This document shows, one piece after another, positions 1 through 64,000 of a stretch of DNA of 64,000 nucleotides. The position numbers and the translations under genes are program-made. The stretch lies in the NCBI RefSeq assembly GCF_025141935.1, contig NZ_CP081120.1, positions 1,860,001 to 1,924,000 on the forward strand. The letters are read 5' to 3'. Under the pieces are notes generated by a model that was not told the DNA's origin, did not search any database, and was given only the letters and a program-made list of their open reading frames with translations. How positions within the stretch are numbered: the stretch's first letter is position 1; each line of letters begins with the position of its first letter. The stretch is from Sulfitobacter sp. S190 (lineage in GTDB: Bacteria; Pseudomonadota; Alphaproteobacteria; Rhodobacterales; Rhodobacteraceae).

Positions 1-918
1 GAGGTATTTGTTCTCGGATTCTTCGCCTTCGCGGAATTCGCACCATGAACGGTAGAACACGGCCAATGCCTGCAGCATCACCATGACGCAGAAGAGGCAC
101 AGCAAGACCTTGAAGATGAAATAGCCGTTGAAGCCGTTTGGCGAGAAACCGATGGTTTCGACGTTCCATTTCAACAGGCGTGACTTGCGCAGCAGCAGCT
201 CCAGCCGGTCCGAAGCAGACGGGTTTGGCGTGACCAGATGGCGCCACATGAAGAACCAGCCGTAAAGCCATGTTACAATTGCAAAAGGCAGCATGAAGAA
301 CAGCGCACCGAACATGTCGACGATTTTCTTGGTGCGGAATTTTGCGCCCGCATAGAACAGATCGACACGCACGTGCCCACCTTGAATGAACGTGTAGGCC
401 ACGCACATGCACACCACGAGCGCGTTGAAAAGTTTGAGTTCTTCGGCGTACCAGCTGATGTCGAATTGCAGCGGGATGCCGAAGCCGATCGCGATATCGG
501 GCCGCGTAAAAATCCGCTGCATGAACACGATCACGATTTGCTGGATGACCATGATCAGACCGGCCCAGGCAAAAAAGCGACCCGCGCCATTCCCGATCGC
601 TTCGAGCACGCGCACACAGCCCCACATGAAGGCCCGTTTCCAGATCCCGAAACCGGTGATCACCAGAACGATAAGTAACATGGCGAAGAAGAATTCGACC
701 GATCCGCCGTAATAGATGAAACGCATCAGGGATTCTTTATTTCCCCAATCGAGCCACAGTCCCGGCTGCACGATGGCGGCGGGAATGTTGTATGCCGCTT
801 CCAGCAGGTTGCCGGTCACGAACTGGATGAACCCAGAATCCTGGAACTTGTCGAGACAGCTGAGGTCTGCTCCTTCAGCTGCGCGGAAAAATCCCGAACA
901 TTGCACGTCGTCTGCCAT
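1..918 (-). CDS. TRAP transporter small permease (DctQ family), 3' end outside window
   Basis: Membrane subunit of a tripartite ATP-independent periplasmic transporter, which couples solute uptake to an ion gradient together with a binding protein and a large permease. The reading frame starts at ATG 918 behind a purine-rich AGGGGGG stretch and stays open for 306 codons to the window edge, so it is cut at its C-terminus. It shows hydrophobic segments and the DctQ-like stretch GGHVRVDLFYAG. It is longer than the usual 160-230 residue DctQ, which fits the large small-permease type that accompanies TakP-like binding proteins. It follows the binding-protein gene by 118 bp. The large permease gene presumably lies just outside the window. 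Substrate assignment is inference from the neighbour. Confidence 0.85.
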   Translation of the reverse strand, partial: MADDVQCSGFFRAAEGADLSCLDKFQDSGFIQFVTGNLLEAAYNIPAAIVQPGLWLDWGNKESLMRFIYYGGSVEFFFAMLLIVLVITGFGIWKRAFMWGCVRVLEAIGNGAGRFFAWAGLIMVIQQIVIVFMQRIFTRPDIAIGFGIPLQFDISWYAEELKLFNALVVCMCVAYTFIQGGHVRVDLFYAGAKFRTKKIVDMFGALFFMLPFAIVTWLYGWFFMWRHLVTPNPSASDRLELLLRKSRLLKWNVETIGFSPNGFNGYFIFKVLLCLFCVMVMLQALAVFYRSWCEFREGEESENKYL

Positions 919-991
919 CTGTCCCCCCTCGCCGGTGCCTCATCGGCACCTGATGCGCCCCGGATGGGGCGGCCCGTTGTCGTGATATGCG

Positions 992-1018
992 TCAGGGGCC
1001 GCACGTGGCGGCCCCTGA
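992..1018 (-). terminator. intercistronic stem-loop between TRAP binding protein and small permease genes
   Basis: A perfect 11-bp inverted repeat (992-1002 with 1008-1018) with a 5-nt loop lies 19 bp after the binding-protein stop codon. No T-run follows, so it is more likely an mRNA-stabilising or partially attenuating hairpin than a full terminator. A similar hairpin sits at the same place in the second TRAP operon (44484-44514). Confidence 0.65.
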
Positions 1019-1036
1019 ACTGATCTGCTTGGGCGC

Positions 1037-2125
1037 TTAGCCCGCGTTGCGTACCCGCTCACGCTGTTCGACATAGAATGCGTCGGATTTCGACAGCCAT
1101 TCGGCCGAAGATGTGAGCGACGCTTCAAAGCTTTCGCGTGTTTTCGCAAACAGCTCGTCACCCATGTTTTCATCCATGACTTCTGCGGATGCGGCACCGA
1201 AGGCATCCCATACGTCATCGGAGAACTGCATGGTTTTCACACCTTGCTGCTGCAGACGCGACAGAGCGGCACCGTTGTTGGCCAGTGTCTGGGCCAGCTG
1301 AACGTGCGTTGTTGCCATGCATGCGTACTCGATGATCTTCTGGTGTGCGGGAGACAGGTCGTTGAAGACGTCGAGGTTGACAGCTGCGGCCAGACCCGAA
1401 CCCGGCTCGTGGAAACCAGCGGTGTAGTAGACCTTCGCCACTTCCTGGAAGCCGGCGCGTTCGTCTGCGAACGGGCCAACCCACTCCAGACCGTCCAGCG
1501 CACCCGAGGACAGCGCCTGATAAAGCTCACCACCGGGGATGTTCTGAACGGATGCGCCCAGTTTGCCCAGCACCTTGCCACCCAGACCCGGCATGCGGAA
1601 TTTCAGGCCGTTGAAGTCGGCAGCGGAGCCGATTTCGTTGCGGAACCAACCGCCCGACTGGGACCCGGAGTTCCCGGCCAGGAAGGATTTCAGGTTGAAG
1701 ATTTCACCCAGTTCGTTGTGCAGCTCATGGCCGCCACCGTGGTGATACCAGTTTGTCAGCTCTTGCGCTGTGCCGCCGAATGGAACGGCTGTGTAATAGG
1801 CATACGCAGGGTGCTGGCCGATGAAGTAATAGTCGGCCGAGTGATACATATCTGCCTGACCCGAGGACACGGCGTCAAATACTTCGAACGCACCAACCAG
1901 CTCGCCGGGGGCTTTCTTCTCGATGGTCAGGGTGCCATCGGACATCTCGTTTACCATCGTGTTGAGGTAAGATGCCGCATCATCCAGAACGGCGAAGCCG
2001 CGGGGCCAGGATGTGACCATTGTCAGGGTCTGGTGACCGGCCGCGTAAGCCGGTGCCGCGAGTGTTGTTGCTGCAGCGGCCGAACCGCCCAGGGCAGATG
2101 TCTTCAAAAATGAACGACGATCCAT
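1037..2125 (-). CDS. TRAP transporter substrate-binding protein, TakP-like (2-oxo acid type)
   Basis: Periplasmic binding protein of 362 residues that captures the solute and hands it to the DctQ/DctM permease. The N-terminus MDRRSFLKTSALGG followed by an Ala-rich stretch ending APAYA is a twin-arginine signal peptide. The mature part carries features of the TakP branch (YYFIGQHPAYAYYTAVPFG, PGGELYQALSSGALDGLEW), which is known for 2-oxo acid binding as a dimer; pyruvate-like or oxo-acid substrates are inference. The ATG at 2125 is chosen over an upstream in-frame start because GGGAGGAAATC sits directly before it and the Tat motif begins there. It is first in its operon and divergent from a two-component system. 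Confidence 0.9.
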   Translation of the reverse strand: MDRRSFLKTSALGGSAAAATTLAAPAYAAGHQTLTMVTSWPRGFAVLDDAASYLNTMVNEMSDGTLTIEKKAPGELVGAFEVFDAVSSGQADMYHSADYYFIGQHPAYAYYTAVPFGGTAQELTNWYHHGGGHELHNELGEIFNLKSFLAGNSGSQSGGWFRNEIGSAADFNGLKFRMPGLGGKVLGKLGASVQNIPGGELYQALSSGALDGLEWVGPFADERAGFQEVAKVYYTAGFHEPGSGLAAAVNLDVFNDLSPAHQKIIEYACMATTHVQLAQTLANNGAALSRLQQQGVKTMQFSDDVWDAFGAASAEVMDENMGDELFAKTRESFEASLTSSAEWLSKSDAFYVEQRERVRNAG

Positions 2126-2391
2126 AGTGATTTCCTCCCGGAATTTGCGCCTGCGTGGCATTTCCTCCGCACGCAGGTCGTTTCAAGTGTCGCTACGGTA
2201 ACGAGCCGTTCGGGATTGGAAATACCCACTACTGCGCAGTGAACGCTAACAATATGATTTTAGGCGAACAAAATTAGCCCGCGCGGCACTCGCCAACGCC
2301 TTTCAGGGCCACCGGGCCCCCGTTTTGCCCCTATAGGTTGTGAAATTCGTCCCTCCTTTGCAATCGTGGCGATTCATCGTATCGACATCGG

Positions 2392-3813
2392 ATGCGACTG
2401 CTGCGCTCCTACATCTCGTTTTCCTACGCCCAGAAACTGACCCTTCTGGCGAGCGTTCCATTGGTTCTGGCCGTTGCGGCGATTGCGGTTCTTGTTGCCG
2501 CACAATCGCGGGCTCTGGCCGACCGCGAGATCAATGCGCTTGAGACACAGCTGATCGAGGCCAAGAAGGCCGAGTTGCGCAATTACGTCACGCAGGCGCG
2601 CAACGGCTTCTATTTCATCTATGGGCCTGCAGCCCCCAATGATGTCGGGGCCAAGGAAAGGGTCGCCCAGATCCTGTCGGCGATGATCTACGGCGAGGAA
2701 GGCCAGTTTTTCGTCTACGACTACGACGGAAACGCGATTGTCAGCCCGCGCGAAACCGAACGCATCGGCGGCAATTTTACCGGCGAAGCTGACGCGCAGG
2801 GCACGCCCGTCGTCGACCGGTTGATCGAGATCGCGCGCGACGGCGCAGGTTATCACACCTATATGTGGCCCAAGCCCTCGACCGGCGAAATCGCCCAGAA
2901 GATTTCCTATGTGACGTCCTTCCCGTCCTGGCAGTGGGCGGTCGGCACGGGCGTATTCATCGACGATGTGCTGGCCACCGTCGCGACCGCCCGCGCGGAC
3001 GTCGAAGAACGCGTGCAGCGCACATTCATCTATATCGGCGCGATCACCCTCGCCGCTTTGCTGTTGGTCTTTGGCACGGGCATGGGGCTCAACCTGCGCG
3101 AACGGCGGCTTGCCGACGCGAAGCTGAAAAAGCTCACGCAAAGGGTGTTCGATGCGCAGGAGGAAGAGCGCGGCCGCGTTGCACGCGAATTGCATGACGG
3201 GATCAGCCAGATTCTTGTCGGTGTGCGCTACGCGTTGGACAATGCCCGAAGGCGTCTGGAACGGGGCGACCCCAAGGCAAAGGAACCGCTTGGCAAAGGC
3301 ATCGCATCGCTGAGCGAGGCCATTTCCGAAGTGCGCAGGATCAGCCGCGATCTGCGCCCCGGTGTGCTTGACGATCTGGGGCTCGGTCCGGCACTCAAGA
3401 CGCTCGCCGAGGAGTTCGAAGCGCGCACTGGTATCACTGTGAGCTATTCAACGGTGGTGTTTCGCAACCGTCTGGACAACAACTCGAAGATTGCCCTTTA
3501 CCGCATTGCCCAGGAAGCCCTGACGAATATCGAACGCCACGCGGCCGCCACGCATGTCACCGTCGATCTGCGCGGACACCGCCGCGGCGCCACGCTATCG
3601 ATTACCGACAATGGCCGCGGCTTTGAGCCCCGGCGCGGCACCGCGGGGCTGGGCCTGCGAAACATGCAGGAACGGATCGATCAGCTGGGCGGAAGCTTGC
3701 ATCTGAGGCCACAACTTGGCAAAGGCACGCAAATCGAGGCTTCAGTGCCACTGACCCACATGCTGCCCCCCGAAACCGACGGGGCAAATGAAACGCGAAA
3801 GGCCCTTACATGA
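2392..3813 (+). CDS. sensor histidine kinase with extracytoplasmic Cache domain (NarX/DegS type)
   Basis: Membrane-bound sensor kinase of 473 residues. A first membrane segment (about residues 17-37) is followed by a single Cache-type sensing domain (about 40-200, with GEEGQFFVYDYDGNAIVSPR and WQWAVGTGVFIDD), a second membrane segment (about 211-231), a HisKA_3 dimerisation helix with phospho-acceptor H268 in RVARELHDG, and a HATPase domain (QEALTNIERHA, DNGRGF, GLGLRNMQERI). Cache domains of this type bind small carboxylates or similar solutes. It overlaps the response regulator gene by 4 bp and is divergent from the TRAP binding-protein gene, so control of that transporter is a reasonable inference. 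The ribosome binding site before ATG 2392 is weak. Confidence 0.9.
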   Translation: MRLLRSYISFSYAQKLTLLASVPLVLAVAAIAVLVAAQSRALADREINALETQLIEAKKAELRNYVTQARNGFYFIYGPAAPNDVGAKERVAQILSAMIYGEEGQFFVYDYDGNAIVSPRETERIGGNFTGEADAQGTPVVDRLIEIARDGAGYHTYMWPKPSTGEIAQKISYVTSFPSWQWAVGTGVFIDDVLATVATARADVEERVQRTFIYIGAITLAALLLVFGTGMGLNLRERRLADAKLKKLTQRVFDAQEEERGRVARELHDGISQILVGVRYALDNARRRLERGDPKAKEPLGKGIASLSEAISEVRRISRDLRPGVLDDLGLGPALKTLAEEFEARTGITVSYSTVVFRNRLDNNSKIALYRIAQEALTNIERHAAATHVTVDLRGHRRGATLSITDNGRGFEPRRGTAGLGLRNMQERIDQLGGSLHLRPQLGKGTQIEASVPLTHMLPPETDGANETRKALT

Positions 3814-4454
3814 GCCTCCCCTACCGCATCGTGATCGTCGACGATCACCCCATGGTCGCCGAAGGAATACAGTCGATCCTCGAAAGCTACGATGATGTCA
3901 ATGTCGTCGGCACCCTGACAAACGGCCGCGCGGTGATCGACCAGTTGGATACGCTCGACCCCGATGTCATCCTGATGGATCTGAACATGCCCGAAATCGG
4001 CGGGCTGTCTGCCACGGAGATAGTGTTGGAAAAACGCCCCGGTACGCGGATCGTGATCCTGTCGATGCATGACAATCCCGAATATATTTCCTCCGCGCTC
4101 AGCCACGGGGCGATGGGATATATCCTCAAGGACGTACCCACGGACGAAATAAAGCAGGCGATCGACACGGTCATGTCGGGAGAGCGTTACCTATGTACCG
4201 GTGCGAAAGGATCGCTCGCGCCGAAAGAGGGCGGCACGCGCGAGGCATTGACCGGGCGCGAACAGACGATCCTGCTCCAGCTCGCACAAGGACAAAGCAA
4301 CAAGGCCGTGGCCCTGACGCTCGATATCTCCGTACGCACCGTCGAAACGCATCGCAAGAATATCAAGCGCAAGCTGGGCATTTCTTCGACGGCCGGTCTG
4401 ACGCGGTATGCTTTGGAACACGGCGTTCTACAGGGAACAGGCGCAGATTTTTGA
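3810..4454 (+). CDS. response regulator, NarL/FixJ family (LuxR-type HTH)
   Basis: Cytoplasmic transcription factor of 214 residues, partner of the kinase just upstream. The receiver domain (1-120) has the acidic pair D11/D12, phospho-acceptor D57 in ILMDLNMP, S85 and K107. The C-terminal LuxR-type HTH (about 145-205) reads LTGREQTILLQLAQGQSNKAVALTL with the recognition helix in VRTVETHRKNIKRKLG. Its ATG overlaps the kinase stop (ATGA), indicating translational coupling. A terminator follows 7 bases after the stop codon. The likely targets are the divergent TRAP genes, by position only. Confidence 0.93.
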   Translation: MSLPYRIVIVDDHPMVAEGIQSILESYDDVNVVGTLTNGRAVIDQLDTLDPDVILMDLNMPEIGGLSATEIVLEKRPGTRIVILSMHDNPEYISSALSHGAMGYILKDVPTDEIKQAIDTVMSGERYLCTGAKGSLAPKEGGTREALTGREQTILLQLAQGQSNKAVALTLDISVRTVETHRKNIKRKLGISSTAGLTRYALEHGVLQGTGADF

Positions 4455-4460
4455 CATGCA

Positions 4461-4490
4461 AAAGCCCCGGCCAGACTGGCACGGGGCTTT
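4461..4490. terminator. bidirectional rho-independent terminator
   Basis: AAAGCCCCG (4461-4469) pairs with CGGGGCTTT (4482-4490) across a 12-nt loop, giving A/T-flanked GC stems readable in both directions. It separates the response regulator gene from the convergent small membrane protein gene. Confidence 0.8.
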
Positions 4491-4511
4491 GGGTCAAACT
4501 GTGTTGATCAG

Positions 4512-4793
4512 TTATCCGTCGTTTTGTGGCGGTTGGATGTCGATCCCGGGCACGGTGAATGTGCTTTCTTCCATCGTCACGTCGATGTCGGGTGTTTCGA
4601 CAGTCACCTCTTCCTGCGTCAGATTGATCTCGCCAACTTCGGCGTCAAACGCGGGCATTTGGCCCTCTTCGACATCGATATTCACATCGGGCAACCGGGC
4701 CTCTTGGGTCTGGTCGATGTCGATCATGTAGACACCTGCCGCGATAACCACTGCGCCAAGTGCGATTGCTGCGATTGTACCTGCGGTTTTCAT
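4512..4793 (-). CDS. small acidic membrane-anchored or exported hypothetical protein
   Basis: A 93-residue protein not recognised as a named family. It begins MKTAGTIAAIALGAVVIAAGVYM, a single hydrophobic segment that could be an anchor or uncleaved signal, followed by an acidic tail with repeated V-x-I-D/T-P-D-I patterns (PDVNIDVEEG, ETPDIDVTMEES, VPGIDIQPP) that look like short beta strands. The start at 4793 is chosen because AGGAGACGTT lies directly upstream; an upstream in-frame codon lacks such a site. It stands alone between a terminator and the ilv leader. Similar short acidic anchored proteins occur in Rhodobacterales, but no function is known to me. Confidence 0.7.
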   Translation of the reverse strand: MKTAGTIAAIALGAVVIAAGVYMIDIDQTQEARLPDVNIDVEEGQMPAFDAEVGEINLTQEEVTVETPDIDVTMEESTFTVPGIDIQPPQNDG

Positions 4794-5022
4794 AACGTCT
4801 CCTAAAATATTGCGCGACACCGGATGTTTAGGTCGCTGTTGGGGGACGAACGGCTTGGATCACAAAAATGTTCCAAGCCAATTTCAAACAATTTTATTGA
4901 AACCTTACAGTTCAGCGCGTCGGAACACCTGAATTTCACGCAAGTTTCGCGATGCGACAGCTTGACGCAAGATAATTCCGCAAATTTCCCGCTCTCGGAC
5001 ATAAAAAGAGAAGGATTGGCTG

Positions 5023-5051
5023 TTGACGCCCCCGAGCACGCTGAATAATGT
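5023..5051 (+). promoter_or_regulatory. candidate promoter of the ilv leader/operon
   Basis: TTGACG (5023-5028) and TAATGT (5046-5051) are spaced by 17 bp. Transcription from here would start about 25 nt before the leader peptide at 5082. The -10 element is a weak match, so the call is moderate. Confidence 0.45.
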
Positions 5052-5081
5052 CCCCACATGATCTTGAGGAGCTTTAGGACC

Positions 5082-5129
5082 ATGATGGACCTAGTCGTCA
5101 TTGTAGGACACACGCGCATGGACCGGTAA
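5082..5129 (+). CDS. ilv leader peptide (attenuation)
   Basis: A 15-codon open frame encoding MMDLVVIVGHTRMDR, preceded by GAGGAGCTTTAGGACC. Five of its first eight residues are the branched-chain amino acids L-V-V-I-V, the products of the downstream pathway. It sits between a plausible promoter and a strong terminator that precedes acetolactate synthase. This is the classical layout of ribosome-mediated transcription attenuation known from enterobacterial ilv operons: scarcity of charged Leu/Val/Ile tRNA stalls the ribosome in the control codons and favours an antiterminator. It is too short for ordinary gene finders. The peptide itself probably has no other role. Confidence 0.8.
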   Translation: MMDLVVIVGHTRMDR

Positions 5130-5154
5130 CGGTACACCATATTCGAACCCATGC

Positions 5155-5182
5155 GCCCCCGACCAAAATCGGGGGCTTTTTT
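5155..5182 (+). terminator. ilv attenuator terminator with competing antiterminator
   Basis: GCCCCCGA (5155-5162) pairs with TCGGGGGC (5169-5176), followed by six T residues (5177-5182): a strong rho-independent terminator between leader peptide and ilvI. A perfect 8-bp alternative pairing exists between GCGCATGG (5114-5121, inside the leader peptide's last codons) and CCATGCGC (5149-5156). It overlaps the first bases of the terminator 5' arm and would compete with it when a ribosome stalls upstream. Confidence 0.8.
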
Positions 5183-5279
5183 ATGCGCCCAGCACTGCTC
5201 GACCCGCTGCCCGAAATCAGACGTAGAAATGGCCCCGAATGGCCGCAGGCAAATTGCCGCAAAAGAGGACGACACGACA

Positions 5280-7031
5280 ATGACACGCCAGATGACCGGA
5301 GCGAAGATGATCGTTCAAGCCCTGATTGATCAGGGTGTCGATACCGTATTTGGGTATCCCGGCGGGGCCGTCCTACCGATTTACGACGAGATTTTTCAGC
5401 AAAACCACATCAAGCATATTCTCGTGCGCCACGAGCAGGGTGCGGTTCACGCCGCAGAAGGCTATGCCCGCTCGACAGGCAAACCCGGTGTGGTGCTGGT
5501 CACCTCCGGCCCCGGTGCGACCAACGCGGTCACAGGCCTGACCGATGCTCTTCTGGACAGCATTCCGATTGTTGTTCTCACTGGACAAGTGCCGACCTTC
5601 ATGATCGGATCTGACGCGTTTCAGGAAGCGGACACCGTGGGCATCACGCGCCCCTGTACCAAGCATAACTGGTTGGTCAAGGAGACGGACAAGCTTTCGG
5701 GCGTCATCCACGAAGCATTCCACATCGCCACGAACGGGCGTCCCGGCCCCGTTCTGGTCGATATCCCCAAGGACGTGCAATTCGCCAATGGCACGTATGA
5801 GCCAAAGAAACCTTCGGCGTCACATTACCAGCCGCAGCTCAAGGGCGACATGGAAGCGATCACCGAACTGGTCGAAGCAATTGAGAAAGCGAAGCGCCCA
5901 GTATTCTATACCGGCGGTGGTGTCATCAACTCCGGTCCCGGCGCCAGCCAGCTCTTGCGCGAACTGGTCGAGGCGACGGGCTTTCCCATCACGTCCACGC
6001 TCATGGGTCTGGGCTGCTATCCCGCATCGGGTGGCAAATGGCTGGGAATGCTGGGCATGCACGGCACCTACGAGGCCAACATGTGCATGCACGACTGCGA
6101 CCTGATGATCAACATAGGTGCCCGCTTTGATGACCGCATCACCGGTGTGGTCGAGAAATTCAGCCCCAATTCGACCAAGGCACATATCGATATCGATCCG
6201 TCATCGATCAACAAGGTCATTCGCGTCGATATCCCGATCATGGGCGATGTGGGCCATGTGCTCGAAGACCTGCTCAAGGTCTGGAAATCGCGGGGCCGCA
6301 AGACAAACACCGAAGCGGTTGTGAAATGGTGGCGCCAGATCGAAGAGTGGCGCGCGGTCGACTGCCTGAAGTTCACCCAGAAAGGCAACACGATCAAACC
6401 ACAACACGCGCTGGCCCGGCTCGAGGCGCTGACCAAGGACCACGACCGCTATATCTGCACCGAGGTCGGCCAGCACCAGATGTGGGCCGCGCAGTATATC
6501 GGCTTTGAAGATCCCAATCGCTGGATGACGTCCGGTGGTCTGGGCACGATGGGCTACGGCTTTCCGGCCTCCATCGGCGTGCAGATGGCCCACCCCGAAA
6601 GCCTTGTGATCAACGTGGCCGGCGAAGCGTCCTGGCTGATGAACATGCAGGAAATGGGCACTGCCGTGCAGTACAATCTGCCGGTCAAGCAGTTCATTCT
6701 GAACAACGAACGGCTCGGCATGGTGCGCCAGTGGCAGGAATTGCTGCACGGTGAGCGGTATTCACAGTCGTGGTCCGAGGCCCTGCCCGATTTCGTCAAG
6801 CTGGCCGAAGCCTTCGGGGCCAAAGGCATCCTGTGTCAGGACCCCGCCGATCTTGATGATGCAATCATGGAAATGATCAATCACGACGGTCCCGTGATCT
6901 TCGATTGTCTGGTGGAAAAGCACGAAAACTGCTTCCCGATGATCCCCTCGGGCAAAGCCCACAATGAAATGATCATGGGTGAAGTCGATACATCAACCGC
7001 CATCGATGCCGAGGGCAAGGTGCTTGTCTAG
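5280..7031 (+). CDS. ilvI: acetolactate synthase large subunit
   Basis: Thiamine-diphosphate enzyme of 583 residues that condenses two pyruvates to 2-acetolactate (or pyruvate and 2-oxobutyrate to 2-aceto-2-hydroxybutyrate), the first common step of valine/leucine/isoleucine synthesis. Visible are the N-terminal substrate/ThDP domain with catalytic E52 in VRHEQGAVHAAEGYAR, TSGPGATNAVTGL, a central FAD/Rossmann domain, and the C-terminal ThDP domain with LNNERLGMVRQWQ. The metal-binding motif, usually GDG/GDA, reads GEA (E449), an Asp-to-Glu change confirmed in the DNA. The start at 5280 gives the family-typical N-terminus MTRQMTGAKM; upstream in-frame ATGs fall in the attenuator. The small subunit follows after 167 bp. 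Confidence 0.95.
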   Translation: MTRQMTGAKMIVQALIDQGVDTVFGYPGGAVLPIYDEIFQQNHIKHILVRHEQGAVHAAEGYARSTGKPGVVLVTSGPGATNAVTGLTDALLDSIPIVVLTGQVPTFMIGSDAFQEADTVGITRPCTKHNWLVKETDKLSGVIHEAFHIATNGRPGPVLVDIPKDVQFANGTYEPKKPSASHYQPQLKGDMEAITELVEAIEKAKRPVFYTGGGVINSGPGASQLLRELVEATGFPITSTLMGLGCYPASGGKWLGMLGMHGTYEANMCMHDCDLMINIGARFDDRITGVVEKFSPNSTKAHIDIDPSSINKVIRVDIPIMGDVGHVLEDLLKVWKSRGRKTNTEAVVKWWRQIEEWRAVDCLKFTQKGNTIKPQHALARLEALTKDHDRYICTEVGQHQMWAAQYIGFEDPNRWMTSGGLGTMGYGFPASIGVQMAHPESLVINVAGEASWLMNMQEMGTAVQYNLPVKQFILNNERLGMVRQWQELLHGERYSQSWSEALPDFVKLAEAFGAKGILCQDPADLDDAIMEMINHDGPVIFDCLVEKHENCFPMIPSGKAHNEMIMGEVDTSTAIDAEGKVLV

Positions 7032-7127
7032 ACGCGCGGCCCCTGTCCTCGCGCTGGCTGCCCTGACGCTATCACCGGCAGTCGGCGGCGCAGTCCGCCG
7101 CGGCGCTGATGGCAAAAACCGCCCTTT

Positions 7128-7147
7128 CGCCGTGGTACGTCACGGCG
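7128..7147 (+). other. intercistronic hairpin between ilvI and ilvN
   Basis: CGCCGTG (7128-7134) and CACGGCG (7141-7147) form a perfect 7-bp stem with a 6-nt loop inside an unusually long 167-bp gap between the two subunit genes. A second short inverted repeat (GGCGG/CCGCC) lies around 7084-7099. No T-run follows. It may tune the ratio of the two subunits; this is inference. Confidence 0.4.
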
Positions 7148-7198
7148 CGCCCCACGTCGGTGGCTCCTCGCTCACCCCTTTTTCTGAAAGGCCCCCAC

Positions 7199-7759
7199 AT
7201 GTCCGCACTAAACCTTAAAAAAGGCTCCACCAGCCATTCCGCCTACAACTTGCGCCCGACGTTCTCGGACACGGTTGAAAGGCACACGCTTGCCGTTCTG
7301 GTCGAAAACGAACCCGGCGTTCTGGCCCGCGTGATTGGTTTGTTCTCGGGACGCGGCTACAATATCGACAGTCTAACGGTCGCCGAAGTGGACCACACCG
7401 GTCATCTGAGCCGTGTCACCATCGTCACTTCCGGCACACCGCAGATCATCGAACAGATCAAGGCACAGCTGGGGCGCATCATCTCGGTGCGTGAAGTCCA
7501 TGACCTGACGGTCGAGGGTGCGAGCGTGGAACGGGAACTGGCGATGCTTAAGGTGACGGGCACCGGCGAAAAGAGGGTTGAGGCCTTGCGGCTGGCCGAC
7601 ATTTTTCGCGCAAATGTGGTCGACAGCACGCTGGAGAGCTTCGTGTTCGAAATTACCGGTGCACCTGACAAGATCGACGCGTTTGCCGATCTCATGCGTC
7701 CGCTCGGGCTGGCCGAAATCGCCCGCACCGGCGTTGCCGCCCTGTCGCGCGGGGACTGA
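7199..7759 (+). CDS. ilvN: acetolactate synthase small (regulatory) subunit
   Basis: Regulatory subunit of 186 residues that activates the large subunit and confers valine feedback inhibition. An N-terminal ACT domain is clear (HTLAVLVENEPGVLARVIGLFSGRGYNIDSLTVAEV), followed by the C-terminal ALS_ss domain (REVHDLTVEGASVERELAMLKV, ITGAPDKIDAFADLMRPLGLAEIARTGVAALSRG). ATG 7199 follows GAAAGGCCCCCAC; the frame is open further upstream but without family similarity. Belongs to the attenuated ilv operon. Confidence 0.95.
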   Translation: MSALNLKKGSTSHSAYNLRPTFSDTVERHTLAVLVENEPGVLARVIGLFSGRGYNIDSLTVAEVDHTGHLSRVTIVTSGTPQIIEQIKAQLGRIISVREVHDLTVEGASVERELAMLKVTGTGEKRVEALRLADIFRANVVDSTLESFVFEITGAPDKIDAFADLMRPLGLAEIARTGVAALSRGD

Positions 7760-7987
7760 TACCGGCGCGACCTTCAGCGGCTATGGCGATAGGGCGAAAG
7801 GCGCATATCTGGGATGGCGCAAGCCCTTGTGACGCCCTTCACAGAAACGGATCGGGCAGGTCGGGATACACACCCCTGCTGATCAACCTTCGCTAGACTA
7901 CACGCCCGGTCGGTACATCAACAGCCACCGACAACTGCGGTAATGTAACGCCAGCGTGGGGATGCTCTCGGCCCGCCCTCCGGATAC

Positions 7988-8021
7988 GAAAAAAGGCGGC
8001 TCATACAGAGCCGCCTCTTTT
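7988..8021 (-). terminator. rho-independent terminator of the EF-hand gene
   Basis: AGGCGGCT (7994-8001) pairs with AGCCGCCT (8009-8016) with a 7-nt loop; a run of six A (7989-7994) gives the U-tail on the minus strand, and TTTT on the other side makes it partly bidirectional. It lies 19 bp past the stop of the EF-hand gene. Confidence 0.8.
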
Positions 8022-8039
8022 CTACAAATCCAATTCGGA

Positions 8040-8339
8040 TCAATCTTCTTCTTCGTAGTCGCGGTCCACGTCTTCCCGCTCGACCTCGTCAATATCGCCA
8101 CTGCCGTCGCGATCATACTGGGTGAAGCGGGCGTCATTGTACTCGCCCTCGTCGACAGACCTGTCGCCATTTGCGTCCATTGCAGCGAAATCACCCTTCA
8201 GTTTGACGCCGGCGTCGAATTCTTCCCGGCTGTATTTGCCGTCGCCGTCGCTGTCCCAGTCCTCTTCCGCCAGTGCGGGGGCCGCGATGGCCAAAGCTGC
8301 GGTTGTGGCGGTGATGCTCAATAGTGTCTTGAAAGACAT
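8040..8339 (-). CDS. secreted EF-hand calcium-binding protein
   Basis: A 99-residue protein with a cleavable signal peptide (MSFKTLLSIT...AIAAPALA, cut near residue 24) and three canonical 12-residue EF-hand loops: D29-E40 (DSDGDGKYSREE), D55-E66 (DANGDRSVDEGE) and D76-E87 (DRDGSGDIDEVE). Positions 1, 3, 5 and 12 carry acidic or polar ligands in each loop. It is therefore expected to bind calcium in the periplasm or outside. The tail is highly acidic. ATG 8339 follows AAGGAGCAAGAC. It is a single-gene unit with its own terminator. Physiological role unknown; similar small EF-hand proteins are common in marine Rhodobacterales. Confidence 0.85.
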   Translation of the reverse strand: MSFKTLLSITATTAALAIAAPALAEEDWDSDGDGKYSREEFDAGVKLKGDFAAMDANGDRSVDEGEYNDARFTQYDRDGSGDIDEVEREDVDRDYEEED

Positions 8340-8655
8340 GTCTTGCTCCTTCGTTATCTTAAGTGCACGTTTCGTGCGTCATTCGGTAAACGCGCCGACC
8401 CGCGCAGCGTTCCAAATTTCCACCCACGCGCCCCGACCGACCGGCACCATTCCGCCAATACCGCCGCCGCCCGAAGGACCCAACTGTGCCCAAGTTGGAT
8501 AGAAACAAGTGAAATGAGAAACGCCGATGACAATCCGCGGAACTATTCATCGAATGTCGATACCGGCGTTCGGCCGCTTTTGACGGAGCCGAACCGGGGG
8601 CGTGGTTCGGCTGACCTTTGTGGTCTCAGATCGCGACTACAGCAGCGGCCGCCTC
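8340..8655. other. 316-bp intergenic region without recognised gene
   Basis: Contains the 5' flank (promoter region) of the EF-hand gene on the minus strand and the 3' flank of the downstream minus-strand hypothetical. No convincing reading frame, RNA gene or strong hairpin was seen. Confidence 0.5.
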
Positions 8656-8952
8656 TTAATGGCTCGTACGACCGCGGCGAAATGGCAGTATCCGCGCCGT
8701 CGCAGGCTGCTTTGACGCCTCTTGTCGCAGCTGATCCGGCAGGTCCGGGTGCCCTTGCCGGTCGATCAACCTTGGATTGATCGCGCGCCGCAGCTTTGGC
8801 GCCTGCTCTATGTCGAATTGCACCATATCGCCTGCGCCAAATCCCTCTGCGCTTGGGCCTTCGGGATTGTAGAAAGCAAGGTCGCCATGGTCTTCGCACC
8901 AGAAAACCGCCTTGCGATGTGACGTATCACTCCAAAGTACAACACCGTACAT
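8656..8952 (-). CDS. conserved-looking hypothetical protein
   Basis: A 98-residue soluble protein, not assigned to a named family. It starts at ATG 8952 behind a perfect GGAGG 5 nt upstream, which strongly supports translation. The first 50 residues (MYGVVLWSDTSHRKAVFWCEDHGDLAFY, then GDMVQFDIEQ) look like a compact beta-rich fold reminiscent of cold-shock-sized proteins, and the C-terminus is basic (RILPFRRGRTSH). One Cys and several His could bind a metal, but no motif is evident. It stands alone between two intergenic regions. Confidence 0.7.
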   Translation of the reverse strand: MYGVVLWSDTSHRKAVFWCEDHGDLAFYNPEGPSAEGFGAGDMVQFDIEQAPKLRRAINPRLIDRQGHPDLPDQLRQEASKQPATARILPFRRGRTSH

Positions 8953-9173
8953 GCCAGCCTCCTTGGCTCGTTGTTTGTCTTACCTCTATCTTACAGCGCG
9001 GTGCGGCAGAGGTGATCGCGATATTTGCCTGTGCATGCAGTCGTTTGTGTCGATTGCAGCAAAAACTGACGCGTATTGGCATCAGACGAGCGGTTTGAAT
9101 GCAGAGCAATATCTGCTAAGTTATTAATAATAAATATATTTTAACAAGCCTAGGTTGTTTGGATGACACGATT

Positions 9174-9974
9174 ATGACTTCATCAGTTTACAGATCTCCC
9201 GTCGCCCTGCGCGACATGTTCAGCGCAAATCTACGCACGCTTGTGCGGGGCCAACGCTCCATATCGCAGTTGTCGCGGCAGCTGGGCATCAACCGGACGC
9301 AATTCAACAGATACCTCTCTGGCGAGAGTTTTCCCCGCCCCGATGTTCTCGCACGGATCTGCGATTTTTTCGACATTGATGCGAGGGTCCTGCTGGAACC
9401 GATCGACAGTATCCGGAACACACCCCCCGCCCGGCCCCGCTCTTTTCTGGGTGATTTTGTGGGCGCAGGCATTGAATTCATTGCGGAAGAGCATTTCCCC
9501 ACAGGGTTCTACAGAACCAGCCGCCGGAGTTTCGAAGCGCCGGATCGGTTTGTTCTTGGCCTTGTCCACGTCTGCCGCGAAGGCGCGTCGACCTACGTAC
9601 GTGGCTACGACAACGCGCAGGCGATGGCACAGGCCGGATTGCCGCACTCGCCTCATGCGCGTGAATTTCGGGGCGCTGTGGCCGAACAGGACGAAGGACT
9701 GACCATCTTGGCTACACGGCGCGGGGCGCTTGGTGGCACCATGAGCTATCTGCGCAGGGTGGCGTCATTCGAAAACAACTACTGGTTGGGCTACGCGGCG
9801 CGCACGGTGCCCGAAGGGACACGGGGCATTCGGGTGACCCGTCTGGTCCATGAATTTCTGGGCACGCGAATCGCCAATGCGATCGCCGCACGACGTACAG
9901 GGGGCCTTATGGCTGTATCCGAGCTCCCCGAGTTCCATCACAGGTTGCTTCAACCCAGCCACGCCTTTCGCTGA
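9174..9974 (+). CDS. XRE-family HTH transcriptional regulator
   Basis: A 266-residue DNA-binding protein. Residues about 15-70 form a Cro/CI-type HTH (LRTLVRGQRSISQLSRQLGINRTQFNRYLSGESFPRPDVLARICDFFDID). The remaining 190 residues (GDFVGAGIEFIAEEHFPTGFYRTSRRSFEAPDRFVLGLVHV and onward) form a C-terminal domain I do not recognise; it may sense a ligand. The ATG at 9174 is chosen; a TTG at 9159 in frame is the alternative. The upstream 60 bp is very AT-rich, a likely promoter. It lies 96 bp before a Rieske oxygenase gene on the same strand and is the obvious candidate for its regulator. Confidence 0.8.
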   Translation: MTSSVYRSPVALRDMFSANLRTLVRGQRSISQLSRQLGINRTQFNRYLSGESFPRPDVLARICDFFDIDARVLLEPIDSIRNTPPARPRSFLGDFVGAGIEFIAEEHFPTGFYRTSRRSFEAPDRFVLGLVHVCREGASTYVRGYDNAQAMAQAGLPHSPHAREFRGAVAEQDEGLTILATRRGALGGTMSYLRRVASFENNYWLGYAARTVPEGTRGIRVTRLVHEFLGTRIANAIAARRTGGLMAVSELPEFHHRLLQPSHAFR

Positions 9975-10070
9975 GCACTGCGGACGTCGCACAGGGGAAA
10001 GTCGGGTCGGTGACAGGCCGTCATCAAGCCCCTAGCCATGGTAGTCGTAATCATCTGCGAGGAGAGTGCC

Positions 10071-11216
10071 ATGACCGTTTTCACTGATCTGACCCGTGTC
10101 CGGAACCCGATTTCTTCAGCCAACGGATTGCCGAACGCGCATTATATCGATCCGGATATTTTCACCGAAGAGCGCGATGCCGTTCTGTTCGACAACTGGT
10201 CCGGTCTGGCGGTCACGGCGGATGTTCCGGAGATCGGTGATGCAAAGCCTTTCACCTTTTTGGGCATGCCTCTGCTGCTGCTGCGTGACAAGGCCGGTGC
10301 GGTCCGCGTTTTCCAGAACATTTGCCGCCACCGTGGCATGATCCTTGTGGCGGAACCGCGCAAGATCGAAGGCGCGATCCGCTGCCCCTATCATTCGTGG
10401 TGTTATGGCACAGACGGACGGCTGGTCAGCACGCCGCACGTTGGCGGCCCGGGGCACAACACACACAAAGGCATCGACCGCGACACGCTGGGTTTGATCG
10501 AAGTGCGCAGCCATGTGTGGATGAACGTCGTCTGGATAAATGTCTCGGGTACTGCTGCGCCATTCGAGGAGGCGAATGCCGACCTGATCGCACGGTGGGC
10601 CGAATTTGACGTACCGCTCCATCACGGCGGTGCAGACAGCGCGTTCAGGCTCGATCTGGCCTGCAACTGGAAACTCGCTGTCGAAAATTACTGCGAAAGC
10701 TATCACTTGCCTTGGGTGCATCCCGGCCTGAACAGCTATTCCCGACTGGAGGATCACTACCATATCGAAAGCGCCGGTCACTTTTCCGGTCAGGGCACAT
10801 GGGTGTACCGGCAATTGATCGACGACGCGGGCAACCGGTTTCCCGATTTTAAGGGTCTGAGCGATAAATGGGATACCGCCGCGGAATACATCTCCGCCTT
10901 TCCGAACGTGCTGCTGGGCGTGCACCGCGATCATGCGTTTGTCATCATCCTGACCCCGGACGGGCCGGAGCGCACGGTCGAAAACATCCACCTGTTTTAC
11001 GCGGACGCACAAACAGACGCGGACCTGCGCGCCCGTAATACGGCACAGTGGAAAGAGGTTTTCCGCGAGGATATCTTTGTTGTTGAAGGGATGCAGCGCG
11101 GCCGCCATGCCAGCGGGTTCGACGGGGGCCGCTTTTCGCCAGCGATGGATGGCCCGACGCATCTTTTCCACGATTGGGTCGCCGCACAGCTAGAGCGTCG
11201 CCGCGCTGCAGAATGA
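10071..11216 (+). CDS. Rieske [2Fe-2S] non-heme iron oxygenase, catalytic subunit
   Basis: Terminal oxygenase component of 381 residues that would hydroxylate or demethylate a small substrate using electrons from a separate reductase. The Rieske cluster motif is C-x-H (ICRHRG) and C-x2-H (CPYHSWCYGTDG) around residues 85-110. The mononuclear iron site is ENYCESYHLPWVHPG, giving the His-x4-His pair and the bridging acidic residue. The fold matches the choline/carnitine/stachydrine-type single-component alpha subunits more than aromatic dioxygenases, but the substrate cannot be read from sequence. ATG 10071 follows CGAGGAGAG. No reductase or ferredoxin gene is adjacent. The downstream small gene overlaps by 4 bp. 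Confidence 0.88.
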   Translation: MTVFTDLTRVRNPISSANGLPNAHYIDPDIFTEERDAVLFDNWSGLAVTADVPEIGDAKPFTFLGMPLLLLRDKAGAVRVFQNICRHRGMILVAEPRKIEGAIRCPYHSWCYGTDGRLVSTPHVGGPGHNTHKGIDRDTLGLIEVRSHVWMNVVWINVSGTAAPFEEANADLIARWAEFDVPLHHGGADSAFRLDLACNWKLAVENYCESYHLPWVHPGLNSYSRLEDHYHIESAGHFSGQGTWVYRQLIDDAGNRFPDFKGLSDKWDTAAEYISAFPNVLLGVHRDHAFVIILTPDGPERTVENIHLFYADAQTDADLRARNTAQWKEVFREDIFVVEGMQRGRHASGFDGGRFSPAMDGPTHLFHDWVAAQLERRRAAE

Positions 11217-11455
11217 AAGAAGCGCAGCTTGATGATGCGCTGATCGCAGCCCATGCAGCGGATGATGCGGACGCCTTGATCACGCTTTACACCCGTGCGG
11301 CGGATGGGGCGCAGGATGAAGACAGGGCGTGCTTTTATCTGACCCACGCAATGGTTTTCGCGCTCGAAGCGGGAGATGCGCGGGCGCAGACGCTACGCGC
11401 GCGCCTCGTTTCCTGCGGGCGTGAAATCGCGCAGTCCGGCGTAGACATGCCATGA
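11213..11455 (+). CDS. small hypothetical protein translationally coupled to Rieske oxygenase
   Basis: An 80-residue helical protein (MKEAQLDDALIAAHAADDADALITLY, then ACFYLTHAMVFALEAGDARAQTLRARL) resembling a short TPR-like or helical-hairpin fold, with no named family known to me. Its ATG overlaps the oxygenase stop codon (ATGA), which argues for coupled expression and a shared role, perhaps as an accessory or stability factor. Its last 63 bp overlap the 3' end of the convergent DUF2189 gene on the opposite strand. Confidence 0.7.
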   Translation: MKEAQLDDALIAAHAADDADALITLYTRAADGAQDEDRACFYLTHAMVFALEAGDARAQTLRARLVSCGREIAQSGVDMP

Positions 11456-12196
11456 CGCGTGCCCCAGCCAAGGCAAAACCAGCATCAGCCCCACAAAGCC
11501 CGGCACCATCGCCAGCAAAAGCATCACGGCGATAAACGCGGCCCATCCCAGCATGGACAAAGGATGCTCAATCACCATCCCGACGCTGCGGATCATCGCG
11601 GTGACGTAATCCACATCTCGGTCGAGCAGCATCGGCAGCCCCAGAACGCAGATCGCAAACAGCAAAAGCGCAAAGCCACCGCCAACGAATGATCCCATGC
11701 CCAGCATCGCCAAGCCGTCGGTAGAGATGAAAACGTCGAGTGAGCTCATGACGTTTGTCATCGGTTTAAGCCCTAGAAACAGCGCAAATATCATGTGGCC
11801 GAGGAAAAACCAGAACAGCAGCATGAACATCATCAGCGCACAAAGCCAAGGCAGCTGCCGCGTCCGTTCTTCCCAGAGGACAGACAGAACCTGACCGACC
11901 GAAGGTGTTTCTCCACGCGCCCGCAGGCGTGACACTTCGTAGGTTCCGAGCGCCGCAAAGGGCGCAACCAGCGGAAACCCGAAAACCCCGAGCACCAGCC
12001 AGAACGTGTGACCGGCCCAGACCGTTAGACCGACAAGCGCCCACCCCGCCAGAACGCACAGCCCCGCGGCAAGAAGCCCAAAGGCCGGTGCTGCGCGAAA
12101 GTCGCGTGCGCCATCGGTCAGGGCTTCCTTAAAAAGCGCAAGGTCGGGTTGGCCGAAGGCGGGCGCTCCGTGCTCTTTGGGGGCTGTTTTGATCAT
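11393..12196 (-). CDS. DUF2189-type integral membrane protein
   Basis: A 267-residue inner-membrane protein with about six hydrophobic segments. The start of the domain (FKEALTDGARDFRAAPAFGLLAAGLCVLAGWAL), the central EVSRLRARGETPSVGQVLSVLWEERTRQ and the later DVDYVTAMIRSVGMVIEHPLSMLGWAAFIAV match the DUF2189 family, common in Rhodobacterales and of unknown function; in some species members are annotated near cytochrome c oxidase subunit genes. ATG 12196 lies 1 bp after the amidase stop and the GGAGG site lies inside the amidase's last codons, so the two form an operon. Its 3' end overlaps the convergent small gene at 11213-11455. Confidence 0.85.
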   Translation of the reverse strand: MIKTAPKEHGAPAFGQPDLALFKEALTDGARDFRAAPAFGLLAAGLCVLAGWALVGLTVWAGHTFWLVLGVFGFPLVAPFAALGTYEVSRLRARGETPSVGQVLSVLWEERTRQLPWLCALMMFMLLFWFFLGHMIFALFLGLKPMTNVMSSLDVFISTDGLAMLGMGSFVGGGFALLLFAICVLGLPMLLDRDVDYVTAMIRSVGMVIEHPLSMLGWAAFIAVMLLLAMVPGFVGLMLVLPWLGHASWHVYAGLRDFTPAGNEARA

Positions 12197-12197
12197 G

Positions 12198-13607
12198 TCA
12201 GACCTCCGGTGGTCGCGTCTGGGGCCACAGCGTTTCGACGTGCCATTGCTGTGCGAGTTGCAACAACCGCGCATTGCTCCCACGCGGGCCGATCAATTGC
12301 AGGCCGCCGGGCAGGCCATCGTCGTTGAAACCGCACGGGATATTGACGACGGGCAGCCCGATCAGGCTGGCCGGTATGACCACCTGCATCCACCTATGAT
12401 ACGTGTCCATCGCGCGTCCGGCAATCCGCTTTGGAAAATCGAGAGTTCCGTCTAAGGGCCAGAGCTGCGCCGAGGGCAAAACCATGACATCGATTTTCTG
12501 GAAAAGCGCGGTCGCCGCGCGCATCCAGTCGGAGCGTATTTCGGAGGCCTGCTGGATCTGTCTGGCCCCGAGCGCCACGCCCCTGCCCACTTCCCATTGT
12601 GCAGCCTCTTTCAGCGCGTCTCTGCGGGCAGGATCGTCATAGATGTCGGCTAAGCCGCCAGCGACGGCAAAGGACCGCAGATCGCACCATGACTGCCACA
12701 TCGCATCGGCATCGAAGGGGGCCTTCAATGCCGCGACGTGATGGCCCATCGATTCAAGCTGGCGCAGGGCGTTTTCGGAAAACGTCATGATGCCTTCTTC
12801 AACCGCAAAAGCACCGCCCCAATCCCCTGCCCACCCGATACGCAGCGCGCCGGGGTCTTCCGCGATCGTTGGCGCGCAGGCATGAGAATGTTGGCATAAA
12901 GGCAGTCGTGGATCGGGTCCGGTCATCGTATCGAGCAGCATGGCAAGATCGGTCGGGCTGCGGGCCATCGGCCCCGCCGTGGAAAGCTGGTGCAGAAACA
13001 TGTCGCCTTCGGGGGATGGCGGTACCGTTCCCCAGGACGGGCGCATGCCATAGACGTTGTTCCAACCGGCGGGGTTCCGCAGACTGCCCATCATATCGGA
13101 CCCGTCCGCAACGCTCAGCATGCGGGTGGCCAATGCGGCGGCTGCGCCCCCCGATGATCCCCCCGCACTGCGGCTGGGATCAAAAGGGTTTCGCGTACGA
13201 CCGTGCACAGGATTGTACGTATGGCTGCCCAATCCGAATTCCGGTGTGTTGGTCTTTCCGATCACGATGGCACCGGCGGCGCGCAGCCTCGCCACCATCA
13301 AATCATCGCTCTGCGCAATCTGGCCCGCAAACAGGGGCGATCCTTGCGATGTGGGCAGACCGGCCGCATTCGCAAGATCCTTGATCGCGATGGGGATTCC
13401 GTGGAGCCATCCCTCCCTTTCGGCCGCGTCCGCCGCCCGTGCCTGCGCCAGCAGAGCATCGGGATCTTGCAGGCTCACGATCGCATTCACGACAGGGTTG
13501 ATGGCATCGATCCGGGCGAGTGTCGCCTGCATCAGATCGTGGGCGGAAAATTGACGGCGGGCCAAAGCATCAGCCTGCGCATGTGCGTCTAGATCGAGTA
13601 TATCCAT
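12198..13607 (-). CDS. amidase-signature family amidase
   Basis: A 469-residue hydrolase of the amidase signature family, which cleaves amide bonds with a Ser-cisSer-Lys triad. Visible are K76 (IPIAIKDLAN), the Gly/Ser-rich loop GGSSGGAAAA with the cis-Ser at 151/152, and nucleophile S175 in MMGSLRNPAGW. The substrate is unknown; the tail LPGGLQLIGP is typical of the family's C-terminus. It is unlikely to be GatA because no gatB/gatC lie nearby and the nucleophile region DMMGSLRNPA differs from the GatA consensus. An in-frame ATG five codons upstream (13622) is an alternative start. Operon with the downstream DUF2189 gene. Confidence 0.87.
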   Translation of the reverse strand: MDILDLDAHAQADALARRQFSAHDLMQATLARIDAINPVVNAIVSLQDPDALLAQARAADAAEREGWLHGIPIAIKDLANAAGLPTSQGSPLFAGQIAQSDDLMVARLRAAGAIVIGKTNTPEFGLGSHTYNPVHGRTRNPFDPSRSAGGSSGGAAAALATRMLSVADGSDMMGSLRNPAGWNNVYGMRPSWGTVPPSPEGDMFLHQLSTAGPMARSPTDLAMLLDTMTGPDPRLPLCQHSHACAPTIAEDPGALRIGWAGDWGGAFAVEEGIMTFSENALRQLESMGHHVAALKAPFDADAMWQSWCDLRSFAVAGGLADIYDDPARRDALKEAAQWEVGRGVALGARQIQQASEIRSDWMRAATALFQKIDVMVLPSAQLWPLDGTLDFPKRIAGRAMDTYHRWMQVVIPASLIGLPVVNIPCGFNDDGLPGGLQLIGPRGSNARLLQLAQQWHVETLWPQTRPPEV

Positions 13608-13656
13608 CCCGCATGCAACCACGGCATGGCCATGGGTTGCAACGCCTTGGGATGAT

Positions 13657-14781
13657 TTAGTCGCCTTGCGCTTCCGCGCGGCTCTTGCCGGATACCGCCA
13701 GCGCCAGCGTAGCCCCCATTAATCCGTCCAGATCACCATCGAGCACTCCCTTGGTGTCTGACGTCTCATAATTGGTACGCAGGTCTTTGACCATCTGGTA
13801 GGGTTGTAGCACGTAGGAACGGATCTGGTTGCCCCACCCTGCGTCGCCCGCGCTTTCGTGTGCTTCGTTCACCAAGGCGGACCGTTTGTCCAATTCCATC
13901 TGGTAAAGGCGCGATTTCAGCGCTTTCATCGCAATGTCGCGGTTCTGGTGCTGCGACTTTTCGGAACTGGTCACCACGATGCCGGTGGGGTGGTGGGTGA
14001 TGCGTACGGCCGAGTCGGTGGTGTTAACGTGCTGGCCGCCTGCCCCCGAAGACCGGTAGGTATCGATACGAATATCTGCCGGGTTCACTTCGATTTCGAT
14101 ATTGTCGTCCACCACCGGATACACCTTAACGGAGGTGAACGATGTGTGCCGCTTGGCCGCAGAGTCAAAGGGTGAAATACGCACAAGTCGGTGCACGCCG
14201 CTTTCGGACTTCAGCCAGCCGTAGGCGTTGTGGCCGTTGATCTTGTATGTCGCCGATTTGATGCCCGCCTCTTCGCCGGCACTTTCGGACTGCAGTTCGA
14301 CCTTATACCCCTTCTTCTCGGCCCAGCGGACGTACATCCGCGCCAACATGGAGGCCCAGTCACACGATTCAGTACCACCCGCGCCGGAATTGATCTCGAG
14401 GAAGGTGTCGTTGCTGTCCGCTTCGCCATCCAGCAGCGCTTCCAGCTCCTTTTGCGCCGCGGTTTCGGCAAGCGCGGTAAGCGCCGCCTCGGCCTCGGCT
14501 ACGACTTCCTCGTCCTCTTCCATCTCGCCCAGTTCGATCAGGTCGATGTTGTCTTGCAGATCGGTTTTTATGCCGTCGTAGGTGCCCATCGCGTCAACCA
14601 GCGCCTGACGCTCGCGCATCAGCTTCTGGGCCGCTTCCGGATCGTCCCACAGATTTGGGTCCTCGACACGGGCGTTGAATTCTTCAAGCCGGTAGGGGGC
14701 CGTTTCCACGTTGAGCCGCTGGGCGAGCAGCTCCAACGACTTCTGGATTTTATCGACTGTATTTTGTGCTTCTGCGCGCAT
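13657..14781 (-). CDS. prfB: peptide chain release factor 2
   Basis: Class I release factor of 374 residues that recognises UGA and UAA and triggers peptide release on the ribosome. The specificity motif SPF ([15 protein letters not shown]) and catalytic GGQ ([24 protein letters not shown]) are present, with helical domain 1 at the N-terminus. The frame is continuous, without the in-frame UGA and programmed +1 frameshift found in many other bacterial prfB genes. The start at 14781 ([19 protein letters not shown]) matches the family; the frame is open upstream without similarity. Confidence 0.96.
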
Positions 14782-14890
14782 TCTCAAGGCCTTCCCTATC
14801 GGTCCTTGACGCATAAACCACGGGGCGCAAAGGCTCAAGCGGAAGGGACGTGCGATCGAGACACGCCGGGGCGCCGACGCGCCCCACCCC

Positions 14891-17434
14891 TCAGTACAAT
14901 CCGCCGGAGCTGAGCGTGCCGAAACCCGCTTTCGGGCCGACCACCGCTTTTTTGCCGGTCGAGGTTGTCACCTGCCGCGCGCCTCCGCCGCCAAGCTCTT
15001 CGACCAGTGGCAAATCCGATCCCATCGCAAAACCGCCGTCGAAGGTAATGCCAAAGTTGATGAATTCGCCTTCGCGGAAACACTCGGACACAACATTGTT
15101 GCCCGAGGCGCCAGCACTCAGGCGGGCACCGCTGAAGCGGTCGATCTTGATGAACTCGCAGCCCTCGGGAACCGAAAACTTGCCGCCGCCGTATTTCTCC
15201 ACTGCCTTCGCCATAAAACGCTGGAACACCGGACCGCACATGCCACCACCCGATGCACCGCGCCCCAGGCTGCGGGGTTGGTCATAGCCGATATAGCAGC
15301 CCGCGACGATGTTGCTGGTGAACCCGACGAACCAAACATCCTTGGCGTCGTTCGTGGTGCCCGTCTTGCCCGCCGTGGGAACGGGCAGGTTGACGGTCTT
15401 GCGGGCCGTCCCACGATCGACGACGCCGCGCATCATGGACGTCAGCTGATAGGCCGTGATCGGATCCATCACGCGTTCGCGGTTTGACACGATCTTCGGC
15501 GCTTCGCCGGGGGCGAGGCTGCCCAGTTCACAATCCGTGCAGGTGCGCTTGTCGTGTTTGTAAACGGTACGGCCATAGCGGTCCTGCACCCGGTCGACCA
15601 AGGTCGGCTGCACCCGTTCGCCCCCGTTCGCGAACATCGCATAGGCCGCGACCATCTGGTACAACGTCGTCTCCTGCGAACCCAGAGCGTTGGCCAGCAC
15701 CGGCGACAGGTTTTCGTACACCCCGAAGCGCTCGGCGTAGTCCCCCACAACGTCCATCCCCACTTCCTGCGCCAAACGGATTGTCATGAGGTTGCGCGAC
15801 TGTTCGATGCCCGTACGCAGTGGCGTAGGCCCGTAGTAGCGGTTCGAAGCGTTCTTGGGGCGCCATACACCCTGCGGCGTGTTTATTTCGATGGGCGCGT
15901 CGACAACGATGGTGGCCGGTGTATAGCCGCTGTCGAGTGCTGACGCGAAGACGAAGGGCTTGAAGCTCGATCCCGGCTGGCGCTTTGCCTGAGTGGCACG
16001 GTTGAACACGGATGCCTGATAGCTGAAGCCCCCCTGCATCGCGATCACGCGGCCGGTGTTCACGTCCATCGCGACAAAGCCGCCCTGCACCGCAGGCACC
16101 TGTCGCAGGGTCCACCGAATAAAGCTGCCGTCGGCGTCTGTTACCATGCGGCGCACCAGCACGACATCGCCGACATCGACCAGATCACCGCGGGCGCCCA
16201 GCTTTCCGTCAGAACCGCGCGCGCGGGCCCATTCCATGTCCTTTGGCGGTACCCAGTTGCTGCCCTCGGCGGTTTCGACATTTTCGATGCCCAAACGTGC
16301 ACCCTGCCCTGACACTTCGAGCACAACAGCCGGATACCATTGCGTTTCAAGGAAGATATCGCGGGGAACACGCAAATCCGCGAGCGCCGCACGCCAGCTT
16401 TCCTCGCTCTGCAGCGCTTCGGCGGGCAAGGTCTGCCCCGTACCGCGCCAAACGCCCTGCCCGCGATCGTATTGTTCAAGCTGACGCCGCAACGCGTCTG
16501 CCGCTATCGGCTGCATTTCGTTGTCGATCGTCGCGCGGACCGTCAGACCACCGGTGAAAAACTCGCCTTCGCCGAAATCCTCGGAAAGCTGGCGACGGAT
16601 TTCATCGGTAAAGTAGTCGCGCGGAGGAAGGTCAGCCTTGAAGCTTTCAAAGTCACCATTCTGAACGGAGCGCAGCGGTGCTGCGACTTCTTTCTGGTAA
16701 GCCGCTTCCGTGATGAACCCGTTTTCCTTCATTTCCCGCAGCACGAAATTGCGCCGGTTCATCAGACGGTCCTTGCGACGCACGGGGTGATAATCCGACG
16801 GCGCCTTGGGCAGGCTCGCCAGAAATGCCGCTTCGTGCGGGGCCAGGTCGCCAAGGGTCTTGTTGAAATACGTCTGGCTGGCCGCGGCCACGCCATAGGA
16901 GTTCTGGCCAAGAAAAATCTCGTTGAGGTACAGCTCGAGGATCTTTTCCTTCGACAGGGTCTCTTCGAGACGCGCGGCAAGGATGATCTCCTTGATCTTG
17001 CGTTCTGCGCGGCGATCCCCCGAAAGCAGGAAGTTTTTCATCACCTGCTGCGTAATCGTCGACGCGCCGCGCACGTCGCGCCCGCGCGATTTCACCGCAT
17101 CATACGCGGCTGCACCAATCCCGCGCAGGTCATATCCGTCATGTTCGTAGAAATTCTTGTCTTCCGCGCTGATGAAAGCCTGCTTCACCAGTTCAGGAAT
17201 CGTGTCGGCGGGGGCGAACAGGCGCCTCTCGGTGGCAAATTCGTCGATCAGCTTGCCCTGCCCCGAATAGATCCGGCTGATGGTCGGAGGGGTATACTGC
17301 GCAAGGGATTCGTGGCTGGGAAGATCACGCCCGTACATCCAAAAGATTGCACCGATCGTCAGCGCAGCCGCGGCCACGCCCATCGTTATCGTGGTAAAGA
17401 TGCCGCCGAAGAAAGACAGGATAAATCGAAACAC
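14891..17434 (-). CDS. mrcA: penicillin-binding protein 1A (bifunctional transglycosylase/transpeptidase)
   Basis: An 847-residue inner-membrane murein synthase. After one N-terminal membrane anchor (about 5-33) comes the GT51 glycosyltransferase with catalytic E91 in [22 protein letters not shown] and [10 protein letters not shown], then an OB-like insert (about 300-430), then the transpeptidase with S489-x-x-K492 in [12 protein letters not shown] in IEQSRNLMT and KTGTT. Length matches alphaproteobacterial PBP1A. It appears to start at GTG 17434 (GTGTTTCGATTTATC) with AAGGATC upstream. The C-terminal 120 residues are Gly-rich. It follows the amidase gene at 17572 and precedes prfB. Confidence 0.95.
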
Positions 17435-17571
17435 GCGCGCGATCCTTGAAAACTGGAAGTTTTTCTAACCGTCCTATACGCCCCTGCGGGGCTATCGTCA
17501 AAACCTGACGGGCCGTCGCGGGGCGATTTACCGCCGAATATTGCAGGTTTTTGCGACCGCGGGTGCAGGTC

Positions 17572-18786
17572 TTACTGTCGCACCAGCGGCCGCAGGGCCA
17601 GATCGTCGTCGCGCCACCTGACCAAGGCTTCGGCCATGCCCTGCACCATGCCCTGTCGCCACACCGGATCACGCAAATTCGCTAGATCACGATCCGAGCT
17701 CAGAAAACCGATCTCGACCAGAACACTGGGAATATCCGCGGACTTGAGGACCGAAAAACCCGCCTGTCGCAACGGGCGGCGGTTCATCGGCCCGCCCGCT
17801 TGCGCCATGCCCGCGCTCAGGCTTTGCGCCAATGCCACCGACCGCGGCTCCGTTTCCTGACGTGCAAGATCGAGCAGCACACTCGCCACCTGATCGTCCG
17901 ATCCCGTCAGGTCTGCGCCGGCAATGATGTCGGACCGGTCGTGGCGTGCCGCCAGATGCTCGGTTGCGGCATCGCTGGCCTCGTCGGACAAGGTATAGAC
18001 GGTCGCTCCTTTCGCGCCGCCCTGGCTCAGACTGTCGGCATGCAGAGATATGAACACATCGCCGCGCATCCGGTGGGCGATGGCCACCCGCGCCTCGAGC
18101 GAGACAAACACATCCTCCTCACGCGTCAGCACAACCTCGACGCCCAGACGGCGCAATGCATCCGCCAGAGACCGCGCAAAGGCCAGCATCAGGTCTTTTT
18201 CGTTGGTTTGGCCCCGCTCCGCGCCCGGATCGATGCCCCCGTGACCGGGGTCCAGTACGACGACGAATGCGTCGTCATCCACGCGTGGCGCGGCCGGTGT
18301 TTTCAGAAACGCAGGCATCCAACCGGGATCGTCGGGCGCGCCACTGGCCGCTGCAAAAGCATCCGCATCCGCCTTGCGCAGCGAGATTTCAAGCGTCGCG
18401 CGGCCCGTGTCGCGCACCACCGGCATCGAGATTTCCCGTGGCAGCATCGGACCGTCAAGCTCGGCGACAAGCCGCGACCAACCGGGACGATACGCACCAA
18501 ACCTCACGGCCGTCACGTTGCCCGGTTGGGCAAGCAGATCGGCCGATTGAACCCCGCCAAAATCGACTTCACGAAAATCCACAACCAAGCGTGGCGGATC
18601 ATTCAGCGTGAAAACGCGAAACGGCACCCCCTGGCTGAGGTGCAGCGCGATGTCGGTGCTCCCGAACCAACCGTCCTCGATTGCGCTCGCGTCAGCATCG
18701 ACACGGGCCAGCGCGGACAATTGTTGCGCCTGTACGGCACAAACGGCCCAGAGGACGCACAGAATGCTGAGGCAAAACGATTTCAT
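17572..18786 (-). CDS. amiC: N-acetylmuramoyl-L-alanine amidase, AmiC type
   Basis: Periplasmic zinc amidase of 404 residues that cuts the stem peptide from murein during cell separation. It has a signal peptide (cleaved after AVQA, about residue 20), an AMIN domain (about 35-135) that targets septal murein, and an Amidase_3 domain (about 170-395). Zinc ligands are visible in DPGHGG, NEKD and LHAD, and the catalytic Glu in VLVEIGFLSS. The stretch between LHAD and the last Glu includes an insert (SLSQGGAKGATVYTLSDEASDAATEHLAARHDRSDI), typical of the autoinhibitory helix found in AmiB/AmiC-type enzymes that need an EnvC/NlpD-like activator. Confidence 0.93.
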   Translation of the reverse strand: MKSFCLSILCVLWAVCAVQAQQLSALARVDADASAIEDGWFGSTDIALHLSQGVPFRVFTLNDPPRLVVDFREVDFGGVQSADLLAQPGNVTAVRFGAYRPGWSRLVAELDGPMLPREISMPVVRDTGRATLEISLRKADADAFAAASGAPDDPGWMPAFLKTPAAPRVDDDAFVVVLDPGHGGIDPGAERGQTNEKDLMLAFARSLADALRRLGVEVVLTREEDVFVSLEARVAIAHRMRGDVFISLHADSLSQGGAKGATVYTLSDEASDAATEHLAARHDRSDIIAGADLTGSDDQVASVLLDLARQETEPRSVALAQSLSAGMAQAGGPMNRRPLRQAGFSVLKSADIPSVLVEIGFLSSDRDLANLRDPVWRQGMVQGMAEALVRWRDDDLALRPLVRQ

Positions 18787-18852
18787 AACTGCTCTTGGTC
18801 GCTGCTCTGATTTGGACCTTTGGCGGAGGTTACCACCGCGCCGCCAAGCAAT

Positions 18853-20004
18853 CTAGCGTGATTGGCGTGCGTTCATGAAGGTTTGAAGCCGGGCCAGACC
18901 TTCCTTGATGTCCTGCGTGGCGCGGGCATAGGAAAACCGCAATGTGGTGAGCCCGCGCACGGAATCGAAATCTAGCCCGGGTGTGACGGCGACACCGGCC
19001 TTTTCCAGAATTTCCGCGGCGAATGCGCGGCTGTCATTGGTCAGGTCACTTACATCGGCATAAACATAAAAGGCCCCGTCGGGCGGCGCGATGGAGGTGA
19101 AACCCGCCCGTGGCAACCCTTCGAGCATCAAGCCGCGGTTGGTGCGGTAGACCTCCATGTTCGCCTCAAGCTCATCGGTGCAATCCATGGCCGCGAGCGC
19201 GGCGACCTGACTGACGTGCGGCGCACAAATGAACATGTTCTGGGCAATACGCTCGACCACACGGACCTGATCATGCGGCACGACCATCCAGCCCACGCGC
19301 CATCCGGTCATCGAGAAATACTTGGAAAAGCTGTTGATGACATAGGCTTCATCGCTGACTTGAAGCGCGCTGACCGCCTTTTTCTCGTATTCGATGCCGT
19401 GGTAAATTTCGTCCGAGATGAATGATGCACCGGCCTCTGCGCAGGCGCTCATGATGTCGGTCATCGCGGCGCGGTCGAGCATGGTGCCCGTCGGATTGGC
19501 TGGTGACGCCACCAGCAAGCCACGCAAGGCCTGGCCCGCAAGATCGGCGGCAACGGGCTGGAAACGATTGGCCGGATCGGTTTGTAAATCGACAGGCTGC
19601 ATACCCAGAGCGCGCAGGATCTGGCGGTAGCTGGGATAACCCGGTGCGCCGATGCCTACCCTGTCGCCGCTGTCAAACAATGCCGTGAAACTGAGCAGAA
19701 AACCCGCCGAAGAGCCGGACGTCACGACAACGCGGGCGGGATCCAGATCGATATCGTACCATTCACCGTACATTTGAGCGATCCGCGCCCGCAAAGCAGG
19801 CAGACCCAGCGCAACGGTATACCCCAGCGGCCCTTCCTGCATCGACCGGCCGATTTCCGCCAAGGCGCCTTGCGGCGCACCGGTGCCGGGCTGGCCCACT
19901 TCCATATGGATGATGTTCCGCCCTGCGGCTTCTGCCGCGGCGGCGGCCTGCATGACATCCATCACAATGAAGGGATCGACCTGGGACCGGGTTGAATTTC
20001 GCAC
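18853..20004 (-). CDS. PLP-dependent aminotransferase, class I/II
   Basis: A 383-residue fold-type I aminotransferase. The PLP lysine is K228 in SFSKYFSMTGWRVGW; SPANPTGT and the C-terminal TLRFSYAR (substrate carboxylate Arg) are also present. It resembles AatA-like aspartate/aromatic aminotransferases of alphaproteobacteria, but the substrate is not certain. GTG 20004 is preferred over an ATG at 20028 because AAGGAG is spaced 7 nt before it and because MRNSTRSQVDPFIVMDVM is the usual N-terminus. This leaves only 22 bp to the divergent M48 gene. Confidence 0.9.
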   Translation of the reverse strand: MRNSTRSQVDPFIVMDVMQAAAAAEAAGRNIIHMEVGQPGTGAPQGALAEIGRSMQEGPLGYTVALGLPALRARIAQMYGEWYDIDLDPARVVVTSGSSAGFLLSFTALFDSGDRVGIGAPGYPSYRQILRALGMQPVDLQTDPANRFQPVAADLAGQALRGLLVASPANPTGTMLDRAAMTDIMSACAEAGASFISDEIYHGIEYEKKAVSALQVSDEAYVINSFSKYFSMTGWRVGWMVVPHDQVRVVERIAQNMFICAPHVSQVAALAAMDCTDELEANMEVYRTNRGLMLEGLPRAGFTSIAPPDGAFYVYADVSDLTNDSRAFAAEILEKAGVAVTPGLDFDSVRGLTTLRFSYARATQDIKEGLARLQTFMNARQSR

Positions 20005-20026
20005 GCCGTAGCTCCTTAATGGTATC

Positions 20027-21361
20027 ATGAGCTTTCACCGCATCCCCCTCGCAAGGTCAATCCCCGCCCTCGCGCTGAGCCTTCTTGTCGCGTTGCCTAC
20101 AAACGCTGCGGGTCTGCTGCGCGACGCGGATATGGAATACGCCCTCAAGCAGATATCTGCCCCCATATTGCGCGCGGCCGGACTGAACCCGAACCGGGTA
20201 AAGGTGCTGGTGGTCGATGAGGGCAGCCTGAACGCCTTTGTCGTCAGCAATGACGCGATCTTTGTGCACCGCGGGCTTATTACCAAGCTGGGCGACGCTA
20301 CCCAACTTCAAGGCGTGATCGCCCACGAAGCCGCCCATATCGCCAACGGCCATATTGCGCGGCGCATGAACAATATCGCCAACGCGCGCACGCTTGCTGG
20401 CCTTGGTGCAGCCATCGCCGTTGCCGCCGCTGCTGCAGGTGGGGGTCAAGCCGCGGGCGGCATTGCCCTCGGTACCCAGTCATCGGTTCAGCGTGCGCTT
20501 CTGGGCCATACGCGCGCGGAAGAAGCGTCTGCCGATCAATCGGCCGTGCGCTACATGAAAGCGGCTGGCGCCAATCCGTCCGGTATGCTCGACACGCTCA
20601 AGATATTTGAGGGTCAGGAGGCCCTGTCTGCCGCCCGGCAAGACCCCTACACACGATCCCATCCGCTCAGCCGGGACCGTATCCGGGCGTTGCGCGGTAT
20701 CGTGGCAAGCTATGGCGAATCCGCTCCGGATCCGGCAGCGCGCTATTGGTTTTCACGGCTGCGGGGAAAATTGTCGGCCTACACCCGTGCCCCGGGCTGG
20801 ACCCTGCGCCGTGCGGGCGACAGCGGGTACCGCGATGTGGCGCTGTTGCGCCAAGCGGTGGCCCACCACCGCAACTCGCGCACCAAAAAGGCGCTTGCAG
20901 CCATTGATCAGGCAATCGCGCTGCGCCCGACCGATCCGTTCCTGCACGATCAGCGGGGCCAGATACTGCTTGAGACGCGAAATTTTGCCGCAGCACAGAA
21001 CGCCTATGGCCGGGCGGTGAAACTGTCGCCGAACGATCCTTTGCTGTTGTCAGGCTACGGCCGCGCATTGCTTGCTTCAGGATCGCCTGCCAAGGCCTTG
21101 CCTGTACTCGAAAAATCAAGATGGCAGGATGCGCGTGACGGCATCATGCTGCGGGATCTGGCGACGGCATATGCCAAAACGGGCCAGACCGGCATGGCCG
21201 CTGTCACCACGGCCGAAAGATATGCCCTGCGCGGACGCTTGAAAGATGCCGGCATTCACGCCAAACGTGCTGTTGACCTTCTACCGCGCGGCTCCGGCCC
21301 GTGGTCCCGCGCACAGGATGTGCTGATTGCATCCGAACGCGCCGCAAAGAAACGAAAGTGA
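20027..21361 (+). CDS. periplasmic M48 family metalloprotease with TPR domain (BepA-like)
   Basis: A 444-residue exported zinc protease likely involved in envelope protein quality control. Signal peptide at 1-28 (SIPALALSLLVALPTNAAG). The catalytic motif is H100-E-A-A-H104, with the third ligand probably in EEASADQSAVRYM (about 165-170). A Gly/Ala-rich segment (123-148) separates these, as in BepA/YfgC. The C-terminal 170 residues hold TPR-like helices (AIALRPTDPFLHDQRGQILLETRNFAAAQNAYGRAVKLSPNDPLL). The signal peptide supports the start at 20027, though the ribosome binding site is poor. A DsbA-like gene follows after 4 bp, forming a periplasmic folding/quality-control operon. Confidence 0.9.
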   Translation: MSFHRIPLARSIPALALSLLVALPTNAAGLLRDADMEYALKQISAPILRAAGLNPNRVKVLVVDEGSLNAFVVSNDAIFVHRGLITKLGDATQLQGVIAHEAAHIANGHIARRMNNIANARTLAGLGAAIAVAAAAAGGGQAAGGIALGTQSSVQRALLGHTRAEEASADQSAVRYMKAAGANPSGMLDTLKIFEGQEALSAARQDPYTRSHPLSRDRIRALRGIVASYGESAPDPAARYWFSRLRGKLSAYTRAPGWTLRRAGDSGYRDVALLRQAVAHHRNSRTKKALAAIDQAIALRPTDPFLHDQRGQILLETRNFAAAQNAYGRAVKLSPNDPLLLSGYGRALLASGSPAKALPVLEKSRWQDARDGIMLRDLATAYAKTGQTGMAAVTTAERYALRGRLKDAGIHAKRAVDLLPRGSGPWSRAQDVLIASERAAKKRK

Positions 21362-21365
21362 ATTG

Positions 21366-22109
21366 ATGAAAAAGCTGATCGCCACAACCGCCCTTCTCTC
21401 CTGTGTCTCCCTTTCGACGCAGGCACAGTCGCTGAAGCCGATGACCGACGAAGAGCGCGCGCTTTTCCGTGCCGAGGTTCGCTCCTACTTGATGCAGAAC
21501 CCCGAAGTCATCATGGAAGCGATTGACGTTCTGCGCGCCAACGAAGCGCAAGCCCAGGCGCAGGCTGATCTGACACTTGTCAGTGACAACGCCGCAGCGA
21601 TATTCGACGACGGGTATTCATGGGTCGGCGGCAACCCGGACGGCGATATTACACTGGTCGAATTTCTCGATTACCGTTGCGGGTATTGCAAACGTGCCCA
21701 TGACGAGGTGGCAGAGTTGCTGGAGAGCGATGGCAATATCCGCCTGATTGTCAAAGAGCTTCCGATCCTCGGTGAAGCATCCGTGCTCGCGTCCCGCTTT
21801 GCGGTCGCGGTCAAGCAGGTCGCTGGCGATGACAGCTATAAAGCCATCAATGACGCGCTGATGTCCTTTAACGGCGACATTTCCATGCCCCAGTTGCGCC
21901 GCCTCGGCAGCACTTTCGGGCTCGATATGGACGCCATCGAAACGCGTATGGACAGCGAGGAAGTCACCGCAGAGATCGCCCAGACACGCGCGCTTGCCCA
22001 ACTGCTCAACATTACCGGCACACCGACGTTCGTCATGCAGGACGAACTTCTGCGCGGCTATCTTCCGTTAGAACAGATGCAGGCGATCGTGGCACAAAAG
22101 CGCGGATGA
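21366..22109 (+). CDS. DsbA-family thiol:disulfide oxidoreductase (Com1/BdbD-like)
   Basis: A 247-residue periplasmic thioredoxin-fold protein. Signal peptide MKKLIATTALLSCVSLSTQAQS, a helical N-terminal region (26-70), then the thioredoxin domain with active site C105-G-Y-C108 (VEFLDYRCGYCKRAHDE) and the cis-Pro loop ITGTPTFVM. This arrangement is typical of the Com1/DsbA-like family in alphaproteobacteria, which oxidises or isomerises exported proteins. Begins 4 bp after the M48 protease stop codon, so probably co-transcribed. Confidence 0.92.
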   Translation: MKKLIATTALLSCVSLSTQAQSLKPMTDEERALFRAEVRSYLMQNPEVIMEAIDVLRANEAQAQAQADLTLVSDNAAAIFDDGYSWVGGNPDGDITLVEFLDYRCGYCKRAHDEVAELLESDGNIRLIVKELPILGEASVLASRFAVAVKQVAGDDSYKAINDALMSFNGDISMPQLRRLGSTFGLDMDAIETRMDSEEVTAEIAQTRALAQLLNITGTPTFVMQDELLRGYLPLEQMQAIVAQKRG

Positions 22110-22153
22110 AAAGCGCAGGCCGCACTACCCGCTTGGCCGTCTAGGGGCTCTCT

Positions 22154-23023
22154 ATGACGCATATTCCGGGGTTCGAATTCCACGAGACGCCCGTTGACGG
22201 ACACGTCGTGGCCTACGCCCGTGGGGGCAGCGGCGTGCCCGTTTTGCTCTTGCACGGCTTTCCCCAAACCCACGCCATGTGGCACGCCATCGCGCCGCAA
22301 CTGGCGCAAAAATTCACCGTTATCGCGCCTGATTTGCGCGGTTACGGCGCCAGCGCAAAGCCCGAAGGCACAGAGAACTACAGCTTCAGGAACATGGCAG
22401 CGGGTCCATTGGGGCTGATGCGGCAATTGGGGTTTGACCGGTTCCACCTTGTGGGCCACGACCGGGGCGCGCGGACGGCGCACCGTATGGCGCTCGATGC
22501 GCCGGATGCCCCGCTATCGCTTTGCCTGATGGACATTGTGCCCACACATCTGCTTTTGGATGATCTCTCCCGGCAAGTGGCGCAGGCGTATTATCACTGG
22601 TTCTTCCTCGCCCAACCGCATCCCCTTCCCGAAACGATGATCGGCCATGATCCCGATGCATTTTTCAACAGCTGCCTGATGGGATGGGGCGCGACACAGA
22701 CCGACAGCTTTGACAGCAAGGCGCTCGCGGCCTATCGGGCGGCGTGGCGGGACCCCGATACAATCCGGGGTATGTGTGCCGATTACCGTGCGGCCTTGCG
22801 CTATGACTTCGATCAGGATGCCGCCGATCTCGGGCGCAAAATCGACCAGCCTTCTTTGGTGCTTTATGGTGCCGAAGGCGTGATGGGTCTGGCCTACGAC
22901 GTTGGCGCGACCTGGGCTGACCGATTGTCAAACATGCAGGTCAAGGCGCTGCCGGGCGGTCATTTTTTCCCCGATCAATACCCTGATGAAACGGCTCGTG
23001 CCCTGCTGGACTTTCTGGTCTAA
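22154..23023 (+). CDS. alpha/beta hydrolase, fluoroacetate (haloacetate) dehalogenase-like
   Basis: A 289-residue alpha/beta hydrolase. It matches the haloacetate dehalogenase family: nucleophile D103 in VGHDRGARTAHRMALD, carboxylate-binding R104 and R107, D127 (LMDIVP) and H270 (GGHFFPDQ). The cap domain carries YHWFFLAQPHPLPE (H148, W149), W178 and Y211 in MCADYRAAL, corresponding to the halide-pocket residues described for Rhodopseudomonas fluoroacetate dehalogenase. With the full set conserved, haloacid hydrolysis is plausible, but the natural substrate may differ. Ends with a 4-bp tail-to-tail overlap with the glycosyltransferase gene. Confidence 0.85.
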   Translation: MTHIPGFEFHETPVDGHVVAYARGGSGVPVLLLHGFPQTHAMWHAIAPQLAQKFTVIAPDLRGYGASAKPEGTENYSFRNMAAGPLGLMRQLGFDRFHLVGHDRGARTAHRMALDAPDAPLSLCLMDIVPTHLLLDDLSRQVAQAYYHWFFLAQPHPLPETMIGHDPDAFFNSCLMGWGATQTDSFDSKALAAYRAAWRDPDTIRGMCADYRAALRYDFDQDAADLGRKIDQPSLVLYGAEGVMGLAYDVGATWADRLSNMQVKALPGGHFFPDQYPDETARALLDFLV

Positions 23024-23892
23024 ATCACGCCGTTGAATCGTTCGGGAAGCAGATACTGCGTGCCGAAGTTTGGGCGATTGAACTCGTAAAATCCTGTCTC
23101 GCCACGCGGTTTGAAGGATCGGTGCATCCGTTTGCGGATCCAGCGCAAATCAAAACCTTCTTCCATGCGCAGGTCTACAAACTGCTCAAATGTCGCGCGG
23201 TCTTCGCCACGGGCTTCCGCAAACCAATGTCTGCCGATGGACGCGTCCTTGACCGTGCCACCCACCTCGGCCGTCACGACATTGCGGCGGTCCATCGCTA
23301 GCGCGTACTGGTCGAAATCGCAGAATTTGAGGTGCATCAGGTACAGCGCGTCCGGTGTGTAAAGTTTCGGGTACTGCGCAAAATGCCCACCTCGTGACAG
23401 CTTTGCCGGAGCTGAAATGATGCAGGGTTTCGAATAATGCGGCGCGGGTCGTACATGGCGCCGCGGGCCCAGGATCGCGCCATCGATAGGCTGGTCCTCA
23501 ATGTCGATCCGGTGAATGACCTCCAGCCCGAGCGGCGTCAGAATACGGTTGTCAGGCGTTTGGGCCAGAAAGTCGAGCAGGCCGGTGTCTGCCTCGGGAT
23601 CAACGACAACAAGCTCGTCCACGTCCCCGACGATCACATGGCGGAAGTATTTGCGCAGACCGCCAACGAGATTATTCAGCAATTTCCAGCGTTTGATGTC
23701 AAAATTCTTGTGCGGGTCTCCGGGGATGCCGATGATATTGCATCCCTCCGCCAGCTTTGCCACTTCTGCGCCGCGTCCGTGGTTGATGATATAGCAGTTC
23801 TCGCGGCCGAATGCGTCGCCGTAGTGGCGCAACCACGCCTTCAGAAAGAACGCGTCATCGCGCACCATTGTCACAGCTGCTGCCGTCTGCAT
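23020..23892 (-). CDS. glycosyltransferase family 2-like protein
   Basis: A 290-residue protein resembling the GT2/GT92-type transferases annotated as Glyco_tranf_2_4. N-terminal MVRDDAFFLKAWLRHYGDAFG is the characteristic start, D90-V-D92-E is the metal-binding DxD motif (VIVGDVDELVVVD), and later MHLKFCDFDQYALAMDRR is common in the family. It would move a sugar onto a lipid, polysaccharide or protein at the membrane; acceptor unknown. ATG 23892 faces the sulfotransferase gene, so the two are divergent, suggesting a joint role in surface glycan modification. Confidence 0.8.
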   Translation of the reverse strand: MQTAAAVTMVRDDAFFLKAWLRHYGDAFGRENCYIINHGRGAEVAKLAEGCNIIGIPGDPHKNFDIKRWKLLNNLVGGLRKYFRHVIVGDVDELVVVDPEADTGLLDFLAQTPDNRILTPLGLEVIHRIDIEDQPIDGAILGPRRHVRPAPHYSKPCIISAPAKLSRGGHFAQYPKLYTPDALYLMHLKFCDFDQYALAMDRRNVVTAEVGGTVKDASIGRHWFAEARGEDRATFEQFVDLRMEEGFDLRWIRKRMHRSFKPRGETGFYEFNRPNFGTQYLLPERFNGVI

Positions 23893-23995
23893 GCCTGTCC
23901 CTGCCCTGTCGTCTGTTATTGGTCTTTTGCGTTCACAGCATAGCCTAACGGATGTACCAATAGAATCAGAAATTTGCAGGCAGGAGCCGCCCCTT

Positions 23996-24751
23996 TTGAT
24001 CCCCCCCGACTTTGCAGAGACCGGTTTTCACGCACAGCGCCTGCCCGATACGGCGATTTCCCGGTTCCAGGTACTGGGTGAGCGTTCTTCGGGGACGAAC
24101 TTTGTCAAACGCCTCATCGGGAAGAATTCCGCCCTGAAACCTACCGAAGCATTGGGATGGAAACACGGGTTTCCCCACGCAACCGGCATTGCGCCCACGC
24201 TTGGTGTTATCCTGATGGTCCGGCGGGCCGACAGCTGGGCGTTGTCGATGCACAAAAAGCCGTGGCATACCACCGCGCAGATGCAGTCACTAGAGTTCGG
24301 GGATTTCATACGCGCCCCGTGGGACACGCGCGTTGATCATCCGCGTTATTTCAAAGGAGCGGGCGACGCTGGCACCGTTGGCCAGATTCTCCAGCACGAT
24401 CGGCACCCGCTGACGGGCGCGCGGTTTGACAACATCTTCGCCCTGCGCCGCGCAAAGCTGCAAGGTCTGCTTGGCTACCTCAATCGCCACTGCAACGTCA
24501 TCCTGCTGGCCGCTGAAACAGCGCAAGCCGCACCCGAGGCAACGCTGGATGCGGTCATGCAGGTCTGGGACCAGCCCACCCGGACCAAGGCTTTTTCCCC
24601 TGTCTACAAACGCTTGGGCGCGCGTTTTGATCCTGCCGTCAGTCCCCGCCCGAGAACCCCGAAAAAGATGGGCAATTCAGGGATGAAGTTCCTCCGCGCG
24701 CAGCTCGATCTCGATCTTGAGGCGGCGCTAGGCTACGACTACGCGGGATAA
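23996..24751 (+). CDS. sulfotransferase-like protein
   Basis: A 251-residue protein with a 5'-phosphosulfate-binding signature near its N-terminus (FQVLGERSSGTNFVKRLI, residues 24-41), as in PAPS-dependent sulfotransferases, followed by ILMVRRADSWALSMHKKPWH, which resembles the 3'-phosphate-binding region. It would transfer sulfate from PAPS to a hydroxyl of a glycan or small molecule. TTG 23996 is chosen because AGGAG lies 9 nt upstream; an in-frame ATG at 23891 would overlap the divergent glycosyltransferase start and adds residues of no clear similarity. PAPS supply is not encoded here: CysH in this window is of APS-reductase type. Confidence 0.65.
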   Translation: MIPPDFAETGFHAQRLPDTAISRFQVLGERSSGTNFVKRLIGKNSALKPTEALGWKHGFPHATGIAPTLGVILMVRRADSWALSMHKKPWHTTAQMQSLEFGDFIRAPWDTRVDHPRYFKGAGDAGTVGQILQHDRHPLTGARFDNIFALRRAKLQGLLGYLNRHCNVILLAAETAQAAPEATLDAVMQVWDQPTRTKAFSPVYKRLGARFDPAVSPRPRTPKKMGNSGMKFLRAQLDLDLEAALGYDYAG

Positions 24752-24781
24752 AGTGCGGCAATTAATCGAAACGACAAAATG

Positions 24782-24811
24782 AAAAAGGGCCCACCGAAGT
24801 GAACCCTTTTC
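24782..24811 (-). terminator. candidate terminator downstream of tRNA-Asp
   Basis: AAAAGGG (24783-24789) pairs with CCCTTTT (24804-24810), with an A-run that gives U's on the minus strand. It lies 10 bp past the tRNA-Asp 3' end. The stem is short, so the call is tentative. Confidence 0.5.
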
Positions 24812-24820
24812 AAGCAGCGG

Positions 24821-24897
24821 TGGCGCGGTTGACGGGGCTCGAACCCGCGACCCCCGGCGTGACAGGCCGGTACTCTAACCATCTGAGCTACAACCGC
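24821..24897 (-). tRNA. tRNA-Asp (GTC), copy 1
   Basis: A 77-nt cloverleaf including an encoded CCA. Acceptor GCGGTTG/CAACCGC, discriminator G, D-arm AGCTCAG, T-arm GCGGGTTCGAGCCCCGT, and anticodon GTC at 24863-24861 in the loop CTGTCAC. It differs from copy 2 by one base, in the D-loop (+ strand T at 24882 versus G at 25173). Confidence 0.96.
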
Positions 24898-25111
24898 CCG
24901 CTGCGTCGCTGCATCGTGTGTTGCAGCGCGTTTGAGCGGAATAGGCGATGGTTCTGCATGCGTCAAGCGCTTAAAGCGTGCGATCGGCATTTCTTTAACG
25001 GCATCGTGCAACTGCACTTTTCGTGCAACGCGGCGATTGTCCTTGATCCAAAAACAACAGGCCGATCGGAGCAGGATTGACCCGGTGAGCAACATAAAGA
25101 TGTAAGAAAAA

Positions 25112-25188
25112 TGGCGCGGTTGACGGGGCTCGAACCCGCGACCCCCGGCGTGACAGGCCGGTACTCTAACCAGCTGAGCTACAACCGC
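25112..25188 (-). tRNA. tRNA-Asp (GTC), copy 2
   Basis: A second 77-nt tRNA-Asp with encoded CCA, 214 bp from copy 1 in the same orientation and identical except for one D-loop base. The spacer shows no gene. Probably co-transcribed with the adjacent tRNA-Val. Confidence 0.96.
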
Positions 25189-25217
25189 GCATCTATGGCT
25201 CCCTTCTGGCGAAGGAA

Positions 25218-25293
<76 letters not shown>

Positions 25294-25328
25294 GGTGCGC
25301 GTCTGATAGCCCAAGGTCGCGCGACAGT

Positions 25329-25901
25329 TCAAGCGCTTTTTGTAAGTCTTTTCTGTTTTCCGTTTTCGACATGAAACACCACACCCTGACCACCCCCGAC
25401 GACGCGCAGTGCATCGACGTTTTTGTTTTGCAAAACAATGCGTAACATCCTGCTGGTCAATCCATGGGTCACCAGAACCGCGGGATGTTCCAGCCCTTGC
25501 AGAAATCGGCGGCAGCGCGCTTCGAGTGCTGCAAACCCCTCACCGCCCGGTGCTCTTTCATACAGGTCAAAACCATCGCGCACCGCGTATCTTTTGATGA
25601 GAGGGTCCCGCAATTCTCCGGCCCAATCGCCCACGCCGATCTCGCTCAGGGCGGTGTCGGTGTGAATGGTATCGACGACACCGTTCAACGCCAAAGACGC
25701 CGTATGGAAGGCACGCCCCTGCGGGCTGCTGTAAGCCTCGTAGTCACTAAGCTCGAGACCGGACAAAATATCATTCTGCAGCCGCGCCTGCGCCCTGCCC
25801 CGCACGGTCAGCGGAGAATCGTATCGTCCTTGCAAACGCCCCTGCGCATTCCATGACGTTTCGCCGTGACGCAGGATATAGACGGGTGGATATTGGCTCA
25901 T
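25329..25901 (-). CDS. histidine phosphatase family protein
   Basis: A 190-residue cytoplasmic enzyme of the phosphoglycerate-mutase-like superfamily. The catalytic motif R11-H12-G-E-T15 (YILRHGETSWNAQGRLQGRYDSPLT), YSSPQGRAFHTA, the proton donor region LSEIGVGDWAG, and the second catalytic His in VLVTHGLTSRMLR are all present. It lacks the length of metabolic dPGM and is more likely a broad phosphatase (GpmB/CobC-like); substrate unknown. Its gene ends 35 bp before tRNA-Val(TAC) on the same strand. Confidence 0.88.
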   Translation of the reverse strand: MSQYPPVYILRHGETSWNAQGRLQGRYDSPLTVRGRAQARLQNDILSGLELSDYEAYSSPQGRAFHTASLALNGVVDTIHTDTALSEIGVGDWAGELRDPLIKRYAVRDGFDLYERAPGGEGFAALEARCRRFLQGLEHPAVLVTHGLTSRMLRIVLQNKNVDALRVVGGGQGVVFHVENGKQKRLTKSA

Positions 25902-26086
25902 GAAGACCTGTCTGAAAACCGGATCGCGGCAACGCTGCGCGACACGTTCAGATGGCGCTGTCGCACCCCAAAAGGCAACGAAAAAACTGCGCTTAACGTC
26001 CGACCGATATAATGGCCGGGCGTCTGAAAGACACGTTCCGGACAGCCCGCCACACTCGGTGCATCCCCATTGACCGGAGCCATACG

Positions 26087-26686
26087 ATGAAAAACCTATT
26101 TACCCCCGAAAACGCGGCGATGCTTTTGATCGATCACCAGGTCGGCACGATGAAACTTGCCCGCAGCATCGACCGCGCAGAGCTTATCGCGAACACACGT
26201 GCCCTGTGCCGTACGGCCGCAGAAACAGGGATGCCTCTTGTTCTGACGAGCAGTCAGGAGACGCATTTTCAGGGGATGTTGATCGACGATCTCAACGAAA
26301 TCGCCCCAGAGGCCTATGCCGCGCGTGTCAAACGCCCCGGCGTTGTGGATGCCTGGATGTATGACGACTTCAAGGATGCCGTCTTGGCGACGGGACGCAA
26401 AAAGCTGATCATGGCGGGGCTGACCAATGATGTTTGCACCGTTTATCCTGCCATCAGCGCGGTGGAAGACGGATTTGAAGTGCAGGTCGTCGTCGACGCG
26501 GGCGGCTCCCCCACGCAGGTCGCGGATGAGATGGCCTGCGCCCGGATGTCGGCGAACGGCGTTGTCCTCACCTCGACCAACCAGATCATGGCCGAGTTGG
26601 CGACCGATTGGTCAGCCCCCGCAGGAGCCGCCATCCAAGGCATCATGTACGAAGAAATTCTGAAGCCCCTGGTCGAAGAAGACTGA
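26087..26686 (+). CDS. isochorismatase-family cysteine hydrolase (YcaC-like)
   Basis: A 199-residue cysteine hydrolase with the Asp-Lys-Cys triad: D16 in AMLLIDHQVG, K82 in ARVKRPGVVDAW and C117 in GLTNDVCTVYPA. The sequence around the Cys and the downstream VDAGGSPTQVADEMACARM matches the YcaC subgroup, whose substrates are not settled. ATG 26087 follows CCGGAG at good spacing; the frame is open upstream without similarity. It is a single gene between a phosphatase and tRNA-Val(CAC). Confidence 0.88.
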   Translation: MKNLFTPENAAMLLIDHQVGTMKLARSIDRAELIANTRALCRTAAETGMPLVLTSSQETHFQGMLIDDLNEIAPEAYAARVKRPGVVDAWMYDDFKDAVLATGRKKLIMAGLTNDVCTVYPAISAVEDGFEVQVVVDAGGSPTQVADEMACARMSANGVVLTSTNQIMAELATDWSAPAGAAIQGIMYEEILKPLVEED

Positions 26687-26704
26687 GCTTGCCGTGGGGG
26701 AATG

Positions 26705-26779
26705 TGGTGGGTGATAAGAGATTTGAACTCCTGACATCTTCGATGTGAACGAAGCGCTCTACCACTGAGCTAATCACCC
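26705..26779 (-). tRNA. tRNA-Val (CAC)
   Basis: A 75-nt cloverleaf with encoded CCA: acceptor GGGTGAT/ATCACCC, discriminator A, anticodon stem CTTCG/CGAAG with loop TTCACAT, anticodon CAC. It shares the anticodon stem with tRNA-Val(TAC) 1.4 kb away. It lies 18 bp past the isochorismatase-like gene on the opposite strand. Confidence 0.95.
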
Positions 26780-26841
26780 GTGGCGGTGGGAGTATCAAGC
26801 ATCGGGCCGCCGCGCAAGAGGGCGGCGGCCTTCGTCGGCGG

Positions 26842-27297
26842 TTATTCTGCGACCTTGATCGCAGGCGCATCCATAGGCGGCTTGGCATCTTTCTGGCGCA
26901 GCTTAAGGACCATAGCGCGGCCGTCGCTAAGCTCTTTTGCCCGCTGGATTTTCAATCTGCCAAGGGGTTGCAGGACCATCTCGCGGTTCTCGCTCAGTGC
27001 CTCGCCAAGCACGGACAGCATCGCCTCGACGACCGGTTTGGCGTCCTTCTTCTTGATGCCCGAACGCTCCACCACAAGGTTGATCAGTTCTTTCTTGCGC
27101 AACTCCTGCCCCATCACCACAAGCGACAGCTTGTTTACCACGGCCGCTTCCACTGGCGCTGCTGCGGGCGCAGCTGCGCTGTCGGCACGCACGGGCGTTG
27201 GCGTTTCCGGAGGGGACACTTTGGTGGTTGCTTTCTTTGACGCGGGTTTGCGCGTCGGCGCCTTGCGGCTCGTCTTGGGTTTTGTGCTTGTTGTCAT
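26842..27297 (-). CDS. HU/IHF-like DNA-binding protein with basic N-terminal tail
   Basis: A 151-residue nucleoid-type protein. Residues about 52-145 resemble the HU fold (ELRKKELINLVVERSGIKKKDAKPVVEAMLSVLGEALSENREMVLQPLGRLKIQRAKEL), with the beta-arm region shortened or degenerate. Residues 1-50 form a Lys/Ala/Pro/Thr-rich extension (TSRKAPTRKPASKKATTK) like a histone-H1 tail. Such tailed HU variants occur in alphaproteobacteria and would compact or bridge DNA. The start at 27297 follows GCAGGTGTAGAG; earlier in-frame ATGs give hydrophobic sequence not expected in this family. It shares orientation with lon but the lon terminator separates them. Confidence 0.85.
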   Translation of the reverse strand: MTTSTKPKTSRKAPTRKPASKKATTKVSPPETPTPVRADSAAAPAAAPVEAAVVNKLSLVVMGQELRKKELINLVVERSGIKKKDAKPVVEAMLSVLGEALSENREMVLQPLGRLKIQRAKELSDGRAMVLKLRQKDAKPPMDAPAIKVAE

Positions 27298-27401
27298 CTC
27301 TACACCTGCTCTGGTTTTTGTTGTTGCCTTCAGACTAGCGGGCATCGCGCAAAAAAGCCAATAATCCGTTCCGTAAAATACCTTTTGCCCTGCGGCATGC
27401 A

Positions 27402-27431
27402 AAAAGCCCCGATCAATTGACCGGGGCTTTT
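27402..27431 (-). terminator. rho-independent terminator of lon
   Basis: AAAAGCCCCG (27402-27411) pairs with CGGGGCTTTT (27422-27431), a 10-bp stem with a 10-nt loop, 26 bp beyond the lon stop on the minus strand. T- and A-runs on both sides allow bidirectional use. Confidence 0.85.
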
Positions 27432-27456
27432 CAATATCGATCAGGCGGAACGCCGG

Positions 27457-29868
27457 TTAGTGCGCCGTGGCGCTATCACCTGCGCCCATACGTGCAGCAA
27501 GTGCCGCGGCAGCTGCCGCTTCCTCCGCCGCCTCGTCCCATTCAACAGCCTCGGGCTTGGAGACCAACGCGTGCTCTAACACTTCAGAGACATGGCTGAC
27601 AGGAATGATGGTCAGACCCTCTTTCACGTTGTCCGGAATATCCGGCAGATCTTTTTCGTTGTCCTGTGGGATCAGGACAGTCTTGATCCCGCCACGCAGA
27701 GCCGCGAGCAGTTTTTCCTTCAATCCACCGATCGGCATGGCATTACCGCGCAGGGACACTTCCCCCGTCATTGCAATATCCTTGCGCACGGGGATCTTGG
27801 TCAGCACCGACACGATGGAGGTTACCATCGCCAGACCCGCGGATGGACCATCCTTGGGCGTCGCACCGTCGGGCACGTGAACGTGAATGTCCAACGTGTC
27901 GAATTGCGGTGGTTTCACCCCGATCTGCGGGCTGATGGAACGGACGTAGGAGCTTGCCGCATCGATGGATTCCTTCATCACATCGCCCAGCTTGCCCGTT
28001 GTCTTCATTCGCCCCTTACCCGGCAGGCGCAGCGCCTCGATGTGCAACAGCTCCCCACCGACAGACGTGTAGGCAAGACCCGTCACAACACCGATCTGAT
28101 CGTCCTTTTCGGCCAGACCGTAGCGATGCTTTTGCACCCCGAGGAACTCATCGAGGTTGTCGCCGGTCACTGTCACACTCTCGGTTTCCTTGCGCACGAT
28201 CTTCGTCAGTGCCTTACGGGCGACTTTCGCAATCTCGCGCTCGAGGTTCCGCACGCCCGCCTCGCGGGTGTAGTAGCGGATCATCCCCGTCAGGGCGCTG
28301 TCCTCAATGCTGAATTCCTTGGCTTTCAGACCGTGGTTCTTGATCTGTTTGGACACAAGATGCTGCTTTGCAATCTCGCGCTTTTCGTCCTCGGTGTAGC
28401 CAGACAGCGGAATAATCTCCATCCGGTCCAGAAGCGGCCCGGGCATGTTGTAGCTGTTCGAGGTCGTCAGGAACATCACGTTCGACAGGTCGTATTCCAC
28501 TTCGAGATAGTGGTCGACGAACGTCGAGTTCTGTTCCGGATCAAGCACTTCAAGCATCGCCGACGCCGGATCGCCCCGGAAATCCTGACCCATCTTGTCG
28601 ATCTCGTCGAGCAGGATAAGCGGATTGGTCGTCTTTGCCTTTTTCAGCGCCTGAATGATCTTGCCCGGCATCGAACCGATATAGGTCCGACGGTGACCGC
28701 GGATTTCGCTTTCATCGCGTACACCACCCAGCGAGATGCGGATGAATTCGCGCCCCGTGGCCTTGGCGACACTTTTGCCCAAGGATGTCTTACCCACACC
28801 CGGAGGGCCGACGAGACACATGATGGGCCCCTTCAGCTTGGACGAGCGTTGCTGCACGGCGAGGTATTCGACAATGCGTTCCTTGACCTTGTCCAGACCG
28901 TAGTGATCGGCATCCAGAATGTCCTGGGCGCGGCCCAGATCCTTCTTGACGCGCGACTTGGTGCCCCACGGGATCGACAGCATCCAGTCAAGATAGTTGC
29001 GCACAACGGTGGCTTCGGCCGACATCGGCGACATGTTCTTGAGCTTCTTGATCTCGGCGTCCGCCTTTTCGCGGGCTTCCTTGCTCAGTTTGGTCTCGGC
29101 GATCTTCTCTTCAAGCTCGACAACTTCATTCTTGCCGTCCTCGCCGTCGCCCAGCTCGTTCTGAATGGCCTTCATTTGCTCATTCAGATAGTATTCGCGC
29201 TGGGTCTTCTCCATCTGGGATTTGACGCGCGTCTTGATCTTCTTCTCGACCTGTAGCACGGACATTTCGCCCTGCATCAAACCATAGACTTTTTCAAGCC
29301 GTTCCGAGACAGACAGCGTTTCGAGCAGATCTTGCTTTTGCTCGACCTCGATGCCCAGATGACCGGCCACCAGATCGACCAGCCGTGCAGGATCGGACGC
29401 GTCCGAAACCGCGCTCAGTGCTTCTTCGGGGACGTTCTTCTTGACCTTGGCATAGCGGGCGAACTCTTCCCCAACCGACCGCAGCAGCGCCTGTGTGGTG
29501 GCCGCATCGCCGGGCATTTCGGTCAGATACTCGGCGCGCGCTTCAAAGAAGCTGTCATTGTCGAGATATTCGGTAATCCGCACCCGCGCCTGCCCTTCGA
29601 CAAGCACCTTCACGGTGCCATCGGGCAGCTTCAGCAGTTGCAGCACGTTGGCCAGCACCCCAGCCTTGTAAATGCCGTCGCTTTCGGGATCATCAATGCC
29701 CGGATCGATCTGGCTCGACAGAAGAATTTGCTTGTCGTCCGCCATTACTTCCTCGAGCGCCCTGACGGATTTGTCACGGCCGACGAACAAAGGCACAATC
29801 ATGTGCGGGAATACGACGATATCGCGGAGCGGAAGGACCGGATAGCTCGCGTTAAGAGGCTCTTGCAT
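27457..29868 (-). CDS. lon: ATP-dependent Lon protease
   Basis: An 803-residue cytoplasmic AAA+ protease that degrades misfolded and regulatory proteins. The N-terminal substrate domain starts YPVLPLRDIVVFPHMIVPLFVGR, then a coiled-coil region, the ATPase with Walker A GPPGVGKTSLG, Walker B ILLDEIDKM, and the protease domain with catalytic Ser in KDGPSAGLAMVTS and Lys in GGLKEKLLAALRGGIK. The start at 29868 has AGGAAAAGAGC upstream. The C-terminus ends in a short acidic/Ala-rich tail. It is monocistronic with its own terminator. Confidence 0.97.
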   Translation of the reverse strand: MQEPLNASYPVLPLRDIVVFPHMIVPLFVGRDKSVRALEEVMADDKQILLSSQIDPGIDDPESDGIYKAGVLANVLQLLKLPDGTVKVLVEGQARVRITEYLDNDSFFEARAEYLTEMPGDAATTQALLRSVGEEFARYAKVKKNVPEEALSAVSDASDPARLVDLVAGHLGIEVEQKQDLLETLSVSERLEKVYGLMQGEMSVLQVEKKIKTRVKSQMEKTQREYYLNEQMKAIQNELGDGEDGKNEVVELEEKIAETKLSKEAREKADAEIKKLKNMSPMSAEATVVRNYLDWMLSIPWGTKSRVKKDLGRAQDILDADHYGLDKVKERIVEYLAVQQRSSKLKGPIMCLVGPPGVGKTSLGKSVAKATGREFIRISLGGVRDESEIRGHRRTYIGSMPGKIIQALKKAKTTNPLILLDEIDKMGQDFRGDPASAMLEVLDPEQNSTFVDHYLEVEYDLSNVMFLTTSNSYNMPGPLLDRMEIIPLSGYTEDEKREIAKQHLVSKQIKNHGLKAKEFSIEDSALTGMIRYYTREAGVRNLEREIAKVARKALTKIVRKETESVTVTGDNLDEFLGVQKHRYGLAEKDDQIGVVTGLAYTSVGGELLHIEALRLPGKGRMKTTGKLGDVMKESIDAASSYVRSISPQIGVKPPQFDTLDIHVHVPDGATPKDGPSAGLAMVTSIVSVLTKIPVRKDIAMTGEVSLRGNAMPIGGLKEKLLAALRGGIKTVLIPQDNEKDLPDIPDNVKEGLTIIPVSHVSEVLEHALVSKPEAVEWDEAAEEAAAAAALAARMGAGDSATAH

Positions 29869-30268
29869 GCTCTTTTCCTTATTCTGGCAAGACGGTGCTG
29901 GTCCCTGTGTAGGCAACCGTTGACCGTCTCCTGTTATGGACAGGGTATTTGGGCACCCTGACCGCCTGTTTCAATGGTTAACGCCGCCTCGCTTTCGGGG
30001 CTTTGTCCTAACATGGCGCGAAGCCCGCACCTCGGCAACCGAAGAACCCGGCGGTTTTGAGCGAAACGCGCCCTCCTGACGATGTGTCGCACATACGCCT
30101 TTGTGTAACCCGTTGTAATTGCACGCTTCACCAAAAGCGTTACCGAATACGATTATCGATACTTTCTTCGTAACATAATTATTGATCGCATCGATCCGAT
30201 CCTGTATTCTGGCAAAAAGCAGATCATCCGCGATGATCGCACGTCCCTTTCACGAAGGAACTGACCAC
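29869..30268. other. 400-bp divergent intergenic region between lon and paaA
   Basis: Carries the promoter regions of lon (minus) and the paa operon (plus). The right half is AT-rich. No convincing gene is present; a 66-codon minus-strand frame (29934-30134) lacks a ribosome binding site and protein-like composition. A candidate operator at 30139-30174 is listed separately. Confidence 0.6.
30139..30174. promoter_or_regulatory. candidate operator of the paa operon
   Basis: An interrupted inverted repeat, GTTACCGAA (30139-30147) and TTCGTAAC (30167-30174), differing by one inserted C, lies about 95 bp before paaA within AT-rich DNA. It could bind a TetR/GntR-type paa repressor, but no regulator gene is adjacent, so this is weak. 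Confidence 0.25.
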
Positions 30269-31246
30269 ATGTACGCCCAGATGATCAAATCCGAAGCAAC
30301 ACAGGATGACCCCGAAAAACTGGCGGCATTTCAGGCGCGTATCGATGACAACCAGAAGATCGAGCCGAAGGAATGGATGCCCGAAGGATACCGCAAAACG
30401 CTGATCCGGCAGATCGGACAACATGCACATTCGGAAATCGTAGGCCAGTTGCCGGAAGGCAATTGGATTACCCGCGCTCCGACGCTCGAACGCAAGGCAA
30501 TCCTGCTGGCGAAGGTTCAGGACGAGGCCGGTCACGGTCTCTATCTGTACTGCGCGGCCGAAACCCTTGGGGTGACGCGCGACGCGCTGTTCGAGGCCCT
30601 TCAGGAAGGCAGAATGAAATATTCCTCGATCTTCAACTACCCCACTCTGACGTGGGCTGATATGGGCGCAGTCGGCTGGCTGGTCGATGGAGCTGCAATT
30701 ATGAACCAGGTGCCGTTACAGCGCACATCCTATGGCCCCTACGCCCGTGCGATGGTCCGCATCTGCAAGGAAGAATCGTTCCACCAGAGGCAGGGTTTCG
30801 ACATCATGATGAAGATGGCGCAGGGCTCGTCTGCGCAAAAGCGGATGGCACAGGATGCGCTTAACCGGTTCTGGTATCCATCGCTGATGATGTTCGGTCC
30901 ATCGGACAAGGACTCGGTCCATTCCGCGCAATCGATGGCGTGGAAAATCAAGATGAACACCAACGACGAGCTGCGACAGAAGTTCGTCGACCAAACGGTG
31001 CCGCAGGCTGAGTATCTGGGGCTGAGCGGGCCCGACGAGACGCTGTCTTGGAACGACGCCAAAGGCGGTTACGATTTCGCCGAACCGGACTGGAACGAGT
31101 TCTTCGAGGTGCTGAAAGGGAACGGGCCGTGCAACCACGACCGTTTGAACGCCCGCAAACAAGCGTGGGAAGACGGCGCATGGGTGCGCGACGGCATGCT
31201 GGCACATGCGGCCAAAAAACGCGCAGCACAGGTCGCGGCAGAATGA
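30269..31246 (+). CDS. paaA: phenylacetyl-CoA 1,2-epoxidase catalytic subunit PaaA
   Basis: The catalytic diiron subunit (325 residues) of the ring 1,2-phenylacetyl-CoA epoxidase complex PaaABCE, which epoxidises the aromatic ring of phenylacetyl-CoA with O2. The two ExxH iron motifs are visible in [14 protein letters not shown] and [11 protein letters not shown], and long stretches such as [19 protein letters not shown] and [12 protein letters not shown] are hallmark PaaA. ATG 30269 has GAAGGAACTG upstream. First gene of the operon. Confidence 0.97.
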
Positions 31247-31277
31247 GTTCTGGTCTGAGCATCAAGGGAGAGCGGCA

Positions 31278-31565
31278 ATGACGAAACCGGAATGGCCCCT
31301 GTTCGAAATCTTTATCCGTGGTCAGCATGGGCTGTCCCATCGTCATGTCGGCAGCCTGCACGCGTCCGACGCGGAAATGGCGATCAGGAATGCACGCGAT
31401 GTATATACCCGCCGCGCCGAAGGTGTTTCCATCTGGGTGGTCGAGGCCGCGTCGATCCACGCGTCCGCTCCGGGCGACAAGGACGCGCTTTACGATCCGG
31501 CAAACGACAAGGTGTACCGCCATCCGACGTTTTTCGATGTGCCCGATGAAGTGGGCCATATGTGA
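31278..31565 (+). CDS. paaB: phenylacetyl-CoA epoxidase subunit PaaB
   Basis: A 95-residue small subunit of the epoxidase that bridges the PaaA-PaaC heterodimers. It shows WPLFEIFIRGQHGLSHRHVGSLHA and NARDVYTRRAEGVSIWVVEA, characteristic of the family. ATG 31278 follows AAGGGAGAGCG. Its stop overlaps the paaC start region (TGATG), indicating coupling. Confidence 0.96.
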   Translation: MTKPEWPLFEIFIRGQHGLSHRHVGSLHASDAEMAIRNARDVYTRRAEGVSIWVVEAASIHASAPGDKDALYDPANDKVYRHPTFFDVPDEVGHM

Positions 31566-32320
31566 TGGATGCCTCCCTTTTCGAAGGTCTGCTGAGGCTG
31601 GGTGACAACACGCTCGTTCTGGGCCATCGCCTGTCGGAATGGTGCGGCAAGGCGCCCGCGCTGGAGGAAGACATCGCGCTGGCCAACACGGCGCTGGACC
31701 TGATCGGCCAGACGCAGATGTGGCTTGGCTATGCCGCGGAAGTCGAGGGCGCCGACAGGACCGCGGACGATCTGGCGTTTTTGCGTGATGCGTGGGATTT
31801 CAGGAACCTTTTGCTGGTGGAACGGCCCAATGTCGACTTCGGGCACACGATCCTGCGGCAATTCTTTTTCGATGCGTGGCATAAGCCGATGCTGACCGCC
31901 TGCACGCAAAGCAGCGATCCGCGCGTTGCCGAAATCGCCGCGAAAGCAGTCAAGGAGGTCAGCTATCACCTCGATCGGTCGAGCGAGATCGTGATCGCTC
32001 TGGGCGATGGCACGGCAGAAAGCCACCAACGCATGCAGGATGCACTCGACGTCTTGTGGCCCTACGCAGGTGAAGTTTTCGTGGCGGACGCCATAGATAT
32101 CGATCTGGCGGAACGTGGCTTGATGCCGGCAGCCGGCGATGTGAAACCCCACTGGGACGCCACGGTCGCCCGGATCCTCCACACGGCGACCTTGCGTATT
32201 CCCGAGGACAGTTTTGCGCACAGCGGCGGTCGGAGCGGACGCCAGCACAGCGAACACCTTGGCCACATGCTGACGCAGATGCAGTGGCTGCAACGGGCCT
32301 ATCCCGGAGCGCAATGGTGA
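31565..32320 (+). CDS. paaC: phenylacetyl-CoA epoxidase structural subunit PaaC
   Basis: A 251-residue ferritin-like subunit that pairs with PaaA and stabilises it. It carries LRLGDNTLVLGHRLSEWCGKAPALEEDIALANTALDLIGQ, AAKAVKEVSYHLDRSSE and the C-terminal HSEHLGHMLTQMQWLQRAYPGAQW, all family hallmarks. An in-frame GTG at 31562 is an alternative start one codon upstream. Its end overlaps the start of paaD by 7 bp. Confidence 0.96.
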   Translation: MDASLFEGLLRLGDNTLVLGHRLSEWCGKAPALEEDIALANTALDLIGQTQMWLGYAAEVEGADRTADDLAFLRDAWDFRNLLLVERPNVDFGHTILRQFFFDAWHKPMLTACTQSSDPRVAEIAAKAVKEVSYHLDRSSEIVIALGDGTAESHQRMQDALDVLWPYAGEVFVADAIDIDLAERGLMPAAGDVKPHWDATVARILHTATLRIPEDSFAHSGGRSGRQHSEHLGHMLTQMQWLQRAYPGAQW

Positions 32321-32778
32321 CACGACCGGACACCCAGACCGTGTGGCAATGGCTCGACGAAGTACCGGACCCGGAAATCCCTGTCATTTCGGTTGTCGAT
32401 CTCGGGATCATACGTGACGTGACATGGGACGGCGATACGCTGGAAGTGGCGATCACACCGACGTATTCCGGCTGCCCGGCAACATCCGTAATCCGCATGG
32501 ATGTCGAAGCTGCCCTGCGCGCGAAGGGTCTTGACCGCATCCGCTTGCGCCAGCAGATATCGCCCCCCTGGACGACCGACTGGCTGAGCCAGAAGGGCAA
32601 GGCGCGGCTGGAACGCTACGGTATCGCGCCGCCGTCTCCGTCCGGCGGCCCCGACAGGTGCCCGCAATGCGGCTCCGCAGAGGTCGAGCGGGTGAGCCAA
32701 TTCGGCTCCACCCCGTGCAAGGCGCATTGGCGCTGCCTCGATTGCCTTGAACCCTTTGACTACTTCAAATGTATCTGA
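32314..32778 (+). CDS. paaD: PaaD, Fe-S/diiron maturation factor of the epoxidase
   Basis: A 154-residue MIP18/DUF59-type protein needed for assembling the metal centres of the epoxidase system. The N-terminal domain has VPDPEIPVISVVDLGIIRDV and TPTYSGCPATSVI with the conserved Cys; the C-terminal half is a zinc-ribbon-like element with two CxxC pairs (CPQCGS, CLDC) and a final Cys. ATG 32314 lies 4 nt after GGAG; GTG 32317 is equally possible. A second DUF59 gene, sufT, lies at 39168. Confidence 0.94.
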   Translation: MVTRPDTQTVWQWLDEVPDPEIPVISVVDLGIIRDVTWDGDTLEVAITPTYSGCPATSVIRMDVEAALRAKGLDRIRLRQQISPPWTTDWLSQKGKARLERYGIAPPSPSGGPDRCPQCGSAEVERVSQFGSTPCKAHWRCLDCLEPFDYFKCI

Positions 32779-32788
32779 CGAGACACCG

Positions 32789-33856
32789 ATGGCCCGTTTC
32801 CACCCTTTGACTGTCACCGACGTGCGCAAAACGATCCGCGACGCGGTCGTTGTCAGCCTGTCACCGCCCGGCGGGGTGAATTTCGATTTCGTGCAGGGCC
32901 AGTATCTGACGTTCCGCCGCCGTTTTGATGATCGGGAATTGCGGCGCAGCTATTCGATCTGTTCGGGCCGCGATGACGGCGTGCTTCAGGTGGGGATCAA
33001 ACGTGTCGAAGGTGGCGCCTTTTCGACATGGGCCAACGACGCATTGAAACCGGGCGACACCGTGGAGGCGATGGTGCCTGCCGGCCGGTTTCACACCGCG
33101 CTCGATCCGGCAGCGGCGCGCCACTATCTGGGTTTTGCGGGGGGCTCCGGCATCACGCCGGTCCTGTCGCTACTCAGGACGACGCTCGCCCGTGAACCCC
33201 TGTCCCGTTTCACCCTGATCTACGCCAACCGCGCCGTCAGCACGATCATGTTCCGCGAGGAACTCGAGGATCTGAAGAACAGCTTCATGGGCCGGGTCAA
33301 CATCATCCACGTCCTTGAAGATGATGCGCAGGACATCGATCTGTTTGCGGGCCGCGTGGATGCCGAAAAATGCGCACGCCTTTTTAGCAGTTGGATCGAC
33401 ATTGCGTCCGTGGATACGGCGTTCATTTGCGGGCCCGAACCTATGATGATCGAAATCGCGCAGGCGTTGCGCGATCACGGATTGTCCGATGACCAGATCA
33501 AATTCGAACTTTTCGCGTCGGCCCAGCCCGGCCGCGCCGCCGCTCCGCCCAAACCGACACGATTGGCCACGCACGGCGATGGCGTGAAGGCGACCGTGAC
33601 GCTTGATGGGGCAACCCGCTGCTTTGCGCTGCCGCCAGATACATCGCTTCTGGACGGTGCGCTCGCGAATGCCTTGGATGCGCCGTTTGCCTGCAAGGCC
33701 GGCGTCTGTTCCACATGCCGCGCCAAGGTGACTGCGGGCGAGGTCGAAATGCGCACCAACCACGCGCTCGAAGACTACGAAGTGGCGCAGGGCTACGTGC
33801 TGACGTGCCAGTGCTATCCTCTCTCGGAACAGGTGAGTTTTGACTATGACCAGTAG
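32789..33856 (+). CDS. paaE: phenylacetyl-CoA epoxidase reductase PaaE
   Basis: A 355-residue NAD(P)H-dependent reductase that feeds electrons to PaaA. Order: FAD domain with RRSYSICSG, NAD(P) domain with GFAGGSGITPVLSLL and FICGPEPMMIE, and a C-terminal plant-type [2Fe-2S] ferredoxin with CKAGVCSTCRAKV and a fourth Cys in LTCQC. This domain order is that of PaaE. It starts 10 bp after paaD. Confidence 0.95.
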   Translation: MARFHPLTVTDVRKTIRDAVVVSLSPPGGVNFDFVQGQYLTFRRRFDDRELRRSYSICSGRDDGVLQVGIKRVEGGAFSTWANDALKPGDTVEAMVPAGRFHTALDPAAARHYLGFAGGSGITPVLSLLRTTLAREPLSRFTLIYANRAVSTIMFREELEDLKNSFMGRVNIIHVLEDDAQDIDLFAGRVDAEKCARLFSSWIDIASVDTAFICGPEPMMIEIAQALRDHGLSDDQIKFELFASAQPGRAAAPPKPTRLATHGDGVKATVTLDGATRCFALPPDTSLLDGALANALDAPFACKAGVCSTCRAKVTAGEVEMRTNHALEDYEVAQGYVLTCQCYPLSEQVSFDYDQ

Positions 33857-33864
33857 GCCGTGAC

Positions 33865-34623
33865 ATGAGCGACACGATGAGCACAGACGCCTATCTGGCA
33901 CGAGGCGGTCGTTTGACGACCCCCGAGAACGTTCCCCCTCGCTACCGCGCGGAATTGCTCCGCCTGATGGCGATCTTCGTGGACAGCCAGCTCGCTGGCG
34001 CTGCCGGATTTGCGACACGGATCAATGCCGGCCCCGGTGTGACCGAACGCATTGCCGCAGCTCGCATCGTGCTGGAGAAAAACCATCACGCTGCGCAAGT
34101 TCTTAAAATCATGGCCGAATTCGGCGTAGATACCACACGCTATTTTCAACACCACCCGTGGGATGACAGATTGCCGCGCGAGGCACCCATCGGTGCTGCA
34201 CGCATGCATTCCGATATGCGCCTGCCGGTGTTCAACGCGCCCTTGGGTGACTGGGCCGATGCGATAACGATGAACCTGCTCACGGGTCTTGCGGCGAATA
34301 CATTGTTGATTGATTACCGCGGCATGTCCTACCAACCGCTGGCTGAAGCGTTTCGAGATATTGAACCGGTCGAGCGGCGGCACACGGAACTGGCCGCGGA
34401 AGGTCTGGCCGTACTGCACAAAGAAGGCGCGGCACTCCAAACCGCCGTAGATTACTGGTGGCCAAGGGTTCGGGCGGGATTTGGCGGCGCCGACACGGGC
34501 CGCGATGACCGCTTGCGCCGCTTTGGCCTGCGCCGCGCCACGAATGCCGAACTCTGCGATCAATGGATAGACGCCGCGCGCCAGGCATTGGCACCTTTTC
34601 ACCTGCACGCCCCCAAAACCTGA
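33865..34623 (+). CDS. PaaA/PaaC-like ferritin-fold protein (putative diiron), extra member of the paa operon
   Basis: A 252-residue protein of the PaaA_PaaC (phenylacetic acid catabolic) superfamily that is neither PaaA nor PaaC. It keeps both ExxH iron motifs: E71-K-N-H74 (IVLEKNHHAAQVL) and E170-R-R-H173 (IEPVERRHTE), spaced 99 residues. The single acidic ligands expected on the other helices appear as D40 (FVDSQLAG) and D129 or D132 (GDWADAI) instead of Glu. So it may bind a diiron centre. It starts 8 bp after paaE and ends 12 bp before paaZ, firmly inside the operon. Its function is unknown to me: a maturation/repair factor or an additional oxygenase are both possible. Confidence 0.75.
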   Translation: MSDTMSTDAYLARGGRLTTPENVPPRYRAELLRLMAIFVDSQLAGAAGFATRINAGPGVTERIAAARIVLEKNHHAAQVLKIMAEFGVDTTRYFQHHPWDDRLPREAPIGAARMHSDMRLPVFNAPLGDWADAITMNLLTGLAANTLLIDYRGMSYQPLAEAFRDIEPVERRHTELAAEGLAVLHKEGAALQTAVDYWWPRVRAGFGGADTGRDDRLRRFGLRRATNAELCDQWIDAARQALAPFHLHAPKT

Positions 34624-34635
34624 TCGGACCTCGCG

Positions 34636-36669
34636 ATGCCCATTCTTGATGTACCTTCTTATGCCGCAGGAAACTGGATCGCGCCGGATACTGATGCCCG
34701 CACCATCGCCTCTGCGATCACAGGTGACACGATCGCCCGCGCAGGCAGCGCTGCCTTGGATACGGGCGCGATGCATCGCCACGCGCGCGACGTCGGCGGC
34801 CCTGCCCTGCGGGCGCTGACATTTCACGACCGCGCGCGCATGCTCAAAGCGCTTGCATTGCATCTGCAGGCCCACAAACAAGTGCTCTACGATCTCTCTT
34901 TCGACACGGGCGCAACCCAGTCGGATCATGCTTTTGACATCGACGGCGGCATTGGCACCATGTTCGTTTACGCGGCCAAAGGCAGGCGCGAAATGCCCGA
35001 TGCGCGGATCTATCTGGATGGTGCGCTCGAGCCGCTCTCGCGCGACGGTAGCTTCTCCGGCCAACACGTCTGTGTCCCGCTTCAGGGGGCGGGCGTGCAC
35101 ATAAATGCCTACAACTTTCCGGTCTGGGGCATGTTGGAAAAATTCGCGCCCACCTTTCTTGCCGGTGTGCCGTCGATCGTGAAACCCGCGACCGCCACAT
35201 GCTATGTCACGCAGGCCTGTGTCGCATTGATGGTGGAAAGTGGCATCCTGCCGGACGGCGCGCTGCAAATGATCGCGGGCGGCACGGGCGATCTTCTGCA
35301 AAGGCTCGACGCGCAGGATGTGGTCAGCTTCACCGGCTCTGCCGAGACAGCGCTGGGCCTGCGCAGCACCCCGCATCTGTTGCGCAATGCCGTACGGTTC
35401 GTGGCCGAGCAGGACAGTCTCAATGCGTCGGTTCTGGGGCCTGATGTTTCGCCCGGTAGCGCCGAATTCGACCTTTTCATCCGCGAAGCGCACCGCGAGA
35501 TGACCACCAAAGCAGGTCAGAAATGCACCGCCATCCGCCGGATCATCGCACCGCAGCGCCATGTGGACGCCGTAATCGACGCTTTGTCGCAAAAACTGTT
35601 ACAGACCAAGATCGGAGATCCCCGCGACCCCGAGACCGGCATGGGCGCCCTCGTCAGCCTCGATCAACGCCGCGACGTGCTTGAAAAGGCCGCAATGATC
35701 GGATCGCAAGCGCAGCTTGTCTGCGGTGATCGCGACGGTTCTGTGGGCAATGGCATCGACACCAAACGCGGTGCGTTCCTGTCGCCGATGCTCTTTCACT
35801 GCACCGATCCGGACGACGCGCCCCATGTGCACGATACCGAAGCTTTCGGGCCCGTCAGCACCGTCATGCCGTACCGCGACACGGATCACGCCATCGCTCT
35901 TCTAAACCGGGGAAAAGGGTCACTGGTGGCCTCGATCATCACGAACGATACGCAAGTCGCCCGCGATGTCGTTGCGGGGGCTGCGGCGTGGCACGGTCGG
36001 CTTTACTTCAACAACGCCGACAGCATGGCGGCATCGACCGGCCACGGCGCGCCGATGCCGCATATGGTCCACGGTGGTCCGGGACGTGCGGGCGGTGGAG
36101 AGGAATTGGGCGGCGTACGCGGCGTCCTGAATTATATGCAGCGGACGGCGGTTCAGGGCGGCCCCGACATCCTGACCGCCATCGGTGACTGCTGGGTGCC
36201 CGGAGCGACAGTGCACCGCGAAAAGGCACACCCGTTCACGCGCAGTTTTCATGCGCTTCAACTTGGAGAGACATTCGAGAGCGGTTCACGTGAAGTGACG
36301 CTCGACGATATTGAAACCTTTGCGCATTTCACCGGGGATACCTTCTATGCGCATATGGACGAGGACGCCGCCCGCGCCAATCCGTTCTTTCCCGGCCGCG
36401 TGGCCCACGGGTATCTTCTGATCAGCTTTGCCGCCGGATTGTTCGTGCAGCCCGATCCCGGCCCGGTGCTGGCCAATACCGGTCTGGACGCTTTGCGGTT
36501 CATGAAACCGGTCAGCCCCGGGGATCACGTGCAAGTGCAACTGACCGTGAAGAAAAAGACACCGCGCAACGCGGAATACGGCGAAGTCCGCTGGCATGTC
36601 TCGCTCACCAATCAGGACGCCGAGCAGGTCGCCGAATACGAGCTTTTGACGATGGTCAGCTACAGCTAG
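34636..36669 (+). CDS. paaZ: bifunctional oxepin-CoA hydrolase / 3-oxo-5,6-dehydrosuberyl-CoA semialdehyde dehydrogenase
   Basis: A 677-residue fusion enzyme that opens the oxepin-CoA ring (C-terminal MaoC-like hydratase) and oxidises the resulting reactive semialdehyde (N-terminal aldehyde dehydrogenase, about 1-520). ALDH residues are visible: Glu in [15 protein letters not shown] and nucleophilic Cys in [13 protein letters not shown]. The hydratase domain (about 530-677) has [30 protein letters not shown]. The ALDH domain lacks no key residue, so both activities are expected. It ends in a 4-bp tail-to-tail overlap with tgt. Confidence 0.95.
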
Positions 36670-37796
36670 AGCGGATCGATATCGCCCTGTGCGCGGGTGG
36701 CATGGAAATCGCGCTGCCACGCATCGAATGTCCCCGCCGCAATTGTCGTGCGCATCGCGGCCATGATGTCCTGATAATAGTGCAGGTTATGCCAGGTCAG
36801 CAGCATCGAACTGATGATCTCCTGACTGCGGAACACATGGTGCAGATAGGCACGGCTGTAGTGGCGACAGGCCGGACAGCCGCAGTTTTCGTCCAGTGGC
36901 CGTGGATCATCCATATGGCGCGCGTTCTTGATGTTGAGAACGCCCAGACGCGTGAATACCTGCCCCGTGCGCCCGGACCGCGACGGCAAGACACAATCCA
37001 TCATATCGATCCCGCGGGCCACGGCCCCAACGATGTCATCGGGCTTGCCCACCCCCATAAGGTACCGCGGTTTGTCCTGCGGCAGCTGGTCCGGCGCGTA
37101 GTCGAGGCAACCGAACATCGCCTCCTGCCCCTCTCCGACGGCCAAACCGCCCACGGCGTAGCCTTCGAACCCGATGTCGCGCAGCGCATCCGCACTTTCG
37201 CGGCGCAGGTCCTGTTCCAGCCCGCCCTGTTGTATCCCGAAAAGCGCATGGCCCGGCCTGTCGCCGAATGCGTCACGCGACCGCTGCGCCCACCGCATCG
37301 ACAATTCCATGCTTTGCGCAATGCGGTCGCGGTCGGCCGGCAAGGCGGGGCACTCGTCAAAACACATGACGATATCGCTGCCCAGCAGGCGCTGGATTTC
37401 CATCGATCTCTCGGGGGTGATTTCGTGCTTGGATCCGTCAATGTGGCTTTTGAAGGTGACACCCTTCTCGGTAAGCTTGCGCAAAGCGGCGAGGCTCATC
37501 ACCTGAAAGCCGCCGGAGTCTGTCAGGATCGGACCGTCCCAGTTCATGAACTTGTGCAGCCCGCCGAGCCGGTCGATACGCTCCGCCGTGGGCCGCAACA
37601 TCAAATGGTAGGTGTTGCCCAAAAGGATGTCGGCCCCGGTCGACCTGACACTATCGGGCATCATTGCCTTGACGGTTGCGGCGGTGCCGACGGGCATGAA
37701 AGCGGGTGTCCGGATGTCGCCCCGCGTGGTCTTGATCACACCGGTGCGCGCGCGCCCGTCCTGAGCCTGTTTTTCAAAGGAAAAATCGCGCATCAT
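36666..37796 (-). CDS. tgt: tRNA-guanine transglycosylase (queuine/preQ1)
   Basis: A 376-residue enzyme that exchanges G34 for preQ1 in Asp, Asn, His and Tyr tRNAs. The general base Asp is in [11 protein letters not shown], the nucleophile Asp in [17 protein letters not shown], and the zinc site is C-x-C-x2-C...H in [17 protein letters not shown]. Two ATGs in tandem (37796 and 37793) can serve as start; the second has the better spacing to AGAGG. The tRNA-Asp genes in this window would be among its substrates. Confidence 0.97.
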
Positions 37797-37907
37797 CCGC
37801 CTCTTTCGCTGTTCTCCGCGCTGACCTACAGCAAGCCGCTACATCTTGCAATCACGCCAAATTGAACCCATATCTTGTATGAGATAGCGCTTTGAGGAGT
37901 ACGATTA

Positions 37908-38804
37908 GTGCCTATTGAAGAATTGATACTGAATGCCATCCAGAGCAATCTGGTGTTTCTCCTGCTGGCTGCGCTTTTGGCGACGTTGGTGTTCAAGGCC
38001 GTCAAGATCGTCCCGCAATCTGAGCAGCATGTCGTCGAACGCTTCGGCAGGCTGCGCTCGGTGCTGGGGCCGGGCATCAACATGATCACCCCCTTCATCG
38101 ACAAGGTTGCGCACCGCATCTCAATCCTCGAACGCCAACTCCCCACAGCGAGCCAGGATGCGATCACCCGCGATAACGTTCTGGTGCAGGTGGACACATC
38201 CGTTTTCTACCGGATCATCGAGCCGGAAAAGACGGTCTACCGTATCCGCGATATCGATAACGCGATCGCCACGACCGTCGCCGGTATCGTACGGGCCGAA
38301 ATCGGCAAGATGGATCTGGACGAAGTGCAGGCGAACCGCTCGGCGCTCATCGCGACGATCAAAACCAACGTCGAGGATGCAGTCGAAAACTGGGGGATCG
38401 AGGTGACGCGCGCCGAAATTCTCGATGTGAACCTAGATGCGGCGACCCGCGCGGCCATGATGCAACAGCTGAACGCAGAACGCGCGCGCCGCGCCCAGGT
38501 GACCGAAGCCGAAGGCTCGAAACGCGCGGTCGAGCTGGCTGCTGACGCAGAGCTTTACGCCTCCGAGCAGACGGCAAAGGCGCGCCGCGTGCTTGCGGAT
38601 GCCGAAGCATATGCCACGCAGGTCGTGGCGGATGCGATCAACGAAAACGGACTGGAAGCGGCGCAATACCAGATTGCTTTGAAGCAGGTCGAGGCTGTCA
38701 GCGTCATGGGAGCCGGTGAGGGCAACCAGACGGTCATCGTCCCCACGGAAGCACTCGCGGCCTTTGGCGATGCGTTCAAACTGCTCAAGGGAGGTCGGGC
38801 ATGA
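37908..38804 (+). CDS. SPFH/Band 7 domain membrane protein (QmcA/paraslipin type)
   Basis: A 298-residue membrane-anchored scaffold protein. One N-terminal hydrophobic segment (about 10-30), then the SPFH domain (VKIVPQSEQHVVERFGRLRSVLGPGINMITPFIDKVAHR, LPTASQDAITRDNVLVQVDTSVFYRI) and an Ala/Glu-rich coiled coil (RRAQVTEAEGSKRAVELAADAELY). It starts at GTG 37908 with GAGGAG 9 nt upstream. Its stop overlaps the NfeD-like gene by 4 bp; such STOMATIN/NfeD pairs act in membrane microdomains and protease control. Confidence 0.92.
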   Translation: MPIEELILNAIQSNLVFLLLAALLATLVFKAVKIVPQSEQHVVERFGRLRSVLGPGINMITPFIDKVAHRISILERQLPTASQDAITRDNVLVQVDTSVFYRIIEPEKTVYRIRDIDNAIATTVAGIVRAEIGKMDLDEVQANRSALIATIKTNVEDAVENWGIEVTRAEILDVNLDAATRAAMMQQLNAERARRAQVTEAEGSKRAVELAADAELYASEQTAKARRVLADAEAYATQVVADAINENGLEAAQYQIALKQVEAVSVMGAGEGNQTVIVPTEALAAFGDAFKLLKGGRA

Positions 38805-39085
38805 TTGCTGCCGAAGGCATCCTGAACATCTGGTGGGTCTGGGTCTGTGTGGCCCTGGCGCTTGGCCTGCTTGAGCTTTTTGCGCCGGGCGCGATTTTCC
38901 TCGGGTTCGGTCTGGCCGCACTTGCCATGGCAGGTGTCACCGCTTTGGGCCTCGTCAGCAACCCCGCGGCGTTGCTGGCTCTTTTTGCCGGTCTGGCGCT
39001 GGTGGCGTGGATCATTCTGAAGTTTGTCTTTCGTCGGCAATCCAGTGGTGCACGTGTGGTAACCCGCGATATCAACGAAGGTTGA
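38801..39085 (+). CDS. NfeD-like short membrane protein (YbbJ type)
   Basis: A 94-residue protein with three hydrophobic segments (WWVWVCVALALGLLELFAPGAIFLGFGLAALAMAG, LLALFAGLALVAWIILKFVF) and a short polar C-terminus (RRQSSGARVVTRDINEG). It represents the short NfeD family partner of SPFH proteins. The typical C-terminal OB domain is largely missing, so it is shorter than the usual ~150-residue YbbJ. ATGA overlap with the SPFH gene indicates co-translation. Confidence 0.85.
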   Translation: MIAAEGILNIWWVWVCVALALGLLELFAPGAIFLGFGLAALAMAGVTALGLVSNPAALLALFAGLALVAWIILKFVFRRQSSGARVVTRDINEG

Positions 39086-39167
39086 AAAATAGCGCAGGGT
39101 GCGTCCCTTTACGCCCCTGCCCGCAATCCCTATATAAAAACTCAGGAACAGCTGAGACGAGGCGCAG

Positions 39168-39527
39168 ATGACCGAACAGACCCCAATGGAAGGCACCCCG
39201 CTGATTGCCCCTTCCACCACAGATCACCCGCTCTATGAACAGGTGGTCGATGCCTGCCGGTCCGTCTATGACCCGGAAATTCCGGTAAATATCTACGAAT
39301 TGGGCCTGATTTACACCATCGACATCAATGACCAGAACGAGGTGGACATCAAGATGTCGCTGACGGCACCGGGCTGTCCTGTCGCGGGCGAAATGCCCGG
39401 CTGGGTCGCCGATGCTGTCGAACCCATCGCAGGCGTCAAGCAGGTCGACGTGGCCCTCGTCTGGGAACCCCCGTGGGGCATGGACATGATGTCGGACGAA
39501 GCGCGTCTGGAACTGGGCTTTATGTAA
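39168..39527 (+). CDS. sufT: SufT-like Fe-S cluster assembly factor (DUF59)
   Basis: A 119-residue MIP18-family protein that assists maturation of Fe-S proteins. It has VYDPEIPVNIYELGLIY and LTAPGCPVAGEMPGWV with the conserved Cys, and the family ending DVALVWEPPWGMDMMSDEARLELGFM. Other suf genes are not adjacent except the SufA-like gene at 41092, so this may be the 3' part of a dispersed suf set. RBS GACGAGGCG precedes ATG 39168. Followed by a terminator. Confidence 0.92.
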   Translation: MTEQTPMEGTPLIAPSTTDHPLYEQVVDACRSVYDPEIPVNIYELGLIYTIDINDQNEVDIKMSLTAPGCPVAGEMPGWVADAVEPIAGVKQVDVALVWEPPWGMDMMSDEARLELGFM

Positions 39528-39550
39528 GCCGCCCCCTGATTTGATTTAAT

Positions 39551-39579
39551 ACGGGTCGCTCTGCCGGGCGGCCCGTTTT
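39551..39579 (+). terminator. rho-independent terminator of sufT
   Basis: ACGGGTCGC (39551-39559) pairs with GCGGCCCGT (39568-39576), 9 bp with one G-U pair, followed by TTTT. It ends 24 bp after the sufT stop region. Confidence 0.75.
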
Positions 39580-39642
39580 GCATTTCTTGCCACGCGGTCG
39601 ACGGGCTGGCAGACTGACGCCAACAAAGAACACGAGGCAGAC

Positions 39643-40248
39643 ATGCAGGACTGGGCCGTCTTTACGGGTGATATTGTCAAATCCACCGCCATGTCGCCGG
39701 ATGCGCTGGACGCGGTGTTCGCCGCGCTCGCGCGTGCCGCGGCGCAGATCGGCAAGTGGCAGGGCACGACCGTGCCATTCGCGCGGTTCCGCGGCGATGG
39801 GTGGCAGATGGCGGTTGATCCGAAATACGCGCTGCGCGGCGCCCTTCTCGTGCGCGCTCTTGTCAGGGCGACGGGCAAAAATCACGACACACGCATCGGT
39901 ATCGGTATCGGCGCAGGAACGGTCACCGAGGGTGATGTCACCGCGGCGGACGGACCGGCCTTCGTGGCATCGGGTCACGCGCTCGACACGATGAACCGCC
40001 ACGCCCATTTGTCCGCGCCCGGCGCAAATGCTCCCCTGCGCGCAGCGGCCCCTCTGGCCGACCGGATCGCACAAGGCTGGACGCCCAAGCAGGCCGAGGT
40101 TGCCGCGGCCCTCCTCGCCCCCTCTCCGCCGACGCAAACCGCGCTCGCGGAACAGCTGGGGCGAAGCAGGCAGATGGTGCAAAAGCAGGCCGAAGGGGCA
40201 GCGCTCAGCGATCTCATCGAAGCGTGTGAAGTGGTCGAAGCGCAATGA
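39643..40248 (+). CDS. SatD-family protein with C-terminal HTH-like region
   Basis: A 201-residue soluble protein. The N-terminal 120 residues (WAVFTGDIVKSTAMSPDALDAVF, FRGDGWQMAVDPKYALRGALLVRAL, TRIGIGIGAG) have the ITGDIVxS start and RGDGWQ core of the SatD family, which looks like a nucleotide-cyclase-related fold. The C-terminal part (WTPKQAEVAAALLAPSPPTQTALAEQLGRSRQMVQKQ) reads as a helix-turn-helix. No enzymatic role is established. It lies 64 bp before a DUF3307 membrane protein on the same strand, a partner often found with SatD proteins. Confidence 0.75.
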   Translation: MQDWAVFTGDIVKSTAMSPDALDAVFAALARAAAQIGKWQGTTVPFARFRGDGWQMAVDPKYALRGALLVRALVRATGKNHDTRIGIGIGAGTVTEGDVTAADGPAFVASGHALDTMNRHAHLSAPGANAPLRAAAPLADRIAQGWTPKQAEVAAALLAPSPPTQTALAEQLGRSRQMVQKQAEGAALSDLIEACEVVEAQ

Positions 40249-40257
40249 AGCATCGAA

Positions 40258-40282
40258 TGGTTGCAACGGAAAATAGCAACCA
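40258..40282. promoter_or_regulatory. inverted repeat between SatD and DUF3307 genes
   Basis: TGGTTGC (40258-40264) and GCAACCA (40276-40282) form a perfect 7-bp inverted repeat with an 11-nt A-rich spacer, just after the SatD stop and 30 bp before the DUF3307 start. It could be an operator for the SatD HTH domain or an mRNA hairpin. Confidence 0.4.
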
Positions 40283-40312
40283 AAAACCATTGCAATTCGG
40301 GAAAGCCACCCC

Positions 40313-41035
40313 ATGAATATCCTGCTCATGCCCCTCCCTACGATCGAATTGCTGATCGCGCTGGTGACCGCCCATCTGCTGGCCGATTTCGTGTTTCAGA
40401 CAACGCATATGGTGCTCAATAAACAGCGCCCGCTAATCCTGCTGATGCATGGGCTGCACGTTTTCGCACTAACCGCCCTTCTGTCCGGGGGGGCGATGCT
40501 GCTGGCGCTGGGCGTCGCCCTCAGCCATGTGATCATCGATGCGGTAAAGGTCCATCTGGCTCCCGACACCCTGCGGACCTACCTGCTGGATCAGGCGGCA
40601 CATTTCGCCGTGCTGCTCGGCGCGGTGGTCTGGCTGCCTCTTTGGCTGCTCGAGCCCCTCTGGCCCCCCTTGTCGGCAGACATGATACAGATTGCGCTGG
40701 TCGTCAGTGGCCTTATCACCGCCAGTCTGGCCGGCGGTCCCGCTGTAGGGCATCTGATGGTGCGCTTCAAGGCGCACGCACAACCCGACGGGCTTGAATA
40801 CGCAGGCCGGATCATTGGCGTGATGGAGCGCGGATTGATATTCCTGATGGTGATGATCGGCGAGCCTTCCGCAATCGGTTTTCTGATCGCGGCAAAATCG
40901 ATCCTCCGGTTCGATACCGTGTCCCGCGACCAGCGGCTGAGTGAGTATGTGATTATCGGCACATTGGCATCTTTCGGTTGGGCCCTCGCTGCCAGCTTTG
41001 CCACGATGGCCACATTGGCCGCACTGGGCTACTAG
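40313..41035 (+). CDS. DUF3307 integral membrane protein
   Basis: A 240-residue inner-membrane protein with about six hydrophobic segments. The N-terminal ALVTAHLLADFVFQTTHMVLNK followed by LLMHGLHVFAL and ALSHVIIDAVKVHL is the DUF3307 signature, including conserved His and Asp residues within membrane segments that resemble a metal site. Function is unknown. It is encoded 64 bp downstream of the SatD-family gene in the same direction; this association suggests a shared module. Confidence 0.82.
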   Translation: MNILLMPLPTIELLIALVTAHLLADFVFQTTHMVLNKQRPLILLMHGLHVFALTALLSGGAMLLALGVALSHVIIDAVKVHLAPDTLRTYLLDQAAHFAVLLGAVVWLPLWLLEPLWPPLSADMIQIALVVSGLITASLAGGPAVGHLMVRFKAHAQPDGLEYAGRIIGVMERGLIFLMVMIGEPSAIGFLIAAKSILRFDTVSRDQRLSEYVIIGTLASFGWALAASFATMATLAALGY

Positions 41036-41091
41036 CCCCTCTTGAGCTTACCCCCCCGCGCCCTTATCTTGACCTCAAAGGAGCACCACAC

Positions 41092-41436
41092 ATGTTCGGC
41101 ATTCCAGGCAAGCAGGCCGTCACCATCACCCCGAAAGCAGCGGGCCAGATTTCCAAGCTGATGACCAGCGCAGGCCATGCCGGTTTGCGCATCGGCGTCA
41201 AAAAAGGCGGATGCGCGGGTATGGAATATACGATGGAATATGTGGATACGCCCGATCCGAACGACGAAGTTGTCGAACAGGACGGCGCGCGTGTGATGAT
41301 CGCTCCGATGGCGCAAATGTTCCTTTTCGGTACAGAAATCGACTATGAAACGACACTTCTGGAATCCGGTTTCAAATTTAAAAACCCCAACGTGACCGAG
41401 GCATGTGGCTGCGGCGAGTCGATCAAGTTCGACTAA
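41092..41436 (+). CDS. A-type Fe-S cluster carrier (SufA/IscA/ErpA family)
   Basis: A 114-residue carrier that passes Fe-S clusters to apoproteins. The three Cys of the family are visible in KKGGCAGMEY and EACGCGESIKF. ATG 41092 follows AAAGGAGCACC. It fits SufA best given the nearby sufT, but ErpA/IscA cannot be excluded from sequence alone. The frame is open upstream with no similarity. Confidence 0.92.
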   Translation: MFGIPGKQAVTITPKAAGQISKLMTSAGHAGLRIGVKKGGCAGMEYTMEYVDTPDPNDEVVEQDGARVMIAPMAQMFLFGTEIDYETTLLESGFKFKNPNVTEACGCGESIKFD

Positions 41437-41527
41437 TACCCCCCTTCGGCCCCCAGAGCACCTCGATTGTGCGTCCGGTCGCAGAGTGCTAGGCACACGA
41501 AAGCAAGCACTCAAAAACGGGGATCAC

Positions 41528-42280
41528 ATGCGACGCAAACTTGCCGCCGGCAACTGGAAAATGAACGGCCTGCGCGCCGATCTGACCGAGCTCGACACCC
41601 TTCACAAGGACCTGCCCGACCTCGGGCCGACCGAGGTCGCAATCTGCGTACCGGCGACACTGCTGCACGCCGCGGCGACAGCGACGGGCGAAAGCGCTAT
41701 TGCCATCGGTGCCCAAGACTGCGCGCCGCAGCAAAAAGGCGCCCACACCGGAGACATCTCCGCTCCGATGATCCGGGATACAGGTGCGACATTCGTCATC
41801 ATCGGCCATTCCGAAAGACGCGATGACCACGGCGAAACCGACGCGGATATCGCGGACAAGGCTGCCGCGGCATGGGCCGCGGGTCTCACCGCGATCATCT
41901 GCTGCGGCGAAAGCCTTGCAACCCGCGAGGCAGGCACGACGCTCGATCATATCGCCACCCAACTCACAGGCTCCCTGCCCGACGGGGTGACCGCGCAGAA
42001 CACGGTCATCGCCTACGAACCCATCTGGGCCATCGGCACGGGGCACGTCCCGACACAAGAGCAGATCGCCGAAGTTCACGATTTCATCCGCGCACAGCTC
42101 GACGACCGTTTCGGCGCAAAGGTCGCGGACAATATCGCCCTGCTCTACGGCGGCTCCGTCAAAGGCAGCAATGCCACTGAAATCTTCGCGGCAGAAAATG
42201 TCGACGGTGCACTCGTCGGGGGCGCATCGCTCAAGGCATCGGACTTTCTGCCGATCGTGGCGGCGCTTGCCAACAGCTAG
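41528..42280 (+). CDS. tpiA: triose-phosphate isomerase
   Basis: A 250-residue TIM-barrel enzyme interconverting glyceraldehyde-3-phosphate and dihydroxyacetone phosphate. It has NWKMNG (catalytic Lys and Asn), IIGHSERR (catalytic His), AYEPIWAIGTG (catalytic Glu), and LYGGSVKGSNATEIF and DGALVGGASL for phosphate binding. Length and motifs are complete. It is followed by a large hairpin (42330-42362). Confidence 0.97.
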   Translation: MRRKLAAGNWKMNGLRADLTELDTLHKDLPDLGPTEVAICVPATLLHAAATATGESAIAIGAQDCAPQQKGAHTGDISAPMIRDTGATFVIIGHSERRDDHGETDADIADKAAAAWAAGLTAIICCGESLATREAGTTLDHIATQLTGSLPDGVTAQNTVIAYEPIWAIGTGHVPTQEQIAEVHDFIRAQLDDRFGAKVADNIALLYGGSVKGSNATEIFAAENVDGALVGGASLKASDFLPIVAALANS

Positions 42281-42292
42281 GCCAGACCGCCC

Positions 42293-42315
42293 CTTCATCT
42301 TGCCCTTTAAACTCA
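42293..42315. repeat. short dispersed repeat, copy 1
   Basis: A 23-nt string beginning CTTCATCTTGCC and ending TTTAAACTCA recurs, with one C fewer, at 61692-61713. Both copies are intergenic and both are followed by CACGGGCGC at the start of a GC-rich hairpin. Confidence 0.5.
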
Positions 42316-42329
42316 ATCCCGAACGCACC

Positions 42330-42362
42330 ACGGGCGCGGCACCTGCGATGGTCCGCGCCCGT
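42330..42362. terminator. hairpin between tpiA and the convergent dctM
   Basis: ACGGGCGCGG (42330-42339) pairs perfectly with CCGCGCCCGT (42353-42362) across a 13-nt loop. The flanking T-run is weak, but its position between convergent genes supports a terminator role for one or both. Confidence 0.6.
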
Positions 42363-42383
42363 TAGTCTTTCATGCTTCCCGGA

Positions 42384-43760
42384 TCAGTTGGTGATGATTT
42401 CGGGGCCCATCATCAACGTCGGCAACCACGTGGAGATGATCGGGATATACGTCACCATGATAAGGAACACGAACAGCACCGCGAGAAACGGCAATGCCGC
42501 ACGCACCACTTTCATCATCGGCATGTTCGCCACGCCGGATGTGACAAACAGGTTCAGACCGACGGGTGGGGTAATCATCCCGATTTCCATGTTGACCACC
42601 ATGATGATGCCCAGATGGATCGGGTCGATGCCCAACTCTATCGCGATCGGAAAGACCAACGGCGCCACGATGACCAACAGGCCCGAGGGCTCCATGAACT
42701 GCCCCCCGATCAACAGGATCACATTCACAATGACCAGAAACATCACCGGCCCAAAACCGGCATTCAGCATTGCAGCAGAAATCTGCTGCGGGATCTGCTC
42801 ATCGGTCAGCACGTGCTTGAGGATCAACGCGTTCGCGATGATAAACATCAACGTCACCGTCAACTTGCCTGCATCGAACAGCGTATTCTTCGTGTCGCGG
42901 TGAAAGAAGACGGTCACCAGTGCCTTGGGTTTCTCGAGCAGGTTCAGGTTGCGTCCCTCACCCGCGACATGAAGCGGGCCCATGTCTCGGTACACGAAGG
43001 TCGCGATCAGAAAGGCATAGACCGCCGCAACCGCCGCCGCTTCGGTCGGCGTAAAGATACCGCCGTAAATACCGCCAAGGATGATGACGATCAGAAACAA
43101 TCCCCATCCTGCCTCTTTGCCCGAAGCCCAGACTTCCCCCCAACCCAACCAATCGCCTTTTGGCAGGTCCTTCACCTTGGCGATGATGTAGATCGTCAGC
43201 ATCAGCATCGTGCCCGCCATCAGACCCGGGATCACACCGGCCAGAAACATCCGGCCGACCGAAACATCCGTCGCAGAGGCATAGACCACCATCACGATCG
43301 ACGGCGGGATCAGAATGCCCAGCGTGCCCGCGTTTGCGATCACGCCTGCCGCGAATTCCTTGGAATAGCCGACCTGCCGCATTCCCGCGATCACGATTGA
43401 CCCGATGGCCACCACGGTTGCAGGCGATGACCCCGACAGCGCGGCAAACAGCATACAGGCAAACACACCGGCAATGGCCAGCCCGCCCGGAAGGTGCCCG
43501 ACAAGCGCGATGGAAAACCGGATAATCCGTTTGGCCACACCGCCCGTGGACATGAACGATGACGCCAGAATGAAGAACGGGATCGCCAGCAGCGTGTAGT
43601 GCCCCGCCATCGCCTGAAAGAAGGTCTGCGCGATAGAGGCCATCGACGTGTCGCTCAGCACCAGCAGAAAGACGATGGAGGACAGGCCAAGCGATACGGC
43701 AATCGGAACGCCGATCAGCATCAGACCGACTACCATCGAGAAAAGAACAACAACTTCCAT
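42384..43760 (-). CDS. dctM: TRAP transporter large permease DctM (C4-dicarboxylate)
   Basis: A 458-residue membrane subunit with about 12 hydrophobic segments that forms the ion-coupled transport channel. Family stretches include FACMLFAALSGSSPATVVAIGSIV, LGILIPPSIVMVVYAS and GMITPPVGLNLFVTSGVA. It lies 3 bp after dctQ. The neighbouring DctP and DctBD assign it to C4-dicarboxylate (succinate, fumarate, malate) uptake. Confidence 0.95.
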   Translation of the reverse strand: MEVVVLFSMVVGLMLIGVPIAVSLGLSSIVFLLVLSDTSMASIAQTFFQAMAGHYTLLAIPFFILASSFMSTGGVAKRIIRFSIALVGHLPGGLAIAGVFACMLFAALSGSSPATVVAIGSIVIAGMRQVGYSKEFAAGVIANAGTLGILIPPSIVMVVYASATDVSVGRMFLAGVIPGLMAGTMLMLTIYIIAKVKDLPKGDWLGWGEVWASGKEAGWGLFLIVIILGGIYGGIFTPTEAAAVAAVYAFLIATFVYRDMGPLHVAGEGRNLNLLEKPKALVTVFFHRDTKNTLFDAGKLTVTLMFIIANALILKHVLTDEQIPQQISAAMLNAGFGPVMFLVIVNVILLIGGQFMEPSGLLVIVAPLVFPIAIELGIDPIHLGIIMVVNMEIGMITPPVGLNLFVTSGVANMPMMKVVRAALPFLAVLFVFLIMVTYIPIISTWLPTLMMGPEIITN

Positions 43761-43763
43761 GAC

Positions 43764-44444
43764 TTATCGCTCCGCGTTCATGTGCTTGACGTCATCGATG
43801 GCGTCTTCGGCTTCGTGGCTGACAATCAGGGATTTCTGGCGACCCTGCACAACTTTGATCAAAGCCTGAACAAACCGCAGCAGCAAAAGTGCGGCACCGA
43901 ACGGCAGCATCGCGTAGGGCAGAAAACGCGGCAGCTTTTCGTAGGCCTCGCCCTCGTTCATGATGGGTTCGATAAACCGCAGCCAGTCGGGAATGGGAAT
44001 GTCGATGACCTCGTACCAGGCCTGATCACGACTGTTTTCGAAACCCGTGGGGAAAAAGCGCCCGGACGTGGCATCGAGCCCTGCAAATGGTGCCCAGTAG
44101 TCCCACGCGCCCTTGAACAAAAGCCCCGCGTAGATCACGCAGATCACACCGGCCAGAACCGCGAGCACCCTGCGCGGCCCATCGGAAAAAAGATTGATGA
44201 CGGCATCCACACCGAGGTGGGCCGTGACCTTCACCGCATAGCTCATCCCGAACAGAACCAGCCATGCAAACAGAAAGGTCACCATTTCAAGGCCCCAGAT
44301 CAGGCCGGTGTTAAAGCCGTATCGCAGCACCACGTTGATAAAGGTGATGATTGTCATCAGCCCGAGGATAAGCGCGATGGCCGTTTCCTCGATTTCACTG
44401 ATGATCCGCGACAAGCCGGTCTCTTCGCGTTCGTGCGACGCCAT
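43764..44444 (-). CDS. dctQ: TRAP transporter small permease DctQ
   Basis: A 226-residue membrane subunit with four main hydrophobic segments (IALILGLMTIITFINVVLRY, MVTFLFAWLVLFGMSYAVKV, VLAVLAGVICVIYAGLLFKG, LPYAMLPFGAALLLLRFVQAL) and the family motif AHLGVDAVINLF. The start at 44444 is preceded by ACGGGGGGACACC. The frame is open upstream, across the dctP-dctQ hairpin, but without similarity. Confidence 0.93.
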   Translation of the reverse strand: MASHEREETGLSRIISEIEETAIALILGLMTIITFINVVLRYGFNTGLIWGLEMVTFLFAWLVLFGMSYAVKVTAHLGVDAVINLFSDGPRRVLAVLAGVICVIYAGLLFKGAWDYWAPFAGLDATSGRFFPTGFENSRDQAWYEVIDIPIPDWLRFIEPIMNEGEAYEKLPRFLPYAMLPFGAALLLLRFVQALIKVVQGRQKSLIVSHEAEDAIDDVKHMNAER

Positions 44445-44483
44445 GCGGGTGTCCCCCCGTTGTCGAGATGTTGGATAAAGGAT

Positions 44484-44514
44484 CGCCTGCCCCCGGTCGT
44501 GCCGGGAGCAGGCG
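44484..44514 (-). terminator. intercistronic stem-loop between dctP and dctQ
   Basis: CGCCTGC (44484-44490) pairs with GCAGGCG (44508-44514), and CCCGG (44492-44496) with CCGGG (44502-44506), with one internal mismatch and a 5-nt loop: 12 base pairs in all. No T-run follows. It begins 13 bp after the dctP stop and may protect or partially terminate the dctP message. Confidence 0.7.
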
Positions 44515-44526
44515 TGCCAGTCACAC

Positions 44527-45522
44527 TTAGTGTTTGGCGTTGATCGCCTGTGCGGCGTCAATGTTTTCCTGGCCTACGTCGCCCTGAAACTGCTCCCAAA
44601 CGGGTTTCATAACGCTGACCCATTCGGCGCGCTGTGCGTCATCAAGTTGACGTACGACACCACCGGCATCGATGATCGCCTGCTTGGCTTCCGCGTTCAC
44701 AGCTGTGGATTCAGCGTTGCGGGCCGCTGTGACTTCTTCGACAATCGTCGCCAGCTGGTCACGCACGTCGGCATCCAGGCTGTCCCACCAATCGGTCGAG
44801 GTCACCAGCATGTAGTCGATGATGCCGTGGTTGGTTTCGGTGACACCGTCCTGAACTTCGAAGAACTTCTTGCCATAGATGTTCGACCAGGTGTTTTCCT
44901 GACCATCCACAACACCGGTCTGCAGCGCGCCGTAAACTTCGGAGAAAGCCATCGGTTGGGGTGAGCCACCGATCGCGGCCATCTGCGCCTTGAGCACATC
45001 GGAGTTCTGGACGCGGAACTTCAGGCCATCGGCGTCACTGGGCGACATGAGCGCCTTGTTGGCGGACATCTGCTTCATGCCATTGTGCCAGAATGCCAGA
45101 CCCAGCAGACCGCGGCGGGTCATCGATTCTTTCATCGCCTGACCTGTTTCGGAGTTCTGGAATTCATCAACCGCGTCGATGTTTTTGAACATGAAAGGCA
45201 GATCGAAGATGCGGAATTGCTTGGTGAACTGCTCGAACTTCGACAGCGACGGCGCGGCCATCTGCACGTCACCCTGCAACAGCGCCTCAAGCACCTGGTC
45301 ATCATTGTAGAGCGTGGAGTTCGGGAACACTTCCATGCACGCCTTGCCGTTCATCTCTTCGTTGACACGGCTTTCCAGCAAGGAAGCAGCAATGCCTTTG
45401 GGGTGCTTATCGGTGTTCGTCACGTGGCTCAGCTTGATGACGATTTCGCCATCATCGCAAGCGGCAGCGACTGCGCCAGCGGATACGGACAGGGCCAATG
45501 CGGCCATGGTGAGAAATTTCAT
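44527..45522 (-). CDS. dctP: C4-dicarboxylate TRAP binding protein DctP
   Basis: A 331-residue periplasmic binding protein. Signal peptide MKFLTMAALALSVSAGAVAAAC, then IKLSHVTNTDKHPKG, the conserved LKFRVQNSDVLKAQMAAIGGSPQPMAFSEVYGALQTGVVDGQENTWSNI with the carboxylate-binding Arg, as in Rhodobacter DctP. The start at 45522 is preceded by GGGAGGAGACACC. Operon dctPQM, with kinase and regulator genes upstream on the same strand. Two palindromes at 45693-45741 lie about 170-220 bp upstream. Confidence 0.95.
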   Translation of the reverse strand: MKFLTMAALALSVSAGAVAAACDDGEIVIKLSHVTNTDKHPKGIAASLLESRVNEEMNGKACMEVFPNSTLYNDDQVLEALLQGDVQMAAPSLSKFEQFTKQFRIFDLPFMFKNIDAVDEFQNSETGQAMKESMTRRGLLGLAFWHNGMKQMSANKALMSPSDADGLKFRVQNSDVLKAQMAAIGGSPQPMAFSEVYGALQTGVVDGQENTWSNIYGKKFFEVQDGVTETNHGIIDYMLVTSTDWWDSLDADVRDQLATIVEEVTAARNAESTAVNAEAKQAIIDAGGVVRQLDDAQRAEWVSVMKPVWEQFQGDVGQENIDAAQAINAKH

Positions 45523-45692
45523 GGTGTCTCCTCCCAGAGAGTTGGTGATTGGCGGCGTTTGCGCCGCGCTGATGCAAGTGTGCGGTGCTTCACACGGCCA
45601 ATCAACACGCATGATCGGCTTCAAAACGATTTTGTATAACTGTTTTATTTCAACGCACTACGCGGTTTTATTCCGGAGCCCGCCCGACAATC

Positions 45693-45741
45693 GTGCGAAA
45701 TTCCGCACGACCGGATGCACGGGTTGTGCGAAAATCCGCAC
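45693..45741. promoter_or_regulatory. paired palindromic operators upstream of dctP
   Basis: Two 16-bp palindromes, GTGCGAAATTCCGCAC (45693-45708) and GTGCGAAAATCCGCAC (45726-45741), share identical arms GTGCG/CGCAC and have centres 33 bp apart, three helical turns. They lie between the dctD stop and the dctP start, as expected for cooperative DctD binding. Confidence 0.75.
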
Positions 45742-45759
45742 ACATTACGCAGGCGCGAG

Positions 45760-46992
45760 TCAGTCGCGGAATTCGTCGGGGCGCACACCATAACGCGTGC
45801 ATTTATCGTAGAACGTCTTGCGCGGGAGTTTGAGCGCACGGGCGGCTTCCGATGCCTGACCACCGGCACGGCGCAGGGCGTTTTCCAGCAAGGTCTGCTC
45901 GACCTGCGCCATCTGCTCGGCGAGGCCAAGATGTGCATCGGGGGTCGGTCCTGTGTCGCCCATCCCGACCACAAACCGCATCGCTTCCGTCATCAGCGCA
46001 CGCGCGTTGCCCGGCCATTCCCGGGCCATCAGGGCCGCTTCGATTTCCGGCGTTATTTCGGGTGGTTTCTGGCCAGACTGCTCCGCCGCCTGGCTGACAT
46101 AATGCCGAAACAACACAGGAATGTCTTCGGGACGCTCAGCGAGCGCGGGTATGCGCACAGGGCTGACATCGAGCCGGTAATACAGGTCTGCATGGAACAG
46201 ACCGCTGTCGGCCTGCTCCTGAATGTCCTGCGTGGTTCCGGCGATGATGCGGGTGCTGGCGGGGGTCTGCGTAGCCTCGGCGAGGGCCAGTTGGCTTTGC
46301 GCAGGCAGGCGGCTGATCTCGTCTAAAAATAGGCTGCCCCCGTCCCCATCACGCAAGGCCTGCGCCAACCCGTCTGGATCGAGCCCCGCAGCGGCGCGTT
46401 TGATAAAGGGCCGCTTTGATCGCAGGGAGCTGAGATGGATCACCTCGGCCACTTTGGAAATGCCGCTGCCCGGCGCGCCCGAGATCAGCACATCCGCATC
46501 AAGCTGCGCCACGCGCCGTACACGCTCGCGCAGCCGCTGCGCCAGCGCAGAATTGCCGTAAAGCATCCGCGCAGCCGGATCACCCGATTCAACCAGATAG
46601 CGCAGCTTGCGGTTTTCCAGCACAAGCGCGCGCGTCTTGAGCGCCCGTTCAACAACGGCGATCAAATCCTTGGCAGCACAAGGTTTTTCCAGAAAATCAA
46701 ACGCGCCTTTTGCCATTGCCTGTACGGCCATCGGGATATCGCCTTCCCCCGTCAGCAAAATCACCGGTAAATCGGCGTCTACGTCGTGGCTGTGCGACAG
46801 CAGGTGGAAACCGTCCCGCCCCGGCATGCGAATGTCCGATACGATCACACCCGCAAAATCAGGCGCGATATGATCCCGCGCGACGACAAATGATCCTGTC
46901 GGAATGCAGGTCAGATCGGCAAGTTCGAGCGTCTGCGACAGCGCCTCCCGAATGGCGGGATCATCATCAACCAAAAGCACATTGCGGGTCAC
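45760..46992 (-). CDS. dctD: DctD-like response regulator with degenerate AAA+ domain
   Basis: A 410-residue NtrC-family regulator: receiver (D9/D10, phospho-acceptor D53, K103), central AAA+ domain, and a Fis-type HTH (about 379-402, GGQASEAARALKLPRKTFYDKCTRYG). The central domain is unusual. The Walker A reads GAPGSGIS, with Ile in place of the essential Lys. The GAFTGA sigma54-contact motif is absent between residues 196 and 217. Walker B (GGSLFLDEIS) remains. It therefore probably does not act as a standard sigma54 activator and may control dctPQM with sigma70, as described for some Rhodobacter NtrC-like proteins. Overlaps dctB by 4 bp. Confidence 0.88.
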   Translation of the reverse strand: MTRNVLLVDDDPAIREALSQTLELADLTCIPTGSFVVARDHIAPDFAGVIVSDIRMPGRDGFHLLSHSHDVDADLPVILLTGEGDIPMAVQAMAKGAFDFLEKPCAAKDLIAVVERALKTRALVLENRKLRYLVESGDPAARMLYGNSALAQRLRERVRRVAQLDADVLISGAPGSGISKVAEVIHLSSLRSKRPFIKRAAAGLDPDGLAQALRDGDGGSLFLDEISRLPAQSQLALAEATQTPASTRIIAGTTQDIQEQADSGLFHADLYYRLDVSPVRIPALAERPEDIPVLFRHYVSQAAEQSGQKPPEITPEIEAALMAREWPGNARALMTEAMRFVVGMGDTGPTPDAHLGLAEQMAQVEQTLLENALRRAGGQASEAARALKLPRKTFYDKCTRYGVRPDEFRD

Positions 46993-48716
46993 GCGGCCAT
47001 CTCCTCGGTCATCGGCAGCAGGCTGACAGTAAATTCAGCGCCCGTGCCGATGTTGGCACCGCGGATTTCCCCCCCCAGACTGTGAACGATGGCATAGCTG
47101 ATCGACAGCCCCAGTCCCAGCCCCTTGGCTGCGCCGACTTCCTTGGTCGAATAAAACGGGTCGAACATCTGTTCCGGCGCATTGATGCCCGGTCCGCAGT
47201 CAGCCACCGAAACAGTTACGCGTTCGCCGGTCTCGACAATGATCCGCAACGCACGCTCAGATTGGTCCGCCATCGCATCAAGCGCATTTGTAACCAGATT
47301 GACGAAAACCTGCCCGAGCCGCACTTCGCCGCCGCGCACCCAGACCGGATGGATGGGCGCGGTATAATCCAGCGTCACACCCATCTCTTCGCGGCGGGTC
47401 TTGGTCATATCCAGCACCGCCTCGAGCACGGCGCCAATCTCGACCCGCGTCTGCTGCACCGTTTCCTGTTTCGAAAAAGCGCGCAGGTTCTTGATGATGC
47501 GTCCCATGCGGCGGGCCATATCCGCAATCCGAACCAGATTTTCGCCCGCTTTGCCCGTGTTGCCCCGTTCCAGAAACTGGACCCCATTTTCCGCGAAGGA
47601 CCGGATCGCCATGAGCGGCTGGTTCAACTCGTGACTGATGCCCGCGCTCATCTGGCCCAAGGCGGACAGTTTGCTGGCCTGCACCAATTCGCTCTGCGCC
47701 TGCGCCAGCGCGTCCTGTGCCTCTTCCCGCTCTGCGGCTTCACGGCGCAGCTCTGCGTTGATTTCGCGCAAAGCCCGTGTGCGTTTGATAACCCGCGCTT
47801 CAAGCTCCGCATTGGCCCGCGCGAGGGTACGCCGCCTTTCCGTGGCGAGAAACAGCAAAGCGCCAAACGCGAGAAGCAACGCCGCCACCGCCGCCGCCTG
47901 GCTCAGAGCAAGGCTGCGCACCGGTGCCACATCAAGCAGCGCCTCGCCCCGCATCCCGATGACCGGCACGTCCTGCGCAAGATGCAATGCCTCACCGGGC
48001 AGATAGCGCCCCCAGCCCAGACGCCAGATTTCGAACCCGCCTTGCATCCGCACGTCGAAATCGGTTTGCGCCCCGTCGGGCGGCTGTAGTCCCGGTGCGC
48101 CGTCGGGACGCTGCCAATACAGCAGCTCGGATCTGTTTGACACCTGAACGCGGCCTTGCCCGTCGGTGAAAAAGACCGCCGGCGTATCGCCTCGCCAGCT
48201 GTAATCGATGCCGCGCAGGTCGGTGGACACCAGCAAGGCGCCCAAGACCCCGCCGCCGCTTCCGAATACGGGGGCCGCATTGAAATAACTGCGCCCCCCA
48301 ATGCTGCCGTATCCGCGACCCAGCGCACCGTTCAGGGCACGCTGCACGTAGGATTGCGCACCCAAAGCGCCCTGCCCGTTCGCGGCTGAGGCCAGCACAT
48401 CGCCCGATCGCGCGATCACCATGACATCGAGCGCTGCAGTCTGGTCTGCGACCTCGCGCAGCAAAGCTGTATCCGCGACCACGGGCCCGCCACGGCGCAG
48501 GATATCGACCACCTGCGGGTGATCGGCCATCACCACCGCCAAGTCGCGGTAGCGTTGCAACTGTCCCACCAGCCGGTCGCTCGCCAGAGCAAGATCGGCC
48601 TCACCGCGCGCGGCCAGCTGGCGCATGCCCTGCTCCGACGCCACGCGCCACACCACCGCCGTCGCAGCAGCCACGGCAAGCGCAAAAAGCACGACAATCG
48701 TGCCCCGTCTGATCAT
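46989..48716 (-). CDS. dctB: C4-dicarboxylate sensor histidine kinase DctB
   Basis: A 575-residue membrane kinase. A first membrane segment (residues about 8-25), a periplasmic double-Cache sensing region (about 30-260), a second membrane segment (about 270-292), a coiled coil, a HisKA domain with H362 in GISHELNQPLMAIRSF, and HATPase with NLVTNALDAM, DCGPGI and GLGLGLSIS. This is the DctB layout; it senses external C4-dicarboxylates. Start 48716 has AAGGATGGA upstream; an ATG at 48728 is an alternative. Divergent from the P450 gene. Confidence 0.92.
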   Translation of the reverse strand: MIRRGTIVVLFALAVAAATAVVWRVASEQGMRQLAARGEADLALASDRLVGQLQRYRDLAVVMADHPQVVDILRRGGPVVADTALLREVADQTAALDVMVIARSGDVLASAANGQGALGAQSYVQRALNGALGRGYGSIGGRSYFNAAPVFGSGGGVLGALLVSTDLRGIDYSWRGDTPAVFFTDGQGRVQVSNRSELLYWQRPDGAPGLQPPDGAQTDFDVRMQGGFEIWRLGWGRYLPGEALHLAQDVPVIGMRGEALLDVAPVRSLALSQAAAVAALLLAFGALLFLATERRRTLARANAELEARVIKRTRALREINAELRREAAEREEAQDALAQAQSELVQASKLSALGQMSAGISHELNQPLMAIRSFAENGVQFLERGNTGKAGENLVRIADMARRMGRIIKNLRAFSKQETVQQTRVEIGAVLEAVLDMTKTRREEMGVTLDYTAPIHPVWVRGGEVRLGQVFVNLVTNALDAMADQSERALRIIVETGERVTVSVADCGPGINAPEQMFDPFYSTKEVGAAKGLGLGLSISYAIVHSLGGEIRGANIGTGAEFTVSLLPMTEEMAA

Positions 48717-48789
48717 TCCATCCTTCATAGAAGCACAGACTACGCAGCCGCTCTTGCAAATGCCAGTCCGGCAGGTTTTTGATGCGCGG

Positions 48790-49983
48790 ATGAAGAGAGT
48801 TTCCCAATCCCCGCTCGATCCGGCCTTTGTGCAGAACCCCTATCCTTTCTACGCCAGCGCCCGCAGCGCCGGCCCCGTAGTGTATTGGGAGGACTACAAC
48901 ATGCTGGCAGCTTTTGACGGCAGGACGGTGGCAGCGCTGCTGCGGGACCGGCGTCTGGGCCGGGAAGTTCCCGCGGATCAACGCCGCCCGGTTGCGGATC
49001 ATTTAACGGATTTCGACCGCGTGGAGCGTGTGTCCATGCTCGAACTCGAGCCACCAACCCATACCCGGTTGCGCAGCCTTGTTTTGCGGGCCTTTACCAG
49101 CCGCCGCATCAAAGGGCTTGAGCCGGATATTCACGCCATCTGCCATGAGCTGCTCGACGCGATGCCCGCAAACGCCGAGGTCGATCTGATCACGGCCTAT
49201 TGCACGCAGTTGCCCGTGCGCATCATCGCGCGCCTGCTCGGCGTCCCCGAAAACATGTCCGACCAGCTGTTGGCGTGGTCAAACGATATGGTGGCGATGT
49301 ATCAGGCGGGCCGGGACCGGCGGATCGAAGAAGCCGCCAACACGGCCGCTGCCGAATTCACCACGTTTCTGCGCGCCTATATTGACGCCCGCCGCGACGA
49401 TCCCCGCGACGATCTGATCACGAGCCTTATCGCCGCCGAGCAGGACGGCGAAAAACTCGACCTCGATGAATTGATCGGAACCTGTATCTTGCTGCTCAAT
49501 GCCGGTCATGAGGCGACGGTCCACAGTTTGGGCAACGCGGTGAAATGCCTGCTGGATCACAACACGCCGCGCGATGCGCTCGGCCCTGACCATATCGCTG
49601 CCACGTGCGAAGAACTTTTGCGGTTCACCCCGCCGCTGCATATGTTCGACCGGATCGCCTACGAAGACATTCAGCTGGGCGATGTGACCTTGCGCAAAGG
49701 CGACAGGATTGGTCTGGTTCTTGCGGCGGCAGGGCGCGATCCGGCGCTTTTTGACAATGCGGACCGGTTTGACCCCACCCGCGACGCCAAGGCCCATGTC
49801 GCTTTCGGCGGTGGTCTGCATTTTTGTGTCGGCGCACCGTTGGCACGGATGGAGATGCATATTGCGCTGCCCGCTTTGTTTGACCGCTTTCCCGGTCTGA
49901 CCCTCACGCAGAGGCCAAAATTCGCCAACACCTACCACTTTCACAAGCTCGACAGGCTGATGGTGCAGACCAAATCGTTGTAG
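48790..49983 (+). CDS. cytochrome P450 (soluble bacterial class)
   Basis: A 397-residue heme monooxygenase. Heme-thiolate C346 in AFGGGLHFCVGAPLARME, ExxR at E275-R278 (EELLRFTPP), I-helix A238-G-H-E-A-T243 (normally AGxxT), and MLELEPPTHTRLRSLV are all present. It has no membrane anchor, so it needs soluble redox partners, which are not adjacent. Substrate unknown. The ATG at 48790 gives the family-like N-terminus (DPAFVQNPYPFYASARSAGPVVYWEDYN); the frame is open upstream into the dctB region without similarity. Confidence 0.92.
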   Translation: MKRVSQSPLDPAFVQNPYPFYASARSAGPVVYWEDYNMLAAFDGRTVAALLRDRRLGREVPADQRRPVADHLTDFDRVERVSMLELEPPTHTRLRSLVLRAFTSRRIKGLEPDIHAICHELLDAMPANAEVDLITAYCTQLPVRIIARLLGVPENMSDQLLAWSNDMVAMYQAGRDRRIEEAANTAAAEFTTFLRAYIDARRDDPRDDLITSLIAAEQDGEKLDLDELIGTCILLLNAGHEATVHSLGNAVKCLLDHNTPRDALGPDHIAATCEELLRFTPPLHMFDRIAYEDIQLGDVTLRKGDRIGLVLAAAGRDPALFDNADRFDPTRDAKAHVAFGGGLHFCVGAPLARMEMHIALPALFDRFPGLTLTQRPKFANTYHFHKLDRLMVQTKSL

Positions 49984-50060
49984 GCTGGCAACCTCGTCTG
50001 CGTAATCGGCCCGGCCTGCGGCCTGCATCATCGGAGGGCATCACGCGCGTGTTCACCGGA

Positions 50061-50522
50061 TTACAGCGGCAGCATCGTGGTTGATTTGATCTGCTCCATC
50101 GACAACAGCGCTGTCACGTTGTGCACTTTCACTTCTGAAATCAGCGCCTGGTAGAACCGGTCGTAGGCGCGCGCGTTTTCGACGCGGACCTTCAGTATAT
50201 AATCAATGTCGCCTGCAAGCCTGTGGGCCTCCTGCACCTCGGCGCGGTCCTGAAGCGCCTTGAGGAACCGCTTTTGCCAGTCCGCCTCATGCTCTGACGT
50301 ACGTATCAGGACGAAAAAGCACGCCTCGAACCCCAGCGCGTCCGCATCCAGCACAACTGTCTGCTGGCCGATCACTTCAGCTTCGCGCAGTTTGCGAATC
50401 CGGTTCCACACGGGCGTCTTGGAGGACCCGACCGCCCGCGCAATATCGTCCAGCGATTGGCTGGCGTCGCGCTGCAGTTCCGCCAGTATTTTCCGGTCTG
50501 TGTTGTCTATCCGGACGCTCAT
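50061..50522 (-). CDS. Lrp/AsnC family transcriptional regulator
   Basis: A 153-residue regulator. N-terminal HTH (RIDNTDRKILAELQRDASQSLDDIARAVGSSKTPVWNRIRKLREAEVI) followed by an AsnC ligand-binding domain (FEACFFVLIRTSEHEADWQKRFLKAL, AHRLAGDIDYILKVRVENARAYDRFYQALIS). It is divergent from cysG, with a long imperfect palindrome between them (50608-50633), so it most likely controls the sulfur-assimilation genes and itself. The start is ATG 50522 with GGAG upstream; an upstream in-frame ATG lacks support. Confidence 0.9.
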   Translation of the reverse strand: MSVRIDNTDRKILAELQRDASQSLDDIARAVGSSKTPVWNRIRKLREAEVIGQQTVVLDADALGFEACFFVLIRTSEHEADWQKRFLKALQDRAEVQEAHRLAGDIDYILKVRVENARAYDRFYQALISEVKVHNVTALLSMEQIKSTTMLPL

Positions 50523-50607
50523 TCCAATTCTCCGTTGTTTGGAGACCGCACGTTCCTTTCGGCCTCCCTGATGGAACATACGTTCTTATCTGTACGCCGG
50601 TCTAGCG

Positions 50608-50633
50608 CAATATGGGAATATTTTCCTATATTG
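50608..50633. promoter_or_regulatory. imperfect palindrome upstream of cysG, candidate Lrp operator
   Basis: CAATATgGGAA (50608-50618) and TTCCtATATTG (50623-50633) form an 11-bp inverted repeat with one mismatch and a 4-nt A/T centre. It lies 29 bp before the cysG start in the divergent region shared with the Lrp-type gene. A second small palindrome, GAAC-N4-GTTC, lies near 50574-50585. Confidence 0.6.
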
Positions 50634-50661
50634 AACCTCAAGCAACAAAGGACCGCGACAG

Positions 50662-52056
50662 ATGGACCATTTCCCGATTTTCCTCTCCACACGTGGCCAG
50701 CGTATTGTCGTGTCGGGTGGCGGTGATGCCGCATTGGCTAAATTGCGGCTGCTGATGAAGTCCGAAGCCAAGATTTCGGTCTACGCTGCAGACCCGGCGC
50801 CGGAAATCGAGCAATGGCATCACGAGGGGCGTCTGTCGCTGGTGGCGCGGCCCATGGATTACGGGGATCCGATCTGTGCGCGGCTTTTTTATGGCGCGAA
50901 CGAGGACGAAGCCGAAGATGCCCGCACGGCCGGCATCGCACTGTCATGTGGCGCTCTGGTCAATGTGGTCGACAATCTCGCCGACAGCCAGTTTATCACA
51001 CCCGCCATCGTTGACCGCGACCCGGTCACCATCGCGATCGGCACCGAAGGCGCAGCGCCCGTGCTGGCGCGTGCCATCAAGGCCGATCTGGAAGAGCGCC
51101 TGCCCCAGTCGCTGGGCGTGTTGGCGCGTATAGGCAAGACCTTTCGAAAAGCATCCTATGCCCTGCCCTTCGGCCGTGCCCGTCGCGATTTCTGGCGCGA
51201 TTATTATTTCAACGCAGGACCCAAGGCGATTGCCGATGGCGAAACGGCCGTGCGCCCCGCGCTGGACGCGCTGCTAGGGGATCATCTCAACCGGACCCAA
51301 CGGGCGGGGCATGTTGCCTTTGTCGGCGGTGGTCCGGGTGATCCGGAGCTGTTGACGCTCAAGGCACGCCGCGCGCTCGATGAAGCCGATGTCGTGATCT
51401 ACGACCGTCTGATCACGCCAGAGATCCTCGAACTTGCCCGCCGAGAAGCCGTGATGATCGATGTCGGCAAGGAAGGCTTTGGCCCCTCGACCCCACAGGA
51501 ACACATCAATGATTTGCTGGTTGAGCATGCGGCAAGCGGCGCACAGGTGGTGCGTTTGAAATCGGGCGACAGCACCGTTTTTGGCCGTCTGGATGAAGAG
51601 ATTGACGCCGTCGACGCGCACGGCATCGGGTGGCATATCGTTCCGGGTATCACGTCCGCCTCTGCTGCGGTGGCGGCCATTGGTCAAAGCCTGACGCGAC
51701 GGGGCCGCAATGCGTCGGTGCGGTTCCTGACAGGCCATGACACCAAGGGCTTCGCCGACCACGATTGGAAAACACTGGCCCGTCCCGGCGAAGTCGCCGC
51801 CATCTACATGGGTAAGAAGTCCTCGCGGTTCATTCAGGGCCGCCTGATCATGCACGGCGCGGACCGGCAAACGCCTGTCACCCTCATCGAGAACGCATCG
51901 CGCCCCGATCAACGGGTGCTCGAAACCACGCTCGACGCGCTGCCCGCAGCGTTGGAAGCGGCAGAGATGACCGGCCCCGCACTCACCTTTCTCGGTCTCG
52001 CGCCCCGCGCGGCCTTGGCCCTCGCCCCCACGATCCCGAACCAGGAGTTCGCATAA
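50662..52056 (+). CDS. cysG: siroheme synthase (bifunctional CysG)
   Basis: A 464-residue multifunctional enzyme that makes siroheme, the prosthetic group of sulfite reductase, from uroporphyrinogen III. The N-terminal domain (about 1-150: FLSTRGQRIVVSGGGDAALAKLRLL, RARRDFW later) is the precorrin-2 dehydrogenase/ferrochelatase; the C-terminal domain (about 215-460: GGGPGDPELLTLKARRALDEADVVIYDRLI, VPGITSASAAVAAIG) is the SAM-dependent uroporphyrinogen methyltransferase. ATG 50662 follows AAAGGACCG. Its stop overlaps the DUF2849 start (TAATG). Confidence 0.95.
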   Translation: MDHFPIFLSTRGQRIVVSGGGDAALAKLRLLMKSEAKISVYAADPAPEIEQWHHEGRLSLVARPMDYGDPICARLFYGANEDEAEDARTAGIALSCGALVNVVDNLADSQFITPAIVDRDPVTIAIGTEGAAPVLARAIKADLEERLPQSLGVLARIGKTFRKASYALPFGRARRDFWRDYYFNAGPKAIADGETAVRPALDALLGDHLNRTQRAGHVAFVGGGPGDPELLTLKARRALDEADVVIYDRLITPEILELARREAVMIDVGKEGFGPSTPQEHINDLLVEHAASGAQVVRLKSGDSTVFGRLDEEIDAVDAHGIGWHIVPGITSASAAVAAIGQSLTRRGRNASVRFLTGHDTKGFADHDWKTLARPGEVAAIYMGKKSSRFIQGRLIMHGADRQTPVTLIENASRPDQRVLETTLDALPAALEAAEMTGPALTFLGLAPRAALALAPTIPNQEFA

Positions 52057-52352
52057 TGCCCAAAGCTTTCAAACCCTCCGTCATCACGGCCAATGCCCTT
52101 CTGGAAGGCGACGTTGTCTACATGGGTGCCGATGAGTGGGTGCGTGACCTGAGCGATGCCGAGGTCATCACCGACGAGGCCGTCGCCGATCTGCGCATGA
52201 TCGAGACGTCCGCGCAATCGGATCTCGTGGTCGGCGTTTATCTGGCCGAGGTCGACATGACGCAGGGCGCCCCGGCCCCCACCCATTTTCGCGAAGCTTT
52301 CCGGGCCAAAGGCCCGTCCAACTATGCGCACGGCAAACAGGAGAGCCTGTAA
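52056..52352 (+). CDS. DUF2849 protein of the sulfite-reduction operon
   Basis: A 98-residue soluble protein (KPSVITANALLEGDVVYMGADEWVRDLSDAEVITDEAVADLRMIETSAQSDLVVGVYLAEVDM) of the DUF2849 family, found in alphaproteobacteria between cysG and cysI. Its role is unknown; position suggests help in siroheme insertion or sulfite reductase assembly. Both ends overlap neighbours as TAATG, so expression is tightly coupled. Confidence 0.88.
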   Translation: MPKAFKPSVITANALLEGDVVYMGADEWVRDLSDAEVITDEAVADLRMIETSAQSDLVVGVYLAEVDMTQGAPAPTHFREAFRAKGPSNYAHGKQESL

Positions 52353-54016
52353 TGTACAGCTACACCGACTTTGACGCCAAATTTCTGGCCGAACGCAACG
52401 CACAGTTCCGCCAGCAGGTCGAACGCCGCATCGACGGATCGCTGACCGAGGATGAATTCAAACCACTGCGTTTGATGAACGGTCTCTATTTGCAACTGCA
52501 CGCCTATATGCTGCGCGTCGCGATCCCCTACGGCACGCTGAACGGCGGCCAGATGCGCGCCCTGGCCGAGATCGCCGACAAATGGGATAAAGGCTACGGC
52601 CATTTCACCACCCGCCAGAACATCCAGTATAACTGGCCGGAACTGCGCGACGTACCCGACATGCTCGACGCACTGGCCGAAGTGAACCTGCATGCGATCC
52701 AGACCTCCGGCAACACCATCCGCAATGTAACGGCGGACCATTTCGCGGGCGCCGCCGCAGACGAGGTCGCCGATCCCCGCCCGATTGCAGAACTGATCCG
52801 CCAATGGTCGACCGACCACCCCGAATTCCAGTTCCTGCCGCGCAAGTTCAAGGTGGCCGTGTCCGGATCACAGCATGACCGTGCCGTGATCAAGGCGCAT
52901 GACATCGGTTTGCGCATCGTCGAGCGCGATGGTGTGCAGGGGTTCGAGGTGATCGTCGGCGGGGGCCTTGGGCGCACGCCAATGATCGGCAAGGTACTCT
53001 ATGATTTCGTCGCCGCCGAAGACCTGCTTCCGACCCTCGAAGCGATTGTGAGCGTCTACAACCTGCTGGGACGGCGCGACAATAAATACAAGGCACGTAT
53101 CAAGATCACGGTCCATGAGAACGGGATCGAGGATATCCGCGCGCGGGTCGATGCCCGCTACAAGCTGATCCGTCCGCAGTTTACCGGTGTCGACCAGCAG
53201 ATGCTGGCGCGGATCGAGGCGGATTTTGCTCTTCCTGCCTTCAAGACGCAGTCACTGGCCGCCTATGAAAGCGCCTATACCAACGATCCGGTATTTCGCA
53301 GCTGGGCCGATACCAACCTCGCCGATCACCGGGCGCCGGGTTACGCGATCGTGTCGATCAGCCTCAAGGCCCACGGCGCGACGCCGGGCGATGCAACATC
53401 GGAGCAGATGCGCGAAATGGCGGCATTGGCCGAAGAATTCGGCCATAACGAGTTGCGCATCAGCCACGAGCAGAATGTTATCCTGCCCCACGTGCACCGC
53501 GCCGATCTGCCTGCCCTGCACGCGCGGTTGAAATCCGCCGGTCTGGCCACGGCGAATATCGGTTTGATCAGCGATATCATCGCCTGTCCCGGTATGGATT
53601 ACTGTGCGCTCGCGACCGCCCGTTCCATCCCAATCGCGCAGGAAATCGCGACCCGTTTCGACGCGCTGAAGCTGGAGCACGATGTCGGCCCGCTGAAGAT
53701 CAAGATTTCGGGCTGTATCAACGCCTGCGGTCACCACCATGTGGGCCACATCGGTATCCTCGGGCTGGACCGCGCGGGTGTCGAGAACTACCAGATCACG
53801 CTGGGAGGTGACGGCACAGAAGACGCAACCATCGGCGAGCGCGCGGGTCCGGGCTTCAGCGCGGATGACATCGTTCCGGCCATCGAGCGGTTGGTATATG
53901 CCTATCTCGACTTGCGTCAGGACGCGGGCGAGACGTTCCTGCAAACCTATCGCAGACTGGGTCTGGCGCCGTTCAAAGCGGCTCTCTACCCCGAGGCAAA
54001 AGCCGATGCCGCTTGA
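52352..54016 (+). CDS. cysI: sulfite reductase hemoprotein (nitrite/sulfite reductase family)
   Basis: A 554-residue siroheme/[4Fe-4S] enzyme that reduces sulfite to sulfide for cysteine synthesis. Duplicated ferredoxin-like half domains are followed by cluster-binding pairs CPGMDYC (IIACPGMDYCALATARS) and CINAC (KISGCINACGHHHVGHIG). The surrounding cysG, cysH and fpr favour sulfite rather than nitrite as substrate, with electrons from a ferredoxin. Its 3' end overlaps cysH by 11 bp. Confidence 0.93.
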   Translation: MYSYTDFDAKFLAERNAQFRQQVERRIDGSLTEDEFKPLRLMNGLYLQLHAYMLRVAIPYGTLNGGQMRALAEIADKWDKGYGHFTTRQNIQYNWPELRDVPDMLDALAEVNLHAIQTSGNTIRNVTADHFAGAAADEVADPRPIAELIRQWSTDHPEFQFLPRKFKVAVSGSQHDRAVIKAHDIGLRIVERDGVQGFEVIVGGGLGRTPMIGKVLYDFVAAEDLLPTLEAIVSVYNLLGRRDNKYKARIKITVHENGIEDIRARVDARYKLIRPQFTGVDQQMLARIEADFALPAFKTQSLAAYESAYTNDPVFRSWADTNLADHRAPGYAIVSISLKAHGATPGDATSEQMREMAALAEEFGHNELRISHEQNVILPHVHRADLPALHARLKSAGLATANIGLISDIIACPGMDYCALATARSIPIAQEIATRFDALKLEHDVGPLKIKISGCINACGHHHVGHIGILGLDRAGVENYQITLGGDGTEDATIGERAGPGFSADDIVPAIERLVYAYLDLRQDAGETFLQTYRRLGLAPFKAALYPEAKADAA

Positions 54017-54734
54017 TCACGCCGGCGCTTTGGCCGAGCAGGTCGACGCGCTCAACACCCAGCTCAAGCACCATGCCGCCGTCGATGTGTTGCGCACCGC
54101 GTTTGATGCAGCGCCCAACCTGGCCCTGGTCAGCAGCTTTGGTGCAGAAAGCGTAGTCTTGTTGCACCTTGCGTCCCGCGTAAAGGCAGATGTGCCGGTG
54201 ATCTTTATCGATACGATGTTGTTGTTTCCCGAAACGCTGAATTACCAGCGCGAAGTGGCCCGCACGCTGGGTCTGCGGCGGGTGCAGGTCCTGCGTGCCG
54301 ATACGGCCACCACGGATCCAGACGACACATTGCACCAGCGCGATCCGGACGCCTGTTGCGATCTGCGCAAAACGCAGGTCCTAAATACGGCGCTGGCCGA
54401 TTTTGACGGCTGGATCACGGGCCGTAAACGTTACCAGTCCGGGCGGCGCGCCGATCTTCCCGCCTTTGAGGTCGAAGCCGAAACCGGTCGGATCAAGGTC
54501 AATCCGCTGGCGCATTGGACGCCCGAAGACGTGCAGACCTATATGGTGGAAAACAACCTTCCCCGTCACCCGCTGGTTGCACGGGGGTATCCGTCCATTG
54601 GGTGCGCGCCCTGCACCACACCGGTGGCTGCGGGCGAAGACCCGCGATCAGGGCGCTGGCGCGGTCAGCAAAAAGATGAATGCGGCATCCATTTCGTGAA
54701 CGGAAAGATGGTGCGAACAGGAGCGACGATATGA
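54006..54734 (+). CDS. cysH: adenylyl-sulfate (APS) reductase, [4Fe-4S] type
   Basis: A 242-residue enzyme reducing adenylyl sulfate to sulfite with thioredoxin. The N-terminal P-loop-like SSFGAESVVLLHL and the C-terminal ECGIHFV with the catalytic Cys are clear. The pairs CC (PDACCDLRKTQ) and C-x2-C (IGCAPCTTPV) are the ligands of the [4Fe-4S] cluster found in APS-type but not PAPS-type reductases. The start ATG 54006 lies inside cysI; longer forms of this frame are out-of-frame reads of cysI. ATGA overlap with the DUF934 gene. Confidence 0.92.
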   Translation: MPLDHAGALAEQVDALNTQLKHHAAVDVLRTAFDAAPNLALVSSFGAESVVLLHLASRVKADVPVIFIDTMLLFPETLNYQREVARTLGLRRVQVLRADTATTDPDDTLHQRDPDACCDLRKTQVLNTALADFDGWITGRKRYQSGRRADLPAFEVEAETGRIKVNPLAHWTPEDVQTYMVENNLPRHPLVARGYPSIGCAPCTTPVAAGEDPRSGRWRGQQKDECGIHFVNGKMVRTGATI

Positions 54735-55132
54735 GTGTAATTATAAACGACACCGGTTTTGTGTCCGACGACTGGACACAGGGCTACTGCGCCGAAGGGG
54801 CGGCCAACGATTGCGTGGCCCTCGACCTGCCGTCCGACACGAACCCCGAAGAGGTCGCACTGACCCCGGCGTTGCGGATGATCCGCGTTGATTTCCCCTC
54901 TTCTGCCGATGGCCGCGGTTTCACCATCGCGCGCGCCTTGCGCCTGCGGGGCTACACCGGTCGGCTGCGCGCCCGCGGGCATGTGCTGTCGGATCAATAT
55001 GCGATGGCGCGACGCTCGGGCTTTGACGAGGTGGAAATCGACGACGCCCTTGCCGCCCGACAGCCTGAAGATCAGTGGCAATTCCGCGCCGATTGGCAGG
55101 CGCATGATTATCAGGACCGTCTGCGCGGCTGA
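54731..55132 (+). CDS. DUF934 sulfur-assimilation accessory protein
   Basis: A 133-residue protein of the DUF934 family, usually encoded next to cysH/cysI in proteobacteria and annotated as an oxidoreductase-like accessory of sulfite reduction. It shows MIRVDFPSSADGRGFTIARALRLRGYTGRLRARGHVLSDQYAMARRSGFDEVEI. No cofactor motif is visible. ATGA overlap with cysH indicates co-translation. Confidence 0.88.
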   Translation: MSVIINDTGFVSDDWTQGYCAEGAANDCVALDLPSDTNPEEVALTPALRMIRVDFPSSADGRGFTIARALRLRGYTGRLRARGHVLSDQYAMARRSGFDEVEIDDALAARQPEDQWQFRADWQAHDYQDRLRG

Positions 55133-55206
55133 CCGCCACCGCCCGCTTTCCAAAAAACCGCTGTTCTTTGCAAAAGGGACGGCCTAAAACCGTTGGTACA
55201 GAAACA

Positions 55207-56055
55207 ATGACCGAAGCCTCCCCCGTGACAACCGCCACAGCCAAAGCCGTCCCTACCCTGCCCGACGCACAGACCGTCACGCAGGTGAAACACTGGACGG
55301 ACCGTCTGTTTTCATTCCGTGTGACCCGCCCCGCCTCATTGCGGTTTCGGTCGGGTGAATTCGTGATGATTGGCCTCATGGGCGATCCGCATCCCGAAAC
55401 AGGCAAACAAAAGCCGTTGCTGCGGGCCTATTCCATCGCCAGCCCCGCGTGGGATGACGAGCTTGAGTTCTACTCCATCAAGGTGCAGGACGGTCCGCTG
55501 ACGTCCAAGCTGCAGCATATCCAGCCGGGTGACGAGATTATCCTGCGGCCCAAGCCCGTTGGCACCCTCGTCCACGACGCCTTGCTGCCCGGCAAGCGCA
55601 TCTGGTTTTTCGCAACCGGAACCGGATTTGCACCCTTTGCCTCGCTCCTGCGTGAACCGGAAACCTATGACAACTACGACGAGGTCATCATCACGCATAC
55701 CTGCCGTGATGTTGCCGAGCTTGAATACGGCCGCCAATTGATCGAGGACATCAAGAATGACGAGCTGATGCAAGAACTCATCGGCGCGGAAAACCTTGCG
55801 AAGATCCGCTATTATCCGACGACGACCCGCGAACAAAGCCCGAAGATGGGCCGCATAACCACGCTGCTGGAAGACGGCACCGTGTTCAAGGATCTCGGCA
55901 TCGACAAGATCTCCGCAGATACAGACCGCGCCATGGTGTGTGGCTCGATGGGGCTGAATACCGACATCAAGCAAATCCTCGAAGGCTTCGGTCTTGAAGA
56001 GGGTGCGAATTCCGATCCCAAACATTACGTCGTCGAAAAAGCCTTTGTCGGCTGA
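55207..56055 (+). CDS. fpr: ferredoxin/flavodoxin-NADP+ reductase
   Basis: A 282-residue FAD protein passing electrons between NADPH and ferredoxin or flavodoxin. FAD motif LLRAYSIASPAWDDELEFYSIKV, NADP site FATGTGFAPFASLLREPE, and the typical C-terminus KHYVVEKAFVG are present. It lies 74 bp after the DUF934 gene, and is likely the electron source for CysI, which has no CysJ partner here. The start at 55207 has a weak ribosome binding site. Followed by a terminator. Confidence 0.93.
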   Translation: MTEASPVTTATAKAVPTLPDAQTVTQVKHWTDRLFSFRVTRPASLRFRSGEFVMIGLMGDPHPETGKQKPLLRAYSIASPAWDDELEFYSIKVQDGPLTSKLQHIQPGDEIILRPKPVGTLVHDALLPGKRIWFFATGTGFAPFASLLREPETYDNYDEVIITHTCRDVAELEYGRQLIEDIKNDELMQELIGAENLAKIRYYPTTTREQSPKMGRITTLLEDGTVFKDLGIDKISADTDRAMVCGSMGLNTDIKQILEGFGLEEGANSDPKHYVVEKAFVG

Positions 56056-56076
56056 GAATATACACGTTGAGACAGC

Positions 56077-56108
56077 GGGGCGTACAACACCAGGGTGCGC
56101 CCCTTTTT
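56077..56108 (+). terminator. rho-independent terminator of the cys/fpr operon
   Basis: GGGGCG (56077-56082) pairs with CGCCCC (56098-56103), followed by TTTTT (56104-56108). The loop is 15 nt. Located 22 bp past the fpr stop. Confidence 0.7.
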
Positions 56109-56154
56109 CGTTGCGGGGTTTGACAAAGGCGCAGGCCCCGTGCCCCATCACCCG

Positions 56155-56838
56155 ATGAGCTATATCAGGGGACATTGGCAACTGTTTGCCATTCTGGCCG
56201 TGGTGTTTGCCCTCTGGCAAACGCCCGTGGTTCTGCCATTGAAGATCTTCGTCGTATTCCTGCACGAACTGGCGCACGGGCTGGCGGCCATATTGACTGG
56301 AGGCCGGATCGAGGCAATCTCGATTTCGGTGGATCAGGGCGGGTATGCGGTCACCCGTGGGGGCAGCGGTTTTGCGATCCTGTCCGCGGGTTATCTGGGC
56401 TCGCTGTTGCTTGGCGCCGCTTTGCTGGTATCAGCCTTGCGCAGCGATGCCGACAAGATCGTGCTCGGCGCGCTGGGTATGGTGATGCTGATCGTTTGCG
56501 CGCTTTATATCCGTGACGGTTTTGCCCTGTTGTTCTGTTTGGGGGTTGGTTTTGCGTTGATCGGAATGGCCGGCGCACTGTCACATGACATCTGCGATCT
56601 GGTCTTGCGGGTCATTGGCCTGTCGAGCCTGATTTACGTCCCCTACGATATTTTCGACGATACGATCCGGCGATCAAGCCTTCCCTCGGATGCGCGGATG
56701 CTGGCGGAGGCCGTCGGCGGCACCGCGCAACTGTGGGGTGGCATCTGGCTCGTGCTTAGCGGGTTGGTGATCTATTGGTGTTTGCGACACGGCATCGGTG
56801 CGCATAGCAATCTGTGGCCGCGCACGCCCTCTGCATGA
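56155..56838 (+). CDS. M50-like (site-2 protease type) membrane protein
   Basis: A 227-residue inner-membrane protein with about six hydrophobic segments. The HExxH zinc motif is in VVFLHELAHGLAAILTGG, inside or near a membrane segment, as in M50B-type peptidases. The second metal ligand may be in the late DARMLAEAVGGTAQ region. Similar proteins are annotated as M50 family or DUF without known substrate. ATG 56155 is preceded by a short leader; upstream in-frame starts extend it with non-conserved residues. Followed by a terminator. Confidence 0.8.
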   Translation: MSYIRGHWQLFAILAVVFALWQTPVVLPLKIFVVFLHELAHGLAAILTGGRIEAISISVDQGGYAVTRGGSGFAILSAGYLGSLLLGAALLVSALRSDADKIVLGALGMVMLIVCALYIRDGFALLFCLGVGFALIGMAGALSHDICDLVLRVIGLSSLIYVPYDIFDDTIRRSSLPSDARMLAEAVGGTAQLWGGIWLVLSGLVIYWCLRHGIGAHSNLWPRTPSA

Positions 56839-56868
56839 AAAAGCCGCGCCCGTAACAGGCGCGGCTTT
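56839..56868. terminator. bidirectional terminator
   Basis: AAAGCCGCGCC (56840-56850) pairs with GGCGCGGCTTT (56858-56868), an 11-bp perfect stem with a 7-nt loop, between the M50-like gene and the convergent repeat-protein gene. Confidence 0.85.
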
Positions 56869-56891
56869 CTCGGGTTTTCATCTGGAATAGG

Positions 56892-57944
56892 TCAGAGACC
56901 CATAGCTTCGCGGATGTTCTCCAGCGCCGCCTTGAGCAGGTCGGGATTGTCCCGCGCGGCTTGCAAACCGCTGGTCAACGCCGTCTTTTGCAATGCACCC
57001 AGATCGCTTTCGTCGATCATGGTCGCGACCTTGTCCATGTCAAAGCCGTCAACCGTCAGCAGGTCCGCCGCCGATGTCGCCTCTGTGGTGGTGTCCACGG
57101 TCACTTCCTCTGTCCCGTCGGTCGCAGCTTCCGCGGCCTCGTCGACGTCGCCTGCGGTGACATCTGTCGCGCCTTCGGCGGCATCCTCAGTTGCCTCAAC
57201 TGCGTCAGTTGCTGCATCTTCAGTGGCCTCGGCTGCATCAGCAGCGGCGTCTTCGGTCGCTTCGGCTGCGTCCGCTGCTGCGTCCTCGGTCGCTTCCGCC
57301 GCTTCTGCTGCCGCTTCCTCGGTCGCTTCAACTGCATCTGCTGCAGCGTCTTCTGTCGCTTCAGCCGCGTCTACCGCAGCGTCCTCGGTCGCTTCCGCCG
57401 CTTCTGCTGCTGCATCCTCGGTCGCTTCTGCCGCGTCTACCGCCGCGTCTTCTGTCGCTTCAGCTGCGTCTGCTGCCGCATCCCCGGTCGCTTCCACCGC
57501 GTCCTCGGTTGCCTCGACTGCTTCCGTTGCTGCATCTTCCGTCGCTTCTGCAGCGTCTGTCGCAACTTCTTCGGTGTTGGCCGCTGCGTCTTCGGCGGCT
57601 TCCTCGGTCGCGTTCAATGCGCCATCGACGGCATCCGCGGCATCATCGGCAAGTTCCGACGCAGCATCGGCCGCGTCATTGGCTGTTTCCGCTACCGCAT
57701 CCACCGCGTCGCCTGCCGCATCTGCAACGGCATCTGCGGCATTCGCGGTTGCATCCGCTACCGCTTCACCGGCATCCGCAGCAGCGTCTACTGCATCGGC
57801 GGCAACTTCGCTCGTGGCTTCGGCAGCTGTTGTGGCGGTTTCGGACACATCGGCTGCGATTTCCTGCACGCTACGGCCCGAATAAAGCATGTAAGCGCCC
57901 AAGGCGATCACCGCGGCAATCACGATCCAGACAAGATTTTTCAT
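56892..57944 (-). CDS. membrane-anchored Ala/Glu/Asp-rich protein with 11-residue helical repeats
   Basis: A 350-residue protein with one N-terminal membrane segment (residues 4-21), so it is anchored with its bulk in the periplasm. Residues 30-125 are Ala/Asp-rich; residues 133-260 consist of near-identical 11-residue units AEATEDAAADA (Glu at 133, 144, 162, 173, 184, 195, 206, 217, 228, 239, 250) with one 7-residue unit at 144-151. This hendecad pattern predicts a long amphipathic or coiled-coil rod, strongly acidic. A distinct C-terminal domain (about 292-350, LLTVDGFDMDKVATMIDESDLGALQKTALTSGLQAARDN) follows. RBS GAGGGG precedes ATG 57944. Function unknown. Confidence 0.8.
   Translation of the reverse strand: MKNLVWIVIAAVIALGAYMLYSGRSVQEIAADVSETATTAAEATSEVAADAVDAAADAGEAVADATANAADAVADAAGDAVDAVAETANDAADAASELADDAADAVDGALNATEEAAEDAAANTEEVATDAAEATEDAATEAVEATEDAVEATGDAAADAAEATEDAAVDAAEATEDAAAEAAEATEDAAVDAAEATEDAAADAVEATEEAAAEAAEATEDAAADAAEATEDAAADAAEATEDAATDAVEATEDAAEGATDVTAGDVDEAAEAATDGTEEVTVDTTTEATSAADLLTVDGFDMDKVATMIDESDLGALQKTALTSGLQAARDNPDLLKAALENIREAMGL
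57167..57548 (-). repeat. 33-bp tandem repeats encoding the 11-residue units
   Basis: About 11 units of 33 bp with one 21-bp unit, diverged mainly at third codon positions but encoding nearly the same peptide. Such arrays are prone to copy-number change. Confidence 0.8.
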
Positions 57945-58151
57945 TGATAATTCCCCTCATTTTCATCCAGCCCGCCTACTTCTGTGTGACTTGGCCGGTT
58001 GGATGCTCAAATGCGCCTGCACATCCGCAGGATCAAGGGGAAAACGTGGCAACAGACAACAGGGTTCCGTATTTTTTTCAACTTGAAGGAAGGGACTTAG
58101 AAGTCTATTTTGCAATCTCGATACAGAGCTCACAATCAAAGGACGTATATC

Positions 58152-58703
58152 ATCGCTCGCAGACCACACAACGCGCCGCCCCAACGTGACACCGGCCCGC
58201 GCGTCAACGAGAACATTCGCTCATCCGAAATCCGCCTGATCGGCGCCGAGGGTGAAAATGTCGGCGTCGTCAGCCCCGCACGTGCCATGGACATGGCAGA
58301 AGAAGCCGGACTTGACCTGGTTGAGATTTCTCCCAACGCCAATCCGCCCGTTTGCAAGATCATGGATTTCGGCAAGTTCAAGTACGAACAGCAAAAGCGG
58401 GAATCCGAAGCGCGCAAGAAGCAGAAGATCATCGAGATCAAGGAGGTCAAGTTCCGTCCGAACACCGACACGAACGATTACGATGTTAAAATGCGCAACG
58501 TATACAAGTTTCTCGAGAACGGCGATAAGGTGAAGGTCACCCTTCGGTTCCGTGGGCGTGAGATGGCGCACCAGAATCTGGGGCGCGAATTGCTTGAACG
58601 TGTTGCCGAAGACACCAAGGAACACGGCCGCGTCGAAAACTTCCCCAAGATGGAAGGCCGCCAGATGGTGATGCTGATCGGCCCGTTGCCGAACAAGGCC
58701 TAA
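58152..58703 (+). CDS. infC: translation initiation factor IF-3, apparently ATC start
   Basis: A 183-residue ribosomal initiation factor that blocks subunit joining and proofreads the start codon. N-domain ([64 protein letters not shown]) and C-domain ([46 protein letters not shown]) are complete. The expected N-terminus [18 protein letters not shown] follows an ATC codon at 58152, with AAGGA 8 nt before it; an adjacent ATC at 58149 is the alternative. No ATG, GTG or TTG fits that site; a TTG at 58110 would lie upstream of the ribosome binding site. Rare start codons on infC are known to allow autoregulation by IF-3. Confidence 0.9.
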
Positions 58704-58725
58704 CCCGCGCATCGTTTAGATAAGT

Positions 58726-58764
58726 AGCCCCCGCCGGATCATCCGTCGGGGGCTCTTTTTTTTT
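58726..58764 (+). terminator. strong rho-independent terminator of infC
   Basis: AGCCCCCG (58726-58733) and CGGGGGCT (58747-58754), with inner CGG/CCG pairs and one mismatch, form a long stem with a 5-nt loop, followed by C and nine T (58756-58764). Confidence 0.9.
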
Positions 58765-58766
58765 GC

Positions 58767-60695
58767 TCAGTTTCCGTTTGATGCCTGTCTCAAAAGGGTC
58801 GTGATGTTGCGGACCACCGCGCGGCGGTTCGCAGGCTCCGCATCGGATGTGTCCACTTTCAGTGCACTCTCGCCGTACCCTTGCGTGATCATGTTTTCCG
58901 GCGGCACATCAAAATACTCGCTAAGCGCCAGCGCCACCGTTTCGGCCCTGCGGTCCGATAGCGCGAGGTTGTAGGTGGCATCCCCTACCGCATCGGTATG
59001 GCCTTCGATCAGGAACACAGTGCGCGGATCCTCGCGGACCAGTTCGGCCAGAGCATTCCCAATGCGCGACAGGCTCCTGGCTTGCTCGGGCTGGATCGCC
59101 GCAGAGCCGCTCGCAAACCGTACGGCGTCAAGCTCGATCTGCGGCGCAAGCGCACGGACCTGTTCGATCTCGCGTACCTGCCGCAGCGAGAACACACGAT
59201 CCTGTGCGCGCGCCTGTTCGGCGATAAGCGCGGCACGCAGGTCCTCTTCGCTTGTGGTGCCAGCACTCTGGGCCTCTGCGACCGGCGCATCGGGCAGCGT
59301 GCTTACATCAACTTCGGCAATCTCTTGCGTGTCGTCGAACAACAGGATTTCCTGACCATCGGGCGTGATGCTCAGCCGACGCAGGACTGTTCCGTCCGCG
59401 GCGCGAATTGTCACAATACGGCTGTCATCCTCACGCGTCACAGTGGTCCGGGTTGATCCGTCGTTGAACGTCTCGGTGCGGACCGCGTTGCCCGGTTGAC
59501 GCAGCAGCGCGTCATCGTCCTTGAGCACCCGCAACTGGCCATCACGTTGCACGACGACCCGGTCGCCCGACCGGCTGACCACTTCGTCTCCGTTATCGAG
59601 AAGTTGACCAACTGCGACGGCCCCCAGACCCAGCAGGAGCGCCTTTTCGAATTTGCTCAACCCGTCATCGTCGTCGGAGCCGCTCGCCTCTTCGGTTCCG
59701 GTGGCTGTCGTCTCGAACTCCTCGCTCGATGCGCGCACGTCCTCTTCGGTCAGCGTCTCTTCCTGAACATCGGCAGTATTTTCGCCGGCATCGGCATCGG
59801 CCGCCGCCGCGGCTGCTGCGGGTTGCTCTTCCGCTGCGGTTGCGGATTGTTCCGGCGCTTGCTCATCGGTGACCTCCGTTGAAGCTGTCTCATCCGCGGG
59901 AGCCGTATCGGTATCAGCGCCGGTGTCGGCAATCGCGTTTTCCCCTGCGTTTTCTTCCTGACCGGCAGTTTCTACTTCGTCCGCCACATCTGCATCGGTA
60001 TTGTCGCCTTCTGCCACCGCTTCTGCATCAGAGGCCTGAGCTTCAGCATCTTGCTCCGCGGCGCCCTCTGCGGCCACATTTTCATCTTCTGTCTCGGTTG
60101 CTTCTTCAGCCGCGGCTTCTTCCTGCACGTCCGCTTCGGGCTCGGCAGTTCCAGCGGCGGTATCCGTCTCGGCCCCGTTGGTCTCGGCCTCTGTCGTGCC
60201 TGCCTCCGGCTCAACCCCATCGGCTGTCTCAGCTTCTGCAGCCTCGCCTTCGGCCTCCGCCTCAACTTCTGCTTCGCCCTCGGCCTCCGTCTCTACGTCT
60301 TCAACCTCAGCGGCATCCTGCGATTCACCATCTGCCTCTGCTTCCGCCTCTGTCTCAGCGGTGTCTTCAGCCTCCGCTTCTACCTCAACATCGGCTTCTG
60401 TCTCAGCATCGGCCGCCGTTTCTACTTCAGCCTCAACCTCCGTCTCAGCATCTCTCTCGACTTCAGCTTCTACCTCAGCCTCAGCTTCCACCTCTTCGGC
60501 GGCCGCAGCGGCTTCCTTTTCCAGGAGCGCTTCTGCATCCGCCGCGGTCTCGAGTACGACGCCGTCGGGCAGCACGCACGGGAAGCTGCGCGCTTCGGCA
60601 TCGTCGGCACAGGCCTCCTGCGCTGCGGCGCTCACCGGCAGGCTCATCGCCAACGCAACGCTCAGCGCGGTCGAGGATTTGAGAAATTGTCTCAT
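58767..60695 (-). CDS. OmpA-family protein with long acidic low-complexity domain
   Basis: A 642-residue envelope protein. Signal peptide (1-25, ...SLPVSAAAQ), then about 290 residues (about 55-345) that are almost wholly Glu, Ala, Asp, Thr and Val in short repeats such as EAEAEVEAEVE, then a hydrophobic stretch (351-366), a beta-rich region (375-455, VVSRSGDRVVVQRDGQLRVL and repeated), and a C-terminal OmpA peptidoglycan-binding domain (519-632) with D568 (EGHTDAVGD) and R583. ATG 60695 is chosen because AAGGA lies 9 nt upstream. It ends just beyond the infC terminator, convergent with infC. The beta-rich part resembles a domain common in Rhodobacterales OmpA proteins. Confidence 0.85.
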   Translation of the reverse strand: MRQFLKSSTALSVALAMSLPVSAAAQEACADDAEARSFPCVLPDGVVLETAADAEALLEKEAAAAAEEVEAEAEVEAEVERDAETEVEAEVETAADAETEADVEVEAEAEDTAETEAEAEADGESQDAAEVEDVETEAEGEAEVEAEAEGEAAEAETADGVEPEAGTTEAETNGAETDTAAGTAEPEADVQEEAAAEEATETEDENVAAEGAAEQDAEAQASDAEAVAEGDNTDADVADEVETAGQEENAGENAIADTGADTDTAPADETASTEVTDEQAPEQSATAAEEQPAAAAAAADADAGENTADVQEETLTEEDVRASSEEFETTATGTEEASGSDDDDGLSKFEKALLLGLGAVAVGQLLDNGDEVVSRSGDRVVVQRDGQLRVLKDDDALLRQPGNAVRTETFNDGSTRTTVTREDDSRIVTIRAADGTVLRRLSITPDGQEILLFDDTQEIAEVDVSTLPDAPVAEAQSAGTTSEEDLRAALIAEQARAQDRVFSLRQVREIEQVRALAPQIELDAVRFASGSAAIQPEQARSLSRIGNALAELVREDPRTVFLIEGHTDAVGDATYNLALSDRRAETVALALSEYFDVPPENMITQGYGESALKVDTSDAEPANRRAVVRNITTLLRQASNGN

Positions 60696-60846
60696 GGAAT
60701 GCATCCTTCGTGTTCGAGGCCGCGATGCGGTGATCGCACGGGCCGTACCGCACAACGTACGGAACACAACGGAGTTCCACCTGCATACGCAAATGCCGCG
60801 CGGTTCGGCATGAACCCGCGCGGCATTTCCAAAAGTCAAAAGCGTC

Positions 60847-61638
60847 TTAGCCGAGGGCCGCGACCGCCCGCTTCGTCATCACACCGACCAGATGCGCACG
60901 GTAGGCACCCGACCCATGCAGGTCGCTGATCATTCCGTCCGCCGGCACACTCAAACCGGCGACCGCATCGGCGGAGAAATTTCCGCTCAGCGCCTGCTCG
61001 GCCTCAGTCCACCGGAACACGCCGTTCTCAGAGGCACCAGTCACGGCAACCCGCACACCATCGGCAAATTTTGCCACAAATACCGCGACGAGCGGAAAGC
61101 GGGACGCAGGCTGGATGTGCTTTTCGTAATGCGCCGATTGCGGAATCGGGAATTTTACCTCCGTGACGATTTCGCCCTCATCCAGCGCCGTTTCGAACAT
61201 CCCCTGAAAATAATCATCCGCCGCAATTTCGCGCGCATTTGTCACCACAGTCGCCCCCGAGCCAAGCACGGCGGCCGGATAGCACGCAGAGGGATCGTTA
61301 TTGGCGATTGAGCCACCGATTGTACCGCGATTGCGTACTGCCGGGTCACCGATCCGGGCCGCAAGCCCGGCCAATCCCGGATAGCTGGAGGCCGCTTCTC
61401 TGGCGACGGTCGCGTGCACGGTGCCGCCACCGATACACAAACGGCCCTCGTCGTCTGTACATACCCCCTTCATCTCGTCGATCGCACTCAACGATACGAG
61501 CTTGGAAGGTTGCGCCAGCCGCGCCTTCAGCGTCGGGATCAGCGTCTGCCCCCCGCTCAGCGGTTGGGCCTCTTCCGCCCCGAGCGCATTAACGGCATCC
61601 GCAATACTCTTGGGCTGTTCCACATCAAAATTATACAT
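60847..61638 (-). CDS. coxM: CoxM-like FAD subunit of a molybdenum hydroxylase
   Basis: The FAD-binding medium subunit (263 residues) of a xanthine-oxidase-family enzyme, moving electrons from the Fe-S subunit to an acceptor. FAD-binding stretches are LSGGQTLIPTLKARL and RNRGTIGGSIANNDPSACYPAA. The C-terminal CO_deh_flav_C domain starts near residue 165. ATG 61638 follows AAGGAAGACGAG. It lies 140 bp downstream of the coxL-like gene. Confidence in CoxM as product is high, but CO as substrate is not. Confidence 0.9.
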   Translation of the reverse strand: MYNFDVEQPKSIADAVNALGAEEAQPLSGGQTLIPTLKARLAQPSKLVSLSAIDEMKGVCTDDEGRLCIGGGTVHATVAREAASSYPGLAGLAARIGDPAVRNRGTIGGSIANNDPSACYPAAVLGSGATVVTNAREIAADDYFQGMFETALDEGEIVTEVKFPIPQSAHYEKHIQPASRFPLVAVFVAKFADGVRVAVTGASENGVFRWTEAEQALSGNFSADAVAGLSVPADGMISDLHGSGAYRAHLVGVMTKRAVAALG

Positions 61639-61691
61639 CTCGTCTTCCTTTCCGTCAGCGATCGCACTTGGCTTATGCACGCGACCGGCTG

Positions 61692-61713
61692 CTTCATCTT
61701 GCCTTTAAACTCA
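61692..61713. repeat. short dispersed repeat, copy 2
   Basis: A 22-nt string beginning CTTCATCTTGCC and ending TTTAAACTCA, matching 42293-42315 apart from one missing C. It sits between coxM and coxL and is followed by CACGGGCGC and hairpins. Confidence 0.5.
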
Positions 61714-61714
61714 C

Positions 61715-61772
61715 GGGCGCTTGCGCCCTCCAGACGCAGGCGTCGGGGAAAGCCACCTGCGGCCTCCCCGAC
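61715..61772 (-). other. two hairpins between coxL and coxM
   Basis: GGGCGC/GCGCCC (61715-61728) with a 2-nt loop, and GTCGGGGA (61742-61749) with TCCCCGAC (61765-61772), which also contains an inner GCC/GGC pair. No T-run follows. They may set the ratio of the two messages, as in the TRAP operons here. Confidence 0.5.
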
Positions 61773-61778
61773 ACGCTC

Positions 61779-64000
61779 TCACCCGTTCATCGCTTCCCAG
61801 ACACGTGCGGGGCTGACAGGCATGTCGATATGCTCGACGTTCTTGCCCCCCGACCGCATCGCATCCAGCACCGCGTTGACCACCGCAGGAGGGGATCCGA
61901 TCGCCCCCGCTTCGCCGCATCCCTTCACCCCGAGCGGGTTGTGGGTACACGGCGTCTGACACGAATGGTCCACGTCATAAAACGGCAGGTCGGACGCCCG
62001 CGGCATCGCGTAATCCATGTAGGACGCGCTCAGCAGCTGGCCGTTTTCGTCATAGGCACAGTTTTCCAGCAGCGCCTGGCCGATGCCCTGCGCCAGACCA
62101 CCGTGCACCTGACCGGTCACGATCATCGGATTGACGATATTGCCGAAATCATCCGCCGCCGAGAACCGTTCGATGGTGACCAGCCCCGTTTCAGGATCGA
62201 GTTCAACTTCGCAGGCATAGGCGCCGGACGGGTAGGTAAAGTTCGCCGGATCGTAGAAGGCGGTTTCTTCCAGACCGGGCTCGATGTCCTCGAGCGGATA
62301 GTTGTGCGGCACATAGGCGGCGAGCGTGACGTCCCCCCAGGCAACCGATTTATCTGTACCTGCAACGGTGAACGCGCCGTCCTTCAGTTCGACATCGCCC
62401 TCCGAAGCTTCCAGAAGATGCGACGCCACCTTCTTGGCTTTCGCAATGATCTTTTCGGTCGCGCGCACCATGGCAGAGCCACCAACCGCAAGCGAACGCG
62501 AGCCATAGGTCCCCATGCCCATCGGCACTTTGGACGTGTCGCCGTGCACGATCTCGACCATGCTCTCGTCAATCCCGATCATTTCGGCGACGACCTGGGC
62601 AAAGGAGGTCTCGTGACCCTGTCCATGGCTGTGGCTTCCGGTCATAACAACCAGACCGCCCGTGGCGTTCACCCGCACGGTGCAGCTTTCGTAAAGACCC
62701 GCGCGTGCGCCCAGTTGCCCCACAAGGTTCGATGGCGCGATACCACAGGCCTCGATGTAGCAATTGACGCCAAAGCCGCGCAGTTTGCCCTTGGCCTCGG
62801 ACTCCTTGCGGCGCGCTTCGAACCCGCCGACGTCCGCCATCTCCTCGAGCTTGTCCATTGTCGCGACGTAATCACCGGTGTCGTATTCCACCGCCACGGG
62901 CGTGGCATAGGGGAATTCGGTCACGAAGTTCTGACGACGCAATTTGATCGGATCGACGCCCAACTCATGCGCGGCCTTATCGACCAGACGCTCAAGCTGA
63001 TAGGTCGCTTCAGGCCGTCCGGCACCGCGGTAGGCATCGACCGGCACGGTATTGGTAAAGACCGCCTTGACGTTCACGTAAATCAGCGGCGTCTTGTAGT
63101 TGCCCGCCATCAACGTGCCGTGCAACCACGTGGGCACCGAGGGTGCGAAAGTCGACAGATACGCGCCCATATTGGCGTAGGTGTCCGTGCGGATGGCGGT
63201 AAAGTTGTTGTCCGCATCCAGCGCCAGTTCGATCTTGGTCACGTGGTCGCGGCCGTGCGCGTCCGAGATGAACGCCTCCGAGCGGCTCGACGTCCATTTG
63301 ACAGGACGGTTGCATGCCTTGGCGGCGAATGTGACGAACGCCTCTTCCTGATAATGGAAAATCTTGGTGCCGAAACCGCCGCCGACGTCCGGTGCCACAA
63401 CGCGCAGCTTGTGCTCGGGGATGCCAAGCACGAATGCGCCCATCAGCAAACGGATGACATGCGGGTTCTGGCTGGTGGTGTAGAGCGTGTGATCATCGGT
63501 CCCGCGGGCGTAATCGCCGACCGCGACGCGCGGCTCCATCGGGTTGGCCACCAACCGGTTGTTGGTCAGCTCGAGCGTGGTGACATGGGCCGCGTCCTCG
63601 AATGCCTTGTTCACCGCGTCCTTGTTTTCCTCGACAAAACCCCAGTCGTAGCAAAGGTTGCTCGTCAGATCGTCGTGGACCTTGGTCGCGCCGTCCTTGA
63701 CCGCTTCCTTCATGTCGACGACAGCAGGCGATTCATCGATATCGACGACAATCGCTTCCGCCGCGTCCCGGGCTTGCTCCAGCGTTTCCGCCACGACGGC
63801 GGCGATGGGTTCGCCCACATGGCGCACCTTGCCCTGGGCCAGAACGGGGTGGCCCGGTTCCTGCATCGGATCGCCGTGACGATCGGTCACCTGCCAGCCG
63901 CAGGGGATGGAGCCGACCCCTTCGAAATCAGCGCCCGTAAACACCTTGACGACACCGGGCATGCCACTTGCCTCGGACGTGTCGACGGATGTCAACGTGC
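61779..64000 (-). CDS. coxL: molybdenum hydroxylase large subunit, form II CoxL-like (5' end outside window)
   Basis: C-terminal 740 residues of the catalytic molybdopterin subunit. The active-site loop reads AYRGAGR ([28 protein letters not shown]), the form II signature, rather than AYRCSFR of true form I CO dehydrogenases. The catalytic Glu is in [19 protein letters not shown]. Other family stretches are [23 protein letters not shown] and [17 protein letters not shown]. The frame runs to the window edge; a TTG at 63995 is not the true start because typical ~800-residue members extend further. Form II enzymes often oxidise other substrates. The small [2Fe-2S] subunit is not in the window. 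Confidence 0.9.

Follow-up and report, generated by a model that had tools for sequence, protein, structure and literature searches.

The acetolactate synthase genes ilvI and ilvH of Sulfitobacter sp. S190 are very probably (about nine chances in ten) governed by a ribosome-mediated transcription attenuator that responds to the charging of tRNA-Leu, tRNA-Val and tRNA-Ile. This reading draws on the parts of the sequence, their conservation, some covariation, codon content and folding with an assumed ribosome footprint; from these we infer the transcription start, leader translation, termination, read-through and starvation response of the attenuator. With it, a large marine family gains a probable common control element for branched-chain amino acids (BCAA), one that has no gathering-score Rfam match in the window (the whole stretch of 64,000 nucleotides analysed, part of a 3.97-Mb genome).

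The ilvI leader and its conservation

Direct reading places a 160-base leader in front of ilvI and ilvH, with a 15-codon open reading frame (ORF), a Shine-Dalgarno-like site, five BCAA control codons and an intrinsic terminator. The codons of the frame (5082-5129) are ATG ATG GAC CTA GTC GTC ATT GTA GGA CAC ACG CGC ATG GAC CGG TAA. The features, in window coordinates, are as follows.

5023-5028, + strand: −35-like element TTGACG; GTTGAC is identical in 30 of 30 aligned relatives
5044-5052, + strand: putative −10-like element AATAATGTC, reading CATAATGTC in many relatives; a conserved block
5066-5071, + strand: Shine-Dalgarno-like GAGGAG of the leader, with AGGAG-like letters in relatives
5082-5129, + strand: leader peptide ORF MMDLVVIVGHTRMDR-stop, translation predicted from the sequence and relatives
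5091-5105, + strand: control codons CTA GTC GTC ATT GTA (Leu Val Val Ile Val); 85 of 88 resolved leaders have five or more Leu, Ile or Val codons in succession
5114-5121, + strand: antiterminator 5' arm GCGCATGG, pairing with 5149-5156
5118-5140, + strand: hairpin H1, formed locally by 5118-5121 with 5137-5140 and by 5123-5125 with 5130-5132, with a GUAA loop that contains the stop codon; the apical pairs covary
5149-5156, + strand: antiterminator 3' arm CCATGCGC, perfect complement of 5114-5121
5155-5176, + strand: intrinsic terminator hairpin of 8 pairs and a loop of 6 (arms 5155-5162 and 5169-5176), with covariation
5177-5182, + strand: terminator U-tract, six T
5280-7031, + strand: ilvI, acetolactate synthase large subunit (NF006581, 1131.7 bits, cut-off 974), start ATG 5280
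7199-7759, + strand: ilvH/ilvN, acetolactate synthase small subunit, putative start (NF008864, 223.6 bits, cut-off 119), presumably in one operon and co-transcribed with ilvI

The sequence-only reading had described the peptide MMDLVVIVGHTRMDR with its ribosome binding site, a perfect 8-bp antiterminator and a strong terminator behind the leader, and all three are present as described. ATG 5082 is taken as the leader start because a start of the form M-x-x-L stands at the same place in most relatives; an automated ORF rule gave the second ATG, at 5085, for the window. A strict sigma-70 scan over 4850-5350 returned no consensus promoter. A known-class metabolite riboswitch was considered and rejected, as no family of Rfam release 15 reaches its gathering score in the leader. 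The only gathering-score matches of that release in the window are four tRNA genes (24824-26779, − strand).

The leader is widespread in the family of the window. A blastn search with 5023-5182 matched leader DNA in 217 of the 295 genomes of the family, and IlvI is present in 287 of them at E values up to 1e-200. A model, R1, was built from 30 leaders matched in this way and finds the leader in 79 of 80 named ilvI loci. These 80 were picked through ilvI, not through the leader, and are the closest relatives (84-93% IlvI identity) rather than a family-wide sample; the closest named IlvI outside the genome of the window are from Sulfitobacter, at 93-91% identity, and the single miss is a Nereida locus (L121). 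Nineteen further family loci were drawn, 15 from genomes without a blastn leader match and four from genomes with one, and one of them (L047) was left out of the R1 search. R1 matched 13 of the remaining 18 (9 of 14 without a blastn match, 4 of 4 with one) and gave no match in five. By eye, a terminator is preceded by a short ORF that has Val, Leu or Ile codons in three R1-negative loci (L044, L050 and L052), and L039, L047 and L053 lack this arrangement. Outside the family, a scan of 59 class loci upstream of ilvI, run without a shuffle control, found both a short ORF and a terminator in nine, three of which (L175, L182 and L184) are convincing by eye.

The frame could be resolved by rule in 88 of 93 R1 matches, the other five being dropped. 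Leu, Val and Ile, the three products of the pathway, are all present in 84 of the 88 resolved peptides. The longest run of these codons is five in 79 of the 88 and six in another 6. In 56 of the 88 runs the codons are three Val, one Leu and one Ile, in varying order (LVVIV, which alone accounts for 47 of 88, ILVVV, VVLIV and others). Such reordering with the composition kept is what selection on tRNA sensing predicts. Rare codons are also favoured: CTA makes up 74 of 117 leader Leu codons (63%) against 32 of 1505 (2.1%) in window ORFs, and GTA 120 of 248 leader Val codons (48%) against 101 of 1232 (8.2%), the reference being 42 long window ORFs taken as genes; part of this enrichment is due to common descent of the codon block. 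UAG is rare as the leader stop (2 of 88).

These regularities bear on an alternative in which a plain terminator follows a short transcript or spurious ORF, ilvI has its own promoter 3' of that terminator, and there is no attenuation. In its favour, the terminator ends about 100 bases before ilvI. Against it, the 88 resolved leaders share the frame, the control codons and the spacing between these codons and the pairing arm. Furthermore, the arrangement of a 10-30 codon ORF, a Shine-Dalgarno-like motif, five consecutive Leu, Ile or Val codons and a terminator has this leader as its single instance in the window and is absent from all 30 first-order Markov resamples of 64 kb. A plain terminator is thus a very improbable account of the region.

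Competing pairings and the predicted switch

Folding of 5000-5200 gives z = −2.24, with 5 of 200 shuffles equally good, so that folding energy alone is weak evidence. In the minimum free energy fold, the antiterminator and a shortened terminator form side by side. The sequence-only reading had set the antiterminator against the terminator 5' arm; this competition exists, but it covers only the two closing pairs (5155-5156) and not the whole arm. The layout had also been likened to enterobacterial ilv attenuators. The likeness is partial: the leader, its codons, the terminator and the antiterminator agree, whereas no separate 1:2 protector hairpin was seen, and the stop codon sits instead in the loop of a local hairpin. 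A separate 1:2 hairpin is not found in every attenuator. In the folds, no pairing of 5114-5121 with upstream leader sequence appears, and H1 uses the antiterminator's own 5' arm. One idea is that H1 is a candidate pause hairpin, U5152 lying 12 bases past its base. Another pairing was rejected: 5028-5035, whose letters repeat those of the terminator 5' arm, could pair with the 3' arm, but the site lies within the promoter-like spacer, 5' of the likely transcription start.

The alignment of relatives supports these helices to different degrees. The antiterminator is paired in 98.8% of alignment cells, and 4 of its 9 pairs show compensatory changes where shuffles give 0.1, although these come from only 5 cells. 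Slid controls of the antiterminator reach at most 2 pairs with two-sided change, yet one of them (+2) outscores it in covariation (0.058 against 0.029); its arms are nearly invariant, so most of its pairs can yield little covariation. H1 and the terminator together have two-sided compensatory change in 9 of 15 pairs, against 2.9 in shuffles, and their slid versions score lower on every measure reported. Pairing is kept in 88.7% of cells for the basal H1 helix and in 68.5% for the innermost terminator pair. All these counts lean toward the three helices, because the alignment was fitted to a model that holds the antiterminator, apical H1 and the terminator. Of 90 distinct rows, 84 have a GNRA loop in H1, and 83 have the stop codon inside a GUAA or GUGA loop, as at 5126-5129 in the window. 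In one case, seen by eye, C5115-G5155-C5176 is replaced by U-A-U (L258, genome G180), which preserves both the antiterminator and the terminator pairing; in alignment A4, the pattern C-A-U at 5115/5155/5176 occurs once, in the divergent L051, whose antiterminator has other letters. Aligning relatives had been proposed as the check on the original reading, and it comes out in favour: the leader is found in 79 of 80 loci, its codon composition is kept, and the antiterminator, terminator and apical hairpin covary.

The near-invariance of the arms invites a different explanation. The terminated leader could act mainly as a stable trans-acting small RNA, comparable to Sinorhizobium rnTrpL, with GCGCATGGG / CCCATGCGC kept for pairing with targets or for a protein. 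The antiterminator arms are indeed much more conserved than pairing alone requires, a related Rhizobiales leader is filed in Rfam as a small RNA (Atu_C8), and trans action of a trp attenuator RNA has been published (PMC10117765, in the portion available). Each arm base is, however, used in coding and in two pairings, which could explain the invariance. The reordering of control codons at constant composition and the place 5' of ilvI in 79 of 80 loci argue for a translated role in cis. As the main function, a trans-acting RNA is therefore unlikely, but the two roles are compatible and not mutually exclusive.

In the attenuation mechanism proposed here, RNA polymerase would start near 5057 and the leader peptide would be translated immediately. 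When BCAA aminoacyl-tRNAs are abundant, the ribosome would reach the stop codon and cover 5114-5121, and the terminator (5155-5182) would form fully. When Leu, Val or Ile charging is short, the ribosome would stall at a control codon, 5114-5121 would pair with 5149-5156, the two pairs next to the U-tract would be lost, and transcription would read through into ilvI.

A graded picture of this switch emerges from equilibrium folding of the window when the ribosome is assumed to cover 18 bases 5' of the first A-site base and 13 bases 3' of it. The predicted probability of the closing pairs is 0.02-0.03 with the A-site at the Leu or first Val codon. It rises to 0.37-0.39 when the A-site holds the second Val codon and to 0.76-0.81 at Ile, and stays at 1.0 from the last Val through the stop, so that the Ile and last Val codons have hardly any antiterminator preference in the model. 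Without a ribosome the probability is also low (0.25-0.27), unlike that of a clean default terminator. The antiterminated state still allows a 6-pair terminator (−10.9 kcal/mol against −16.1 for the full hairpin), and antitermination must therefore rest on freeing the hairpin from the U-tract. In the relative L116, low values (0.02-0.03) are predicted at two Val codons only, and the effect is absent at Leu.

A similar leader before a Bcr/CflA transporter gene

When R1 was run over 337 genomes of the class, it matched 17, five in the window's own family and 12 in others. Eight of the 12 matches outside the family, from seven families, precede an MFS transporter gene and not ilvI: all seven with E below 1e-6 and one of the five weaker ones (L073, E 0.0036). 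The other four (E 2e-4 to 6e-3) look like plain terminators. The gene downstream was not selected by the search. Seven of the eight MFS proteins are 52-65% identical to the eighth (L066), and three of these genes, together with a Roseobacter plasmid gene, exceed the cut-off of TIGR00710 (Bcr/CflA efflux MFS, NCBIfam).

The transporter leader is recorded at loci L063-L069, L073, L230-L234, L241-L243, L246, L252, L253 and L257. Named carriers are conjugative plasmids of Leisingera caerulea, Roseobacter denitrificans (pTB1) and Phaeobacter piscinae, and the leader also occurs on multi-megabase replicons of Burkholderia arboris and B. cenocepacia and in two genomes of the own family (G245, L230; G008, L257). 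On the L. caerulea plasmid (L232, 1590-2742), the leader-bearing gene lies near an annotated chloramphenicol phosphotransferase family protein and GNAT acetyltransferases. At least three consecutive Val codons are found in 17 of 20 MFS leaders, the exceptions being L069, L073 and L241. Among 29 records of MFS relatives, 14 were examined, with the leader in six and absent in eight; four more of the 29 had been chosen earlier for their leader. On a tree of 27 MFS proteins, leader presence requires 4 changes, which means that the leader is either old with losses or was gained more than once.

The search was also run in the opposite direction, with models made from transporter leaders: R2 from eight of them and R3 from 12, cut before the terminator so that it could not account for a match. 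R2 matched 21 of the 337 class genomes at E up to 0.01 (five of the own family, eight MFS carriers and eight weak). Within the own family it matched 156 of 189 genomes with E no higher than 1e-4, counted irrespective of the downstream gene. With R3, 79 of the 80 named ilvI leaders are recovered, none with an E value above 1.3e-5; the window has 9.9e-13, and the best match elsewhere in 82 sources 0.013. This likeness is partly selected, because the source leaders were mostly found by similarity to the ilvI leader, through R1 or blastn with the window. Further R2 matches in the own genome and others (L224, E 0.008; L223, 8e-4; L215, 1e-5) look like plain terminators and were rejected. A second match in G126 (L255) adjoins neither ilvI nor the MFS gene by tblastn, and blastn of the L065 leader against plasmids gave no match.

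The Rhizobiales form leads to an existing Rfam family. RF02502 (Atu_C8) matches five Rhizobiales MFS leaders (L241 at 348-467, L242, L243, L246 and L253) at 96.9-111.5 bits, against a cut-off of 50, and a short ORF containing Ile, Leu and Val codons can be made out in its consensus. We conclude that at these five loci Atu_C8 is the leader of the transporter gene, and an Rfam small RNA family may thus be re-read as a transporter-gene leader. RF02502 has no match at the sixth Rhizobiales MFS locus tested, L240, and in a search of 106 class genomes it gave only weak matches, none over the cut-off, in four genomes (0 of 14 in controls). At L240, on Agrobacterium tumefaciens plasmid pAt2, a TPP riboswitch (418-534) precedes a related 'multidrug efflux' MFS gene. 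This suggests a thiamine-related substrate for that member, and also that nutrients can control members of the subfamily, which are not necessarily drug pumps.

Atu_C8 shares with the window leader a GCGCAUGGGC / GCCCAUGCGC-like helix, a branched-chain leader ORF and a terminator. It differs in being typed 'Rhizobiales sRNA' and in that, in the Rhizobium locus L241, the antiterminator-like helix and the terminator do not overlap; the closing-pair probability there is 1.0 throughout, and no switch is predicted. For the Roseobacter MFS leader L234, the same folding gives 0.44-0.89 before the last Val codon and 0.99-1.0 from it on. The equilibrium model thus favours a switch in the window; its support weakens for L116 and L234 and is lacking for the Rhizobiales form.

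These observations point to a single homologous cassette for attenuation, made up of a promoter, a Val-rich peptide, a GGYGC arm, a hairpin whose loop holds the stop codon, and a terminator. It may serve both the acetolactate synthase of Rhodobacteraceae and a Bcr/CflA MFS transporter found in several alphaproteobacterial families, on conjugative plasmids and in Burkholderia, with Atu_C8 as its Rhizobiales version. We regard the odds on this proposal as even. The rival is convergence, in which a strong terminator and palindrome-like arms arose separately and the likeness does not reflect common descent. The elements are short and GC-rich, R2 and R3 were bound to resemble the ilvI leader given how most of their sources were found, R2 gives only 17.6-25.0 bits for the Rhizobiales form, which was found independently through its protein, and Atu_C8 only 14.2 bits for the window, below the curated cut-off of 50. 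Yet the downstream gene, on which the R1 search made no selection, is the same MFS gene at all seven R1 places with E below 1e-6 and at one of the five weaker; R3 finds 79 of 80 ilvI leaders with no terminator in it; and R2 scores the Phaeobacter leader, to which its protein also led, at 59.3 bits. Convergence accordingly seems a doubtful explanation.

If the cassette is shared, the likelier direction of transfer is that ilvI in the window's family captured an MFS-type leader, since in the class sample R1 matches at ilvI only in that family, while the MFS form is present in seven other families and in Burkholderia. A shared cassette would also mean that the transporter is switched by the charging of BCAA tRNAs, mainly that of Val. 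It would then probably be, instead of a constitutive multidrug pump, a carrier of a BCAA-related compound or an exporter of an agent that brings about BCAA starvation or stalls ribosomes. The substrate of this 'multidrug efflux' subfamily becomes testable, as the control codons predict the inducing starvation.

Relation to known systems

A literature search over titles and abstract openings, with most subscription papers outside it, found no ilvI leader in the window's family and no Bcr/CflA leader peptide; the latter null says little, because the slash in 'Bcr/CflA' is unsearchable and only 'bcr cfla' could be combined with leader peptide. A search by the name Atu_C8 found nothing related.

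The alphaproteobacterial context noted by the sequence-only reading is correct but not new. The available part of PMC4117421 describes an attenuator of Caulobacter crescentus ilvBN/ilvIH (Tarleton et al. 1994) that, compared by description and not by sequence, is like that of the window: an alphaproteobacterial acetolactate synthase operon with a leader coding sequence that has tandem Ile and Val codons, and a rho-independent terminator. A cis-regulatory element of Sinorhizobium meliloti ilvIH, listed in the section seen of PMC2573895 and credited to Vitreschak et al. 2004, is again similar by description, lying before ilvIH of an alphaproteobacterium and coming from an attenuation survey. Another proposed ribosome-mediated attenuator of Rhodobacterales is the cysS leader uORFC-8-2, which, as far as the excerpt of PMC8632094 goes, differs in its Cys codons, its tRNA-synthetase gene and its structure. 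For the transporter leaders, a parallel is Bacillus subtilis bmrCD, a drug transporter under ribosome-mediated transcriptional attenuation; bmrCD is an ABC transporter of a Gram-positive bacterium (PMC4191407, accessible text), whereas the leaders here are Val-rich and precede an MFS gene. Attenuation of ilv genes in alphaproteobacteria is thus already known, and the mechanism proposed for the window is ordinary, well supported and expected. The surprise lies in a transporter gene sharing it and in how Atu_C8 is re-read.
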